Assembly: GCF_018139625.1 (NCBI RefSeq) | Contig: NZ_JAGSOH010000002.1 | Coordinates: 1 to 64,000 of the forward strand | Length of the DNA stretch: 64,000 nucleotides | Direction of reading: 5' to 3' | Source of the DNA: Actinospica acidithermotolerans | Lineage (GTDB): Bacteria; Actinomycetota; Actinomycetes; Streptomycetales; Catenulisporaceae | Program-made: the position numbers and the translations under genes | Notes under the pieces: model-generated | What the model was told of the DNA's origin: nothing | What the model saw: the letters and a program-made list of their open reading frames with translations, nothing else | The model's database searches: none | Shown: positions 1 through 64,000 of the stretch, one piece after another | Layout of the letters: each line of letters starts with the position of its first letter | Numbering within the stretch: position 1 is the first letter of the stretch

Positions 1-1854
1 GGTCCGGCGCTGCCTCCGTCGCCCGCGCCGCATCAGTCGCAGGGCGGTTCGGCGCTGCCGCCGCCCCCGCCGCCGCCGCCGCCGAACGCGCAGACGTCGC
101 GGAACACTGACTCGTCGGCTGACGCGTCGTCCGCCGCCGCGCGCTCCAGCGAGCTTCCGGTGGACCCGCCCGCGCCCGGCGTGTGGCAGGCCGCCGCCCC
201 GTCCCCGGCCACTCCGCCGTCACCGCCTTCGCTGCCCACTCCGCCGTCGCCGGCCACTTCGCCGTCGCCGCCTTCCCCGGCCACTCCGCCGTCGCCTTCG
301 TCGCCGGTCCAGGACCAGCGCTCCGAGTCGCCCGCTCCCCCGGCGCTGCCGAAGCCGCTGTCCGCGCCGCCGCAGTCGCAGTCGCTGCCCGCGCCGCTGA
401 CGCCGCCGGCGCCGCCCGCGACGCAGGGTTCGCAGAACCTGCCCGCCCCGGTGCCCGCGCCGCAGTTCCCCGCTCCGCAGCCGCCGCACCCGGCGCCGCC
501 CATGCCGATCAACCAGGCGCCGGTCAACACCCCGCAGCCGCCGCAGCCCGGTCCGAACCCCGGTCCGCAGCCGTTCGCGGTGTTCAACGCGCCGACGCCA
601 CAGCAGGGCCCGCAGCAGGGCGACCAGCCGATCTACGCGCCACAGCAGCAGCAGCCTCCGTACGGCTACCCGCAGCAGCAGGCTCCATACGGCTACCCGC
701 AGCAGTACCCCGGACAGCCGGGCCAGCCGCCGCAGGGTCCGCAGCAGCCGCTGCCCGGCCAGCCGTACGACTCCGGCCAGAACCCGGCGCCGCAGCCCGG
801 CTACTTCCCGGCCCAGCAGCTGCCGCCGGCCCCGAACTCCGGCTACACCGCGTCCGCCGGGCAGTCCTACGGCTCCGGCCTGGCCACGCCGCTGGGCTTC
901 CAGGCCTCGCAGGAGCTCAGCTCGGAGCGCCTGGTGCGCCGGGCCGAGCCGGTGGCCAAGACCGGCTGGCGGCGCACCGTGCGCTCGGTCAGCGGCGGCG
1001 TCATCAAGGTCAAGCCCGGCAAGTCCGAGGCGCAGCGGCTGGAGAAGCTCGAGCGGATCCGCACGCCGCTGCTCGGCTGCTACAAGATCGCGGTCATCTC
1101 GCTCAAGGGCGGCGTCGGCAAGACCACGACGACCACCGCCCTCGGCGCGACGCTCGCCTGGAACCGCGGCGACCGCGTCATCGCGGTGGACGCCAACCCC
1201 GACGCCGGCACGCTCGGCCGCCGCGTGCGCCGGGAGACCGGCGCGACGATCCGCGACATGATGCAGGCGCTGCCGAACATCCGCAGCTACGTGGACATGC
1301 GCCGGTTCACCTCGCAGGCCCCGAGCCGGCTCGAGGTGCTGGCCAACGACGTCGACCCGGCCGTCTCGACCACGTTCAACGACGAGGACTACCGGCGGAT
1401 CATCGAGGCGCTGCAGAACCAGTACTCGATAATCCTCACCGACTCCGGCACCGGCCTGCTCTACTCGGCGATGCGCGGCGTGCTGACGATGGCCGACCAG
1501 CTGATCGTCGTCGCGACGCCGAGCGTGGACGGCGGCAACTCGGCCTCGACCACGCTGGACTGGCTGATCGCGCACGGCTTCGAGGACCTGGTCCGCCGCT
1601 CGATCACGGTGATCTCCGCGGTGCGCCCGTCGTCCAAGGAGATCGACCTGTCCCAGCTGGTCGCGCACTTCGCGGCGCGCTGCCGGGCGGTCGTCTCGGT
1701 GCCGTACGACTCGCACCTCGCCACCGGCGCCGAGGTCGACCTCGAGTACCTCAAGCCGGCCACCGCGGACGCCTACCTGGAGCTCGCCGCGCACGTCGCG
1801 GACGGTTTCGCCTCGCAGCGCGGCGCCGGTCCGCAGCACCACTTCGGGCCCTGA
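1..1854 (+). CDS. MinD/ParA-type ATPase with proline-rich N-terminal region (5' end outside window)
   Basis: The frame is open to the first base of the window, so the gene starts upstream and only its last 617 codons are visible. About the first 280 visible residues are Pro/Ala/Gln-rich with Gln-Tyr-Gly-Pro repeats (PYGYPQQQ). A basic linker follows, then a MinD/ParA ATPase domain with a deviant Walker A ([10 protein letters not shown], near visible residue 369) and a later '[10 protein letters not shown]...[12 protein letters not shown]' region typical of the fold. The combination of a long proline-rich arm with a MinD domain resembles EspI-like proteins of type VII secretion loci and other actinobacterial cell-pole ATPases. 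No secretion genes are visible, so the partner is unknown. The GTG at 160 is unlikely to be the start because the same composition continues upstream of it. Confidence 0.85.
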
Positions 1855-1874
1855 TCCGCAGGTACCATGGCGCC

Positions 1875-3503
1875 GTGAGCGAACAGCGCGAGCGCGGCGC
1901 GGATCAGGATCAGGACCACGAAGGCGGACGCGGCCCGAAGCGACGGGTCGTGCTCGGCGCGGCGGCGGCGGGCGCGCTCGGCGCCGTGGGAGTCGGTATC
2001 GCGGTCACGCAGCACTCCGGGGCCTCCGGCGCACCCGGGTTCTCGAGCGCCACTGCGGCGTCGGGGGCAGGCCCGAGCGCGGCCGCCGGCGTGTCCGCGG
2101 CGTCCTCGTCGGCCGTCGCCGAGGAGGACCTGCCGGGCGACGCGAACTGGCGGATCACCTCGGCCGGCAAGCCCGACGCGATCCAGGGATACGCCGATCG
2201 GTACAGCGTGCTGCCGGGTCAGCAGTTCGGCCTCTACGTCTCGACGACCGCCGCGTCGTACCAGGTCCGCGCGTTCCGCGTCGGCTGGTATGGCGGCGCC
2301 GAGGCTCGTCTCGTGTGGACGTCCGAGTCGCAGCGGGGGGCGATGCAGTCCGCCTCGCGGCTCGACAGCGCCACGCGCCGCGTCTCGACCGAATGGACCA
2401 AATCGCTGACCGTCTCGACGGACGGCTGGCCCGCGGGCGCCTACCTGCTGCGCCTCGACGCCGCGAACGGCCATCAGCGCTACGTGCCGATGATCGTGCG
2501 GTCGTCGAGCGCGAAGGGCAGACTGCTGCTGATGCACGCGGTTGCTACGTGGCAGGCGTACAACCTGTGGGGCGGCTACAGCCTCTACCAGGGTCCGAAC
2601 GGAAGCTACGACACCCGGTCGCTCGTGGTCAGCTTCGATCGGCCGTACGACGACGTCGGCGCCGAGAAGTTCCTGGTCTACGAGCGCGCGGCGGTCGTGC
2701 TCGCGGAACGCCTCGGCCTGCCGGTCGCGTACACCACGGGCATCGACGTGCACGACGATCCGAGCATCCTCGACGGCGCCAATGCGGTCTTCTCTCTCGG
2801 CCACGACGAGTACTGGACGCCGCAGCAGCGCAAGAGCGTCATGGCCGCGCGCGATGCGGGCACGAACGTCGCGTTCCTCGGCGCGAACACGTGCTTCCGC
2901 CGGATCCGCCTCTCCGACACAGCGCTCGGCGCGAACCGCGACGTGGCCTGCTATAAGACCTCTTACGAGCAGGATCCGCTGTACGGCCGCGACAACGCGC
3001 TCGTGACCACGGACTTCCGCGCCGACCCGTCACCCGATCCCGAATCGTCGATGACCGGCGTGCTCTACGAGAACTATCCGACCGACGCGCCCTATGTCGT
3101 CCTGAACGCCGACCACTGGCTGTTCGACGGCACTGGCGTGAAGAAGGGCGACAGCTTCGACCACCTCATCGGCGTCGAGTACGACCGCGTGACGCCGGAC
3201 CAGCCGACGCCGCGGCCGATCGAGATCGTCGCGCACTCCCCGCTGGTCTGCAACGGCGAGTCGAGTCACTCGGACTCGGCGTACTACACGGTCGCCAGCG
3301 GCGCCGGCGTCTTCGCCTCGGGAACGATGCGCTGGGTCGAGGGCCTGCTCGCGGGTACCCCCGACGCGGACAACGGCATGGATGCCAGGACCGGCGCCTT
3401 CGTCACGAAGACGACCGAGAACCTGATGCGCGCCTTCGCCTCAGGCCCCGCGGGCCACGGCCAACCGGTCCCGAAGGACAACGTCGCCGAGGTCTACGCG
3501 TAG
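1875..3503 (+). CDS. Tat-exported N,N-dimethylformamidase beta-subunit-like protein
   Basis: A 542-residue protein starting at GTG 1875; the open frame extends further left, but only as a shadow of the preceding gene. The N-terminus has a short charged stretch, then KRRVVLGAAAAGALGAVGVG, a twin-arginine-like signal, followed by a Ser/Ala-rich linker. The body resembles the large-subunit C-terminal domain of N,N-dimethylformamidase: 'FRVGWYGG' near the start, then 'WQAYNLWGG', 'GLPVAYTTGIDVH' and 'SLGHDEYW'. The last contains the His-x-Glu pair that in dimethylformamidase lies at the iron site. Homologues of this domain are common in actinobacteria as secreted proteins of unknown substrate. 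It follows the MinD-like gene by 20 bases and may share its transcript. Amidase activity is inferred from the family only. Confidence 0.75.
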   Translation: MSEQRERGADQDQDHEGGRGPKRRVVLGAAAAGALGAVGVGIAVTQHSGASGAPGFSSATAASGAGPSAAAGVSAASSSAVAEEDLPGDANWRITSAGKPDAIQGYADRYSVLPGQQFGLYVSTTAASYQVRAFRVGWYGGAEARLVWTSESQRGAMQSASRLDSATRRVSTEWTKSLTVSTDGWPAGAYLLRLDAANGHQRYVPMIVRSSSAKGRLLLMHAVATWQAYNLWGGYSLYQGPNGSYDTRSLVVSFDRPYDDVGAEKFLVYERAAVVLAERLGLPVAYTTGIDVHDDPSILDGANAVFSLGHDEYWTPQQRKSVMAARDAGTNVAFLGANTCFRRIRLSDTALGANRDVACYKTSYEQDPLYGRDNALVTTDFRADPSPDPESSMTGVLYENYPTDAPYVVLNADHWLFDGTGVKKGDSFDHLIGVEYDRVTPDQPTPRPIEIVAHSPLVCNGESSHSDSAYYTVASGAGVFASGTMRWVEGLLAGTPDADNGMDARTGAFVTKTTENLMRAFASGPAGHGQPVPKDNVAEVYA

Positions 3504-3525
3504 CGGGGACACTTTCCTGCATACT

Positions 3526-3542
3526 GTTGCGCTATGAGCAAC
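3526..3542. promoter_or_regulatory. Palindrome over the iclR start codon, candidate operator
   Basis: GTTGCGCTATGAGCAAC contains GTTGC and GCAAC as inverted arms around a 7-base centre that includes the ATG. A TAnnnT hexamer (TACTGT, 3522-3527) sits so that transcription would begin at or next to the ATG (3534), and no Shine-Dalgarno sequence precedes it. The arrangement suggests a leaderless, self-repressed regulator gene. Related sequences occur at 9012-9028 and 9208-9224. Confidence 0.5.
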
Positions 3543-4316
3543 ACTGAGGGCGTGTCGGGCGCGTCGCCGGTGCAGTCGGTGGATCGGGCGGTCAGCATCC
3601 TGGAACTGCTCGCCGGGCGCGGCGAACTCGGGATCACGGAGCTCGCCGCGCACCTCGGCGTGCACAAGTCCACGGCCTTCCGCCTCGCCGCCGCCCTGGA
3701 ACGCAGGGGCCTGATCGAGCAGACCCGCGAGCGCGGCGCCTACCGCCTCGGCTTCGGCCTACTCCGCCTCGCGGGCGCGATGAGCGGCCAGATGGACCTG
3801 AACCAGCAGAGCCGGCCGATCTGCGCCCGTCTCGCCGACGAGGTCGGCGAGACGGTCAACATAGCCGTGCTCGACGGCTCCAGCGCGGTCAACATCGACC
3901 AGGTGCTCGGACGCTCCTCCATCACGACGCACAACTGGGTCGGCCAACGCACGCCGCTCCACGCCACGTCCAGCGGCAAGGTCCTGCTCGCGCACCTCCC
4001 GGACGACCGCGCGGCGGCCCTGATCGCCGAAGGCCTCGAACCCTCCACCCCCCGCACGTTCACCGACCCCGCCGCGCTGCGCGAGCAGCTAGAGCAGGCG
4101 CGAGCGGCCGGCTACGCCTACACCGTCGAAGAACTCGAACCCGGCCTCAACGCCGTGGCCGCCCCGATCCGCGGCCCCGGCGGCCTCGTCATCGCCGCCG
4201 TCAGCGCGTCAGGCCCCTCATTCCGCCTGCCCGAGGCGCGCATCCCCGAAGTCGCCGAACGCGTCATCGCGGCGGCTACCGAGATCTCGTACCTCATGGG
4301 GCACCTGCCGGGCTGA
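3534..4316 (+). CDS. IclR-family transcriptional regulator
   Basis: A 260-residue protein, the normal IclR length. The N-terminal winged helix-turn-helix (about residues 15-75) contains 'VDRAVSILELLAGRGELG', 'ELAAHLGVHKSTAFRLAAAL' and 'RGLIEQ'. The effector-binding domain follows (about 85-250) with 'ICARLADEVGETVNIAVLDG', 'LHATSSGKVLLAHL' and 'AAPIRGPGG', all classic family signatures. It faces the permease gene tail-to-tail and lies next to the choline/betaine genes, so control of those genes is a reasonable inference; the effector may be choline, betaine or a later intermediate. The ATG sits inside a palindrome that recurs in altered form between the two divergent catabolic operons. Confidence 0.93.
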   Translation: MSNTEGVSGASPVQSVDRAVSILELLAGRGELGITELAAHLGVHKSTAFRLAAALERRGLIEQTRERGAYRLGFGLLRLAGAMSGQMDLNQQSRPICARLADEVGETVNIAVLDGSSAVNIDQVLGRSSITTHNWVGQRTPLHATSSGKVLLAHLPDDRAAALIAEGLEPSTPRTFTDPAALREQLEQARAAGYAYTVEELEPGLNAVAAPIRGPGGLVIAAVSASGPSFRLPEARIPEVAERVIAAATEISYLMGHLPG

Positions 4317-4333
4317 GCCGGAGCCACGCGCGG

Positions 4334-4372
4334 CTGCCGGGCGGAGCACGCGATCCGCTCTCCACCCGGCAG
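4334..4372. terminator. Hairpin between convergent iclR and permease genes
   Basis: CTGCCGGG at 4334-4341 pairs with CCCGGCAG at 4365-4372, and the stem continues inward as GGAG(A)C against GCTCTCC with one mismatch and one bulge. It lies in the 64-base gap between two converging genes, so it probably ends transcription from both sides. There is no clear U-run on either strand. Confidence 0.55.
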
Positions 4373-4380
4373 TCGCCGAA

Positions 4381-5958
4381 TCAGACCTCCGGCAGCGCCT
4401 CCGGCACCACCTCCCCCTCGATCACCGACTCGATCACCGACTCGGTCACGCGGCCATGCTGGCGCAGTGCGTAGTAGGCGGCGCCGACGAGGACGATGAC
4501 GGTGGTGAACACGACGCCGCCCCACTGGTAGTACCAGTGGTCGCTGCCGTAGACGGCGGCGCGGGGCCAGGCGAGGTTGACGATCATCGCGGCGCCGTAG
4601 AGGACGGCGAAGCCGTTGACGAGCAGGCCCCAGCGGCCGAGGCTGAAGTACGCGCCGTGCTCGGGTCCCGGCCAGCCGCCGCGCAGGCGGCGCAGCAGGA
4701 CGGGAGCGGTGACCATCAGGTACGGGATGTAGAACAGGATGATGGCCACCGACGTGAGGATGTAGAACACCCGCTGGTTTCCGATGTTGATCAGCAGCAG
4801 CACGATCGTCAGGCCGCCGGTGAGCAGCGCGGGCAGGACGGGGGTGCGGGAGCGCTCGGAGACCTTGGCGAGCGAGGCGGAGAAGGGCAGCCGCTGGTCG
4901 CGGGCCATGGAGAAGATGAGCCGGATCGCGGCGGTCTGCACGGCGAGGCAGCACACGGTGATCGCGATCGCCGAGCAGATCAGGAAGACGTCTCCGAGTC
5001 CGTTGCCGAGCACGCTCTTGACGATGTACGGCAGGCCGAGGGTGCCGATGTTCGAGTCGCCGAGGTTCTTGGTGGCCATCATCGCGAACAGCATCAGCAG
5101 GCCGCCGATGACGAACGCGGCGCTGATGGCGCGCAGGATCGCCTTCGGGGCGTGCTTGCGCGGTTCGAGGGTCTCCTCGGCGAGCGAGCCGGCGGTGTCG
5201 AAGCCGTAGAACACGTACGCGCTCATGACGGCCGCGACGAGGAACGCGCCGACGTAGCCGCCCGCGTGCCCGGCTCCGGTCCCGTTGGTCTCGGTGACGA
5301 TCTGCGGGCCGTGCTTGACGTGCGCGATCAGCAGGATGACGAGCAGCGTGGAGCCGCAGAGCTCGACGAGCACGCCGAAGTTGTTGATCTTCGCCATCGC
5401 CTTCACGCCGAGGATGTTCACGACCGTCGTGAACACGATCAGCGCGAGGGCGAGCACGATGGCGTTCCGCGCGCCGGCCGGGGTGCTGGTCAGGCCCGCG
5501 TCGGAGGAGCCGCCGACGATCTCGAAGCCGAGCGAGACCTGCGGCAGGATCACCTGGTAGGCCACGGCGACGGCCGCCGCGGTGACGATCGAGCCGATGA
5601 TGATGATCCAGCCGGCCATCCAGGACGTGGCCGGGCTGGCGATCTGCTTGGCCCACTGGTAGACCGAGCCGGCCAGCGGGAACTGCCCGGCCAGCTCGGC
5701 GAAGCAGAGCGCGACGGCGAACTGGCCGAGGAAGACCAGCGGCCAGGTCCAGATCATCGCCGGTCCCCCGGCGCCGAAGCCGAAGCCGAAGAGCTGGAAG
5801 ACACCGGTCATGATGGAGATGTAGCTGAACCCGGCGGCGAAGCTGGAGAAGGAGCCGAGGGATCGGTGCAGCTCCTGCTTGTAGCCGAATCGGGCCAGAT
5901 CGCGTGTGTCGCCCGGTTCGGCGAGGGCGGTGGCTGCGGGCGGTTCGGATGAGGTCAC
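4381..5958 (-). CDS. APC-family amino acid/choline-type permease
   Basis: A 525-residue polytopic membrane protein of the amino acid-polyamine-organocation superfamily. The N-terminal cytoplasmic stretch leads into 'FGYKQELHRSLGSFSSFAAG' and about twelve hydrophobic helices, including 'GSVYQWAKQI' and 'SAYVFYGFDTAGSLAEETLEPRK', which are hallmark positions of the family. It starts at GTG 5958, preceded by AAGGAG, four bases after the stop of the GMC dehydrogenase gene, so the two are translationally close and in one operon. The neighbours suggest uptake of choline, betaine or a related amine; the substrate cannot be read from sequence. Near the C-terminus a 12-base direct repeat (4421-4432, 4433-4444) encodes a doubled ESVI unit. 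Confidence 0.88.
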   Translation of the reverse strand: MTSSEPPAATALAEPGDTRDLARFGYKQELHRSLGSFSSFAAGFSYISIMTGVFQLFGFGFGAGGPAMIWTWPLVFLGQFAVALCFAELAGQFPLAGSVYQWAKQIASPATSWMAGWIIIIGSIVTAAAVAVAYQVILPQVSLGFEIVGGSSDAGLTSTPAGARNAIVLALALIVFTTVVNILGVKAMAKINNFGVLVELCGSTLLVILLIAHVKHGPQIVTETNGTGAGHAGGYVGAFLVAAVMSAYVFYGFDTAGSLAEETLEPRKHAPKAILRAISAAFVIGGLLMLFAMMATKNLGDSNIGTLGLPYIVKSVLGNGLGDVFLICSAIAITVCCLAVQTAAIRLIFSMARDQRLPFSASLAKVSERSRTPVLPALLTGGLTIVLLLINIGNQRVFYILTSVAIILFYIPYLMVTAPVLLRRLRGGWPGPEHGAYFSLGRWGLLVNGFAVLYGAAMIVNLAWPRAAVYGSDHWYYQWGGVVFTTVIVLVGAAYYALRQHGRVTESVIESVIEGEVVPEALPEV

Positions 5959-5962
5959 GTGC

Positions 5963-7483
5963 TCACTCCTTAGCGATCAGGGTTGCTGCCTTCTCGCCGA
6001 TCATCAGCACGGCCACCATCGGGTTGACGGTGGGCATGCTCGGGAACACGGAGGCGTCGGCGATCCGCACTCCGGCCACGCCGCGCAGCCGCAGCTCGGG
6101 GTCGACGACGGCGAGCCCGTCGTCCGCGGCGCCCATCCGGCAGGTGCCGGCCGGATGGAAGACGGTGAACGCGGCACGCCGCGCGTACTCGGACAGCTCC
6201 TCGTCCCCGGTCACGTCGGGTCCGGGCGCCACCTCGCGCAGCAGCCAGTCGGACAACGGGGCCGTCCGGGCGACCTCGCGGGCCAGCCGGATGCCGTCGA
6301 CGAGGGTCCGGGCGTCGTAGTCGTCCGGGTCGGTGAAGTAGCGGAAGTCCAGCGCGGGCTTCACCGCGGGGTCGGCGCTGGTGAGGTAGAGCCGGCCGCG
6401 GCTGTGCGGCCGCGGGATGTTCGGGGTCATGCACACCCCGTGCTCGGGCACCGGGTAGCCGAGCGGGGCCGTGTTCTCGCAGAACGGGATCTGGTAGAAG
6501 TGGAACATCAGGTCGGGGCGCGGATCGCCGGCGTCCCGGCGCACGAACAGGCCCGCGTCCGAGTCCATCGCCGACTCCGGCGGCAGCGGCGCCTTCGTCT
6601 CCCAGATGATGATCGACTCGGGGTGGTCGAGCAGGTTCTCGCCGACTCCGGGTACGTCCGCGACGACCTCGATGCCGAGTTCGCGCAGCTGGTCCGCGGG
6701 GCCGATCCCGGAGAGCAGCAGCAGGCGCGGCGTGTCGATGGATCCGGCGCACAGCACGACTTCCTCGCGCGCTTCGACGAACTCGACGGAGCCGTCCGGC
6801 CGGCGCACGCGCACGCCGGTGGCGCGGCCGTCCGCCACCGACAGCTTCTCGACCCACGTCTCCAGGTGCAGGGTCAGGTTCGGCCGGTCGAGGACCGGGT
6901 GCAGGTAGGCGACGGAGGAGGACGAGCGGATGCCGGTTTCCGGGTCGTAGCCCACCGAGAAGAACCCGACGCCCTCGTCGAAGGGCTCGGCGTTGAAGTC
7001 CTCGATCTCCGCGATGCCGAGCGCGGTGCTGACGGCGGTGACGAAGTCCTTGGCGATCGGGTTCCGGTCCTTCTCGGCGACCGGCGCGATGGTGTTCCGC
7101 AGCCGCCGGTAGTGCGGCAGCATCGCCTCGTAGCCCCAGCCGGCGGCCCCGGCCGCCTCCCAGTCGGCGAAGTCGGCCGGCTGCGGCAGGAAGCTGATCA
7201 TGGTGTTGTGCGAGGAGCAGCCGCCGAGCACCCGGGCGCGCGAGTGCCGGATGTTGGAGTTGCCGCGCGGCTGCGGCGTGGTCGGGTAGTCGTAGTCGAG
7301 TTCGGTGCCGAGCAGGTTGATCCAGTTGCGCAGCCGGAGCACGCGGTCGTCGCCGAGGTCGCTGGGGCCCGCCTCGATCAGGCAGACGGTGCGGTCCGCG
7401 TTCTCGGTCAGCCGCGCGGCGAGCACGGCGCCCGCCGTGCCGCCGCCGACGATCACCACGTCGTGGATCTCGGCCGAAGTCAT
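5963..7483 (-). CDS. GMC-family FAD oxidoreductase, probable choline dehydrogenase
   Basis: A 506-residue protein with the N-terminal dinucleotide-binding motif VVIVGGGTAGAVLAARL, the GMC signature region 'RARVLGGCSSHNTMI', a second GMC signature around 'CAGSIDTPRLLLLSGIG', and a C-terminal 'FHPAGTCRMG' and 'VRIADASVFPSMPTVNPM' that carry the catalytic His/Asn region. Its length is slightly short for BetA (about 540-560). The start ATG is preceded by GGAGG. It lies between an aldehyde dehydrogenase and a permease, as expected for choline to betaine aldehyde oxidation. GMC enzymes are diverse, so the choline assignment rests mainly on context. Confidence 0.8.
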   Translation of the reverse strand: MTSAEIHDVVIVGGGTAGAVLAARLTENADRTVCLIEAGPSDLGDDRVLRLRNWINLLGTELDYDYPTTPQPRGNSNIRHSRARVLGGCSSHNTMISFLPQPADFADWEAAGAAGWGYEAMLPHYRRLRNTIAPVAEKDRNPIAKDFVTAVSTALGIAEIEDFNAEPFDEGVGFFSVGYDPETGIRSSSSVAYLHPVLDRPNLTLHLETWVEKLSVADGRATGVRVRRPDGSVEFVEAREEVVLCAGSIDTPRLLLLSGIGPADQLRELGIEVVADVPGVGENLLDHPESIIIWETKAPLPPESAMDSDAGLFVRRDAGDPRPDLMFHFYQIPFCENTAPLGYPVPEHGVCMTPNIPRPHSRGRLYLTSADPAVKPALDFRYFTDPDDYDARTLVDGIRLAREVARTAPLSDWLLREVAPGPDVTGDEELSEYARRAAFTVFHPAGTCRMGAADDGLAVVDPELRLRGVAGVRIADASVFPSMPTVNPMVAVLMIGEKAATLIAKE

Positions 7484-7504
7484 ATGCCTCCCTAGGTCGG
7501 TGCC

Positions 7505-8989
7505 TCAGCCCGAGAACCACCTCTGCGGCTTCGGGTCGAGCGTGCGCCAGATGTGCTTGGTCTCCTGGTACTCGCGCAGCCCGGCCGGGCCGAGTTCGCG
7601 GCCGGTGCCGGACTGCTTGTAGCCGCCCCATTCGGCCTGCGGCACGTAGGGGTGGTAGTCGTTGATCCACACCGTGCCGAGCCGCAGCCGGGCCGCGACC
7701 CGCGCGGCGCGCGCCTCGTTCGCCGTCCAGACGGCGCCGGCGAGGCCGTAGGGCGTGTCGTTGGCGAGCTCGACGGCCTCGTCCTCGGTCTCGAAGGTCT
7801 CGACGGTGAGCACCGGGCCGAAGACCTCCTCGCGCACGATGGTCATGCCCGCGGTGCAGTCGTCGAGCACGGCGGGCCGCAGGAAGAAGCCCGGCTTCAG
7901 GGCTGGCTCGGTCGGCCGCGTGCCGCCGCAGCGCAGCTTCGCGCCCTGCTGGAGCGCGCCCGAGATGTACCGCACGACCTTCTCGCGGTGGGCGGCCGAG
8001 ATCAGCGCGCCGGTCTCGCTGTCCTTGTCGAGGCCCCGGCCGACGCGGATCAGCTCAGCGCGGCGCACCAGCTCGGCGACGAACGGCTGGTGCAGGCTCC
8101 GGTGCAGCAGCAGGCGCGAGCCGGCCGAGCAGACCTGGCCGGAGTGCAGGAACGCGGCGGTGAGTGCGAAGTCCACCGCGGTGTCGAAGTCGGCGTCGTC
8201 GAACACGATGTTCGGGTTCTTGCCGCCGAGTTCGAGCGCGACGCGCTTGACCGTGCTGGCGGCGGCCCTCATGACGGACTTCCCGCTGGCCGCTCCGCCG
8301 GTGAACGACACGAGGTCGACGTCCGGGTGCGCGGCCAACGCGGCTCCGGCCGCGCCCGCGCCCAGAACGAGGTTCGCCACCCCGCTCGGCGCGCCTGCTT
8401 CGAGCAACGCGATCTCCAGCAGCTCGAACAGCCGGATGGTCGTCAAGGGGGTGAGCTCGCTCGGCTTGGCGACGAGCGTGTTCCCGGCCGCGAGCGCGGG
8501 CGCGATCTTCCAGGAGATCTGCAGCAGCGGGTAGTTCCACGGCGTGATCAGGCCGCACACGCCGACCGGCTCGTGCACGACGCGGCTGTCCACATCCGCA
8601 CGTCCGGCGTCGACGACGCGTCCCGAATCCTGGGCGGCCAACGCCGCGTAGTAGCGGTAGACGGCGGTGGAGTCGTCGACGTCGTATTCGCTCTCGGCGA
8701 GCGTCTTGCCGGTGTCGCGGGTCTCCAGCCTGGCGATGTCGTCGCGGTGCGTCTGGAGGGCATCGGCGACGGCGTTGAGCACGGCGATGCGCCGCGAGCT
8801 CGGCAATCCGGACCACTCGCCGCTCCGGAACGCCGCCTTCGCCGCGGCGACCGCGGCACCCACGTCGGCCGCATCCGCCTCGGCGACCTGCGCGATCACG
8901 GTCCCGTCGCAGGGATCGAGGATCGAGCGGGTGGCGCCGGCGGCGGACGGCCGCCAGGTGCCGTCGATGAAGAGCGAGTCGGAACGCAC
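7505..8989 (-). CDS. NAD-dependent aldehyde dehydrogenase, probable betaine aldehyde dehydrogenase
   Basis: A 494-residue member of the aldehyde dehydrogenase superfamily. It shows 'LITPWNYPLLQISWK' (substrate tunnel/cofactor region), 'SFTGGAASGK', the general-base segment 'VALELGGKNPNIVF' and the catalytic-cysteine segment 'GQVCSAGSRLLLH'. The GTG at 8989 is preferred over an upstream ATG (9088) because GAGGAGGT lies 9-10 bases before it and family similarity begins just after. First gene of a leftward operon with the GMC dehydrogenase (21-base gap) and permease, it would convert betaine aldehyde to glycine betaine. Candidate IclR sites lie upstream. Confidence 0.88.
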   Translation of the reverse strand: MRSDSLFIDGTWRPSAAGATRSILDPCDGTVIAQVAEADAADVGAAVAAAKAAFRSGEWSGLPSSRRIAVLNAVADALQTHRDDIARLETRDTGKTLAESEYDVDDSTAVYRYYAALAAQDSGRVVDAGRADVDSRVVHEPVGVCGLITPWNYPLLQISWKIAPALAAGNTLVAKPSELTPLTTIRLFELLEIALLEAGAPSGVANLVLGAGAAGAALAAHPDVDLVSFTGGAASGKSVMRAAASTVKRVALELGGKNPNIVFDDADFDTAVDFALTAAFLHSGQVCSAGSRLLLHRSLHQPFVAELVRRAELIRVGRGLDKDSETGALISAAHREKVVRYISGALQQGAKLRCGGTRPTEPALKPGFFLRPAVLDDCTAGMTIVREEVFGPVLTVETFETEDEAVELANDTPYGLAGAVWTANEARAARVAARLRLGTVWINDYHPYVPQAEWGGYKQSGTGRELGPAGLREYQETKHIWRTLDPKPQRWFSG

Positions 8990-9011
8990 GGTCGGACCTA
9001 CCTCCTCGATC

Positions 9012-9047
9012 GTTGCGCAATCAGAGACAGTCTCCTTATCGCGCAAC
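9012..9047. promoter_or_regulatory. Candidate IclR operator upstream of the aldehyde dehydrogenase operon
   Basis: CGTTGCGC (9011-9018) and GCGCAACG (9041-9048) are perfect 8-base inverted arms with starts 30 bases apart, about three helical turns. The 17 bases from 9012 match the iclR start-codon palindrome at 13 of 17 positions. TCCTTATCGCG at 9033-9043 recurs exactly at 9191-9201. The region lies just upstream of the leftward operon's ribosome-binding site, a position suited to repression. Confidence 0.45.
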
Positions 9048-9163
9048 GGGATTGCAGACAGCATGGAATCAGCCGAGTACCCCGTCAAGGCTCCGGAGTT
9101 AACTCGGCATGAGCCATTGTTTCCCCGTCGTATCAGCTCACAACGATGCCCCCGAGCCCTTGA

Positions 9164-11680
<2,517 letters not shown>

Positions 11681-11694
11681 GAAGGCGCACCCGG

Positions 11695-12858
11695 ATGACC
11701 AGCTCGTACGACGCGATCGTCATCGGCCTCGGCGGAATGGGAAGCGCCGCCGCCTACCGGCTCGCCGCGCGCGGACTGCGCGTGCTCGGCCTCGAACGCT
11801 TCACGCCCGGCCACGACCGCGGCTCCAGCCACGGCGGCTCGCGGGTGACCCGGCAGGCCTACTTCGAGGACCCCGCCTACGTGCCGCTGCTACTGCGCGC
11901 CGCCGACCTGTGGGAGCAGGTCGAACGCGACTCGGGCCGCGACATCGTCACCTACACCGGCGGCGTGATGATCGGCCGCCCCGACAGCCGCACGGTGGCC
12001 GGGAGCAAGCTCAGCGCCGAGCAGTGGGGGCTGGCCCACGACATGCTCGACGCGGCGGAGATCCGGCGCCGCTTCCCGACCCTGAACCCGGCCGACGACG
12101 AGATCGCCCTCTACGAGGCGATGGCGGGCTTCGTCCGGCCCGAGGAGTCCGTCCTCGCGCACCTCCAGCTGGCCGGCCAGGCGGGCGCGGAGCTGCACTT
12201 CGAGGAGACGGTCGCCGAGTGGGCGGCCGAGGGCTCGGGCGTGCGCGTGACCACGGATCAGGACACGTACACCGCCGGCCGCCTGGTGATCTGCCCGGGC
12301 GCCTGGGCCCCGGATCTGCTCGCCGGCCTCGGCGTCGACTTCGAGATCGAGCGGCAGGTCATGTACTGGTTCGCCCCCGAGGGCGGCACCGCCGCCTTCG
12401 TCCCCGAATCCCACCCCGTCTACATCTGGGAGGTCGACGCCGACACGCAGTTCTACGGCTTCCCGGCGATCGACGGCCCGGACGGCGGTGCGAAGGTCGC
12501 GATGTTCCGCGGCGGCCGACGCTGCACGCCGGAGACGATCGACCGCGAGGTGCACGACGCCGAGGTCGAGGCCATCCGCACCCACCTGCGCCCGCGCATC
12601 CCCGCGCTTCCCGGCCCGCTGCTGCACGCCGCGACGTGCATGTACACGAACACCGCCGACGAGCACTTCGTCATCGCCGCGCATCCCGCACACAGCCAGG
12701 TGACGGTCGCGTGCGGCTTCTCCGGCCACGGCTTCAAGTTCGTCCCGGTCGTCGGCGAGATCCTGGCCGACCTGGCCGCCGAGGGCTCGACCCCGCACCC
12801 GATCGCCCTGTTCGACCCCGCACGCCTGCTGCCCGCGTCCCGGAAGGCTCACCCGTGA
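11695..12858 (+). CDS. Monomeric sarcosine oxidase / N-methyl amino acid oxidase (SolA-MSOX type)
   Basis: A 387-residue flavoprotein, the usual length for monomeric sarcosine oxidase. It has an N-terminal FAD motif ([17 protein letters not shown]), '[20 protein letters not shown]' which is a strong family signature, and '[13 protein letters not shown]' followed by '[16 protein letters not shown]'. The cysteine of that segment is residue 315, the position that covalently binds FAD in Bacillus monomeric sarcosine oxidase. It would oxidise sarcosine to glycine, formaldehyde and hydrogen peroxide. Its TGA overlaps the GTG start of the next gene, so the two are translationally coupled. Confidence 0.9.
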
Positions 12859-13988
12859 CCGCTGCCCCCCACGACATCTCACTCCCCGCCAGCCTGCTGC
12901 GCACCCTCCCCGGCACCGCGTACGCCGACCCCGACGTCTTCGCGCTCGAACAGGAGCGGATATTCGAGCGCATGTGGATCTGCGCCGTACGCGGCGCCGA
13001 CCTGCCCGGCCCGGGCAGCTTCCGCACCGTGCAGATCGGCCGGGAGAGCGTGCTCGTCGTGCGCACGCGCGAGGGCGGCATCCGCGCGTTCCTCAACGCG
13101 TGCAGGCACCGCGGCGCGCAGCTGTGCGCCGAGGACTCCGGCGAGGTCAAGCGCACGTTCCGCTGCCCCTACCACGCCTGGACCTACGCCCTCGACGGCA
13201 GCCTGGTCGCCGCGCCCAACCTCGCCAAGATGCCCGACATCGACCGCGTCGAGTACGGCCTGCTGAAGGTCCACGTCCGCGAATGGCTCGGCTACGTCTG
13301 GATCTGCCTGGCCGACGAGCCGCCGCCCTTCGAACGAGACGTCATCGGCGCCGCCGTCGAACGCCTCGGCAACGCGGAGGCGATCGAGCACTACGACACC
13401 GGCCAGCTCACCGTCGGCCGGCGCATCACGTACGACGTGAAGGCCAACTGGAAGCTCGTCATCGAGAACTTCATGGAGTGCTACCACTGCTCCACGATCC
13501 ACCCCGAATTGGTCAGCGTCCTGCCCGAGTTCGCCAAGGGCTACGCGGCCCAGTACTACGTAGGCCACGGCGCCGAATTCGGCGGCGCCGTCGAAGGCTT
13601 CACCGTCGACGGCCGCCCCGGCGTCTCCCGCATCCCCGGCGTCACCGAGGACCAGGACCGCCGCTACTACGCGATCACGGTCAAGCCCCAGGTCTTCATC
13701 AACCTCGTGCCCGACCACGTCATCGTGCACCGGATGTTCCCCGTCACCGCGGACCGGACGCTCGTCGAGTGCGACTGGCTGTTCCTCCCCGAGGTCGTCG
13801 CCTCAGGCACCGACCTCGACGCCTCCGTCGAACTCTTCCACCGCGTCAACGTCCAGGACTTCGCAGCCTGCGAACGCTGCCAGCCCACGATGACCTCCCG
13901 CTCCTACGCGAAGGGCGGCGTCCTCGTCCCCAGCGAGCACCACATAGCGGCGTTCCACCAATGGCACAGGGCGATGCTGGAGAGCTAG
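12855..13988 (+). CDS. Rieske non-heme iron oxygenase, alpha subunit; glycine betaine monooxygenase-like
   Basis: A 377-residue protein starting at GTG 12855, which overlaps the previous stop (GTGA). The Rieske [2Fe-2S] ligands are C83-x-H85 ('CRHRGAQLC') and C104-x2-H107 ('CPYHAW'). The catalytic iron ligands are H211 and H216 in '[14 protein letters not shown]', with D335 in '[11 protein letters not shown]'. Family similarity is to choline/betaine-type monooxygenases (GbcA), which demethylate glycine betaine to dimethylglycine; the flanking genes support this. No matching ferredoxin reductase (GbcB) is in the window, so electrons must come from an enzyme encoded elsewhere. Its stop codon overlaps that of the converging gene. 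Confidence 0.87.
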
Positions 13989-14479
13989 CCGCCTGGACAG
14001 TCGTTGCTTCCGCTGAAGCACGGGACGTAGGTGTACGTGCTGGTCGGCGTTGGTGTTGGTGTCGACTGAACGGTCGGCGTCCCAGAGGACGGGAACAACC
14101 GCTCGTAGTGATGCACCGCAGATGCGGTGAATATGAGCACCGCGACGATGAACACGCATTGCAGCAGACCGGTCAGGTAAGTCCTCGCCCAGACGGTGCA
14201 CGCCGCGATCAGGACCAGGACGGCGGTCACGACGCCGCCGAGCAACTCCGTCTGCGAGGCCTGTTTACTCGAGAGCGCAGGGCTCGTCTCAGCGAAACTC
14301 TGGAAGTCGATCAGCAGCATAAGAAAGCCGCCGAGAATCGCCAGCAGCACGTCCGCGCCGAGGACCAACGCGATCACCGCGCCCCGAGGCGGGCGCGGGC
14401 GCGGCTCCTTGTACGTGAACGGCACCTCGAGCCGCACCGGAAGCGGCTCCGGCGCGGCGTCCTGGATGTCGTCTTCCAT
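13985..14479 (-). CDS. Small membrane protein of unknown function
   Basis: A 164-residue protein not recognised. A proline- and charge-rich N-terminal tail (about 35 residues) precedes three hydrophobic segments: 'AVIALVLGADVLLAILGGFLML', a middle one near 'LLGGVVTAVLVLIAACTVW', and 'LLQCVFIVAVLIFTASAV'. The C-terminal 35 residues form a Thr/Pro/Ser-rich tail with two cysteines, probably outside the cell. It converges on the Rieske gene, and the two stop codons overlap in CTAG at 13985-13988. No functional link to its neighbours is evident. Confidence 0.6.
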   Translation of the reverse strand: MEDDIQDAAPEPLPVRLEVPFTYKEPRPRPPRGAVIALVLGADVLLAILGGFLMLLIDFQSFAETSPALSSKQASQTELLGGVVTAVLVLIAACTVWARTYLTGLLQCVFIVAVLIFTASAVHHYERLFPSSGTPTVQSTPTPTPTSTYTYVPCFSGSNDCPGG

Positions 14480-14517
14480 CTGCCGATCCCCCTCGTTCTC
14501 CGGTCCCCCGACCGGTT

Positions 14518-15840
14518 CTACGCGGCCATCAGGAACCTGTCGAGCACCCGGGCGCCGAAGTCGAGCGCCGAGACCGGGACGCGCTCGTCGACGCCGTGGA
14601 ACATGGCGGCGAAGTCCAGGTCGGGCGTCAGGCGCAGCGGGACGAATCCGTAGCCTGTCATGCCGAGCGAGGCGAAGGTCTTGTTGTCGGTGCCGGCGGA
14701 CAGGCAGTAGGGCACCGTGCGCGCGGCCGGGTCCTCGGCCTGGAGGGCGGCGAGCATCGTCTCGACCAGCGGCGTGCCGAAGGGCGACTCGACGCTGCGG
14801 TCGAGGTGGATGTTCTCGCGGGTCACGCCCGGGCCGGCCAGCTCGTCGATGGCCGCCAGGAACTCGTCCTGGCCGCCGGGCAGGAAGCGGCCGTCGATCA
14901 CGGCCGAGGCGCGCTCGGGGATGACGTTCGACTTGTATCCGGCCTCGAGCATCGTCGGGTTCGCGGTGTGCCGCAGCGTGGCGCCGATGAAGCGGGCGAG
15001 CGGGCCGAGCTGGGCCACCGCCGCCTCCGGCTGCTTCGGGTCGAACTCGATGCCCATCGCCTCGCAGACCTCGGTCAAGAAGTCCCGCACGGTCGGGGTG
15101 AGGGTGACCGGGAACTCGTGCGCGCCGATCCGGGCCACGGCCTGGGCCACCCGGGTCACCGCGTTGTCCGTGTTCAGCATCGAGCCGTGGCCGGCCTGGC
15201 CGCGCGCGTGCAGGCGCATCCAGGCGAGGCCCTTCTGCGCGGTCTCGATCAGGTAGAGGCGCAGCTCGGGATTGATCTCGTAGGAGTAGCCGCCGACCTC
15301 GCTGATCGCCTCGGTGCAGCCCTCGAACAGCTCCGGGTGCTTGTCGGCGAGGAACTTCGCGCCGTAGTTGCCGCCCGCCTCCTCGTCCGCGAGGAACGCC
15401 AGCACGATGTCGCGGCGCGGGCGGCGGCCCTCGCGCAGCATCCGGCGCACGACGGCGAGCGTCATCGCGTCCATGTCCTTCATGTCCACGGCGCCGCGGC
15501 CCCAGACCAGGCCGTCCTTCACCTCGCCCGCGAACGGGTGCACGCTCCAGTCCGCCGGATCCGCCGGGACGACGTCGAGGTGGCCGTGCACGAGCAGCGC
15601 GTCGGCCGAGGAGCCGCTGCCCTCGAGGCGGGCGACGACCGAGGCGCGGCCCTGGTCCGACTCGAAGATCCGCGGTTCGAGGCCGGCCTCGGCGAGCTTC
15701 TCCGCGACGTACTCGGCGGCCGGGCGCTCCGGTTTGACCGGGTTCGAGGTGTCGATCCGGATGAGGTCGGTCAGGAAGCCGACCACCTCTCCGTACTCGG
15801 TCTCGTGCTCGTCGGTGGCCGGGGTCGCGGAGTCGCTCAT
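14518..15840 (-). CDS. M20-family metallopeptidase (dipeptidase/deacylase type)
   Basis: A 440-residue zinc hydrolase of the M20/ArgE/DapE group. Metal-binding segments are visible: 'LLVHGHLDVVPADPADW' with the first His/Asp, 'GRGAVDMKDMDAM' with the bridging Asp, and 'FLADEEAGGNYGAKF' with the catalytic Glu pair. The dimerisation domain follows in the middle third. This architecture is common in actinobacteria, where it is annotated as peptidase or acetylornithine deacetylase-like; the substrate is uncertain. Its ATG overlaps the TGA of the upstream membrane protein gene (ATGA at 15837-15840), so the two are probably translationally coupled. Confidence 0.88.
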   Translation of the reverse strand: MSDSATPATDEHETEYGEVVGFLTDLIRIDTSNPVKPERPAAEYVAEKLAEAGLEPRIFESDQGRASVVARLEGSGSSADALLVHGHLDVVPADPADWSVHPFAGEVKDGLVWGRGAVDMKDMDAMTLAVVRRMLREGRRPRRDIVLAFLADEEAGGNYGAKFLADKHPELFEGCTEAISEVGGYSYEINPELRLYLIETAQKGLAWMRLHARGQAGHGSMLNTDNAVTRVAQAVARIGAHEFPVTLTPTVRDFLTEVCEAMGIEFDPKQPEAAVAQLGPLARFIGATLRHTANPTMLEAGYKSNVIPERASAVIDGRFLPGGQDEFLAAIDELAGPGVTRENIHLDRSVESPFGTPLVETMLAALQAEDPAARTVPYCLSAGTDNKTFASLGMTGYGFVPLRLTPDLDFAAMFHGVDERVPVSALDFGARVLDRFLMAA

Positions 15841-17129
15841 GGCTCCAGCCTAGACGGCGCCGCGTGCCGGTGCTGATGGGGCAGCTCGCGCAACTCGTGC
15901 TCCAGCGCGTGCGCGTGCTGCAGCAGCACGCCGGACGCGCTCAGCTCCTCGGGGTCGCCGGCGTGCCGTCCCTCGTAAAGCGCCAGGTAGACGCGGCGGA
16001 CCTGGATCGCGGTCTCCAGCTCCCGGTTCATCCGGTCGTAGAACTGCTCCTTGTACGCCTCGTCGGTCATCGAGGAGATGGCGAAGAAGAACGCGGAGAC
16101 CGCGGCGAGGAACAGCGAGACCTGCCAGAGCCGCGCGTCGACGGAGAAGTGCAGGTAGTCCTGCAGCTTGTGGTTGAACAGGTAGGCCGGATCGGTGAAG
16201 TCCTCGGTGTGGCCGGTCCAGTCGTTGATCAGCTTGTCGGTGAGCGCGGCCTTGCCGAAGCCGAGGAAGAACACGAACACCAGCACGCCGAGCAGCAGCA
16301 CCTGCAGCATCTGGCCGATGAACAGCACCAGCAGCACGTTGAGCCGCTGCGAGCGGGACAGCGGCAGCTCGCCCTCGTGCAGCACGACGCGCTCGACGAC
16401 GGTCTCCATCGGCGTCTTGCGGCAGGCCTCGATGATGGTCGTCCGGTCGTCGTGCGCGGCGACCCTGGCCACCTCGTCGGGCAGCCGGTAGAACAGGAAC
16501 AGGACTGTGAACACGGCGAACAGCCCGACCACGCCCCAGATCCGGTGCTTGGACATCTCGCCGCTGAACTCCCACACGTCCTTGCTGATGAACAGGAAGC
16601 TGTTGAACAGGAACAGCAGCGGCAGCGCCCGCGCGGCCAGGTCGAACACCTCGCCGAGCTCCTGGAACGTGCGCCGGAACGCCCAGCGCGCCAGCGGGAA
16701 GAGGGCCGAGGCGACCAGCAGGATCAGCAGCACGACGACCACGTCCACGCCGAGGTCGACCAGCGCGACCTTCGGCTTGCGCCGGGTGGCGAGGTCCACG
16801 ATCGGCGGGATCAGCACGAAGCCGCCGAACTCGATCCAGCTGATCCGGCTCGGCAGGCCGACCACGCGCTCGCCCTTGACCCGGTTGCGCAGCATGTACA
16901 GCAGCGCCAGCAGCGCGATGCCGAGGGCCGCGCCGCCGACCCGCTGCCAGAGCGTGAGCCGCAGCGAGAGCACGACCATCAGGTTGATGACGAAGTAGCC
17001 GAGCAGCAGCGGCAGCGCGGGCGTGAAGACGTCCTCGGTCGCCCTCCGGTCCTCGATGAAGTACGGCAGGCCGCGCCGCACGAACCAGGTCTCGGCGCTC
17101 TCCAACAGCTGGTCATCGTTCTCGGCCAC
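15837..17129 (-). CDS. Polytopic membrane protein of unknown function
   Basis: A 430-residue protein starting at GTG 17129, preceded by a G-rich stretch (GGGGG). About eight hydrophobic helices are visible, for example 'LLLGYFVINLMVVLSL', 'VVVVLLILLVASALFPL' and 'VLVFVFFLGFGKAAL'. Between helices lies a hydrophilic stretch with 'HDDRTTIIEACRKTPMETVV', and the C-terminus is a charged helical tail rich in Glu and His. No family was recognised. It is transcribed after ribF (50-base gap) and coupled to the M20 peptidase by a stop/start overlap. Confidence 0.75.
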   Translation of the reverse strand: MAENDDQLLESAETWFVRRGLPYFIEDRRATEDVFTPALPLLLGYFVINLMVVLSLRLTLWQRVGGAALGIALLALLYMLRNRVKGERVVGLPSRISWIEFGGFVLIPPIVDLATRRKPKVALVDLGVDVVVVLLILLVASALFPLARWAFRRTFQELGEVFDLAARALPLLFLFNSFLFISKDVWEFSGEMSKHRIWGVVGLFAVFTVLFLFYRLPDEVARVAAHDDRTTIIEACRKTPMETVVERVVLHEGELPLSRSQRLNVLLVLFIGQMLQVLLLGVLVFVFFLGFGKAALTDKLINDWTGHTEDFTDPAYLFNHKLQDYLHFSVDARLWQVSLFLAAVSAFFFAISSMTDEAYKEQFYDRMNRELETAIQVRRVYLALYEGRHAGDPEELSASGVLLQHAHALEHELRELPHQHRHAAPSRLEP

Positions 17130-17179
17130 GCCGACTGCCCCCGATTGGGTTCTGGTTCCTCCGATGGTCGGAGGGCAGT

Positions 17180-18121
17180 CTACCCAGCGTTCAGCAGAAC
17201 TCTGACCTTCGCGACGTCCTGGTTCATCCGCTCGACGAGCTCGTCGATCCCGGCGAAGCGCTCCTGGCCGCGCACCCGGGCCACGAACTCCACCGCGACG
17301 TGCTGGTCGTAGATGTCGAGGTCGGTGCGGTCCAGCGCGTACGCCTCGACGGTGCGGTGCTCGCCGTCGAACTGCGGGTTGGTGCCCACCGAGATCGCCG
17401 CGGGCAGCCGCTCGCCGTCCACGACGAGCCAGCCCGCGTACACGCCGTCGGCCGGGATCGCGGTGTACTGCGGCGTCTCCACGTTCGCGGTCGGGAAGCC
17501 GAGCTCGCGGCCCCGCTTGGCGCCGTGCACGACCGGCCCCTCGACCCGGTGCGGCCGGTCGAGGCGCAGCGCCGCGGTCTCCACGTCGCCCGCGAGCACC
17601 ATCCGGCGCACGTCGGTGGACGAGAAGCGCGACTCCTCGCCCTCCTCCGGGGCGGCCAGCGCGATGCCCTCGACGGTGAATCCGTGCTCCGCGCCGAGCT
17701 CGGCGAGCACCGCGACGTTCCCGGCGGCCCGGTGCCCGAAGCGGAAGTTCTCGCCCACCACGACGCCGACCACGTGCAGCCGGTCGACCAGGACGCTCTG
17801 CACGAACTCGGCCGGCGACTCCTTCGAGAGCGCCGGAGTGAACGGCAGCACGAGCACCGCGTCCACGCCGAGCGAGGCCATCAGATCGGACCGGTACGCG
17901 GGCGTCGTCAGCAGCGCCGGGTGCGTCCCGGGCCGCACGACCTCGCTCGGGTGCGGGTCGAAGGTCAGCGCGACCGCCCGCACTCCGCGCTCCCGCGCCT
18001 GCTCCACGGCGCGGCGCACGACCCGGCGGTGGCCGTGGTGCACCCCGTCGAAGAAGCCGATGGTGACCACCGAGGGCCCCCAGTCCGCGGGCACCTCGTC
18101 CAGGCCGCGCCAACGCTGCAT
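17180..18121 (-). CDS. ribF: Bifunctional riboflavin kinase/FAD synthetase
   Basis: A 313-residue protein from ATG 18121. An in-frame GTG at 18142 is an alternative, but known actinobacterial RibF proteins begin with the MQRWRGL sequence seen here. The N-terminal nucleotidyltransferase domain has 'VVTIGFFDGVHHGH' (FMN adenylation), and the C-terminal riboflavin kinase domain has 'GPVVHGAKRGRELGFPTANV'. It converts riboflavin to FMN and FAD in the cytoplasm. In most actinobacteria ribF follows truB directly; here a small rightward gene separates them. Confidence 0.95.
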   Translation of the reverse strand: MQRWRGLDEVPADWGPSVVTIGFFDGVHHGHRRVVRRAVEQARERGVRAVALTFDPHPSEVVRPGTHPALLTTPAYRSDLMASLGVDAVLVLPFTPALSKESPAEFVQSVLVDRLHVVGVVVGENFRFGHRAAGNVAVLAELGAEHGFTVEGIALAAPEEGEESRFSSTDVRRMVLAGDVETAALRLDRPHRVEGPVVHGAKRGRELGFPTANVETPQYTAIPADGVYAGWLVVDGERLPAAISVGTNPQFDGEHRTVEAYALDRTDLDIYDQHVAVEFVARVRGQERFAGIDELVERMNQDVAKVRVLLNAG

Positions 18122-18243
18122 CGATTCCCGCTCTACGCTCACAGACCAAGGGTGCCAGATCTTCGGTGCCGATCCCTACTCGCGGGTGGCGTCGCGGCCT
18201 TAACATGAACAGCGTTTCGCCTGACGAGGAGGGGATTTCCCGC

Positions 18244-18951
18244 ATGTCCTACCAGCCCCCGGGTCCGTACCCGCAGTACCCGCAGCACCCCGGCGGGGCC
18301 GTGATGCCGGACAACCGGCCGCCGCTGCCGCAGACGGTGCTGCGTGCGCACTACTGCATGCTGGCCGGCGCAGCGCTCGCCGTGGTCAGCGCGGGGATCA
18401 CCGTCGCCCAGTCGGGCACGATCAAGGCGCAGCTGAACACCGACCTGACGAACGCGGGCAGCAGTTCCAGCGCCAGCATCGCCAGCACCGCCGGCACCTT
18501 CGTCATCGTCGCGGCGTGCTTCTTCGCCGCGATCGAGGTCGGCCTGTGGATCTGGATGGCCTACGCGACGAAGGCCGGGAAGAACTGGGCGCGCATCCTG
18601 AGCACGGTCTTCTTCGGGCTCGAGGCGACCGGCTCGCTCGTCGGCGGGGCGAGCTATCTCGCGACGTCCTCGGACGGCACGACGAGCTCGAGCGCGGCCT
18701 ACTCCGGTTCGAGCACCGGAGCCGGCGAGATCGTCGGCCTGCTCACGTTCCTGGTCGGGCTCGCGGCGATCATCCTGCTCTGGAACAAGGCCTCCGGGCC
18801 CTACTTCAAGGCGCCGGCGGCTTACTACCCGGTGCCCTACGGCTATCCGGGCGGCCCGGTGCCGTACACGTACCCCGTGATGCCGCAGCAGCCCGGCGCG
18901 GCCCCGCAGCAGCAGCCCGCCGACCCGTGGGCCACACCGCCGAACGGCTGA
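18244..18951 (+). CDS. Four-helix membrane protein with Pro/Tyr/Gln-rich termini
   Basis: A 235-residue protein. ATG 18244 is chosen because GAGGAGGGG lies about ten bases upstream. The first 30 residues are Pro/Tyr/Gln-rich (YQPPGPYPQYPQHPG), followed by four hydrophobic helices ('MLAGAALAVVSAGITVA', 'TFVIVAACFFAAIEVGLWIW', 'VFFGLEATGSLVGGASYLA' and 'IVGLLTFLVGLAAIILLW'), then a second Pro/Gln/Tyr-rich tail. This plan is common among small actinobacterial membrane proteins of unknown role. A strong hairpin follows its stop. Confidence 0.75.
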   Translation: MSYQPPGPYPQYPQHPGGAVMPDNRPPLPQTVLRAHYCMLAGAALAVVSAGITVAQSGTIKAQLNTDLTNAGSSSSASIASTAGTFVIVAACFFAAIEVGLWIWMAYATKAGKNWARILSTVFFGLEATGSLVGGASYLATSSDGTTSSSAAYSGSSTGAGEIVGLLTFLVGLAAIILLWNKASGPYFKAPAAYYPVPYGYPGGPVPYTYPVMPQQPGAAPQQQPADPWATPPNG

Positions 18952-19004
18952 TCACGGCGACCGCGACGACCGCGGCAACTGCGGAAACCGTGGGAACAGC
19001 AATG

Positions 19005-19032
19005 AAAGCGCCCCTCGACCGAGGGGCGCTTT
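19005..19032. terminator. Bidirectional terminator between the small membrane protein gene and truB
   Basis: AAAGCGCCCCTC (19005-19016) and GAGGGGCGCTTT (19021-19032) form a perfect 12-base stem with the loop GACC. The stem itself begins with AAA and ends with TTT, so it can act for both converging genes. Confidence 0.85.
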
Positions 19033-19035
19033 CTT

Positions 19036-19086
19036 CTCATACGAGTACGACTCTCATTCGAATACGACTCTCATACGAATACGGCG
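19036..19086. repeat. Three tandem 17-base units covering the truB stop codon
   Basis: The units are 19036-19052, 19053-19069 and 19070-19086, with two to three mismatches between neighbours. The rightmost unit contains the truB stop (TGA, complement of 19071-19073) and its last codons; the other two each repeat the same stop triplet further downstream on the minus strand. Confidence 0.85.
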
Positions 19087-20009
19087 ATCGGCTTACAGCG
19101 CCGACCCTGCTCCTCGACCAGCGCGAGGAAGGTGCCGTCCGGGGCGAAGACCGCGATCGGGCCGGGGCCCAGGCCCCGCGCGGGCAGCGGGCCGCCGTGC
19201 GCGATCGCCTTCGCCTGATCCTCGTCCGCGTCGTAGCGCGGGAAAGCGGCGCCAGCCGCCTGCGCGATCGGCAGCACCGGGACCTGCTCGCCGGCGTCCA
19301 CGAGGGCCATCAGGTCGGTCAGCGACTCCGCCTCGGCGAGCGTGTACGGGCCCACCCTGGTGCGCCGCAGGGCCGTGAGATGGCCGCCGACGCCGAGTCC
19401 CTCGCCGAGATCGCGGGCCAGCGCCCGGATGTAGGTCCCGCTGGAGCACACGACCCGGACGTCGAGATCGATCAGGCCGCCGGCCTGCGTCCGCCGGATC
19501 TCGCGCAGTTCGAACTCGAAGATCGTGATCGGGCGCGGCTGCAGCTTGACCTCGTCCCCCGAACGGACCCGCGCGTACGAGCGCACGCCGTCCACCTTGA
19601 TAGCCGAGACCGCCGAGGGCACCTGCATGATCTCGCCGGTCAGCGCCGCGATGCCGGCCGCGATCGCCTCGTCGGCCACGGCGGCGACGCGCTCGGCGGC
19701 CGCCTGCTCGGTGACCTCGCCCTCGGCGTCGTCCGTGATGGTGGCCTGGCCGAGCCGGACGGTCGCCTCGTACTCCTTCCGGGTCAGCGCGAGGTGGCCG
19801 AGCAGCCGGGTGGCCCGCTCGACCCCGAGCACCAGCACGCCGGTGGCCATCGGATCCAGCGTCCCCGCGTGCCCGACCCGGCGGGTGCCGACCAGCCGGC
19901 GCATCTTGCCGACCACGTCGTGCGAGGTCCAGCCCTGGGGTTTGTCCACAATGACGAGACCGTCCGGCGGCGCCGGACGGTCCGCATAGGCCTTGGGACG
20001 ACGGCTCAA
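19071..20009 (-). CDS. truB: tRNA pseudouridine(55) synthase
   Basis: A 312-residue enzyme that makes pseudouridine 55 in the T-arm of tRNAs. Key segments are 'GLVIVDKPQGWTSHDVV', 'GTRRVGHAGTLDPMATGVL' with the catalytic Asp, 'KEYEATVRLGQAT', 'VSAIKVDGVRSYARVR' and 'SGTYIRALARDLGE'. The C-terminal extension is the short actinobacterial form. Its ATG overlaps the rbfA stop (ATGA at 20006-20009). The 3' end lies in a 17-base tandem repeat that multiplies the stop codon. Confidence 0.97.
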   Translation of the reverse strand: MSRRPKAYADRPAPPDGLVIVDKPQGWTSHDVVGKMRRLVGTRRVGHAGTLDPMATGVLVLGVERATRLLGHLALTRKEYEATVRLGQATITDDAEGEVTEQAAAERVAAVADEAIAAGIAALTGEIMQVPSAVSAIKVDGVRSYARVRSGDEVKLQPRPITIFEFELREIRRTQAGGLIDLDVRVVCSSGTYIRALARDLGEGLGVGGHLTALRRTRVGPYTLAEAESLTDLMALVDAGEQVPVLPIAQAAGAAFPRYDADEDQAKAIAHGGPLPARGLGPGPIAVFAPDGTFLALVEEQGRRCKPIAVFV

Positions 20010-20461
20010 CTCTCGTCCTCGTCTACCTCGTCCTCGTCATCGGCGCGCGGCGCCCTGTACGGGTCGGCCTCGCCGGCGAAGGCCTTGCCCTCGGCGATCT
20101 CGCGCACCCGGGCGTCCTCGGCGGCGGCCTTCGCGAGCAGGTCGTCGATCTGCTTCGCGCCCTCCGGCACCGCGTCCAGGATGAACGTCAGGCTCGGCGT
20201 GAACTTCACGCCCGTCTGCCGGCCGACCTCGCTGCGCAGGATGCCCTTCGCCGACTCCAGCGCCGCCGCGGTGGCCGCGCGCTCCTCCTCGTCGCCGAAG
20301 ACCGTGTAGAAGACCGTGGCCTCCCGCAGGTCGCCGGTGATCCGGGTGTCGGTGATCGTGACGAACCCCAGACGCGGATCCTTGATCCTGGTCTTCAGCG
20401 TCTCCGCGACCACCACCTTGATCCGGTCGGCGAGCTTCGCCGAACGCGTGCTGTTCGCCAT
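20006..20461 (-). CDS. rbfA: Ribosome-binding factor A
   Basis: A 151-residue 30S maturation factor. The KH-like core has 'RLADRIKVVVAETLKTRIKDPRLGFVTIT'-type segments near the N-terminus, 'ATVFYTVFGDEEE' in the middle and 'GVKFTPSLTFILDAVPEGAKQIDDLL' after it. The C-terminus is an acidic tail (DEDEVDEDES), usual in high-GC actinobacteria. It lies between ylxP (15-base gap) and truB (overlap), the standard nusA-infB operon order. Confidence 0.97.
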   Translation of the reverse strand: MANSTRSAKLADRIKVVVAETLKTRIKDPRLGFVTITDTRITGDLREATVFYTVFGDEEERAATAAALESAKGILRSEVGRQTGVKFTPSLTFILDAVPEGAKQIDDLLAKAAAEDARVREIAEGKAFAGEADPYRAPRADDEDEVDEDES

Positions 20462-20476
20462 GGTCCGCTCCTTCGT

Positions 20477-20773
20477 TCACTCGTCCTCGTCGCTGCGGAC
20501 GCGGCGGCGCACCGAGAGCACTTCCAGCTCCGGCCGCCAGGCCACCGTGCCCTCGCAGTCATCCAACAGCTCTACCACCCGCGCGTGGGTGCCCGCCACG
20601 ACAGCCACGCCGAGCACGGCGCGCCGGTGCAGGTCCTGCAGCGCGACCTCGGCCGCGCCCACCCCGGCACGCCGGTTGAGCTCGGCCAGGACCGGCCTGA
20701 TCAGAGCCCGCTTCTCCTTGAGCGAGTGCACCTCACCCAACAGTACGTCGATCCTCAGCGTTCCGGAGAACAT
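20477..20773 (-). CDS. ylxP: DUF503/YlxP family protein
   Basis: A 98-residue protein from ATG 20773. An ATG five codons upstream (20788) is possible, but known members start at the MFSGTLRIDVLLGE segment and GAGGA precedes this start. 'VHSLKEKRALIRPVLAEL' and 'AEVALQDLHRRAVLGVAVV' are the family signatures. Its position between infB and rbfA is conserved; it has been implicated in ribosome assembly in some bacteria, but its activity is not established. Confidence 0.92.
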   Translation of the reverse strand: MFSGTLRIDVLLGEVHSLKEKRALIRPVLAELNRRAGVGAAEVALQDLHRRAVLGVAVVAGTHARVVELLDDCEGTVAWRPELEVLSVRRRVRSDEDE

Positions 20774-20846
20774 GCCGTCCTCGGCCATAGCGCATCAAGG
20801 CTTTGACCCAGCCAGGGGGTATCCGCGGGGATTTTCAAAGCCCTTA

Positions 20847-20881
20847 CGGGCCCGGTGCACGAGGTTCGCACACCGGGCCCG
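20847..20881. terminator. GC-rich hairpin after infB
   Basis: CGGGCCCGGTG (20847-20857) and CACCGGGCCCG (20871-20881) pair perfectly over 11 bases with a 13-base loop. It lies just downstream of the infB stop. A second stem follows on the minus strand (GGCTTTGA 20809-20816 with TCAAAGCC 20835-20842). No U-run is visible, so it may be an attenuating or RNA-processing hairpin rather than a full terminator, since ylxP follows. Confidence 0.5.
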
Positions 20882-20921
20882 CTCGGACCAAGGGAATTAC
20901 CTACCGCTCACCGCCGTCGCG

Positions 20922-23900
20922 TCAGACGCGCGGCTTCTCCCGCATCTCGTACGTCTCGATCGTGTCGCCGATCTGGATGTTGTTGTACGAGCCGAGGCCG
21001 ATACCGCACTCGAAGCCCTCGCGGACCTCGGTGGCGTCGTCCTTGAAGCGGCGCAGCGAGTCGATCGCCAGGTTCTCCGTCAGCAGCACGCCGTCCCGGA
21101 TCACCCGGGCCTTGCTGTTGCGGCGGATGGTGCCCGAGCGCACCAGGCAGCCCGCGATGTTGCCGAACTTGGAGGAGCGGAAGACCTCGCGGATCTCCGC
21201 GGTGCCGAGCTGCACCTCCTCGTACTCCGGCTTGAGCATGCCCTTGAGCGCCGCCTCCATCTCCTCGATCGCCTGGTAGATGACCGAGTAGTAGCGGATC
21301 TCGATGCCCTCGCGGTCGGCCTTCGTCCGCGCGCGGCCGTCGGCCCGCACGTTGAAGCCGATGATGATCGTGTCGCTGGTCAGGGCCAGGTCCACGTCGG
21401 ACTCGGTGATCGCGCCGACGCCGCGGTGAATGATCCGCAGGTCGACCTCCTCGCCGACGTCCAGCTTGAGCAGCGCGTCCTCCAGGGCCTCGACCGAGCC
21501 GGACACGTCGCCCTTGATGATGAGGTTGAGCTGCTGGATGTCGCCCGACTTGAGGGCCTTGTCCAGGTCCTCCAGCGAGACGCGCACCCGGCGCCGCGAG
21601 AGCAGCGCGTTGCGCTCCCGGGCCGCACGGCGCTCGGCGATCTGCCGGGCGACGCGGTCCTCCTCGACCACCAGGAAGGTGTCGCCGGCCCCGGGCACCG
21701 AGGTCAGGCCGAGCACCTGCACCGGACGGGACGGGTCGGCCTCCTCCACGTTGGCGCCGTTCTCGTCGAGCATGGCCCGGACGCGGCCGTGCGCGTCGCC
21801 GACGACCATCGTGTCGCCCACGCGCAGCGTGCCGCGCTGGACCAGCACCGTCGCCACGGCACCGCGGCCGCGGTCCAGGTGGGCCTCGATCGCGACGCCC
21901 TCCGCGTTCTGGTGCGGGTTCGCCTTCAGATCCAGCGCCGCGTCCGCGGTCAGCACGACCGCCTCGAGCAGCTCCTGGATGCCGATGTTCTCCCGCGCGG
22001 AGATGTCGACGAACATGGTGTCGCCGCCGAAGTCCTCCGCCACCAGGCCGTACTCGGTGAGCTGGCCGCGGACCTTCATCGGGTCCGCGCCTTCCTTGTC
22101 GATCTTGTTCACCGCGACCACGATCGGCACGTCGGCCGCCTTGGCGTGGTTGAGCGCCTCGATCGTCTGCGGCTTCACGCCGTCGTCCGCCGCGACCACC
22201 AGCACCGCGATGTCGGTCACCTTGGCACCGCGGGCACGCATGGCGGTGAACGCCTCGTGGCCCGGGGTGTCGATGAAGGTGATCCGCCGCTCCACGTCGC
22301 CGACCTCGGCCGTGACCTGGTAGGCGCCGATGTGCTGGGTGATGCCGCCGGCCTCGCCCGCCACGACGTTCGCCTTGCGGATCGCGTCCAGCAGGCGGGT
22401 CTTACCGTGGTCGACGTGGCCCATGACGGTGACCACCGGCGGACGCGGCGCGAGGTCGTCCTCGCCGCCCTCGTTGTCGCCGAAGTCGATGTCGAAGGAC
22501 TCGAGCAGCTCGCGGTCCTCCTCCTCGGGCGAGACGATCTGGATCTCGAAGCCGATCTCGGAGCCGATCAGCTGCAGGATCTCCTCGTTGACCGACTGGG
22601 TCGCGGTGACCATCTCGCCGATCGCGAAGGCGGCCTGCACCAGCGCGGCCGGGTTGGCGCCGATCTTCTCGCCGAGGTCCATCAGGGACGAACCGCGGGT
22701 GAGACGGACGACCTGCCCGTTGCCGCGCGGCAGCATCGCGCCGCCGATGGACGGCGCCTGCATGTTGTCGAACTCTTGCCTGCGCTGCTTCTTCGACTTG
22801 CGCCCGCGGGCCGGGCCGCGGCCGCCGGGACGGCCGAACGCGCCCTGGGTGCCGGCGCCGCGGCCACCGCGGCCACCGCCGCCGCCACCGCCGGGACGGC
22901 CGGCGAAGCCGCCGCCACCGCCGCCGGGGGCACCGCCGCCGCCGGGACCGCCGCCGAAGCCGCCGGGCCGCGGGCCGAAGCCCGCGCCGGGACCGGGACG
23001 GGGGCCGCCGCCGGGACGCGGGGCGCCGCCGGCCGGACGCGGTCCGCCGGGAGCGCCGGCACCGCGGCCACCGCCGCCGCCGGGACCCGGACGCGGTCCG
23101 CCGGGACCGCTCGGACGGCCGCCGCGGTCGCCCTGGGCGGGGCCGGGACGGTTGGGCATCATGCCCGGGTTCGGGCGCGGGCCGCCGCCGGGACGCGGCG
23201 CGGCCGGACGCGGGGGCATGCCCGGACGCGGCGCGCCGGGCACGGCGCCCTCGCCGCGGGCCGGGCCTCCCTCGCCGCGGTGCTGCTCGGCACCGGGACG
23301 CGGGCCGGCCGGACGCGGCGCCTGCGGGCGCGGCATGCCGGTCGAGCCCGAGGTGAACGGGTTGTTGCCGGGACGCGGTCCCTGCGGACGCTGGCCGCCG
23401 CCGGGGCGCTGGCCCTGGCCGCCGGGGCGCGGGGCGCCCTGCTGGCCGCGGTCGCGCTCGCCGCCGGGGCGCGGACCCTGGCCGCGGTCCCGGTCGCCGC
23501 CGGGGCGCTGGCCCTGGCCGCCGGAACGCGGGGCCGGCTCGGCGGCCGCCGGACGCGGGGCCGGCTTGGGGCCGGGCGTCGGACGGTTCAGCGCGGGCGC
23601 CGCCGGGGCGCCGGTCGCGGGGGCCGCCGCCGGGGCTTCCGCCTGGAACTGCGCGGGCTGCGGGGCCGCAGCCGGACGCGGCGCGGGACCCGGCTTGGGC
23701 GCGGGACCCGGCTTCGGGCCGCCGTTGGCGGCGGCCGGACGGGGCTGCGGGGTCGGCCTGGGCGCGGAAGACCGCGCCGGGGCGGCGGAGCCGCCCTTGC
23801 CCTCGGCCGCGAGGGCATCTCTCAGCTTGCGCTCGACGGGCGCCTCGATCGTCGAGGACGCCGAACGGACGAACTCACCGAGGTCTTGGAGCTTGGCCAT

Positions 23901-23960
23901 GACGACCTTGCTCTCAACACCCAAATCCTTGGCGAGCTCATAGACCCGGACCTTGGCCAC
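20922..23960 (-). CDS. infB: Translation initiation factor IF-2
   Basis: A 1012-residue protein. It has an N-terminal IF2_N helical motif ([17 protein letters not shown]), then about 380 residues of Gly/Pro/Arg/Ala-rich low-complexity linker (residues 60-410). The second IF2_N segment and the GTPase core follow, with G1 '[12 protein letters not shown]', G3 'DTPGHEAF' and G4 'VAVNKIDK', then the C1/C2 domains that bind fMet-tRNA. GTG 23960 is the start, with AAGGAG ahead of it. The linker is typical of high-GC actinobacteria and gives false long frames on the opposite strand. Confidence 0.97.
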
Positions 23961-24145
23961 TTCACTCCTTCTTCGGCCCGCGTCTTATCGTCCGCGCGAC
24001 CGTCGCTGTCACTTCATGGGCGTGCTCATCGCTGTGTGCTCATCGCGTGCTCATGATGTTTCTCTACCTGCTTCCGCCTGATTCGCCGTTCCCGCCGGAC
24101 CCCGTTCGGTGCCCTGGACCTGCGTGCTCACCTCGCAAGACTGCC

Positions 24146-24454
24146 TCAGTCGCCCTGCGCGCGCACCCCGAGGGCGGCGCGCAGCGGCTCGAGGTCCAGC
24201 GGGCCCGTCCTGCGCAGTGCGCGCGTGAAGGCCCGCCTCCTCTCCGCCAGAGCGAGGCAGTCGGTCCGCGGATGCACGTAGGCGCCGCGTCCCGGGAGGC
24301 GCCGCCGCGGATCGGGCCGGACGCTCTCCACGCCCGACTCCGCCGTCACCGCGACGACACGGAGCAACAGGTCCTGCGCACCCCGTTCACGGCATCCGAC
24401 GCACGTACGCGTCGGGACGCCGCGGACTTTCGAGATTTCCGGCAGGCCAGTCAC
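24146..24454 (-). CDS. ylxR: YlxR/DUF448 RNA-binding protein
   Basis: A 102-residue protein starting at GTG 24454, the only start codon close to the conserved region. The signature 'VPTRTCVGCRERG' contains the paired cysteines, and 'GRGAYVHPRTDCLALAERRRAF' contains the GRGAY(V/L) motif of the family. It lies between nusA and infB as in most bacteria. YlxR has been reported as a nucleoid-associated or RNase P-related protein in other bacteria; neither can be tested here. The stretch to infB (23961-24145) contains no gene. Confidence 0.9.
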   Translation of the reverse strand: MTGLPEISKVRGVPTRTCVGCRERGAQDLLLRVVAVTAESGVESVRPDPRRRLPGRGAYVHPRTDCLALAERRRAFTRALRRTGPLDLEPLRAALGVRAQGD

Positions 24455-24597
24455 GCAGTATTGTAGCTTTCGCAGGCCCGCTGGCGCGAACTGCTGCGGT
24501 GGCCTGGGCTCGGGCTCCGAGACAGTAGTACGGATGGCTCTCCTCGGTGGGGGCTTACTCACTGCCTCTGGGTCCTCGTCGCTTCTCTCGCGCCGCC

Positions 24598-25590
24598 TTA
24601 CTTCTCTTCCTGGACGTCCGAGCGGATGTCGATCCGCCAACCCGTCAGGCGCGCCGCGAGGCGGGCGTTCTGCCCCTCCTTGCCGATGGCCAGCGACAGC
24701 TGGTAGTCCGGCACGATGACCTGTGCGGACCGGTTCTCCAGGTCGAGGATCTTGACCTTGGAGACCTTCGCCGGGGAGAGCGCGGAGGCGACCAGCTTCT
24801 CCGGGTCGTCCGACCAGTCCACGATGTCGATCTTCTCGCCGTGCAGCTCGGTCATCACGTTGCGCACGCGCGCGCCGACCGGGCCGATGCACGCGCCCTT
24901 GGCGTTCACCCCCGGCTTGCGCGAGCGCACCGCCATCTTGGTGCGGTGCCCGGCCTCGCGGGCCAGCGCCGCGATCTCCACCGTGCCGTCGGCGACCTCG
25001 GGCACCTCCAGCGCGAACAGCTTGCGCACCAGGTTCGGGTGGCTGCGCGAGAGGATCACCGCGGGCCCGCGCGGCGTGCGCCGCACCTGCACGACCAGGC
25101 ACTTGATCCGCAGCCCGTGGCTGTACTGCTCGCCGGGCACCTGCTCCGGGGTCGGCAGCATCGCCTCGAAGCGCTCCTGCTTGCCCGAGTCGATCTCGAT
25201 CAGCACGTGCCGCGGGTCGTCGCTCTGCTGCACCCGGCCGGAGACCAGGTCGCCCTCGCGCGCCGCGAAGTCCTTGAAGACGGCCTCGTCGGCGGCCTCG
25301 CGCAGCTTCTGCGCGATCACCTGCCGGGCGGTGGCCGCCGCGATCCGGCCGAAGCCGCTCGGGGTGTCGTCGAACTCGAGCCCGACCGGGGCGCCGGCCT
25401 CGTCGGTCTCCTTGACGAACACGGTCACGTGGCCGCTCTTGCGGTCAAGCTCCACCCGCGCGCCGGGCCGGGCGCCCTCGGTGTGCTCGTACGCGTGCAG
25501 CAGCGCCTGCTCGATGGCCCCGTACAACAGGTCGAGCGAGATCTCCCGATCCTGCGCGAGATCGCGCAGCATCCTCATATCGATGTCCAT
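24598..25590 (-). CDS. nusA: Transcription termination/antitermination protein NusA
   Basis: A 330-residue NusA lacking the C-terminal acidic repeats, as usual in actinobacteria. ATG 25590 (MDIDMRMLRDLAQDREIS) is preferred over an in-frame upstream start because GAGGAA precedes it and homologues start there. The N-terminal RNA polymerase-binding domain is followed by S1 ('GDLVSGRVQQSDDPRHVLIEI'), KH1 ('GKQERFEAMLPTPEQVPGE', 'ILSRSHPNLVRKLF') and KH2 ('SDDPEKLVASAL', 'QLSLAIGKEGQNARLAARLT'). It begins seven bases after rimP ends, in the same operon. Confidence 0.96.
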   Translation of the reverse strand: MDIDMRMLRDLAQDREISLDLLYGAIEQALLHAYEHTEGARPGARVELDRKSGHVTVFVKETDEAGAPVGLEFDDTPSGFGRIAAATARQVIAQKLREAADEAVFKDFAAREGDLVSGRVQQSDDPRHVLIEIDSGKQERFEAMLPTPEQVPGEQYSHGLRIKCLVVQVRRTPRGPAVILSRSHPNLVRKLFALEVPEVADGTVEIAALAREAGHRTKMAVRSRKPGVNAKGACIGPVGARVRNVMTELHGEKIDIVDWSDDPEKLVASALSPAKVSKVKILDLENRSAQVIVPDYQLSLAIGKEGQNARLAARLTGWRIDIRSDVQEEK

Positions 25591-25597
25591 CGGTTCC

Positions 25598-26200
25598 TCA
25601 GCTCTGCTCGTCCTCGTCGTCGTCGACCCCGTCGTCGCCGCCCTCGGTGGCGGCTCCGTCGACATCGCCCTCGGCGACGTCCTCTTCGTCCAAATCGTCC
25701 TTCGCCCCCGGACGGTTGAACTCCACCTGCACCTTGCCGCGGCCCAGCTCCCCGAACGCGAGCCGGCGCCGTTCCCCGGCGGTCCCCGGCTTCTTCCCGG
25801 GCAGCTCCAGCGTCACGCCCTCGTCGTCGACCTCGACGATCCGCCCGGTCAGCTCGCCGCCCGCGGCGAGCTGAACCTGCACCAGACGCCCGGCCGCGCG
25901 CCGCCAGTGCCGCGGGAGTGTCAGCGGCCTGCCGACGCCCGGGGAGCTGACTTCGAGGTCGTACGGCTCCTCGCCCATCACGTTCGTCTCGTCCAGCGCG
26001 GCCGAGACGGCCTGGCTCACCTCGGCGATGTCGTCCAGGCTGATCCCGCCGTCGCCGTCCACGACGACCTGCAGCAGCTGCCGCGAGCCTGCCCGCCTCG
26101 CGGTCACGTCCTCGAGGTCGTAGCCCAGCGCGGCCACGACCGGCTCGAGCTGTGCGCGGAGCTTGGCCCCGTCGAGTCTGGCGCGGGCGGCGGGGCTCAT
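25598..26200 (-). CDS. rimP: Ribosome maturation factor RimP
   Basis: A 200-residue 30S maturation factor. ATG 26200 (MSPAARARL) follows GAGGAG; a longer in-frame start at 26278 lacks similarity. The conserved core shows 'LEPVVAALGYDLEDVTA', 'LLQVVVDGDGGISLDDIAEVSQAVSAAL' and 'YDLEVSSPGVGRPLTLPRHWRRA'. The C-terminus is an acidic tail of about 40 residues (Asp/Glu/Gly-rich), longer than in proteobacterial RimP but common in actinobacteria. Confidence 0.95.
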   Translation of the reverse strand: MSPAARARLDGAKLRAQLEPVVAALGYDLEDVTARRAGSRQLLQVVVDGDGGISLDDIAEVSQAVSAALDETNVMGEEPYDLEVSSPGVGRPLTLPRHWRRAAGRLVQVQLAAGGELTGRIVEVDDEGVTLELPGKKPGTAGERRRLAFGELGRGKVQVEFNRPGAKDDLDEEDVAEGDVDGAATEGGDDGVDDDEDEQS

Positions 26201-26336
26201 CGGAAAGGCTCCTCGGCTGTACTCGGTCTGATCTCCCGCGACGCGGAAGCACGGCGGGCGGAACCGCGAGTTCCGCACCCTATCAGGGTAGTCGCTCGCG
26301 GCCCGCCCGAAAGCCTTGCCGAGCCGCTCAGACGGG

Positions 26337-28076
26337 TTAGACCGCCAGGGCCGCCACGGCCTCGCCGAGCGGCACGTCCCGCTTCTCGCCGGTCGCCCGG
26401 TCCTGCACCTCGATGACGCCCTCGGCCAGCCCCTTGCCGACCACGGCGACCGTCGGCACGCCGATGAGCTCGGCGTCCTTGAGCTTCACGCCCGGGGAGA
26501 CCTTGCGCCGGTCGTCGAAGATGACCCGCACCCCGGCCGCGTCGAGCTCGGCGGCCAGATCCGCCGCGGCCTCGAAGACCGCGTCGTCCTTGCCGGTGGC
26601 GACCAGGTGCACGTCGGCCGGGGCGATCTCGCGCGGCCAGACGATGCCCCGCTCGTCGTAGGTCTGCTCCACGACGGCGGCCACCGCGCGCGAGACGCCG
26701 ACGCCGTACGAGCCCATCGTCACCCGCACCGGCTTGCCCTCCGGGCCGAGCACGTCCAGCTGGAACGCGTCCGCGTACTTGCGGCCGAGCTGGAAGATGT
26801 GGCCGATCTCGATACCCCGATCGATGGACAGCGCGCCGCCGCACCGCGGGCAGGCGTCGCCGGCCCGCACCTCGGCGGCGCCGACGGTGCCCTCCGGCGT
26901 GAAGTCGCGGCCGCAGGTCACGTGCGCGGCGTGCTTGCCCGCCTCGTTGGCGCCGGTGATCCAGGACGAGCCCGGCACCACCAGCGGGTCCACCTTGTAG
27001 GTGTATCCGGCCTCTGCGAGGCCCTGCGGGCCGATGTAGCCGCGCACCAGCGCCGGGTGCTTCGCGAAGTCCTCGGCCTCGAACAGCTCGATCTCGGCCG
27101 GCGCGACGGCCGCCTCGAGCCGCTTCATGTCCACGTCCCGGTCGCCCGGCACGCCGACGATCAGCACCTCAGCGTCCTTCTTCCCCGGCACCCGCAGCTT
27201 CACGACCACGTTCTTGAGCGTGTTCGCGGCGGCGGTGTCCTCGAAGCCCTCGAAGCCGCGGAAGACCTCGACCAGGCTCTCGATGGTCGGGGTGTCCGGC
27301 GTGTCGTAGACCCGCGCGGCCGGCGTCGCCGAGGCGTCGATCTCGGCGCCCGGGCGCCCCTCGACGGCCTCCGTGTTCGCCGCGTAGTCGCAGTTGACGC
27401 ACTGCACGAAGGTGTCCTCGCCGGTCGCCGCCGGGGCCAGGAACTCCTCGGAGGCCGAGCCGCCCATCGCGCCGGACATCGCCGAGACGATCCGGTAGTT
27501 CATCCCGAGCCGGGTGAAGATCCTGATGTAGGCCTCGCGGTGCAGCTCGTAGGAGCGCTTGAGGCCCTCGTCGTCCAGGTCGAAGGAGTACGAGTCCTTC
27601 ATCAGGAACTCGCGGCCGCGCAGGATGCCCGCGCGCGGGCGCGCCTCGTCCCGGTACTTGTTCTGGATCTGGTAGAGGATCACCGGCAGGTCCTTGTAGG
27701 ACGAGTACTCGCCCTTGACCATGAGGGTGAACATCTCCTCGTGCGTCGGGCCGAGCAGGTAGTCCCCGCCTTTGCGGTCCCGTAGCCGGAAGAGGTTCTC
27801 GCCGTACTCGGTCCACCGGCCGGTGGCCTCGTAGAACTCGCGCGGCAGCAGGGCCGGGAACTGCACCTCCTGGGCGCCGATCCGGTCCATCTCCTCCTTG
27901 ACCACGCGGGCGATGTTGTCCAGCACGATCTTGCCCAGCGGCAGCCAGGAGTAGATGCCCGGGGCGACGCGGCGGACGTATCCGGCGCGCACCAGGAGCT
28001 TGTGGCTCGGCACCTCCGCGTCCGCCGGGTCGTCGCGAAGGGTGCGAAGGAACAGCGACGACATGCGCGTGACCAC
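26337..28076 (-). CDS. proS: Prolyl-tRNA synthetase (bacterial type)
   Basis: A 579-residue class II aminoacyl-tRNA synthetase with an inserted editing domain (roughly residues 225-400), the bacterial form. Motif 1 lies at '[16 protein letters not shown]', motif 2 at '[20 protein letters not shown]', and motif 3 at '[17 protein letters not shown]'. The anticodon-binding domain forms the C-terminal 110 residues. GTG 28076 has GAGGAG seven bases upstream; the ATG four codons later is less well placed. It lies between the GNAT gene and rimP, as in other actinobacteria. Confidence 0.97.
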
Positions 28077-28166
28077 TGCGGGACTCCTCGATCGGCTTCT
28101 ACTGAACGCTTGACAACCGAGGATATCCGTCTTCCGCGCGTACGCCGAACGCGTTACCGGAACGGA

Positions 28167-29027
28167 TCAGAACAGGATGGAGGCGAACTCGGAGACCTCG
28201 CGGAAGCCGACCCGGTGGTAGGCGGCCCGCGCCGGGGCGTTGAAGTCGTTGACGTACAGCGTCACCAGCGGCGAGAAGTCGCGCAGCGCGTACTCGACCA
28301 CGGCGGACATGCCGCCCTCGGAGACCCGCCGCCCGCGGTAGCGCGGGTTGACCCAGACGCCCTGGATCTGGCACGCCTCGGCGGTCACCGCGCCGATCTC
28401 GGCCTTGAACACGACCTCGCCGTTCTCGATCCAGGCGAACGCGCGGCCCGCCGCGATCAGCTCGGCCACCCGCTGCCGGTAGCCGTGCCCGCCGTCCGCG
28501 GCGACCGGCGAGACGCCGACCTCCTCGGTGAACATCGCGATGCAGGCCGGCATCAGCGCGTCGAGTTCGGCCGGGCGCACCGGCCGGATCCGGAAGTCGG
28601 GCGCGACGGTCGGCGAGGACTCGCGGATCGACATCACCGGCTGGCTGGCCCGGATCTCGCGCGGGGAGCCCCAGTGCGCGCCCAGGTAGCCCCACAGGTC
28701 GAGCACCGGCTCGCGCGGCCCGACGATCGAGGAGCAGCGCCGGCCCTGCTTGCGCGCCCGGTCGGCGAAGGCCCGCACGGACTCCGGCGTCGCGTTGACC
28801 GGCACCAGGTTGGCGCCGGAGAAGCACATCGAGCTGAGCCGGCCGCCGACGTGGAAGCCCCACAGCTCGCCGCCGAGCTGCCACGGATCGAGCCCGGACG
28901 CGGCGACCCGGGAGGCGATGAAGACGTTGTCGACCGGATCGCGGCCGAGCAGATCGAGGACCTCGCCGAGATCGGCCTGACCGAGCACGCGGGCGGCGGC
29001 GGACGGCGAGAGCAGCCGGGTCATCAT
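28167..29027 (-). CDS. DUF4081-GNAT family N-acetyltransferase
   Basis: A 286-residue protein from ATG 29027; GTG 29033 or an upstream start at 29114 cannot be excluded. The N-terminal half matches DUF4081 ('VLDLLGRDPVDNVFIASRV', 'LDPWQLGGELWGF', 'CFSGANLVPV'), and the C-terminal half is a GNAT domain with the acetyl-CoA-binding segment 'QIQGVWVNPRYRGRRVSEGG' and 'TLYVNDFNAPARAAYHRVGF'. The same protein sits next to ispG in mycobacteria and streptomycetes. Its acceptor is unknown. Confidence 0.9.
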   Translation of the reverse strand: MMTRLLSPSAAARVLGQADLGEVLDLLGRDPVDNVFIASRVAASGLDPWQLGGELWGFHVGGRLSSMCFSGANLVPVNATPESVRAFADRARKQGRRCSSIVGPREPVLDLWGYLGAHWGSPREIRASQPVMSIRESSPTVAPDFRIRPVRPAELDALMPACIAMFTEEVGVSPVAADGGHGYRQRVAELIAAGRAFAWIENGEVVFKAEIGAVTAEACQIQGVWVNPRYRGRRVSEGGMSAVVEYALRDFSPLVTLYVNDFNAPARAAYHRVGFREVSEFASILF

Positions 29028-29240
29028 GTTCACGCGGCGCTCACCCCCGCGCGGCGCGGCGCCGTTCGGACGGCGGCTGAGAAAGCGGCGCCGCGGCTTG
29101 CGCGGTCGCGGCACTGACGTGGCACACCACCACTGTAAGCCCTGCAGAGGGAGTTGTAATCGGGATCGTCCGCGCAGCGGACGGCCCCCGCGGCCGCGGC
29201 GGCCCCGGGGACCGGCTCCGGTCTCAACGCCTGTAGACGA

Positions 29241-30395
<1,155 letters not shown>

Positions 30396-30696
30396 CTGTC
30401 GGGGTCTCCTGCGAGTCGTGACGATGCTGGGGTCGGCTAGGTCCTGCGGGGCTTACACCATGATTCTCACCGAGGCCGGGCCTGCTACCCCCTCCACGCT
30501 ACGGTACGTCCCCCTCAGCGGTGGACACCGGTCGCCGAACGGCACCGGGTCTTCACCCGATCTTCACCACGTCAGCAATCCAATTAGCCCAAGCGGATCG
30601 GGTTGGTGACATCGGCTGCCACCAGGAGCACCACCGTGAGGCGTGAGGCAACGGTCTTCACCCGATGCTGTGACCTTCACCACGTCACCAATCCAA
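30396..30696. other. 301-bp gap between ispG and rseP
   Basis: No gene is seen here. The left half (30396-30547) holds the ispG leader and a probable promoter area with no clear hexamers. The right half is filled by a tandem duplicate of the rseP 3' end. This is the only break in an otherwise tight run, so ispG may have its own promoter. Confidence 0.6.
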
Positions 30697-30752
30697 TTAG
30701 CCCAAGCGGATCGGGTTGGTGACATCGGCTGCCACCAGGAGCACCGTGAGGC
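30548..30752. repeat. Tandem duplicate of the rseP 3' end
   Basis: Copy one (30548-30642) matches copy two (30653-30752). The block 30562-30630 differs from 30675-30743 at one base in 69, followed by a 3-base indel and nine more matches, and preceded by 14 identical bases with an 8-base indel. Copy two contains the real rseP stop (TAA, complement of 30697-30699) and its last 18 codons; copy one reproduces codons and stop downstream on the minus strand. Confidence 0.92.
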
Positions 30753-31902
30753 ACACGAAGAACAACAGGAACCCGTAGGCGACCGGCATCATCTTGTTCA
30801 GGTCGACGCGGCCGGGATCCGGCCTGCGCAACAGCCGGCAGATCCGCTTGCGCGCCTCCTCGTAGAGCAGGATCGCGATGTGGCCGCCGTCCAGCGGGAG
30901 GATCGGCAGCAGGTTGAACACGCCGATGAAGACGTTGACCTCGGCCACCAGCAGCAGTACCGAGCCGAAGCCGCCCTGCTGGTAGAGCGTGCCGCTGACC
31001 TCGGCCATGCCGACGACGCCGACCGGGCTGCTGGTGGAGCGCTGCGTGTGGTCGACCGTCGAGGTGAACAGCTTGGGGATGGACGCCGGGATCGAGGCCA
31101 GTCCGGTGAAGGTGTCCTTGATCGAGGTCCAGAACTCGTCGCCGCTGGTCTTGACCGCGGCGATCGGATTCTGGTGCACGGTGGCCGAGCCGAGGCTGAT
31201 GCCGATCAGGCTGCCCTTGCCGGTGCTGCCGTTGGTCTCAGTCACGCTGTTCGAGCTCACCGGGGTGACCGTCGCGGTGCGGGTCTTGCCGCTGGTGTCC
31301 GTGAAGGTGATGGTCGCCGGCTCGCCGCCGGGCAGCGCGTGCAGCGCGTCGACCAGGCTCGTCGCGTCGGTGACCTTCTTGCCGTTCACCTCGGTGATCT
31401 TGTCTCCGACCACGAGCCCGGCCGCGGCGGCCGGGGACTTCTCGGCGCCGGTGCAGCCGGTCGTTGCGCCGGCGTTGGTGCCGCTGGGAACCATGCAGGT
31501 GGCGATGGTGCCGACGCTCGTGGTGCTCTGCTGCGTGCCCCACGCCATCGGCACGAAGGCGAAGATGAACAGCGCGATCAGGAAGTGCATGAGGGAGCCG
31601 GCGGAGAGGGTCAGCAGCCGCTTGCGCGCGGGCTTGTTCTTCAGCGCCCGGTCCTCGTCTCCCGGCTCGATCTCGTCGAGATCGGTCATTCCGACGATCT
31701 TGACGTAGCCGCCCGCCGGGATCGCCTTGACGCCGTACTCCGTCTCGCCGCGCGTGAAGGACCACAGCCGCGGCCCGAAGCCGACGAAGAACTCCGTGAC
31801 CTTGCCGCCGGACCAGCGCGCGCACCACATGTGCCCGGCTTCGTGCAGCACGATGGAGACCAGAAGAGCGAGCACGAACAACAGCGCGCCTACCACACCC
31901 AC
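30697..31902 (-). CDS. rseP: Site-2 membrane metalloprotease RseP/Rip1 type
   Basis: A 401-residue intramembrane zinc protease. The first helix contains 'VLHEAGHMWCARWSGG' with the HExxH zinc site. A PDZ domain follows (about residues 150-235, 'GLVVGDKITEVNGKKVTD'), then helices with 'LLPILPLDGGHIAILLYEE', which carries the third zinc ligand. In actinobacteria this enzyme cleaves anti-sigma factors and other membrane proteins. Its 3' end is duplicated in tandem just downstream. Confidence 0.93.
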   Translation of the reverse strand: MGVVGALLFVLALLVSIVLHEAGHMWCARWSGGKVTEFFVGFGPRLWSFTRGETEYGVKAIPAGGYVKIVGMTDLDEIEPGDEDRALKNKPARKRLLTLSAGSLMHFLIALFIFAFVPMAWGTQQSTTSVGTIATCMVPSGTNAGATTGCTGAEKSPAAAAGLVVGDKITEVNGKKVTDATSLVDALHALPGGEPATITFTDTSGKTRTATVTPVSSNSVTETNGSTGKGSLIGISLGSATVHQNPIAAVKTSGDEFWTSIKDTFTGLASIPASIPKLFTSTVDHTQRSTSSPVGVVGMAEVSGTLYQQGGFGSVLLLVAEVNVFIGVFNLLPILPLDGGHIAILLYEEARKRICRLLRRPDPGRVDLNKMMPVAYGFLLFFVCLTVLLVAADVTNPIRLG

Positions 31903-32059
31903 GCTCGACTACCCGCTTTCCATCGCTTGCCGCTCAGTCTCCCGCGCGCCGTCCATCCCATCGGATAGACGCATGGCGACGCGCGGAAAGTTCCCCCGCG
32001 CGTTCACCACACCGGGCCATCGCCTTACGCACGGTCCGCGGGCGCCGTGCGGTTCAACC

Positions 32060-33286
32060 TTAGTTGGCCCGCGCCAGCTGCGCGGCGCGTTCCCGGGACC
32101 AGGCGTCCGCGGCCAGCACCGCCTCCAGGCTGAGCTCGGCCCGGCCGACCCGGTCCGGCGAGGCCTCGTGCTCGGCGACGACGGCCGCGACGGTGTCCAC
32201 GATCGCGGTGAACGGGATGCGGCCCTCCAGGAAGGCGTAGACGCAGGCCTCGTTGGCGCCGTTGAAGACCGCCGTGCTGGTGCCGCCCTGCTCGCCGACG
32301 TGCTTGGCCAGCTCCACCGCCGGGAAGGCCTCGTTGTCCAGCGGGAAGAACTGCCAGGTCGCGGGCTGGGTCCAGTCGCAGGCCGGGGCCGCGTCGGCGA
32401 CCCGCTCCGGCCAGCCCATGCCGAGCGCGATCGGGATGCGCATGTCCGGCGGCGAGGCCTGGGCGAGCGTCGAGCCGTCGGCGAACTCGACCATCGAGTG
32501 CACCACCGAGGTGGGGTGCACCACGACCTCGATCCGGTCGAAGGGCACGTCGTAGAGCAGGTGCGCCTCGATGACCTCGAGACCCTTGTTGACGAGAGTG
32601 GCCGAGTTGATCGTGACCAGCGGCCCCATCGCCCACGTCGGGTGGGCCAGCGCCTGATCCGGCGTCACGTCGTGCAGCTCCTCGCGCTTGCGGCCGCGGA
32701 ACGGCCCGCCGCTCGCGGTCACGATCAGCTTGCGCACCTCGGCGGCGGCACCGCCGCGCAGGCACTGCGCGAGCGCCGAGTGCTCCGAGTCCACCGCGAC
32801 GATCTGCCCCGGCGCGGCCAGCGACGTGACCAGGTCGCCGCCGATGATCAGCGACTCCTTGTTGGCGAGCGCGAGCGTCCGGCCCGCCTTGAGGGCGGCG
32901 AGCGTGGCGAGCAGGCCGGCCGCGCCCTCGATGCCGTTGAGCACGACGTCGCAGTCGTACGCCGCGAGCTGCGCCACGCTGTCCGGCCCGGCCAGCAACC
33001 GCGGCACCCGCGCGTCCCCGGTGCTGTAGCCGCGCCGCTGCGCCTCCGCGTACAGCTCGAGCTGGAGGTCCTCGGCCGCCGTCCCCTTGGCCACCGCGAC
33101 CGCCTCGACTCCGAGGTCGAGGGCCTGCTGGGCGAGCAGGCGCGGGTTCTTGCCGCCCGCAGCCAGCGCGACGACGCGGAAGCGGTCCGGGTTGCGCAGG
33201 ACGACGTCGATGGCCTGGGTGCCGATGGAGCCGGTGGAGCCGAGGATGACGATCCGCCTGGGGCTGGAGGAGGAGCTCGAAGTCAT
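32060..33286 (-). CDS. dxr: 1-deoxy-D-xylulose 5-phosphate reductoisomerase
   Basis: A 408-residue NADPH enzyme, second step of the MEP pathway. ATG 33286 ([16 protein letters not shown]) is preferred to an upstream in-frame ATG because GGGAG precedes it. '[17 protein letters not shown]' binds NADPH; '[14 protein letters not shown]', '[11 protein letters not shown]' and 'ASGGPFRG' form the metal and substrate site. Separated by 157 bases from rseP downstream and divergent from the AfsA-like gene. Confidence 0.96.
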
Positions 33287-33366
33287 GGCCTCATTCTCCC
33301 GCAGCCCCCGGTGCGGACCAACCGGCGGATCCCGGCCGGCGGCCACGGCGAGTCAGCGCCCGAATT

Positions 33367-33388
33367 CGACTACAAGTCGTTTATATAT
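33367..33388 (+). promoter_or_regulatory. AT-rich promoter and small palindrome of the AfsA-like gene
   Basis: TATATA-type -10 sequence at 33382-33387 lies 5-10 bases before the ATG at 33393, and no ribosome-binding site is visible, so the transcript may be leaderless. Just upstream, CGACT-aca-AGTCG (33367-33379) is a perfect 5-base inverted repeat, a possible operator. It is a conspicuously AT-rich patch in GC-rich surroundings. Confidence 0.45.
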
Positions 33389-33392
33389 CCGC

Positions 33393-34319
33393 ATGACCCA
33401 CACCACCGACGTCGACCTGCTCGCCCACCCCGCGCCGAACCGCTCGGCGCTGGCCGCCCGCGGCTTCGTCGCCCGGCTGTCCCGGAGCCAGATCCTGCTC
33501 TCGGACGTGCGCCGGGCCGGCCCCGACGCCTTCCGGGCCAAGGCCCAGTGGCCGCGCACCCGCGCCGCCTTCGAGCGCCGCTCCCCCGGCACCGAGCGGC
33601 ACGACCCGCTGCTCGTCGCGGAGACCCTGCGCCAGCTCGGCACCTACCTCCCGCTGCGCTGCTACGGCGTGGCGGCGGACTCCCGGGTGCTGATCGAGGA
33701 GCTGCGCTTCGACATCACCCCGCACGCTGACGGCGACGGCGCGCCGAGGCCGTATCAGGGCACGGAGGTGACGTGCAACGCCGCCGTGGACAGGGGACCG
33801 GCGCCCCCGGGAGCCGACAGGCTCCGCAACCTCGCTCTGAAGGTCTCGCTCTCCGCGGGCGGACGCGAATTCGCCCGTGCCGACGGCGTGGCACGGATGC
33901 TGAGCCCCGCCGCGTACCGCGCCGTCCGCACCCGGACGCCCGCTCCGTCGGCGGGCGACAGCCCGCGCCTCACACCGGTGGACCCCGGCCGCGTGGGCGT
34001 GACGCGGACTCAGGACGTCCTGGTCGCCGTGGACGCGCGGGGCGCGGTACGCGTCGCACCCGCCGACCCGCACCACCCGTTCTTCCACGACCACCCGAGC
34101 GACCACATGACCGGCATGGTGCTGGTCGGAGCCGTCCAGCAGACCGCCGCCCTGCACGCGAACGAGCCGAACCTGCGGATGCGCAGCTGCACTGTGCGCG
34201 CCCTGCGCTTCACCGAGCCGACCCCGCCCGCGACGGTGGAGTTCGGCCCCGACGGTCGCTTCGAGATCCGCCAGCGCGGAACCGTCACCGCCACCGGCGA
34301 GGCCGCATTCGAGCTCTAG
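33393..34319 (+). CDS. AfsA/ScbA-type gamma-butyrolactone biosynthesis protein
   Basis: A 308-residue protein with two AfsA hotdog repeats. The first (about residues 40-165) contains 'RHDPLLVAETLRQLGTYLP' and 'LRCYGVA', and the second (about 210-300) contains 'HPFFHDHPSDHMTGMVLVGAVQQTA'. These are the recognised signatures of AfsA, ScbA and BarX, which join a beta-keto acyl chain to dihydroxyacetone phosphate to start synthesis of butyrolactone signals. No TetR-type receptor or reductase gene is adjacent, so it is a solitary copy. The 3' end is repeated four times downstream. ATG 33393 is the first start after an AT-rich promoter-like patch. Confidence 0.85.
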   Translation: MTHTTDVDLLAHPAPNRSALAARGFVARLSRSQILLSDVRRAGPDAFRAKAQWPRTRAAFERRSPGTERHDPLLVAETLRQLGTYLPLRCYGVAADSRVLIEELRFDITPHADGDGAPRPYQGTEVTCNAAVDRGPAPPGADRLRNLALKVSLSAGGREFARADGVARMLSPAAYRAVRTRTPAPSAGDSPRLTPVDPGRVGVTRTQDVLVAVDARGAVRVAPADPHHPFFHDHPSDHMTGMVLVGAVQQTAALHANEPNLRMRSCTVRALRFTEPTPPATVEFGPDGRFEIRQRGTVTATGEAAFEL

Positions 34320-34506
34320 CACGCGCTGCGGAGCGAGCCCGAGCCGACGCCGGCCGTGATTCGAGCTCTAGCACGCGCTGCGGAGCCCGAGCCGACGCCG
34401 GCCGTGATTCGAGCTCTAGCACGCGCTGCGGAGCCCGAGCCGACGCCGGCCGTGATTCGAGCTCTAGCACGCGCTGCGGAGCGAGCTCGAGCCGACGCCG
34501 GCCGTA
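34307..34506. repeat. Four tandem copies of the AfsA-like gene's 3' end
   Basis: Units at 34307-34358 (52 bp), 34359-34406 (48), 34407-34454 (48) and 34455-34506 (52). The 52-bp forms carry an extra GAGC-type tetranucleotide. Each begins with ATTCGAGCTCTAG; in the first copy this includes the last codons and TAG stop of the gene. The copies are contiguous with no spacers and no gene in them. Confidence 0.93.
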
Positions 34507-34516
34507 GCCCCAGGCA

Positions 34517-34566
34517 GGGATCGAGCCCTGAAGCCGGGCACCCAGAATCCGGGCTCGATCCCTTTT
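34517..34566 (+). terminator. Rho-independent terminator of the AfsA-like gene
   Basis: GGGATCGAGCCC (34517-34528) pairs perfectly with GGGCTCGATCCC (34551-34562), with a 22-base loop, followed by TTTT (34563-34566). Confidence 0.85.
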
Positions 34567-34596
34567 CCCTGCAGGTCGAATTCCCTACAGGTCGAT
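34565..34596. repeat. Two tandem 16-base units at the 3' end of the aldehyde dehydrogenase gene
   Basis: Units 34565-34580 and 34581-34596 match at 14 of 16 positions. The right unit contains the stop codon of the minus-strand gene (complement of 34585-34587); the left unit repeats the same sequence downstream of it, with CTG instead of CTA at the stop. Confidence 0.75.
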
Positions 34597-36030
34597 GCCG
34601 GTCAGGACGAGGACGCGCTCGTAGGTGTAGTCCGCCATGGCGTACTTGACGCCCTCGCGGCCCACGCCGGAGTTCTTGGTGCCGCCGTACGGCATCTGGT
34701 CGGCGCGGAAGCTCGGCACGTCGCCGACGATGACGCCGCCGACCTCGAGCTCGCGGTGCGCGCGGAACGCGGCCTGGATGTCGTGCGTGAACACGCCCGC
34801 CTGCAGGCCGAACTGCGAGTCGTTGACGAGCTTGAACGCCTCGTCGGTGCCCTCGACGCGCTGCAGCACGAGCACCGGGCCGAAGACCTCCTCGCGCACG
34901 ACCTTCGCGTCCGCGGGGACGTCGGCGAGCACGGTCGGCGCGTAGCTCGCGCCCTCGCGCTTGCCGCCGGCCAGCAGCGTCGCGCCCGCGGCGACGGCCT
35001 CGTCGACCCACTGCTCGACGCGCTCCGCCGCGGCCTCGCTGACCAGCGGGCCGACGTCGGTGCCCGGGTCGGTCGGGTCGCCGACGCCCTGCCGGCCGAC
35101 CGCCTCGACGATCTTCCCGACGAGCCGGTCGTAGACCGCGGCGTCGGCGATCACGCGCTGCACCGAGATGCAGGACTGGCCGGCCTGGTAGTTGCTGAAG
35201 GTGGCGATGCGGTTGGCGGCCCAGTCGAGGTCGGCCTCGGAGGAGTAGTCGGCGAGCACGACCGCCGCGGCGTTGCCGCCGAGCTCCAGGGTGACGTGCT
35301 TGTGCGGGGCCTGGCCCTGGATCAGCTCGCCGACCACGGTCGAGCCGGTGAACGAGATGACCGGCAGCCGCGGGTCCTCGTTCAGCGCGGCCATCCGCTC
35401 GTTCGGCACCGGCAGGATCGACCAGGACCCGGCGGGAAGGTCGGTCTCGGCCAGCAGCTCGCCGATCAGCAGCCCGGAAAGCGGCGTGGCCGGGGCCGGC
35501 TTGAGCAGGATCGGCGCGCCGACGGCGATGGCCGGGGCCACCTTGTGCGCGGCCAGGTTCAGCGGGAAGTTGAACGGCGAGATGCCGAGCACCGCGCCCT
35601 TGGCGAAGCGCCGCACGATCGCCGCCCGGCCGGTGGCCGCGGCGTCGGTGTCCAGCCGCTGCAGCTCGCCGCCGAAGCGGCGGGTCTCCTCCGCGGCCCA
35701 GCGGAACACCGATACGGCCCGGCCGACCTCGGCCTTCGCCCACTTGACCGGCTTGCCGTTCTCCGCGGTGATCAGCGCCGCGATCTCCTCGCTGCGCTCG
35801 CCGAGCCGCCTGGCCACGTGGTCGAGCGCCGCGGCCCGCGCGTGCGCGGGCAGCGCCCCGGCCGTCGCGACCGCCGAGTGCGCCGCCGCCACCGCCTCCT
35901 CGACCTGGGCGTCGGTGGGGATCGAGACCTCGGCGATCGTCTCGCCGGTGTACGGGTTGACGACCGGGAAGGACCCGGAGCCGGTGGCCGGACGCCCGGC
36001 GAGCCAGAAACTGCGCGGTTCGGTGGACAC
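34585..36030 (-). CDS. NAD(P)-dependent aldehyde dehydrogenase
   Basis: A 481-residue member of the superfamily. GTG 36030 with GGGAG upstream is preferred to a start at 36084. It has 'ISPFNFPLNLAAHKVAPA', 'ISFTGSTVVGELI', the general-base region 'VTLELGGNAAAVVLADYS' and the catalytic-cysteine region 'QAGQSCISVQRV'. The FNFP and GGNA variants are those of the lactaldehyde/phosphonoacetaldehyde/non-phosphorylating GAPDH-like subgroup rather than betaine aldehyde dehydrogenases. No operon partner is adjacent, so its substrate is uncertain; a role in the nearby GABA/polyamine genes is possible. Confidence 0.85.
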   Translation of the reverse strand: MSTEPRSFWLAGRPATGSGSFPVVNPYTGETIAEVSIPTDAQVEEAVAAAHSAVATAGALPAHARAAALDHVARRLGERSEEIAALITAENGKPVKWAKAEVGRAVSVFRWAAEETRRFGGELQRLDTDAAATGRAAIVRRFAKGAVLGISPFNFPLNLAAHKVAPAIAVGAPILLKPAPATPLSGLLIGELLAETDLPAGSWSILPVPNERMAALNEDPRLPVISFTGSTVVGELIQGQAPHKHVTLELGGNAAAVVLADYSSEADLDWAANRIATFSNYQAGQSCISVQRVIADAAVYDRLVGKIVEAVGRQGVGDPTDPGTDVGPLVSEAAAERVEQWVDEAVAAGATLLAGGKREGASYAPTVLADVPADAKVVREEVFGPVLVLQRVEGTDEAFKLVNDSQFGLQAGVFTHDIQAAFRAHRELEVGGVIVGDVPSFRADQMPYGGTKNSGVGREGVKYAMADYTYERVLVLTGIDL

Positions 36031-36122
36031 GTGGCACTCCCTCAAGACGGCGGCGATCTCCTTGGCCACATTAGTTCGCCGCATCCCGCGTGTCGCGCTA
36101 CAGGTTGCAGCCTAAAAGCGGC

Positions 36123-38141
36123 CTACGCCCTCAAGTTGACGAGCACCGGGGGCGTCCTTATTCCATCCGGGGTCGCGAGCGAGATCAGCGCGTGCCCGAC
36201 CGGGACCTCGTTGATGATGTCCGAGGGCGACCACACGTACCGCTCCACGGCCCTCGTGGAGACCGCGCGGTTGTACTGCGTGCTGGTCGAGCCGGTCAGC
36301 GACTGCACGACGGACTTCTCGCCGCCGCGGCCGAAGCGGCCCGGCGAGCCCGGCGTGGACATGTGGCCGGAGGTCGTGGTCGTCGCGGTGCCGGTGGTCA
36401 CGGTCGTCTCCGCGGCCCACGACGTGCCCCAGTAGTCCGCGAAGTAGCGCGCGTCCGCGGGCTCGACGCCGGCGAACACCGCCTTGCAGCCGGTGCCGGT
36501 GAACACGGCCGAGCGCAGGTGCTCGGGGAACTGGGCGAGGGACTGGGCCAGCAGCACGATCCCCGCGTTCGCCGCGCGGGCCCGCTGCAGGCCCTGGACG
36601 ACGTACTCGTCGACGAAGCGGCCCGCCTCGTCCACGATCAGGCCCTTGAAGACCTCGCGGTTCGCCTCGGGCGCCGCGACCACCTGCACGAACTGCGCGA
36701 TGGCGAGCCGGGCGAGGATCCGCGCCGCCTGCGGCGAGCTGCCCTCCGGAAGCGCGATCCGCACCCGCAGCGGCCGGTCGATGTCGCGCATCGAGAACTT
36801 GCGCGGCCGGCCGTCGAACAGGTCGATCAGCTGCGGCCGGTCGAGCAGCCGCAACCGCTCGTTGAGCAGCGGCACCGGGCTCTGCGTCTGCACCAGGTCG
36901 AGCAGCTCGCGCAGCAGCGGGTAGCGGCCGTTGCGCTCGTGGAACTCCGCGATGACCGTGTAGAGCGTGTTGCGGGCCGCCGAGTCCACGGCCGGGTCGT
37001 GCACCGCGGTGTCCGGCGGGAGCACCGCGCCGGCCAGCCGGTCCGCCGCCTCCTCGGGCCCGCTCGCGCCGCCGAACAGGTCGAAGCCCCATGATCCAGG
37101 ACCGGGCTCCGCGTTCGGGTCGATGTCCACGTCGAAGAAGTCCGGCAGCTGCCGCGCGTCGAAGGCGGAACCGGTCGGGTCGATCACGACGACCGAGGCC
37201 ATCCCGACGAGGGTCTGCAGGCCGAGCAGCTCGATGATCGGCCGCGCGAAGGAGCGCGTCTTTCCGGCTCCGGGCGGCCCGACCACCAGCATCGAGGTGC
37301 GCAGGACCTCGGTGTCGAGCGCGAACCACTCCTTCTGGTGGGTCGCGGGGTTCCGGTCCGTCTCCGCGGCCACGCCGAGCCGGGCCTGGCCGGTGACCAG
37401 GTCGTGCTGCACGAGCCGCGGCATCGGCAGGTCGCGCTGGCCGGAGGAGTGCAGGAACGCGCCGCCGCCCTGCTCCTGGATCGCCACCGCTATCGGCTCG
37501 AGCTCGGCCAGGCCGTTCTGCCGCGCCGTGCGCTGCACGACCCGCGCCACCCGGACGTAGTCCACGTCCGTCAGCTCGCCGGTGGCGACCTCCTCGTCGA
37601 GCCGCCGCGCGGCGTCCGCGAAGCCCGCCTCGCGCAGGTCGGCCCACAGGTCGGGGCGCGGCTTGGGCACCGGGGCCGGCGGCTTCGGCTCGGGCCGGTA
37701 CCGGAGCCAGAGCCAGCGCGCGACGATGTGCCAGCGGCCGTAGCCGCCGACGCCGACCAGGACGATCAGCAGGGCGAGGACGTTGTCCGCCGGAAGCTTG
37801 AGGTAGGACAGCAGCAGCCCGAGCGGTAGCAGCGCCGCCAGGTAGATCGGCAGGAAGAGGTAGAGCGCGAGCCGGGCCCGGCGCCAGATGTGCGGTTCGA
37901 GCGGACCGGGCCGGCCGCCCTCGCTTTCATCCGGGTTGCGGCCGTAGGCGAACACGCCGGGCGCGTCGAGCACGCGGTCGCCGTGCACCCAGCTGACCAG
38001 GTCGGGCCGGGTCCGCTCGGTCCAGGCCGAGCCGGTCCAGTAGCGCAACTGCGGCGAGCCGCTCGGACACGGGTACCAGCCCTCCGGCATCCGCTGCCGC
38101 CGCGGCCCCGCTACCGCGGAAACGCCGTCCTCCACCGCCAC
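36123..38141 (-). CDS. DUF2510-containing VirD4/TraD-like membrane ATPase
   Basis: A 672-residue protein from GTG 38141, with GGGGAG upstream. Residues 15-50 form a DUF2510 motif ('GWYPCPSG...RYWTGSAWTER'). Two hydrophobic helices follow (about 95-145). The ATPase core has Walker A 'VVGPPGAGKTRSFARP' (about residue 285), 'VVVIDPTGSAFDA', and Walker B 'GLIVDEAGRFVDEY' (about residue 500), followed by 'GIVLLAQSLAQFPEHLRSAVF' as in TraG/VirD4 coupling proteins. Such proteins move DNA or protein through type IV channels, but no relaxase, pilin or channel gene is near. It may have a housekeeping role or be a remnant of an integrated element. Confidence 0.8.
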   Translation of the reverse strand: MAVEDGVSAVAGPRRQRMPEGWYPCPSGSPQLRYWTGSAWTERTRPDLVSWVHGDRVLDAPGVFAYGRNPDESEGGRPGPLEPHIWRRARLALYLFLPIYLAALLPLGLLLSYLKLPADNVLALLIVLVGVGGYGRWHIVARWLWLRYRPEPKPPAPVPKPRPDLWADLREAGFADAARRLDEEVATGELTDVDYVRVARVVQRTARQNGLAELEPIAVAIQEQGGGAFLHSSGQRDLPMPRLVQHDLVTGQARLGVAAETDRNPATHQKEWFALDTEVLRTSMLVVGPPGAGKTRSFARPIIELLGLQTLVGMASVVVIDPTGSAFDARQLPDFFDVDIDPNAEPGPGSWGFDLFGGASGPEEAADRLAGAVLPPDTAVHDPAVDSAARNTLYTVIAEFHERNGRYPLLRELLDLVQTQSPVPLLNERLRLLDRPQLIDLFDGRPRKFSMRDIDRPLRVRIALPEGSSPQAARILARLAIAQFVQVVAAPEANREVFKGLIVDEAGRFVDEYVVQGLQRARAANAGIVLLAQSLAQFPEHLRSAVFTGTGCKAVFAGVEPADARYFADYWGTSWAAETTVTTGTATTTTSGHMSTPGSPGRFGRGGEKSVVQSLTGSTSTQYNRAVSTRAVERYVWSPSDIINEVPVGHALISLATPDGIRTPPVLVNLRA

Positions 38142-38202
38142 AGTGACTCTCCCCTGCCTGACGACCTGTCGAGTCGATCGTATCGATCGGGCGCCGGGAT
38201 GG

Positions 38203-38263
38203 GAGGTGTAGACACTGTGCGAAGGAACGTCCGGATTTTGGCGACGATCTGCGAGGTGTAGAC
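38203..38263 (+). promoter_or_regulatory. Direct repeats upstream of gabT
   Basis: GAGGTGTAGAC occurs at 38203-38213 and 38253-38263, exactly 50 bases apart. A TAnnnT hexamer (TACTGT, 38279-38284) lies downstream, placing the second copy near the -35 position. They may be sites for an activator such as the PucR regulator, but this is not established. Confidence 0.35.
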
Positions 38264-38336
38264 CGCTGCGACCTCGGCTACTGTCGATGCCGAGCCCCTC
38301 GCAGTCGGCGCTTTTCCACGGAATGGAGTCCCAGCT

Positions 38337-39698
38337 ATGTCCGCGCTCTCCCACGGTGGTCCCACGCTCCCGCAGGAGCGCCGCCTCGTCACCGAGATTC
38401 CGGGCCCGCTCTCGCGGGAGCTGTTCGAGCGGCGCAACGCCGTCGTGGCGAACGGCGTCTCGACGACCCTGCCGGTGTTCGTCACTCAGGCGGGCGGCGG
38501 CGTCGTGGTGGACGTGGACGGCAACTCGCTGATCGACTTCGGTTCCGGCATCGCTGTGACCAGCGTCGGCAACAGCGCCGAGGCCGTGGTCAACCGCGCG
38601 GGCGAGCAGCTGCGGCGGTTCACCCACACCTGCTTCATGGTCACCCCCTACGAGTCCTACGTCGCGGTCTGCGAGCAGCTGGCCGAGCTGACCCCGGGCG
38701 ATCACCCGAAGAAGTCGGCGCTGTTCAACTCGGGCGCGGAGGCCGTGGAGAACGCGGTGAAGATCGCCCGCTCCTACACCAAGCGGCAGGCCGTCGTCGT
38801 GTTCGACCACGGCTACCACGGCCGGACCAACCTGACGATGGCCCTGACGGCGAAGAACATGCCGTACAAGGACGGCTTCGGCCCCTTCGCCCCCGAGGTC
38901 TACCGGATGCCGATGGCCTACCCCTTCCACTGGCCGACCGGGCCGGAGAACTGCGCCGAGGAGGCCGCGGCGCAGGTGATCTCGCAGATCGAGAAGCAGG
39001 TCGGCGCGACGAACGTGGCCGCCGTCGTGATCGAGCCGATCCAGGGCGAGGGCGGGTTCATCGAGCCGCCGCTCGGCTTCCTGCCGCGCATCGCCGAGTT
39101 CTGCACGGCGAACGGGATCGTGTTCATCGCGGACGAGATCCAGACCGGCTTCTGCCGCACCGGCGACTGGTTCGCCGTCGAGCACGAGGGCGTCGTGCCC
39201 GACCTGATCACCACCGCGAAGGGGCTGGCCGGCGGCCTGCCGCTGGCCGGCGTCACCGGCCGCGCCGAGATCATGGACGCCGCGCACGCCGGCGGCCTCG
39301 GCGGCACCTACGGCGGCAACCCGGTCGCCTGCGCGGGCGCGCTCGGCGCGATCGAGACGATGCGCGGCCAGGACCTGCCCGCCGCCGCCCGCCGGATCGG
39401 CGAGATCATGCTGCCCCGGCTGAACAAGATGGCCGCCCGCTTCCCGCAGATCGGCGACGTGCGCGGCCGCGGCGCGATGATCGCGGTCGAGCTGGTCAAG
39501 CCGGGCACCAAGGAGCCGGACGCCGCGCTGACCGGGCAGATCGCCAAGGCCTGCCACGCGCAGGGCGTGATCGTGCTGACCTGCGGCACCTACGGGAATG
39601 TGCTGCGCTTCCTGCCGCCGCTGGTGATCGGCGAGGACCTGCTGACCGAGGGCTTGGACGTCATCGAGGGCGCCTTCGAGCAGCTCACCGCCGCCTGA
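38337..39698 (+). CDS. gabT: 4-aminobutyrate-2-oxoglutarate aminotransferase
   Basis: A 453-residue class III aminotransferase. The PLP lysine lies in 'ITTAKGLAGGLPLAGV'; upstream are 'FIADEIQTGFCRTG', 'VVIEPIQGEGGFIEPP' and 'FNSGAEAVENAVKIAR', all diagnostic of GabT. It converts GABA and 2-oxoglutarate to succinate semialdehyde and glutamate, the step after gamma-aminobutyraldehyde oxidation. GGAG precedes the ATG. I recall gabT occupying a comparable position, between rlmN and dxr, in Streptomyces coelicolor; this was not checked. Confidence 0.92.
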   Translation: MSALSHGGPTLPQERRLVTEIPGPLSRELFERRNAVVANGVSTTLPVFVTQAGGGVVVDVDGNSLIDFGSGIAVTSVGNSAEAVVNRAGEQLRRFTHTCFMVTPYESYVAVCEQLAELTPGDHPKKSALFNSGAEAVENAVKIARSYTKRQAVVVFDHGYHGRTNLTMALTAKNMPYKDGFGPFAPEVYRMPMAYPFHWPTGPENCAEEAAAQVISQIEKQVGATNVAAVVIEPIQGEGGFIEPPLGFLPRIAEFCTANGIVFIADEIQTGFCRTGDWFAVEHEGVVPDLITTAKGLAGGLPLAGVTGRAEIMDAAHAGGLGGTYGGNPVACAGALGAIETMRGQDLPAAARRIGEIMLPRLNKMAARFPQIGDVRGRGAMIAVELVKPGTKEPDAALTGQIAKACHAQGVIVLTCGTYGNVLRFLPPLVIGEDLLTEGLDVIEGAFEQLTAA

Positions 39699-39890
39699 GC
39701 GGAGCGATGAGCCCCACCCGCGCATTGCCCGGTGCGCAGACGCGGGCGCCCGCGTAGCGGGAGGATCCAGGTGGTTCAGACGGTTGGGCCCGGAGTCGGC
39801 GGCTCGGAGACGAGAAGCCGGCGCCGGGCTTTTCGGTACCCGCGCCCGGCTGACCGCCCCGACCTGCCCGAGGGCGTAGGGTCTGGGGCG

Positions 39891-40559
39891 ATGATCGAGT
39901 CCCGCGCCCGCGCTGCCCGGCCGACCTGGTGGATCGCGCCGGGCGCGCTGCTGTGCCTGTTCGGGCTGCTGACCTGGCAGGTGGTCACGCACGGCCCGCT
40001 GACCAGGCTCGACCTGCACGTGCGCGACGGGATTCAAGACGCCGCCACCTCCTCGGGGCTGGAATGGCTCGCGGCCTTCGGCCGCGGCTGTGCGAATCTC
40101 GGGGATCAGGCTCCGGCGATCCTGAGCCTGGCGGTCGCGGCCCTGCTCGCCGTCTGGCGCGACCGCTCCCGGCGGCCGGCGCTGCTGGCCGTGGCGGCCT
40201 GGATCGTGCTGGCCACGGTGATTCCGCTGAAGATCTGGGTCGGCCGGCCGGGCCCGGGCGAGGTCACCCTCGGCAACGCGGCACTCGGCTTCTTCCCCTC
40301 CGGCCACACGGCGGACGCGGTCTGCTGCTATGTCACGGCCGCCTATGTGCTCGGCCTGTTCGTCTGGACGAGCCGACTCGCGCGGCGGGTGCTCGGCGGC
40401 ATCGCCGTACTGCTGCTGGTGTTGACGATCTTCGGGCTGCTCTGGTCGAACTACCACTGGCTGACGGACATCCTGGGCTCGCTCTGCTGGTGCGGCGCCT
40501 GGCTGCTGGTGTTGAGGCATGTCGATCAGGCCAGGGCGTATCCGCGCGGCAGCCGGTAG
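39891..40559 (+). CDS. PAP2-family membrane phosphatase
   Basis: A 222-residue membrane protein from ATG 39891. The three phosphatase motifs are complete: 'KIWVGRPGPGE' (K-x6-RP type), 'FFPSGHTADAV' (PSGH) and 'SNYHWLTDILG' (catalytic His/Asp). Five to six helices surround them. Such enzymes remove phosphate from lipid phosphates such as undecaprenyl diphosphate or phosphatidic acid. Its last 34 bases overlap the converging AbiEi-like gene. Confidence 0.88.
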   Translation: MIESRARAARPTWWIAPGALLCLFGLLTWQVVTHGPLTRLDLHVRDGIQDAATSSGLEWLAAFGRGCANLGDQAPAILSLAVAALLAVWRDRSRRPALLAVAAWIVLATVIPLKIWVGRPGPGEVTLGNAALGFFPSGHTADAVCCYVTAAYVLGLFVWTSRLARRVLGGIAVLLLVLTIFGLLWSNYHWLTDILGSLCWCGAWLLVLRHVDQARAYPRGSR

Positions 40560-41494
40560 GTCGGCGGGCGGTTGAGCAGCCCGCGCAGCTCCTCCCACAC
40601 CTCGTCCCAACTCTCGCGGATCTGGGTCGGGGTGACCTGGGCCACCGTCAGCCGCAGCACCGAGGCCATCCAGCGACGGCGCGCCACGGCCCGATCCAGC
40701 GCGGCCGGACTCGGCTGGAAGCCGGGGGCCACTTCGAGCGCGATGCCGCGGTCCGGCCAGAACGCCCCCGGGAGCACGGCCACGCAACCGGTGGCCTGCT
40801 CGAAGATGCGGCGGTTCCACAGCGGACTCGGCGCCGAGGTCCGGGCCAGCCGCTCCTGGCAGACCGCCTCCTCCCGCGTGCGGATGCCCGCGCTGAACTC
40901 CGCCAGCACGGCGCGCATCCGGGCCGAACGCTGCGTCTGATGCGCCGCCAGCTCCGTGCACAGTTGCGCGGGCGTGCAGCGGCGGCTGTAGACGAGCTCG
41001 TTGACGATCGAGCGGACGTATTCCTTGTCCTTCAGATCGAGGCACGCATCCACCGCCGCGCGCGGCAGCGGCGCCACCGGGCAGCCCTCGATACGCACCG
41101 GCTCGGGCATCCTCGTCGAGCGCCCGACGAGCACGAAGCCGTGCGACTGCCGCCTGCGGCCGTGCGGGATGAGCACCTTGACCTGCGGCTCTTGCCCTGA
41201 GGCCAAGGCCGCGGCGACCCGGTGCAGGCGCAGCGCGGCGAGCCCGGTCACCACCGCGCCCGGCCCCGCGTAGAGCAGCGCGGCCCGGATCCGGCCGAGG
41301 CCCTTCAGCGCGTCCTCGCGGCTTGCGCAGACGCCCTTGAGCACCCGGCGCCACGGCCCGCGCGGGCCCTCGCGGAGCCGGATCGTGGACGGCGGGACCC
41401 CGAGCTCGATCAGCTGCGACCGGCCGGCCAGGCCGCCCTGGCTCTCGAAGAGCCGCTCGACGGCTCCCTTGTCATAGTTCGCATGTTTCGTCAT
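40526..41494 (-). CDS. AbiEi-like protein with a C-terminal DUF559-like domain
   Basis: A 322-residue protein from ATG 41494 (MTKHANYDKGAVERLF). The N-terminal part resembles the winged-helix AbiEi antitoxin domain ('GLAGRSQLIELGVPPSTIRLR', 'WRRVLKGVCA'). The C-terminal part resembles the Vsr/DUF559 endonuclease-like fold often fused to it ('GAFWPDRGIALEVAPGFQPS', 'RRRWMASVLRLTVAQVTP'), but the usual E-V-D-G stretch is EVAP, so nuclease activity is doubtful. No AbiEii toxin gene is adjacent, so a working toxin-antitoxin pair is not supported. Confidence 0.6.
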   Translation of the reverse strand: MTKHANYDKGAVERLFESQGGLAGRSQLIELGVPPSTIRLREGPRGPWRRVLKGVCASREDALKGLGRIRAALLYAGPGAVVTGLAALRLHRVAAALASGQEPQVKVLIPHGRRRQSHGFVLVGRSTRMPEPVRIEGCPVAPLPRAAVDACLDLKDKEYVRSIVNELVYSRRCTPAQLCTELAAHQTQRSARMRAVLAEFSAGIRTREEAVCQERLARTSAPSPLWNRRIFEQATGCVAVLPGAFWPDRGIALEVAPGFQPSPAALDRAVARRRWMASVLRLTVAQVTPTQIRESWDEVWEELRGLLNRPPTYRLPRGYALA

Positions 41495-41526
41495 GCATCC
41501 AGCATCACCGCCGCCGCACGACGAAA

Positions 41527-41568
41527 CATCGTGCAATCGGCGTATATAAGTACGCCGATTGCACGATG
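41527..41568 (-). terminator. Long perfect hairpin after mmsA
   Basis: CATCGTGCAATCGGCGTA (41527-41544) is the exact inverse of TACGCCGATTGCACGATG (41551-41568), an 18-base stem with loop TATAAG. On the minus strand it is followed by GTTTCGT, a weak U-run, which fits a terminator of the long leftward operon. It also lies 33 bases ahead of the AbiEi-like start codon. Confidence 0.65.
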
Positions 41569-41587
41569 CGCTGCGCAGGCAGAACCC

Positions 41588-43105
41588 TTAGGCGTTCGTC
41601 GGGAAGCCCAGGTTGATGCCGCCGTGCGACGGGTCCAGCCAGCGCTGGGTCACGGCCTTGGTCCGGGTGTAGAAGTGCACGCCCTGCGTTCCGTAGGCGT
41701 GCGAGTCGCCGAACAGCGAGGCCTTCCAGCCGCCGAACGAGTAGTAGGCCACCGGCACCGGGATCGGCACGTTGATGCCGACCATGCCGACCTCGACCTC
41801 GTTGCGGAACTTCGCCGCCGCGCCGCCGTCGTTGGTGAAGATCGCGGTGCCGTTGCCGTACGGGTTGGAGTTGATCAGCTCGAGCGCCTCCTCGTACGAC
41901 TTGGCGCGCACCACCGAGAGCACCGGGCCGAAGATCTCGTCCGTGTAGACCGGCATCTCGCGCCCGACGTTGTCGAACAGCGTCGGGCCGAGCCAGAAGC
42001 CGTTGGTGGTGTCCACACCCGACTCGGCGAGCGAGTCGACCGGGTGCTTGCGGCCGTCGACCACCAGCGTCGCGCCGGCCGCGACGCCCGCGTCCAGGTA
42101 CGAGGTGACCTTGTCCCGGTGCACGCCGGTGACCAGCGGGCCCATCTCCGAGGTCGCCGAGCAGCCCGGGCCGACCCGCAGCTTGCCCATCCGGTCGACG
42201 ATCTTGCCGACCAGCTCGTCGCCGATCGGGTCCACCGCGACCAGCACGGACACCGCCATGCAGCGCTCGCCGGCCGCGCCGAAGCCGGCGTTGACCGCCG
42301 AGTCGGCGGCCAGGTCCAGGTCGGCGTCCGGGAGCACCAGCATGTGGTTCTTGGCGCCGCCGAGGGCCTGCACGCGCTTGCCGTAGCGGGTGCCGTTCTC
42401 GTAGACGTAGCGGGCGATCGGGGTCGAGCCGACGAAGGAGACGGCCTTGACGTCCGGGTGCTCCAGGATGCGGTCCACCGCGACCTTGTCGCCGTGCACG
42501 ACGTTGAACACGCCGTCCGGCAGCCCGGCCTCCTTCCACAGCGCGGCCAGCCAGTTCGCGGCCGACGGGTCCTTCTCGCTGGGCTTGACGATCACCGTGT
42601 TGCCGGTGGCGATCGCGAGCGGGAAGAACCACATCGGGACCATCGCCGGGAAGTTGAACGGCGAGATGATCGCGACCGGGCCGAGCGGCTGCTGCAGCTC
42701 GTAGACCTCGACGCCGGTGGACGCCTGGTCGGTGAAGCCGCCCTTGAGCAGCTGCTGGATGCCGCAGGCGAACTCGACGACCTCGATGCCGCGGGCGACC
42801 TCGCCGAGGGCGTCCGAGTGCACCTTGCCGTGCTCGGAGACGATGATCGCGGCGAGCTCGTCGCGGCGCGCGTTGATCAGCTCGCGGAAGTTGAACAGGA
42901 TCGAGGCCCGCTTGGCCAGCGACACCGCCCGCCAGGCCGGAAACGCCGCGGCGGCCGCGGCCACGGCGTCGTCCACCTCGCGCACCGAGGCGAAGTCCAC
43001 CGCGCCGGTGAGCGCACCGGTGGCCGGGTCGTAGATCTCGCCTCGCCGCTCGGCCGAGCCGGTCCACGGTCGGCCGTCGATCCAGTGCGTCACATGCTTG
43101 CTCAC
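41588..43105 (-). CDS. mmsA: CoA-acylating methylmalonate-semialdehyde dehydrogenase
   Basis: A 505-residue aldehyde dehydrogenase of the MmsA subgroup: 'ISPFNFPAMVPMWFFPLAI', 'GGAKNHMLVLPDADLDLAAD' and the catalytic segment 'GAAGERCMAVSVLVAV' are diagnostic. MmsA oxidises malonate or methylmalonate semialdehyde to acetyl- or propionyl-CoA, which would receive products of beta-alanine or propanediamine breakdown. It is the last gene of the leftward pot operon region, 146 bases after the FAD oxidoreductase, and is followed by a long hairpin. Confidence 0.92.
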   Translation of the reverse strand: MSKHVTHWIDGRPWTGSAERRGEIYDPATGALTGAVDFASVREVDDAVAAAAAAFPAWRAVSLAKRASILFNFRELINARRDELAAIIVSEHGKVHSDALGEVARGIEVVEFACGIQQLLKGGFTDQASTGVEVYELQQPLGPVAIISPFNFPAMVPMWFFPLAIATGNTVIVKPSEKDPSAANWLAALWKEAGLPDGVFNVVHGDKVAVDRILEHPDVKAVSFVGSTPIARYVYENGTRYGKRVQALGGAKNHMLVLPDADLDLAADSAVNAGFGAAGERCMAVSVLVAVDPIGDELVGKIVDRMGKLRVGPGCSATSEMGPLVTGVHRDKVTSYLDAGVAAGATLVVDGRKHPVDSLAESGVDTTNGFWLGPTLFDNVGREMPVYTDEIFGPVLSVVRAKSYEEALELINSNPYGNGTAIFTNDGGAAAKFRNEVEVGMVGINVPIPVPVAYYSFGGWKASLFGDSHAYGTQGVHFYTRTKAVTQRWLDPSHGGINLGFPTNA

Positions 43106-43156
43106 GGAAGACCTCTTCAGTGTGATTGCGGGAGTCCTGTTTCCGAGTCTGCGGCC

Positions 43157-43200
43157 CGCGCGGGGGTCGCGTCACTTTCCAGGGTGTCGGTCCCCGCGCG
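43157..43200 (-). promoter_or_regulatory. Hairpin between the FAD oxidoreductase gene and mmsA
   Basis: CGCGCGGGG (43157-43165) pairs with CCCCGCGCG (43192-43200) over nine bases with a 26-base loop. It could lower read-through into mmsA or stabilise the upstream RNA; no U-run is seen. Confidence 0.35.
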
Positions 43201-43212
43201 TTTCGCCTTACA

Positions 43213-43255
43213 CACCCCGTGCGGACTACCCCGCGGACCACCCCGTGCGGACTAC
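43213..43255. repeat. Three tandem GC-rich units at the FAD oxidoreductase stop codon
   Basis: Units CCCCGTGCGGACTA (43215-43228), CCCCGCGGACCA (43229-43240) and CCCCGTGCGGACTA (43241-43254). The stop codon (TAG, complement of 43252-43254) ends the rightmost unit, and the outer copies are identical over 17 bases (43213-43229, 43239-43255). Confidence 0.85.
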
Positions 43256-44649
43256 GAGTCGAAGCCGAGACCGAAGCGGTCCAGCGTGCGCAGCCAGAGG
43301 TTGCGCTTGCCGCCGTTGCGGTCCGCGCGGCCCAGCGACCAGGCCGTGGCGTTGATGCCGATGGACTTGAACGGCTCCGGCGGGAACGGCAGCGGCTTCG
43401 ACTTCACCATCTCCAGCTCGGTCAGTTCGGTCTGCTCGCCGGACAGCAGGTCCAGCATGACCTGCGCGCCGAACCGGGTCGCGCCTACGCCTAATCCGGT
43501 GAAGCCAGCCGCGTACGCCACTCGTCCGTCGTAAGCCGTGTCGAAGAACGCGCAGAACCTGGTGCACGTGTCGATGACGCCGCCCCACTTGTGGGTGAAG
43601 GCCACCTCCGCCAACTGGGGGAACGCCTCGTAGAAGTGCCGCGCCAGCTTCTCGAAGGTCTTCGGACGCTGGTCGAGTTCCGGCGCGATGCGGCTGCCGA
43701 AGTGGTGGACGGCGTCGTAGCCGCCCCACAGGATCCGGTTGTCCGCGCTCAGCCGGTAGTAGTGGAAGTGGTTCGCGCTGTCGCCGATCCCCTGGCGGTT
43801 GCGCCAGCCGATCGACTCCATCTGCGCGTCCGTCAGCGGCTCGGTCATCAGCGCGTAGTCGTAGACCGGCACGATGTACGGCCGCACCCGCTTGACCAGC
43901 GACGGGAAGACGTTCGTGCCGAGAGCCACCCGTTCGGCCGAGATCTGACGGCCGTTCAGGGTACGCAGCGCCATCCCCTTCTCGGTCTTCTCCAGCCCGG
44001 TGACGCGCGTACCCTCGTAGATCTTCACGCCGAGCGCGAGGCAGGCATCGCGCAGCCCCCAGGCTAGCTTGGCCGGGTGCACCATCGCGCAGCCCTCGCG
44101 GTCCCACAGGCCCGCGAGGTAGGTCGGCGAATCGACTTGGGCGCGGATCGCCTCGCGGTCGAGGAACTCCACGTGCTCGCCGTACTGCCCGGCCACGTCC
44201 GCGTACTCGGCCAGGTCCTTCGCCTGCCATTCCGCGGTGGCCACGCTCAGCTGGCCGGTGCGCTCGAAGTCGCAGTCGATGCCGTAGCGCTCCACACTCG
44301 CCTGCATCGCGTCCAGGTTCGCCTCGCCGAGCTTGACCAGGGTGCGCAGCTCCGGCTCGAAGCGGTCGATCCCGTTCGGAAGCCCGTGGGTGAGCGACGC
44401 CTCGGCGAAGCCGCCGTTGCGCCCGGAGGCCGCCCAGCCGATCCGGTTCGCCTCGACGAGCACGACCTCGCGGCCGGGATCCCGCTCCTTGGCGATCAGC
44501 GCGGTCCACAGCCCGCTGTACCCGCCGCCGACCACCGCCAGATCGCAGGTCAGGTCCTCGGCGAGGGCGGGCAGGGCAGCCGGCCGGCCGGGGTCGTCCA
44601 GCCAGAACGGCACCGGCGCGGCCCCGGCCAACGCATGGCTGACTTCCAT
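43252..44649 (-). CDS. FAD-dependent amine/gamma-glutamylputrescine oxidase-like protein
   Basis: A 465-residue DAO-family flavoprotein from ATG 44649 with GAGAGGGA upstream. The FAD motif is 'DLAVVGGGYSGLWTALIA', followed by 'WAASGRNGGFAEASLTHGLP' and a C-terminal 'GFTGLGVGATRFGAQVML'. The GRNGGF segment is shared with PuuB and related polyamine oxidoreductases. It lies directly downstream of the PotABCD transporter genes, supporting oxidation of imported polyamines or their gamma-glutamyl derivatives. The exact substrate is not known. Confidence 0.83.
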   Translation of the reverse strand: MEVSHALAGAAPVPFWLDDPGRPAALPALAEDLTCDLAVVGGGYSGLWTALIAKERDPGREVVLVEANRIGWAASGRNGGFAEASLTHGLPNGIDRFEPELRTLVKLGEANLDAMQASVERYGIDCDFERTGQLSVATAEWQAKDLAEYADVAGQYGEHVEFLDREAIRAQVDSPTYLAGLWDREGCAMVHPAKLAWGLRDACLALGVKIYEGTRVTGLEKTEKGMALRTLNGRQISAERVALGTNVFPSLVKRVRPYIVPVYDYALMTEPLTDAQMESIGWRNRQGIGDSANHFHYYRLSADNRILWGGYDAVHHFGSRIAPELDQRPKTFEKLARHFYEAFPQLAEVAFTHKWGGVIDTCTRFCAFFDTAYDGRVAYAAGFTGLGVGATRFGAQVMLDLLSGEQTELTELEMVKSKPLPFPPEPFKSIGINATAWSLGRADRNGGKRNLWLRTLDRFGLGFDS

Positions 44650-44772
44650 GGGGATCCCTCTCACTGTGTCTGAAAAGCGCTTGCTGAATTCATCCTGGCG
44701 CCGGCCGTGGGGCGCGCACCAAAGGCAACGGTGTCCGATCACCTCCTCGAATCTTGCACTCTGGAAGTTCGC

Positions 44773-44824
44773 ACCGCCGCCCGAAACGCTCGGGCGGCGG
44801 TCTCCGCGAAGACCGCCGCCCGAG
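44773..44824 (-). promoter_or_regulatory. Two mutually exclusive hairpins after potC
   Basis: Segment B (CTCGGGCGGCGGTC, 44789-44802) pairs perfectly with segment C (44811-44824) over 14 bases, loop TCCGCGAA. Most of B (44791-44801) can instead pair with segment A (ACCGCCGCCCG, 44773-44783) over 11 bases. On the minus strand C-B forms first, immediately after the potC stop. It is a terminator or attenuator candidate. Confidence 0.55.
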
Positions 44825-44840
44825 TGAGAACCGCCGCGTG

Positions 44841-45647
44841 TTACGCCTTACGGGTCTTGATGATCTGCGGCACCTGGGCGAACGTGATGCCGGCCAGCGT
44901 GATGAGCAGCATCGTCGAACCGATGACGTCGATCTGCGCCGGGACCGAGTGCTGGAACGAGGAGTAGACGTACATCGGGAACGTCACCTCGTTGCCGGCC
45001 GTCAGTACCGTGATGATGTAGTCGTCGATCGACAGCGCGAAGGAGAGCAGTGCTGCGGCCAGGATGCCCGGCATCACCAGCGGCAGCGTCACCCGGCGGA
45101 AGGTCTGGAACGGCGTCGCGTACAGGTCCGCAGCCGCGTTCTCCAGCGTCGGATCCATGCCCGCGAGCCGCGCCTTGACTGTCACGACCACATAGCTCAG
45201 CGAGAACATCACGTGCGCGATGATGATCGTGTCGAAGCCGAGCGAGTTGCTGCCGGTCGTGTTGTAGAAGAAGGTCATCAGGGTGATGCCCATGGTGACC
45301 TCGGGCGCCGCCATCGGCAGGAACAGCAGCACGTTCAGGAATGTGCGGCCCTGGAACCGGTAGCGCATCATCGCGAAGGCGACCATCGTGCCGAGCGCCG
45401 TCGCCAAGATCATCGTGATGATCGCGATGGTGATCGACAGCTTGATCGACGAGCACATGTCCGCGCTCGCGCACGGGTTCTTCCACGCGTTCAGGGAGAA
45501 CTTGTGCCAGACGAAGTTGTACTTGTTCGCCGGCTGGTTGAAGGAGAACAGCAGCATGACCGCGTTCGGCGCGATCAGGAAGACGAAGATCAGGATGGCG
45601 ACGAACCCGAGGGTGTGCGCCTTGATCCAGTCGAAGGTCTTGGTCAT
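44841..45647 (-). CDS. potC: Polyamine ABC transporter permease PotC-like
   Basis: A 268-residue six-helix permease starting at ATG 45647, which overlaps the potB stop (TGATG). It contains 'FNVLLFLPMAAPEVTMGITL'-type helices and the EAA loop 'LENAAADLYATPFQTFRRVTLP' that contacts the ATPase. It is the inner-membrane partner of PotB. A strong hairpin lies just downstream, before the FAD oxidoreductase gene. Confidence 0.92.
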   Translation of the reverse strand: MTKTFDWIKAHTLGFVAILIFVFLIAPNAVMLLFSFNQPANKYNFVWHKFSLNAWKNPCASADMCSSIKLSITIAIITMILATALGTMVAFAMMRYRFQGRTFLNVLLFLPMAAPEVTMGITLMTFFYNTTGSNSLGFDTIIIAHVMFSLSYVVVTVKARLAGMDPTLENAAADLYATPFQTFRRVTLPLVMPGILAAALLSFALSIDDYIITVLTAGNEVTFPMYVYSSFQHSVPAQIDVIGSTMLLITLAGITFAQVPQIIKTRKA

Positions 45648-46570
45648 CACAGCAGATCCTCCGAACCGGCCTTTTTGACGTACGCGAGCACGATCAGCAG
45701 CGTGCCGAAGGTGAGGATGACGCCCATCGCGGACGCGATCGGATAGCCGAAGACGTCGCGCAGCGCCTCGTTCTCGATGACCTGCCCGATCACCTGCGTG
45801 TTCGGGCTGCCGAGCATGTAGGCGTTGACGTAGTCTCCGACCGCCGGGATGAACGTCAGCAGAGTGCCGGCGATCACGCCGGGCAGGGACAGCGGCCAGG
45901 TGACGTAGCGCCAGGTCCGGTAGCCCGAGCAGTACAGGTCGCGGCCGGCCTCGTGAAGTCGCGGGTCGATCTTCTCCAGCGACGTGTAGAGCGGCAGGAC
46001 CGTGAACGGCAGGAAGTTGTAGACCATGCCGAACACGACCGAGAAGGGGCTGTTGAGCACGTGGTTCCCGGTGATCAGGCCCAGGTGGTCCATCAGGTTC
46101 GTGATCCGCAGGTCGATCATGATCCGGACCACGGTGCCGTGGTCGGACAGGATCGTCTCCCATGCGATCGTGCGGATCAGGAAGCTGGTGAACGCGGGCG
46201 CGATCACCAGCGCCATCAGCAGGTTCTTCCACTTGCCGCCGCGGAAGGCGATGAAGTACGCGAGCGGATAGCCGAGCAGCAGGCAGATCACCGTGCACGC
46301 GATCGAGTAGATCAGCGAGTGGATGATCTCGGTGTTGTAGGTGCTGAACGTGGACGAGTAGTTCGCCCAGTTCCAGGTGACCTTGAAGCCCATGTCCAGG
46401 CTGCCGGTCTGGATCGAGGCCGAGATCGCGGTGATGATCGGGATCAGGAAGAAGACCACCAGCCACAGCACGCCGGGCGCGAGCAGGAGGTACGGCAGCA
46501 GGTTGCGCTTCTTCTTCGGCGCGCCGAGGACCTCGGAGGCCTTCGGCGGCGCTTCGGTCAGAGTGGTCAC
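45647..46570 (-). CDS. potB: Polyamine ABC transporter permease PotB-like
   Basis: A 307-residue permease with a Pro/Lys-rich cytoplasmic N-terminus and six helices, including 'LPYLLLAPGVLWLVVFFLIP' and 'FLIRTIAWETILSDHG', typical of PotB. The EAA loop is 'EAGRDLYCSGYRTWRYVTWP'. Its start overlaps the potA stop (ATGA at 46567-46570) and its stop overlaps the potC start, so the three are tightly coupled. Confidence 0.92.
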   Translation of the reverse strand: MTTLTEAPPKASEVLGAPKKKRNLLPYLLLAPGVLWLVVFFLIPIITAISASIQTGSLDMGFKVTWNWANYSSTFSTYNTEIIHSLIYSIACTVICLLLGYPLAYFIAFRGGKWKNLLMALVIAPAFTSFLIRTIAWETILSDHGTVVRIMIDLRITNLMDHLGLITGNHVLNSPFSVVFGMVYNFLPFTVLPLYTSLEKIDPRLHEAGRDLYCSGYRTWRYVTWPLSLPGVIAGTLLTFIPAVGDYVNAYMLGSPNTQVIGQVIENEALRDVFGYPIASAMGVILTFGTLLIVLAYVKKAGSEDLL

Positions 46571-47706
46571 TTGGCCGCCTCGTCGTCGATCTCGGCGCCC
46601 GCCTCGATGTCCTGGCTGCCGTCCAGGCCGAAGGTCTGGGTCGCGTCCCAGTGCAGGGTGACCTCGGCGCCCGGGCGGTAGATCTCCTTGCCGGTGTTCT
46701 GCTCGAAGACCGAAAGCTCCTGGCCCCAGGGCATCTTCACCAGGTACTGCGTGGAGACGCCGATGAAGGACGCGTCGGTGACGACGCCGCCGGGCAGCGC
46801 GTTGCGGCCGGACTCGATCGCCGCGTTCCCGGCCGCGAGCTCCACCTTCTCCGGACGCACGCCGACGATCACCGCGCCGGACTCGACCCGGGAGCGGGAC
46901 TCCGGCAGCGCGATCCGCACGCCGTGCGTGTCGACGGTGATGACGCCGTCCTCCTTGCCGGTCACGGTGCCGGCGACCAGGTTGGACTGGCCGAGGAAGT
47001 TCGCGACGAACGTGGTGGCCGGGTTCTCGTAGAGCTCCTCGGGCGAGCCGAGCTGCTCGATCCGCCCCGCGCTCATCACGGCGATGGTGTCGGCCATGGT
47101 CATGGCCTCCTCCTGGTCGTGCGTGACGTGCACGAAGGTGAGGCCGACCTCGGTCTGGATCCGCTTGAGCTCGATCTGCATCTGCCGGCGCAGCTTCAGG
47201 TCCAGCGCGCCGAGCGGCTCGTCGAGCAGCAGCACCTGCGGCTGGTTGATCAGCGCACGCGCCACGGCGACGCGCTGCTGCTGGCCGCCGGAGAGCTGGG
47301 TCGGCTTGCGCTTGGCAAGGTGGGCCAGCTCGACCAGCGCCAGGATGTCGTCGACCTGCTTCTTGACGTCCTTGACGCCGCGGCGGCGCAGGCCGAACGC
47401 GACGTTGTCGTAGATGTTCAGGTGCGGGAAGAGCGCGTAGTTCTGGAAGACCGTGTTCACCGGGCGCTTGTACGGCTTGGTCGAGGTGACCTCGGTGTCG
47501 CCGATGTATATCCGGCCGGCCGTCGGGTCCTCGAGCCCGGAGACCATCCGCAGGGTGGTGGTCTTGCCGCAGCCGGAGGCGCCGAGCAGGGCGAAGAAGG
47601 AGCCCTGCGGGATCGTCAGATCCAGATCGTCCACCGCCGTGAACGAGCCGAAGCGCTTGGTCAGTCCGGTCAGCCGCAGATCGCCGACCGCCTCGAGAGT
47701 GTTCAT
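46567..47706 (-). CDS. potA: Polyamine ABC transporter ATP-binding protein PotA-like
   Basis: A 379-residue ABC ATPase. Walker A '[17 protein letters not shown]', Q-loop '[14 protein letters not shown]', signature '[15 protein letters not shown]', Walker B '[15 protein letters not shown]' and the H-loop 'VTHDQEEAM' are all intact. The C-terminal TOBE domain ends '[15 protein letters not shown]', as in PotA. It energises uptake of putrescine or spermidine with PotB, PotC and PotD. Confidence 0.93.
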
Positions 47707-47729
47707 CAATTGCCTTCGATTCTGGGGGG

Positions 47730-49028
47730 TCAGCCGGAGATCTGCTGGAAACGGGTGGTGTACGCGTTGAGCTGGTCGACGTTGAGGTTCATGAACCCCT
47801 TCGCGCCGGCCTTCATCTTGGCCGTGGGCACGATCAGCGGGCTGGCGGCCGCCGTCGGGTCGAGGCTCTGCAGCGAGGCGACCGCGCCGTCGACGCACGG
47901 GATGTAGTCGATGTAGTCGTCGAGCTGCGCCGCGATGTCCGGGTTGTAGTACCAGTTCATCAGCAGCTCGGCGTTCTTCTTGTGCCGCGCGTAGTTCGGG
48001 ATGCACATGTTGTCGGACCAGGAGAGCATGCCCTCCTTGGGCAGGTTCACCGTGACCAGGTTGTCGATGCCGAGCTGCGCGACGTCGCCCGAGTACGCCA
48101 TCGTCGCCCCGATGTTCCCCTGGCTGAACGAGCTGATGTAGTCCTGGCCCATGAACTGCCGCACCTGGCCGCGGGCGCGCGCCGCGGATATGTAGTCGAG
48201 CGCGTCGGTGAACTGCGCGTCGGTGAAGTTCTCCGGGTCGATGCCGAGCGCGAGCAGCGCGAAGGCGACCGTGTCCTCCATCTCGGCGAACAGGACGACC
48301 TGGCCGCGCAGGTCGGGCCGCTCGAACAGCTCCTTGATGGAGGTGACCGGCTCCTTGATGATCTTCGTGTTGTACGCGATCGTGGTGTAGCCGTAGGCCC
48401 AGGGGAGGGTGAACCTGCGGCCCGGGTCGATCGGGTCGTTGAGGATCTCGGGCAGCACGTTCTTGTGGTTGGGCATCACCGAGAGGTCCAGCTTCTCGAT
48501 GTAGTTGTAGTACCGGAGGATCGGGATCATGTAGTCCGAGAAGACCATCAGGTCCACGCCGGTGTCCTTGCCCGCGGACAGATCCGGGTCGATCTTCGTG
48601 TAGTACTCGTTGTTGTCCGTGATGTCCTCGACGTAGTTCACCTTGATGCCGTACTTCTTGGTGAACGCGTCGAGCGTCGGGTGGTCGCTGGTGTTCGTGT
48701 CCGACTCGATGTCGATGTACGAGCCCCAGTTGTGGAAGTTGACCACCTTCTCGGAGTCCGAGTAGTCGGTCCCCGTCCGGCCGGTGGACACGGACTCCGG
48801 CACGACCGGGAACTTCGGATCCACCCCGCACGCGCTGAGGGCGCCGGCGCCGGCCACCGCGAGCGAGCCGAAGGCCCCCGCCCGCAGCAGGTTGCGGCGG
48901 CTGACGACGCTCGAGTCGGCATAGGTGCGGCTGCTTCTGCGCATCGAGCCGGCGCGCGCGGCCCGGGCGATCAGGGAGCGCTGCTCGTGGAGTTCGTCCG
49001 GGTCGCGGAACGGTGTCGAGGGTGGCAT
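47730..49028 (-). CDS. potD: Polyamine-binding lipoprotein PotD-like
   Basis: A 432-residue solute-binding protein. The N-terminal extension is followed by a Tat-type signal (SRRNLLRAGAFGSLAVAGAG, R44-R45) and lipobox LSAC with Cys67, so it is probably exported folded and lipid-anchored. The mature protein has 'NFHNWGSYID', 'DLMVFSDYMIPIL' and 'LPWAYGYTTIAYN', characteristic of spermidine/putrescine-binding proteins. It is separated from potA by 23 bases and from the upstream aldehyde dehydrogenase by 79. Confidence 0.92.
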   Translation of the reverse strand: MPPSTPFRDPDELHEQRSLIARAARAGSMRRSSRTYADSSVVSRRNLLRAGAFGSLAVAGAGALSACGVDPKFPVVPESVSTGRTGTDYSDSEKVVNFHNWGSYIDIESDTNTSDHPTLDAFTKKYGIKVNYVEDITDNNEYYTKIDPDLSAGKDTGVDLMVFSDYMIPILRYYNYIEKLDLSVMPNHKNVLPEILNDPIDPGRRFTLPWAYGYTTIAYNTKIIKEPVTSIKELFERPDLRGQVVLFAEMEDTVAFALLALGIDPENFTDAQFTDALDYISAARARGQVRQFMGQDYISSFSQGNIGATMAYSGDVAQLGIDNLVTVNLPKEGMLSWSDNMCIPNYARHKKNAELLMNWYYNPDIAAQLDDYIDYIPCVDGAVASLQSLDPTAAASPLIVPTAKMKAGAKGFMNLNVDQLNAYTTRFQQISG

Positions 49029-49107
49029 AGACGACTCAGCCTTCTGGGTGATCCGGGTCCCCCCGGGGGGTGAGGTTCAGGGCGCCGGGACGGCGGGCCG
49101 TGCGCGG

Positions 49108-50595
49108 TCAGGCGTCGAAGACGGTCCGGTGCCAGTCCTTGCGGGCCAGCCCGGTGATGTCGTGCATGACGTGCTTGACCTGGGTGTACTCCTCGAGCGA
49201 GTACGCGGACATGTCCTTGCCGTAGCCGGACTGCTTGTAGCCGCCGTGCGGCATCTCGCTGATGATCGGGATGTGGTCGTTGATCCACACGCAGCCGGCC
49301 TTGATGTCGCGGCTGGCCCGGTGCGCGCGGACCAGGTCCTTGGTCCACGCGGAGGCGGCGAGGCCGAACGGGGTGTCGTTGGCCAGGCGGACGGCTTCGT
49401 CATCGGAGTCGAAGGGCAGGGCGACCAGGGCCGGGCCGAACAGCTCCTGCTGGACGATCTCCGAGTCCTGGCTCACGCCGGTCACCAGGGTGGGCCGGTA
49501 GTAGGCGCCGTTCTCGAACTCGGTCCCGCGCAGCTCCGCCGGGAACTCGCCGCCGACCACGATCTTGGCGCCGTAGCCGCGGGCGCGCTCCACGAACGCG
49601 GCGACGGAATCCCGCTGGCGCACCGAGCTGAGCGGGCCGAGGTCGGTGGCGGGGTCGTTCGGGTCGCCCAGCTTGACGGCGGCGAAAAGCTCCGCGACGC
49701 CCTCGACGAACTCGTCGAAGCGGCTGCGGTGCACGTAGGCGCGGGTGGCGGCCGTGCAGTCCTGGCCGGTGTTGATCAGCGATCCGGCGACGGCACCGTG
49801 GATGGCCGCCTCCAGGTCCGCGTCGTCGAACACGACGAAGGGCGCCTTGCCGCCGAGCTCCAGATGCACGCGCTTGACGGTCTGCGCGGCGATCTCGGCG
49901 ATGCGCTTGCCGACCGGCGTGGACCCGGTGAACGAGACCATGTCGACGTCGGGGTGGCCGATCAGCGCCTCGCCGGCAACCCGGCCGAGCCCGGTGACGA
50001 CGTTGACCACGCCGTTCGGAATACCCGCCTCGGTGCACGCCTCGGCGAAGGCCAGCGCCGTCAGCGGGGTGATCTCGGCGGGCTTGAGCACGATCGTGTT
50101 GCCCGCGGCGATGGCCGGCAGTATCTTCCACGCGGCCATCTGCAGCGGGTAGTTCCACGGCGCGATCGAGCCGACCACGCCGATCGGCTCGCGGCGGATC
50201 GAGGAGGCGTGCAGGCCGCTGTACTCGGCCTGCGCCTTGCCCTCGAGGTGGCGCGCGGCGCCGGCGAAGAACGCGACGTTGTCCACCGTGCCCGGCACGT
50301 CGAAGTTCGTGGTCAGCCGGATCGGCTTGCCGGTCTGCGAGGTCTCGAGCCTCGCCAGCTGCGCGGACCGCCCGTCGAGGATCGCGGCCAGCTTGTGCAT
50401 CAGGGTGCTGCGCTCGCCGGGGGTGGCGCCGGCCCAGCCTGGCAGTGCGGCGCGCGCGGCGGCCACCGCCCGGTCCACGTCGGCCGGACCCGCGTGCACC
50501 GAGCTCGCGATCACCCGGCCGGTGGCCGGGTCGAGGACCGACAGCCCCTCGTCTCCTGTGCCGTCCGCGAGCCCGCCGTCGATGTACTGGTGCAT
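49108..50595 (-). CDS. Aldehyde dehydrogenase, probable gamma-aminobutyraldehyde dehydrogenase
   Basis: A 495-residue protein from ATG 50595 with GGGAG upstream. It shows 'SIAPWNYPLQMAAWKILPAI', 'SFTGSTPVGKRI', 'VHLELGGKAPFVVFDDAD' and the catalytic segment 'NTGQDCTAATRAYV'. This is the aminobutyraldehyde/betaine aldehyde subgroup (PatD/YdcW-like). First gene of the leftward operon that contains PotDABC, it would oxidise the aldehyde made from putrescine to GABA. Divergent from the PucR regulator across a 407-bp region rich in inverted repeats. Confidence 0.88.
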   Translation of the reverse strand: MHQYIDGGLADGTGDEGLSVLDPATGRVIASSVHAGPADVDRAVAAARAALPGWAGATPGERSTLMHKLAAILDGRSAQLARLETSQTGKPIRLTTNFDVPGTVDNVAFFAGAARHLEGKAQAEYSGLHASSIRREPIGVVGSIAPWNYPLQMAAWKILPAIAAGNTIVLKPAEITPLTALAFAEACTEAGIPNGVVNVVTGLGRVAGEALIGHPDVDMVSFTGSTPVGKRIAEIAAQTVKRVHLELGGKAPFVVFDDADLEAAIHGAVAGSLINTGQDCTAATRAYVHRSRFDEFVEGVAELFAAVKLGDPNDPATDLGPLSSVRQRDSVAAFVERARGYGAKIVVGGEFPAELRGTEFENGAYYRPTLVTGVSQDSEIVQQELFGPALVALPFDSDDEAVRLANDTPFGLAASAWTKDLVRAHRASRDIKAGCVWINDHIPIISEMPHGGYKQSGYGKDMSAYSLEEYTQVKHVMHDITGLARKDWHRTVFDA

Positions 50596-51002
50596 AGTGT
50601 CCGCTCCCGGAGCGTGATCGGTCTTCCCTGGCTTCCAGCGCCCTTCAGACGCTTTGGCGCCGAAGCTCGTGCAGCTTTGGCAGGTTGTCTGAACAGGGCG
50701 CTCCCGGCGTCCGCGACCACGCTGCCGCTCTGACCGAAGGATCGTGACATAGACCACGCGCTTCCGACAAGGGATTCCGCAGGGAAACTTGGTCTGAACG
50801 ACGGATTCTTGATGACTTTCCGATCACGATCGTCGAAGTCCGTCGTTCGAGGGAAAGTTCTGGCACCTTGCCAGTCGGCCGTCCAGCTGTCAGAGTGCCT
50901 GTTGTAGGCCCATTCGAGCGACAACCTGTCGCAACCCGGCATGACGGGCGGATGAACGGCCGCTCACGCGCTCCCCGAATCCCGATGGAAAGCCTGACGA
51001 CG
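50596..51002. promoter_or_regulatory. 407-bp divergent region between the aldehyde dehydrogenase and pucR
   Basis: No gene is seen here. Three inverted repeats are visible: TTCAGAC (50644-50650) with GTCTGAA (50687-50693), extended imperfectly by CGCCCT and AGGGCG arms; GAACGACGGA (50798-50807) with TCCGTCGTTC (50841-50850), a perfect 10-base pair; and CTGGCA-cct-TGCCAG (50862-50876). GCTTTGGC is repeated at 50651-50658 and 50674-50681. The two distal repeats lie nearer pucR and are the best candidates for PucR binding. Confidence 0.5.
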
Positions 51003-52670
51003 ATGTCCCTGCCTCCCACCGACCAGCCCGATCCGCGGGCGACGCTGCTGCCCGGGTACCCGACCGTCGCCGAGGTGCTCGCGCTCGACGCGGTGCGCCA
51101 GGGCAACCCGCGCGTGGTGGCGGGCACGGCGGGGCTGGACCGGCGGGTGCGCTGGGTGCACGTGACGGAGCTGACCGACGTGCGCGAGATCCTGCGCGGC
51201 GGCGAACTGGTGCTCTCCACGGCGATCGCCTGGCCGGACGACCGTGAGTCGCTCGCGAGGTACATAGCCGACCTGGCCGGGCTCGGCGCCGCCGGCCTGG
51301 TCGTCGAGCTGGGCCGACGCTACCCGCAGGCCCCGCCGAAGCCGCTGCTGCTCGCCGCGGAGAAGCACCGCCTTCCGGTCATCACGCTCGGCCGCGACAC
51401 CCGTTTCGTGACGATTACCGAGGCGGTCCACGCGCGGATCATCGACGCGCAGCTCGCGGAACTGCGGGCCTCCGAAGAGGTTCACCAAACCTTTACCGAA
51501 CTCGCGGTCGAGGGAGCCGAGCCGGGCGAGGTCGTCCGGCAGATAGCCAAGATGGCCGGGCACCCGGTCGTGCTGGAGAACCTGGCGCACCAGGTACTCG
51601 TCTACGACACGGCCACGACCACGGAGGAGGCGCTGCTCGACGGCTGGGAGGGCCGCTCCCGCGCCGTGCGCCCGGCGACGCGGACCGCGTACGACGAGCG
51701 TTCCGGCTGGCTGACCACGGTCGTCGGCGCGCGCGGCCAGGACTGGGGCCGGCTCGTGCTCGTCTGCGACGGCATCCCGGCCCCCGCCCCGAGCCGCCTG
51801 GTCATGCTGGCCGAGCGCGGCGCGGCGACCCTGGCGCTGAACCGGCTCATGCAGCGCGACCGCGAGTCGCTGGAGCGCCAGACCCACCGCACGCTGCTGA
51901 CGGCGATCCTCAACCACGCGCACTCCTCGTCCGAGATATCGCTGCGTGCGCGTGCGATAGGCGTTCGCCTCGACGACAAGCGCCTGGTCGGCATCGTGCT
52001 CCGGCTGCGCGGCCACGCCTCCTCGCTCGAGCACCAGTCCCGCCTGCGCGAACTCACCGACAACGCGGCGGCCGCCGTCCGCGACAAGCGCCTCGCCGCC
52101 CTGATCGGCGCCGTGGACGAACACTCCGTAGGCCTGCTGCTCGCCCTCGGCCCGCAGGACCGCGAGGACGTCGCGCTGGAGACGTTCGCCAGTTCGGTGC
52201 GCAAGCTCGCCGGCCCCGACGGCGGCGACTTCGCCATCGCCGTGGGTACGTCCGTCGGCGCCGTTCGCGACGCGCGCAGGTCGCTCCTCGAGGCAGTGCA
52301 GGTCGCCGACGCCGCGATCCGCCAGACCGGCGGCCCCTCGTACCACCGCCTCGTGGACGTGCGCCTCAGGGGTCTGCTGCACCTGCTGCGCGACGACGCG
52401 CGGCTGCAGACATACGTCGAGCGCGAGCTCGGCCCCCTGCTCGCCTACGACACCGAGCGCGGCACCAACCTCGTCGCCATGCTCGGCATCTACCTCGACC
52501 AGGGCCGCAACAAGTCCGCCGCCGCCGACGCCGCGCACCTGTCCCGCCCCTCGTTCTACGAGCGGCTGCACCGCATCGAGCGCGTCCTCGGCGTCGACCT
52601 CGACTCGGTGGAGTCCTGCCTCTCCCTGCACGTCGCGCTGCTGGCGCTGGAGGCCGTACGCAACGTCTGA
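51003..52670 (+). CDS. PucR-family transcriptional regulator
   Basis: A 555-residue regulator if ATG 51003 is used; ATG 50985 and others upstream are possible. It has an N-terminal PucR ligand-type domain (about residues 17-140, 'GYPTVAEVLALDAVRQGNPRVVAG'), a central GGDEF-like region, and a C-terminal helix-turn-helix (about 498-525, 'NKSAAADAAHLSRPSFYERL'). The group controls nitrogen-compound catabolism (purines, GABA, polyamines) in actinobacteria. Its position, divergent from the aldehyde dehydrogenase and pot operon, suggests control of polyamine use. Confidence 0.87.
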   Translation: MSLPPTDQPDPRATLLPGYPTVAEVLALDAVRQGNPRVVAGTAGLDRRVRWVHVTELTDVREILRGGELVLSTAIAWPDDRESLARYIADLAGLGAAGLVVELGRRYPQAPPKPLLLAAEKHRLPVITLGRDTRFVTITEAVHARIIDAQLAELRASEEVHQTFTELAVEGAEPGEVVRQIAKMAGHPVVLENLAHQVLVYDTATTTEEALLDGWEGRSRAVRPATRTAYDERSGWLTTVVGARGQDWGRLVLVCDGIPAPAPSRLVMLAERGAATLALNRLMQRDRESLERQTHRTLLTAILNHAHSSSEISLRARAIGVRLDDKRLVGIVLRLRGHASSLEHQSRLRELTDNAAAAVRDKRLAALIGAVDEHSVGLLLALGPQDREDVALETFASSVRKLAGPDGGDFAIAVGTSVGAVRDARRSLLEAVQVADAAIRQTGGPSYHRLVDVRLRGLLHLLRDDARLQTYVERELGPLLAYDTERGTNLVAMLGIYLDQGRNKSAAADAAHLSRPSFYERLHRIERVLGVDLDSVESCLSLHVALLALEAVRNV

Positions 52671-52711
52671 GGGGGGCCGCCCAACCAGTCGTGCCAGAGT
52701 CTCGAGACGCC

Positions 52712-52747
52712 GGGTGCAGGCCCGGACGGTTGTCCGGGCCCGCACCC
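52712..52747. terminator. Hairpin between convergent pucR and aldehyde dehydrogenase genes
   Basis: GGGTGCAGGCCCGGAC (52712-52727) pairs with GTCCGGGCCCGCACCC (52732-52747) through 15 pairs and one A-C mismatch, loop GGTT. It lies in the 95-bp gap between two converging genes. Confidence 0.8.
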
Positions 52748-52765
52748 CGCGTGCAGGGCGAGCGG

Positions 52766-54193
<1,428 letters not shown>

Positions 54194-54275
54194 ACAGCAC
54201 TCCTGAGGGTCGTCTAGGTCGCTCTGCGACAGCACTCTAGTCCGAATATCGAGACTCGGCGAGACCTCCGAAGCT

Positions 54276-54317
54276 ATGGATTCCGTGGTGATGACGGCCA
54301 TGAAAGACGAAATCCAT
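54276..54317. promoter_or_regulatory. Inverted repeat between aldehyde dehydrogenase and Lrp-type regulator genes
   Basis: ATGGATTCCGT (54276-54286) and ACGAAATCCAT (54307-54317) are inverted with 10 of 11 positions matching; the arm centres are 31 bases apart, about three helical turns. It is a plausible site for the adjacent Lrp-type regulator, acting on both divergent genes. Confidence 0.55.
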
Positions 54318-54352
54318 CGGATCGGCCTTGCCAAACGACGGGAACAGCAGAC

Positions 54353-54850
54353 ATGATGAACGACGTGTCGATCGACGGCGCGGCCCGGCGCAGAAACCCG
54401 GGAGCGTCCTTGGACCCGGTGTCCAAGGCGATCATCGAGCAGCTCCAGCAGGACGGTCGGCGGTCCTACGCCACGATCGCCAAGGCCGTGGGGCTGTCCG
54501 AGGCGGCGGTGCGCCAGCGGGTGCAGCGCCTGCTCGACTCCGAAGTGATGCAGGTGGTGGCGGTCACCGATCCGCTCACCGTCGGCTTCAACCGGCAGGC
54601 GATGATCGGCATTCGGTGCGAAGGTGATATCGAGCCGGTGGCCGAGACGCTGTCCGCGATGGAGGAGGTGGCCTACGTGGTCGCCACCGCGGGCTCGTTC
54701 GACCTGATGGCGGAGGTGGTCGCGGAGGACGACGACCAGCTCCTGTACATCATCAACAAGCGGATCCGGGCGATCCCGCAGGTGCGGAGCACCGAGAGTT
54801 TCGTCTACCTGAAACTGCACAAACAGACCTACACCTGGGGTACCCGATGA
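54353..54850 (+). CDS. Lrp/AsnC-family transcriptional regulator
   Basis: A 165-residue protein. The N-terminal helix-turn-helix (about residues 22-70) contains 'SKAIIEQLQQDGRRSYATIA' and 'VGLSEAAVRQRVQRL', and the C-terminal RAM domain contains 'VAYVVATAGSFDLMAEVVAEDDDQ'. ATG 54353 or the ATG one codon later may be used; GGGA precedes both. Its TGA overlaps the aminotransferase ATG (54847-54850). It is likely to sense an amine or amino acid and control the divergent aldehyde dehydrogenase and its own operon. Confidence 0.92.
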   Translation: MMNDVSIDGAARRRNPGASLDPVSKAIIEQLQQDGRRSYATIAKAVGLSEAAVRQRVQRLLDSEVMQVVAVTDPLTVGFNRQAMIGIRCEGDIEPVAETLSAMEEVAYVVATAGSFDLMAEVVAEDDDQLLYIINKRIRAIPQVRSTESFVYLKLHKQTYTWGTR

Positions 54851-56226
54851 CAGAGACCATCGACAGCCGCGCCTACGACCACCTCTGGATGCACTTCACC
54901 CGGATGTCCAGCTACAAGGACCACGCGGTGCCGACGATCGTCAAGGGCGACGGGGCGTACATCTGGGACGCCAAGGGCCGCCGCTACCTCGACGGCCTCG
55001 CCGGCCTGTTCGTCGTGCAGGCCGGCCACGGCCGCGCCGAGCTGGCCGAGGCCGCCGCGAAGCAGGCCAGGGAACTGGCCTTCTTCCCGGTCTGGTCCTA
55101 CGCGCACCCGAACGCCATCGACCTGGCGGACCGGCTGGCCTCCTACGCCCCGGGCGACCTGAACAAGGTCTTCTTCACCACGGGCGGCGGCGAGGCGGTG
55201 GAGACCGCCTGGAAGCTGGCCAAGCAGTACTTCAAGCTGGTCGGCAAGCCGATGAAGCACAAGGTCATCAGCCGCTCGATCGCCTACCACGGCACCCCGC
55301 AGGGCGCCCTGTCGATCACCGGCATCCCGGACGCCAAGAAGTACTTCGAGCCGCTGGTGCCCGGCGCGCACAAGGTGCCGAACACCAACTTCTACCGGGC
55401 CGCGGAGATCTCCGGCGTACCGGAGCTCGGCCAGGACCTCGAGCGCTTCGGCCGCTGGGCCGCCGACCAGGTGGAGCAGGCGATCCTGGCCGAGGGCCCG
55501 GACACCGTGGCCGCCGTGTTCGTCGAGCCGGTGCAGAACTCCGGCGGCTGCTTCCCGCCGCCGCCCGGGTACTTCCAGCGGCTGCGCGAGATCTGCGACA
55601 CCTACGACGTGCTGCTGGTCTCGGACGAGGTCATCTGCGCGTTCGGCCGCCTCGGCACGATGTTCGCCTGTGACAAGTTCGGCTACGTGCCGGACATCAT
55701 CACCTGCGCCAAGGGCATGACCTCGGGCTACTCCCCGATCGGCGCCGCGATCGTCTCCGACCGGATCGCCGCCCCGTTCTACGAGGGCGACAACTACTTC
55801 CCGCACGGCTACACCTTCGGCGGGCACCCGGTCTCGGCGGCCGTCGCGATGGCCAACCTGGACATCTTCGAGCGCGAGGGCCTCAACGAGCAGGTGCTCA
55901 AGAACGAGCAGGCGTTCCGCTCCACGCTGGAGAAGCTGAGCGACCTGCCGATCGTCGGCGACGTGCGCGGCGACGGGTACTTCTACGGCATCGAGCTCGT
56001 CAAGGACAAGGCCACCAAGACCACGTTCGACGACGACGAGTCGGAGCGCCTGCTGCGCGGCTTCCTGTCGACGGCGCTGTTCGACGCGGGCCTGTACTGC
56101 CGCGCCGACGACCGCGGCGACCCGGTCGTGCAGCTCGCGCCGCCGCTGATCTGCGACCAGCAGCAGTTCGACGAGATCGAGCAGATCCTGCGTTCGGTGC
56201 TCACCGAGGCCTGGACGAGGCTGTAG
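54847..56226 (+). CDS. Class III omega-aminotransferase, probable putrescine/polyamine:pyruvate transaminase
   Basis: A 459-residue PLP enzyme. 'YLDGLAGLFVVQAGHGRAEL' near the N-terminus, 'FFTTGGGEAVETAWKLAKQY', 'AYHGTPQGALSITGI', 'LLVSDEVICAFGRLG' and the PLP-lysine region 'IITCAKGMTSGYSPIGAAI' match the SpuC/omega-amino acid:pyruvate aminotransferase group. It would convert putrescine or another diamine to an aminoaldehyde with pyruvate as acceptor, feeding the neighbouring aldehyde dehydrogenases. Translationally coupled to the Lrp-type regulator. Confidence 0.9.
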   Translation: MTETIDSRAYDHLWMHFTRMSSYKDHAVPTIVKGDGAYIWDAKGRRYLDGLAGLFVVQAGHGRAELAEAAAKQARELAFFPVWSYAHPNAIDLADRLASYAPGDLNKVFFTTGGGEAVETAWKLAKQYFKLVGKPMKHKVISRSIAYHGTPQGALSITGIPDAKKYFEPLVPGAHKVPNTNFYRAAEISGVPELGQDLERFGRWAADQVEQAILAEGPDTVAAVFVEPVQNSGGCFPPPPGYFQRLREICDTYDVLLVSDEVICAFGRLGTMFACDKFGYVPDIITCAKGMTSGYSPIGAAIVSDRIAAPFYEGDNYFPHGYTFGGHPVSAAVAMANLDIFEREGLNEQVLKNEQAFRSTLEKLSDLPIVGDVRGDGYFYGIELVKDKATKTTFDDDESERLLRGFLSTALFDAGLYCRADDRGDPVVQLAPPLICDQQQFDEIEQILRSVLTEAWTRL

Positions 56227-56233
56227 TCCTTCC

Positions 56234-56312
56234 GATGGACGCACAGCCAATGCTCGCGAACCCGGGTTGCCTCGGGCGATGAACGCGGAAGCAATGCTCG
56301 CGAACCCGGGTT
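56234..56312. repeat. Tandem 44-base duplication of a gene start with CCCGGG palindromes
   Basis: 56234-56268 and 56278-56312 match at 30 of 35 positions, including 21 identical bases (56248-56268, 56292-56312). The left copy has its own ATG at 56235 that reads 15 codons to a TGA overlapping the real ATG at 56279. Both copies carry AACCCGGGTT, and ACCCGGGT recurs at 56324-56331. Confidence 0.8.
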
Positions 56313-56959
56313 CCACCGAGCGGACCCGGGTTCGACGTATCCCCGAGCTCGCCGTCACGGACCGTTCGATGCTGCATCGGGTCCTCGACGCCGGGCTGGT
56401 CGGCCACCTCGCGCTGGCCGACGAGACCGGCCAGCCGTACGCGCTGCCGGTGGCGTACGCGCGCGACGACGAGTCGCTCATCGTGCACGGCTCGACGGCC
56501 AGCCGGCTGTTCCGGCTCTGCGCGGCCGGCACCCCCGTCTGCCTCACGGTCACGCTGCTCGACGGGCTCGTGCTGGCCCGCTCGGCCTTCGAGTCCTCGA
56601 TGAACTACCGCAGCGTGATGGTGCTCGGGCACTGCAGCGTGCTGCACGGCAAGGCCAAGGAGCGCGGCCTGCGCCTGATCAGCGACCACCTGATGCCGGA
56701 GCGCTGGAACGAGGTCCGCAAGCCCTCCGCGCAGGAGCTCAAGGCCACCGCTGTGCTCGAGCTCCCCCTCGACGAGTGCTCGGTGAAGATCAACGCCGAC
56801 GGCCCCGACGATCCGGCGGAGGATGTCGAGCTGCCGGTGTGGGCCGGGCGCGTGCCGCTGATCCGGCAGTGGGGCGACCCGGTGCCGTCCGCGGACCTCA
56901 AGCCGGAGTACGGCGCGATACCCGAATACGTCCGCCGCTGGAATCAGCGCACTTCCTGA
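56279..56959 (+). CDS. Pyridoxamine 5'-phosphate oxidase-like FMN split-barrel protein
   Basis: A 226-residue protein from ATG 56279, which mirrors the ATG in the duplicated segment before it; 56294 is an alternative. 'RTRVRRIPELAVTDRSMLHR', 'GQPYALPVAYARDDESLIVHGS', and 'RKPSAQELKATAVLELPLDE' are typical of the putative PNPOx-like family (flavin or haem binding). True pyridoxamine phosphate oxidase activity is not shown. It lies 52 bases after a PLP-dependent aminotransferase and 12 before an FAD oxidoreductase, so it belongs to the polyamine operon. Confidence 0.82.
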   Translation: MNAEAMLANPGSTERTRVRRIPELAVTDRSMLHRVLDAGLVGHLALADETGQPYALPVAYARDDESLIVHGSTASRLFRLCAAGTPVCLTVTLLDGLVLARSAFESSMNYRSVMVLGHCSVLHGKAKERGLRLISDHLMPERWNEVRKPSAQELKATAVLELPLDECSVKINADGPDDPAEDVELPVWAGRVPLIRQWGDPVPSADLKPEYGAIPEYVRRWNQRTS

Positions 56960-56971
56960 AGGAAAAAGCCC

Positions 56972-58342
56972 GTGACCGGCCCGAGCTTCTGGCACGACTC
57001 CCTGCCGCAACCCGTCACCCCGCGCCCGCCGCTGCCCGGCGACAGCGAGGCCGACGTAGTCATCGTCGGCGCCGGGTACACCGGCCTGTGGACGGCCTAT
57101 TACCTGAAGAAGGCCGACCCCGGCTGCCGCGTCATCGTGCTCGAATCCGAGTACGCGGGCTTCGGCGCGTCGGGACGCAACGGCGGCTGGTGCTCGGCAC
57201 TGTTCCCGTCGAGCCTGTCCAAGGTCGCGAAGGTCGCGGGTTCGCGCGACGCGGCGATCGCCTTGCAGCGGACGCTCAACGAGACCGTGGACGAGGTCGG
57301 CGCCGTCACCAAGGCGGAGGGCATCGACTGCCACTACGCCAAGGGCGGCACGATCATCCTCGCACGTACACCGGTCCAGCTGGAGCGCGCGCAGGAGGAG
57401 ATCGCCGAGTTCCGCGAGTACGGCTTCGGCGAGGAGGACCACCGCCTGCTGACGGCCGAGGAGGCGAAGGCCGAGCTCGCCGCCACCGACGTGCTCGGCG
57501 CCACCTACACCCCGCACTGCGCGGCGATCCAGCCCGCGCTGCTGGCCAGGGGCCTGGCGGACGTCGTCGAGCGGATGGGCGTGCAGATCTACGAGCAGAC
57601 GCCGGCCACCTCGATCTGGAACGGCGAGGCCCGGACCCCGCACGGCAACGTGCGCGCGGAGACGGTCGTGCGCGCGACCGAGGGCTACACGAAGACCATC
57701 TCGGGCTTCAAGCGCGCGATCGCCCCCGTCTACTCGCTGATGCTCGCGACCGAGCCCCTGACGGACGCTCAGTGGGACGAGATCGGGCTGAAGGGCCGTC
57801 AGACCTTCTCCGACGGCCGCCATCTGATCATCTACGGGCAGCGGACGGCCGACGGGCGGTTCGCGTTCGGCGGCCGCGGAGCGCCGTACCACTACGGCTC
57901 CTCGATCAAGCCGGAGTACGACAGCCACCCGCGCGTGCACACGGAACTCAAGCGAGTCCTCGACGAGATGTTCCCGGTCCTGCGCGACGTCCAGGTGAGC
58001 CGGACGTGGGGCGGCGCGCTCGGCGTGCCGCGCGACTGGTTCGCCTCCGTCGGCTACGACCGCGCGGCCAAGCTGGCGTGGGCGGGCGGCTATGTGGGTG
58101 ACGGCGTGGGCGCGGCTAACCTGGCCGGCCGAACCTTGGCCGATCTGATTCGCGGCAAGCGCACGCCGCTGACGGCGCTGCCCTGGGTCGGGCATCAGTC
58201 GCCGAAGTGGGAATTCGAGCCTTTCCGCTGGATCGGCGCGAATCTGGGCCTGCGCGTGATGGACGGCGCGGACGCCGAGGAGTCGCGCACCGGCCGTGCC
58301 TCGCGGCGCGCGGCGCTGTTCGGCAGGTTCCTCGGAAGCTGA
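56972..58342 (+). CDS. FAD-dependent oxidoreductase, gamma-glutamylputrescine oxidase-like
   Basis: A 456-residue DAO-family enzyme starting at GTG 56972 after an A-rich ribosome-binding site. The FAD motif is 'DVVIVGAGYTGLWTAYYLK', then 'GFGASGRNGGWCSALFPSSL', and C-terminal 'WAGGYVGDGVGAANLAGRTL'. The GRNGG segment is shared with the enzyme at 43252-44649, but the remaining sequence differs, suggesting two substrates. Fourth gene of the rightward operon with Lrp, aminotransferase and split-barrel protein. Confidence 0.85.
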   Translation: MTGPSFWHDSLPQPVTPRPPLPGDSEADVVIVGAGYTGLWTAYYLKKADPGCRVIVLESEYAGFGASGRNGGWCSALFPSSLSKVAKVAGSRDAAIALQRTLNETVDEVGAVTKAEGIDCHYAKGGTIILARTPVQLERAQEEIAEFREYGFGEEDHRLLTAEEAKAELAATDVLGATYTPHCAAIQPALLARGLADVVERMGVQIYEQTPATSIWNGEARTPHGNVRAETVVRATEGYTKTISGFKRAIAPVYSLMLATEPLTDAQWDEIGLKGRQTFSDGRHLIIYGQRTADGRFAFGGRGAPYHYGSSIKPEYDSHPRVHTELKRVLDEMFPVLRDVQVSRTWGGALGVPRDWFASVGYDRAAKLAWAGGYVGDGVGAANLAGRTLADLIRGKRTPLTALPWVGHQSPKWEFEPFRWIGANLGLRVMDGADAEESRTGRASRRAALFGRFLGS

Positions 58343-58439
58343 GATCCGGCCCCGAGCCGGCGGCCCGTCGATCATCAGATCGGATGAATCCCGCCCATCT
58401 CGGCGAGAAGCGGACGAGGATTTCGGGCATGGTGGGAGG

Positions 58440-59204
58440 GTGAGTGTTCCCTCGGACAATCCCGTGCTCAACGCCGTCGGCCTGGTCTTCCCGGCCGACG
58501 GCTCGGTACTGCGCGGAGCGCATCTGGCCGTCGGGGAACGCGAAGCCGTGGCTGTCCTCGGCGACGCGGGTTCCGGCAAGTCGGTCCTGCTCGCGCTGCT
58601 CTGCGGCATGCTGGAGCCGGCCAAGGGCAGTCTGTGGGCCAGCGGCCGCCCGCTGCACGTCCTGCCCACGGACCAGCGGCAGACCGTCTTCCGACGGCGC
58701 TTCGGCGTGCTGCCCCAGGACTGCCGTCTGCTCCCGGAGCTCACCGTCGCCGAGAACGTCGCACTGCCGCTGCGGCTGGCCGGGATGCGCTCGTCCCAGG
58801 CCATAGGGCGTTCGCGAGTCTGGCTGGAGCGCTTCGAGATAGAGGATCATGCCTCGAGCTCGGCCGCCGACCTGCCGAAGCCGATCCTGCGCCGCGCCGC
58901 ACTGGCCCGCGCGCTGGTCGGCGATCCGACGGTCCTGCTGGCCGACGAACCGCTCGCCGACCTGTCCGTGCCGACGGCCGAGTCCACCGCGCGGATCCTG
59001 CGCTCCATCGCGGCGTCGCACGGCACCGCGGTCGTCGTGTTCACCCGCGAGGCGATGACGGCCGCGTACTTCGACCGGACGATCAAGCTCGCGGACGGCC
59101 GTACCGACACGATGGCCGCGACCGCACCGCCGGCGGCCGTGCCGCTGCTCGCTTCGAGTGAACAGGCTGCCGAATTCGGCCTGCCGCTGGGACGGACCCG
59201 ATGA
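58440..59204 (+). CDS. ABC transporter ATP-binding protein with degenerate signature
   Basis: A 254-residue ABC ATPase of the FtsE/MacB-like group. The start is uncertain: GTG 58440 is adjacent to GGGAGG with almost no spacing. Walker A 'GDAGSGKSVLLALL', Q-loop 'VLPQDCRLLPELTVAENVALPL' and Walker B 'TVLLADEPLADLS' are clear. The signature LSGGQ is replaced by 'DLPKPILRRAALARAL', and the H-loop His is not evident ('VVVFTREAM'). It may bind but hydrolyse ATP poorly. Its stop overlaps the next gene's ATG (59201-59204). Confidence 0.75.
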   Translation: MSVPSDNPVLNAVGLVFPADGSVLRGAHLAVGEREAVAVLGDAGSGKSVLLALLCGMLEPAKGSLWASGRPLHVLPTDQRQTVFRRRFGVLPQDCRLLPELTVAENVALPLRLAGMRSSQAIGRSRVWLERFEIEDHASSSAADLPKPILRRAALARALVGDPTVLLADEPLADLSVPTAESTARILRSIAASHGTAVVVFTREAMTAAYFDRTIKLADGRTDTMAATAPPAAVPLLASSEQAAEFGLPLGRTR

Positions 59205-59768
59205 GCGCGGCGGCGACGCGGCCCGAAGAGGCGCCGGAGAGCTCGCGGCTGCCGGTGCTGCTCTGGCTGGCCTGGCGTTTCCTGCCTCCGCTGCACCGCC
59301 AGGACCAGCGCACGCTGACGTGGGTCGGCGCGTCCTGCGCGTACCTCGCGGTGCCGCTGACCGTGGGCCTGGCGGCCGACCACGTGCCCGGGCTGACCCT
59401 GCTCAGCCTGCTGTTCCTCTCGGCGCCCGGGCTGCCGATCTGGTGGATGAGCGCGATTCCGCTCGGCGAGCGCCGCCGCGAGACCTCTCTGGCGCTGCGT
59501 CAGGCGCGGATCAACACGCGCAGCGCCGCGGCCACCTCGATCAGCAGGCAGGTGGCGTACCCGGCGGCCGGAGCGATCGCCGGCACGGTGCTGATCGCGC
59601 TGCTGCACGGTCCGATCGGCCGCGCGCTGCCGGCGAAGGCGCCGCTCGCGATCGCGATCAGGAGCGCATCGGGCAACTGGCTGCTCGCGTCCGTGGCCTC
59701 GGTCGCACTGCTCGTCGCGCTCACGGCCGTCCTCGGCACCAAGGGTTCGGCCGACTGCTACGCGAAGG

Positions 59769-60455
<687 letters not shown>

Positions 60456-60460
60456 CGGCG

Positions 60461-61570
60461 TCAGTCCTCGTGCGCGGCGAGCTGGCCGCAGGCGCCGTCG
60501 ATCTCCCGGCCGCGGGTATCCCGGACCGTCACCGGCACGCCGTGCGCCTCGAGCGTGCGCACGAACGCGGCCTCGTCCTCGGGCCGGGAGGCGGTCCACT
60601 TCGAGCCCGGCGTCGGGTTCAGCGGGATCAGGTTCACGTGCGCGAGCTTGCCCTTGAGCCGCTTGCCGAGCAGGTCGGCGCGCCAGGCCTGGTCGTTGAT
60701 GTCCTTGATCAGCGCGTACTCGATGGAGACGCGGCGGCCGGTCTGCCCCGCGTAGTCCCACGCGGCGCCCAGCACCTCGCCCACCTTCCAGCGCGTGTTC
60801 ACCGGCACGAGCTCGTCGCGCAGCTCGTCGTCCGGGGCGTGCAGCGAGACGGCCAGCGTGACGCTCAGCTTCTCCGCCGTCAGCCGCTCGATCGCCGGGA
60901 CCAGGCCGACCGTGGAGACGGTGATGTGCCGCTGGGACAGGCCGAGGCCCTCCGGCGCCGGGTCGACCAGCCGGTGCACCGCGCCGATGACCGCCTTGTA
61001 GTTCGCCAGCGGCTCGCCCATGCCCATGAACACGACGTTGGACACCCGGCCGGGACCGCCGGGCACCTCGCCGCGGGCCAGCGTGCGGGCTCCGGCGACC
61101 ACCTGCTCGACGATCTCGGCGGTCGACATGTTGCGGGTCAGCCCCGCCTGGCCGGTCGCGCAGAACGGGCAGTTCATGCCGCAGCCGGCCTGCGAGGAGA
61201 CGCACATCGTGGTGCGGTCCGGGTAGCGCATCAGCACGGACTCGACCAGCGCGCCGTCGTGCAGCTTCCACAGGGTCTTGCGCGTCGTGCCCTTGTCCGC
61301 GGTCAGCTCGCGCACCGGCGTCATCAGCGCCGGCAGCATCGCCTCGCGCAGTTGCTCACGCTGGGCCAGCGGGATGTCCGTCCAGCCCTGCGGGTCGTCC
61401 TCGAGCCGGTCGAAGTAGTGCTTGGACAGCTGCGCGGCCCGGAATCCGGGCAGACCGGCGTCGCTCAGGGCCTGCTTGCGCTCGGCGAGGGTCAGGTCGG
61501 CGAGGTGACGCGGGGGCTTGCCCCGGCGCGGGGCCTCGAAGACCAGCACCCCCGGCTTCTGTGCGCTCAT
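60461..61570 (-). CDS. rlmN: 23S rRNA (adenine2503-C2)-methyltransferase
   Basis: A 369-residue radical SAM enzyme. The cluster cysteines are in '[14 protein letters not shown]', with '[16 protein letters not shown]' and '[13 protein letters not shown]' following, and the catalytic Cys region near the C-terminus at '[12 protein letters not shown]'. It methylates A2503 of 23S rRNA and A37 of some tRNAs. It follows cdsA in the usual actinobacterial order. Confidence 0.96.
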
Positions 61571-61600
61571 CCCTCTATTGTCCCATGCGGGGACCGGTGC

Positions 61601-62461
61601 TCATTTCCTGAGGAAGACCGAGAGCAGCAGGTAGACGACCGGGGCCGTGGGCAGCAGCGAGTCGAGCCGGTCCATGATGCCGCCGTGGCCCGGCAGCAGG
61701 TGCCCCATGTCCTTGATGCCGAGGTCGCGCTTGATCATCGACTCGCACAGGTCGCCGAGCGTCGCGCTGGCCACGACCGCGACGCCGGTCACCGCGCCCT
61801 GCCAGTACTGGCCGTGCAGCATCAGGTTCATCCCGACCGCGCCCGCGGCGGCCGCGGCGACGACCGAGCCGAACAGCCCCTCCCAGGACTTCTTCGGCGA
61901 GATCTTCGGGGCGAGCGGGTGCCGGCCGATCAGCACGCCGGCAGCGTAGCCGCCGGTGTCGTTGCAGACCACCAGGATCAGGAAGAGCAGCACGCGCTGG
62001 GCGCCCTGGTCCTCGGCCGTCAGCAGTGCCGCGAACCCGGCCAGGAACGGCACGTAGACCACGGCCAGGATGCCCGCGGTGGCGTCCCGCAGGTAGCCCT
62101 CGGCGCCGTCGGCCAGCCGCCAGACCAGGATGGCCACGGCCGTCAGCGCCAGCACCGAGGCCAGCGCGCCCTCCCCGGAGAAGTACGCGGCGGCGAGGAT
62201 GCCCAGGCCGCCGACGCACACCGGCACCAGCGGCAGGACGATGCCGCGCTCCTTGAGCGCGTTGCTCAGCTCGCGCAGCGCGAACAGGACGGCGAGCGCG
62301 ATCACGCCGATGAACGCGGCCTTCTCCACCAGGAGCGAGGCGACGATCACCGCGCCGAGGCCCACGCCGACGCCGATGGCCGCGGGCAGGTTGCGGCCGG
62401 CCTTGCCCGTGGCCTTGGGCTCCGCCACGGGCTGCTCCCTCCGCTTCACAGCGTTTGTCAC
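61601..62461 (-). CDS. cdsA: Phosphatidate cytidylyltransferase
   Basis: A 286-residue integral membrane enzyme with about seven to eight helices. The diagnostic C-terminal motif 'DLGIKDMGHLLPGHGGIMDR' is intact, and 'CNDTGGYAAGVLIGRHPLAPK' precedes it. It converts phosphatidate and CTP to CDP-diacylglycerol for phospholipid synthesis. The 147-base gap to frr contains no gene. Confidence 0.95.
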   Translation of the reverse strand: MTNAVKRREQPVAEPKATGKAGRNLPAAIGVGVGLGAVIVASLLVEKAAFIGVIALAVLFALRELSNALKERGIVLPLVPVCVGGLGILAAAYFSGEGALASVLALTAVAILVWRLADGAEGYLRDATAGILAVVYVPFLAGFAALLTAEDQGAQRVLLFLILVVCNDTGGYAAGVLIGRHPLAPKISPKKSWEGLFGSVVAAAAAGAVGMNLMLHGQYWQGAVTGVAVVASATLGDLCESMIKRDLGIKDMGHLLPGHGGIMDRLDSLLPTAPVVYLLLSVFLRK

Positions 62462-62608
62462 CAGCGCCCGCCCACTTTCCTTTTCGCTCTCACGACAACA
62501 ATCCTCGCTCCGGACCGCCGCCGCAGGAAGGCTACACCGCCCGCCTTTTCACAGCTCGGGCCGCCCGCGAGTCCCCCCGTGGGCGGCCGGGCCGCGCCGT
62601 CGCCCCGC

Positions 62609-63166
62609 TCACACCTCGAGCAGTTCGGCTTCCTTGTGCTTGAGCAGCTCGTCGATCTTGGCGGTGTGCTTCGCGGTCAGGTCGTCGAGCTCCTTCTCCG
62701 CGCGCCGGCCCTCGTCCTCGCCGACCTCGCCGTCCTTGACCAGCTTGTCGATGGCCTCCTTGGCGTGCCGGCGGATGTTGCGCACCGACACCTTGGAGTC
62801 CTCGCCCTTGGACTTGGCGAGCTTGATGTACTCGCGGCGGCGCTCCTCGGTCAGCTGCGGGAAGACCACGCGGATGAGGTTGCCGTCGTTCGACGGGTTC
62901 ACCCCCAGGTCGGAGTCGCGGATCGCCTTCTCGACGGCGGCCAGCGAGCTCTTGTCGTAGACGGAGATCGTCGCCATCCGCGGCTCCGGCGCCTGGATCG
63001 TCGCCAGCTGCGGGATGGGGGTCATGGTGCCGTAGTAGTCCACCACGATCTTGTTGAACATCGCCGGGGTGGCCCGGCCGGTCCGGATGCCGGCGAAGTC
63101 CTCCTTGGCCACGGACACGGCCTTGTCCATCTTCTCCTCGGCCTCGAGGAGGGTCTCGTCGATCAT
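62609..63166 (-). CDS. frr: Ribosome recycling factor
   Basis: A 185-residue protein from ATG 63166; a GTG one codon upstream is too close to the GGAG. '[20 protein letters not shown]', '[16 protein letters not shown]', '[21 protein letters not shown]' and '[17 protein letters not shown]' are the family signatures. It splits post-termination ribosomes with EF-G. It lies 62 bases after pyrH. Confidence 0.97.
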
Positions 63167-63228
63167 CACGGCTCCCTACATCCGGGTTCTGCACATTGGG
63201 TTGGGACTAAGCTGCTGCAGGGCACACG

Positions 63229-63981
63229 CTACTGCGCGTCGAGGTCGTCGACACGGCACACCAGGGTACCGATCTTCTCCCCGGCCACGGCGCGGCCGAT
63301 GTTGCCCTCGGTCTCCAGCTCGAAGGCGAGCAGCGGAAGCTTGTTGTCGCCGCACAGCGAGACCGCCGCGGCGTCGATCACCTTCAGGCCGCGCACCAGG
63401 AACTCGCGCGGGTCGATCACGTCGAAGCGGTGCGCGTCCGGGTTCGCCTTGGGGTCGGAGTCGTAGATGCCGTCCACCCCCTGCTTGGCCATGAGCACCA
63501 CCTCGGCGCCGATCTCCAGCGCGCGCTGGGCGGCCGTGGTGTCGGTGGTGAAGAACGGCATTCCGGCGCCGGCGCCGAAGATGACCACGCGGCCCTTCTC
63601 CAGGTGCCGGATGGCCTTGCGCGGGATGTACGGCTCGGCGACCTGGGCCATGGTGATCGCGGTCTGCACCCGCGTCTCGACGCCCTGCTTCTCCAGGAAG
63701 TCCTGCAGCGCCAGGCAGTTCATGACGGTGCCCAGCATGCCCATGTAGTCGCCGCGGGCCTGCTCCATGCCGCGGATCTTGAGCTCGGCGCCGCGGAAGA
63801 AGTTGCCGCCGCCGACCACGACGGCGATCTGCGTCCCGGTGGCCCGCTGCGCCTCGGCGATCTGCCGGGCGATCGACTGCACCACGTCGGGGTCGACCCC
63901 GACCTTGCCGCCGCCGAACACCTCCCCGGACAGCTTGAGCAGGACACGCTTGTACGGGGATTTGCTGAGTCGTTCCGGCAC
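63229..63981 (-). CDS. pyrH: UMP kinase
   Basis: A 250-residue bacterial UMP kinase from GTG 63981 with AGGAGGT upstream. '[14 protein letters not shown]', '[14 protein letters not shown]', '[19 protein letters not shown]'-type segment and '[19 protein letters not shown]' match the amino acid kinase fold. It makes UDP from UMP. It normally follows tsf, which would lie beyond the right edge. Confidence 0.96.
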
Positions 63982-64000
63982 GCTCGACCTCCTGGCTCGG

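Follow-up and report, generated by a model that had tools for sequence, protein, structure and literature searches.

Structured 3′ ends of transcripts have been mapped by Term-seq in S. clavuligerus and, in the available text of that report, are split into U-rich and U-lacking classes, the latter being likened to the I-shaped terminators of GC-rich genomes (PMC8269248). Classical actinobacterial attenuators, as described in the accessible part of another publication, sit in leaders with leader peptides (PMC1262725). The genes for an aldehyde dehydrogenase, a polyamine ABC transporter, and a PuuB-like FAD oxidoreductase are clustered in S. coelicolor (SCO5666–SCO5671), as they are at the locus studied here, according to the available sections of two reports (PMC9397018, PMC8998196). 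The accessible text of the second report describes the S. coelicolor cluster as including SCO5671, a PuuB-like oxidoreductase which is itself expressed with spermidine and not with putrescine or cadaverine (PMC8998196).

The locus analysed here lies in a stretch of 64,000 nucleotides (the window) from the genome of Actinospica acidithermotolerans. An earlier note on this DNA had proposed an attenuator-like pair of alternative hairpins behind the polyamine transporter genes. The element is, in our assessment, very probably an intrinsic (factor-independent) terminator, GC-rich and poor in U as is found in actinobacteria, which would end the potD-potA-potB-potC unit. The genome of the window is designated G000; G001 and G002 belong to the same genus, Actinospica, of the family Catenulisporaceae.

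Gene neighbourhood of the element

All genes between 49.1 and 41.6 kb are located on the minus strand. In the direction of transcription, a gene for aminobutyraldehyde dehydrogenase (49108–50661) is followed by homologues of potD, potA, potB, and potC, the hairpin, a gene for an FAD-dependent oxidoreductase (43252–44652; DAO family, E 1.7e-59), and mmsA, which here denotes an aldehyde dehydrogenase of the methylmalonate-semialdehyde type. The position of the hairpin bears out the statement of the earlier note that the element comes between potC and the genes for the FAD oxidoreductase and mmsA. The permease gene upstream of the hairpin (44841–45677, with the stop codon read from the sequence at 44841–44843) matched BPD_transp_1 and had PotC as its best model (E 2.9e-52, below the curated cutoff). 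The Pot models in general were the best matches or nearly so, yet stayed below their curated cutoffs; judged from the sequence, the 'pot' names used for the transporter homologues are likely, not proven. A PucR-type regulator gene (50868–52670), recognized by family search, is oriented divergently to the pot cluster. A long minus-strand gene at 36123–38048, whose T4CP label comes from its appearance and not from a family search, adjoins the same cluster in G001, G002, and G004 (73–86% identity).

Structure of the hairpin and the third segment

Because the flanking genes are all encoded on the minus strand, the segments of the element are transcribed in the order C′-B′-A′. The potC stop codon is followed by 16 nt and then by segment C (44810–44824), the 5′ arm in the transcript, a loop of 6 nt (44804–44809), and segment B (44789–44803), the 3′ arm, all on the minus strand. 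As read from the sequence, B and C form a perfect hairpin of 15 bp (44789–44824). The 8-nt tail behind the stem, CGTTTCGG (44781–44788, minus strand), contains three T. Segment A (44773–44784, minus strand), which begins 4 nt after the end of B′ and is transcribed last, repeats 12 nt of segment C and is able to form a perfect 12-bp pairing with B. The three segments and both perfect pairings of the earlier note were recovered, with stems of 15 and 12 bp instead of the reported 14 and 11, each of which had been one short; its description of A and C as near-identical direct repeats was confirmed by 12 identical bases.

The folding energy of C′-B′ was −34.3 kcal/mol (−34.7 for a 37-nt piece), while the A′-B′ hairpin on its own reached −26.5 kcal/mol, being weaker by about 8. 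The 40 nt ending at 44783 folded with −33.8 kcal/mol at 30 °C. For the region 44765–44840, the fold had z-scores of −4.0 on the minus strand and −4.3 on the plus strand, and none of 200 dinucleotide shuffles was as good. Membership in a REP-like repeat family was rejected: the 32-base hairpin core occurs at a single place in the genome, and a 116-base stretch compared with 41 genomes gave no other match better than E 1.8e-4 among the matches listed.

Conservation in relatives

A potC homologue was present in all 14 family genomes, and 13 of them carry a hairpin of at least 8 Watson–Crick pairs between potC and the FAD gene. The exception, G004, has a gap of 32 nt; as a member of the same family with no hairpin, it counts as evidence against a terminator. 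All three Actinospica genomes have a stem of 15 pairs (including two G-U in G002), and the ten genomes of a second genus, which we take to be Catenulispora, have one of 11–13 pairs, G-U included. The hairpin of G001 is 15 bp long, has the same offset of 16 nt as in the window, and is followed by the tail CTTTTCCA. Five of its 15 pairs differ from those of the window, with pairing intact in each; these were counted by eye, not automatically, since MAFFT, applied to the gaps of the three Actinospica genomes, misaligned the arms. Such compensated changes at a shared offset indicate that the stem is kept and its sequence is not. The family as a whole follows the same pattern, with the place of the hairpin retained in 13/14 genomes, pairing preserved, and the sequence drifting both between genera and within Actinospica. 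The comparison of covarying pairs in relatives, suggested in the earlier note, came out in favour of the B-C hairpin and against segment A, which accompanies none of the 12 other family hairpins.

All six Streptacidiphilus loci possess a hairpin of 13–24 pairs starting 13–28 nt after potC; no match to the FAD gene was found downstream of potC in these six loci, one of which (L072) extends for only 94 bases past the match. None of 16 fetched loci from other families of the order has a hairpin, and the FAD gene begins −7 to 67 nt after potC. These loci were obtained from 27 order-level genomes searched, which included 8 more strong matches left unfetched and 3 genomes with weak matches only. Fifteen fetched loci, presumably of Streptomyces, differ from the window in having a potC-FAD gap of 2–67 nt and no hairpin. 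The total of 92 scored loci, in which L068 repeats L002 and from which L130–L132 were left out for lack of a potC match, contained 37 rows with a hairpin, 36 of them distinct. The occurrence of a transporter–oxidase hairpin in 13/14 family genomes versus 0/16 fetched order-level relatives, with the same gene order, offers a natural comparison for terminator-split operons.

Placement of long stems and tails

Stems of at least 12 bp were detected 22 times in 404 kb of this genome (the window and 17 stretches of 20 kb) versus 3 times in three first-order Markov copies, so that about one would be expected. With gene calls from a simple codon-usage script, in which starts are approximate, 12 of these stems lie between codirectional and 6 between convergent genes, one at a contig edge, and 3 inside called genes; none lies between divergent genes. 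This distribution is terminator-like. Of the 19 hairpins outside genes, 14 show 3 or more T among the 8 bases following the stem on a gene-end side as defined by the same calls, the potC hairpin having exactly 3; the remaining 5 do not, which counts against the terminator.

A second perfect hairpin, of 18 bp and with the tail TTTCGTCG, occurs at 41527–41568, 19 nt after the mmsA stop codon, and is likely the terminator closing the FAD-mmsA unit. G002 also has an 18-bp hairpin after mmsA, of different sequence and with the tail TTTCGCG; none was found within 120 nt after mmsA in G001, G004, G010, and G012.

The potC hairpin combines a stable GC-rich stem and a short loop with a location near the 3′ end of a gene. 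Its U-rich tail, for which the available text of PMC8269248 sets a minimum of 3 U among the first 8 nt past the stem, is marginal, with exactly 3 U, and a stricter consensus terminator scan (5 T in 8) did not list the element. This low T content, like the two T in the 8-nt tail of G002, argues against a terminator. It would fit an RNA-stabilizing or processing hairpin, which is identical in appearance; once the potDABC mRNA had been cleaved, or terminated by Rho, such a hairpin would shield its 3′ end against exonucleases, without itself releasing the polymerase. In the accessible part of the S. clavuligerus study, structured 3′ ends without U tracts are regarded as possibly I-shaped terminators or Rho-linked (PMC8269248). 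However, the tail of the window does reach 3 U, and those of G001 and the ten genomes of the second genus contain 3–5 U, which makes a mere stabilizer or processing barrier unlikely.

For the terminator, folding predicts that the 15-bp hairpin would form in the RNA as RNA polymerase leaves potC. The enzyme would then pause on the short CGUUUCG tail, where a fraction of the complexes would presumably release. The mRNA for the FAD oxidoreductase and mmsA would come from read-through or from a promoter not located.

Alternative pairing and the proposed attenuation

Two features of the genes and segments speak for an attenuator: genes for uptake and breakdown flank the element, and neither the 15-bp nor the 12-bp pairing contains a mismatch. 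A choice between B-C and A-B could switch transcription into FAD-mmsA in response to polyamines or translation. An attenuator requires that the competing (antiterminator) pair be available before the terminator hairpin is completed. No such pairing precedes completion in the minus-strand order C′-B′-A′: the geometry is reversed, because C′-B′ is complete before A′ is transcribed and A′-B′ is the weaker hairpin (−26.5 versus −34.7 kcal/mol). Folding of the growing chain in steps of 5 nt likewise retained C′-B′ from 60 nt onward. Nor do relatives preserve the two pairings side by side, whether by conservation or by covariation, segment A being missing in 12/12 other hairpin-bearing family members and in 6/6 Streptacidiphilus loci.

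The segments of the earlier note had been taken on the plus strand, where an attenuator could have such an order; that strand continues into the antisense of potC, and no plus-strand gene was called near the element. An attenuator would also need a sensor, such as a leader peptide, an aptamer, or a protein site; an Rfam scan of the whole window gave no matches at gathering score, and the element lies 16 nt after a stop codon. The 13 matches obtained when 221 bases were scanned with E values of up to 1 allowed, mostly to miRNA and sRNA models drawn by the GC-rich stem, were all far below gathering scores and were rejected as chance. No literature on an attenuator in this cluster was found among the matches listed. 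The attenuator of the earlier note was accordingly abandoned as extremely improbable: the competing segment is transcribed only after the strong hairpin has formed and is absent from every relative examined, and the window gave no Rfam match at gathering score.

Origin of the third segment

When 120-nt stretches were drawn from the same DNA, a 12-nt match to an arm was found in 41 of 19,994 taken at random and in 10 of 2,952 that were mostly intergenic, the stretches being overlapping and not independent. Extrapolation to the 7.9-Mb genome gives about 430 such hairpins, of which about one would be expected to have a third copy by chance; segment A is therefore sufficiently accounted for by partial duplication or by a GC-rich match arising by chance. 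In the 60-nt flanks, the longest copy of an arm measures 12 nt in the window versus 4–5 nt for the 12 other family hairpins; it is the longest flank copy among the hairpins of the scored loci, the next being 7 nt. A smaller three-segment layout was seen in L055 (6110–6149), where convergent genes enclose a 15-bp hairpin whose first arm recurs as a 9-nt copy 2 nt behind the stem.

Segment A could conceivably serve as a fail-safe. If a ribosome following the polymerase closely, for instance, were to cover C, B would pair with A, which by itself gives a 12-bp hairpin of −26.5 kcal/mol, and transcription would stop slightly further on. This is very unlikely, since segment A is private to this genome, only 2 T occur in the 8 bases after it, and a chance copy is not improbable. 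Just as doubtful is the fuller scenario for Actinospica of a leaky terminator between polyamine uptake and oxidation genes, which are back to back in other families, with a shared-arm back-up stop gained by this species for occasions when a ribosome covers the first arm. In the favoured reading as a terminator, segment A repeats part of the first arm, is confined to this lineage, and has no apparent role.

The potC-FAD spacer

As the hairpin is kept in 13/14 family genomes, it may determine how many transporter transcripts are made relative to catabolic ones, and the putative terminator before FAD-mmsA is possibly leaky. A role in separating or scaling transport and catabolism is plausible from the sequence. 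A loose −35/−10 search for an FAD promoter in the gap was negative for G000 and G001 and gave a single weak candidate for G002. In the ten genomes of the second genus, a TACAAT-like block occurs about 5–9 nt before the hairpin (TA[CT]AAT in 7, TACAAA or TATAAA in 3), with no convincing −35 box upstream of it. This block could be a promoter, in which case the FAD mRNA would carry the hairpin at its 5′ end, or a mere A-rich stretch preceding a terminator.

The spacer between the hairpin and the FAD gene also contains a block, CTTCCA..GTGCAAGATT (44745–44770), which is common to G000 and G001 in an otherwise diverged spacer and is missing in G002. GTGCAAGAT has a single occurrence in the window.

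Comparison with known systems

The trp and leuS attenuators of Streptomyces and Corynebacterium resemble the potC element in having three segments, the middle one of which pairs with either side, but in the available text of PMC1262725 they possess a leader with a leader peptide and an antiterminator pair that precedes the terminator. The potC element, in contrast, follows a stop codon and has its competitor last. If the strand of transcription is ignored, a third repeat arising by chance can thus make a GC-rich terminator pass for an attenuator.

The 3′ ends of S. clavuligerus, as far as the accessible text of PMC8269248 describes them, were mapped, whereas the 3′ end at the potC hairpin is a predicted one; this hairpin also differs from the mapped ends in being followed by a 12-nt copy of one arm. 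With its long GC-rich stem, loop of 6 nt, low U content, and location directly past a stop codon, it is similar to both the HS-U-rich and the U-lacking, I-shaped ends, and its folding energy (−33.8 kcal/mol for 40 nt at 30 °C) is beyond the class limit of −23 kcal/mol given in the available text for S. clavuligerus (PMC8269248).
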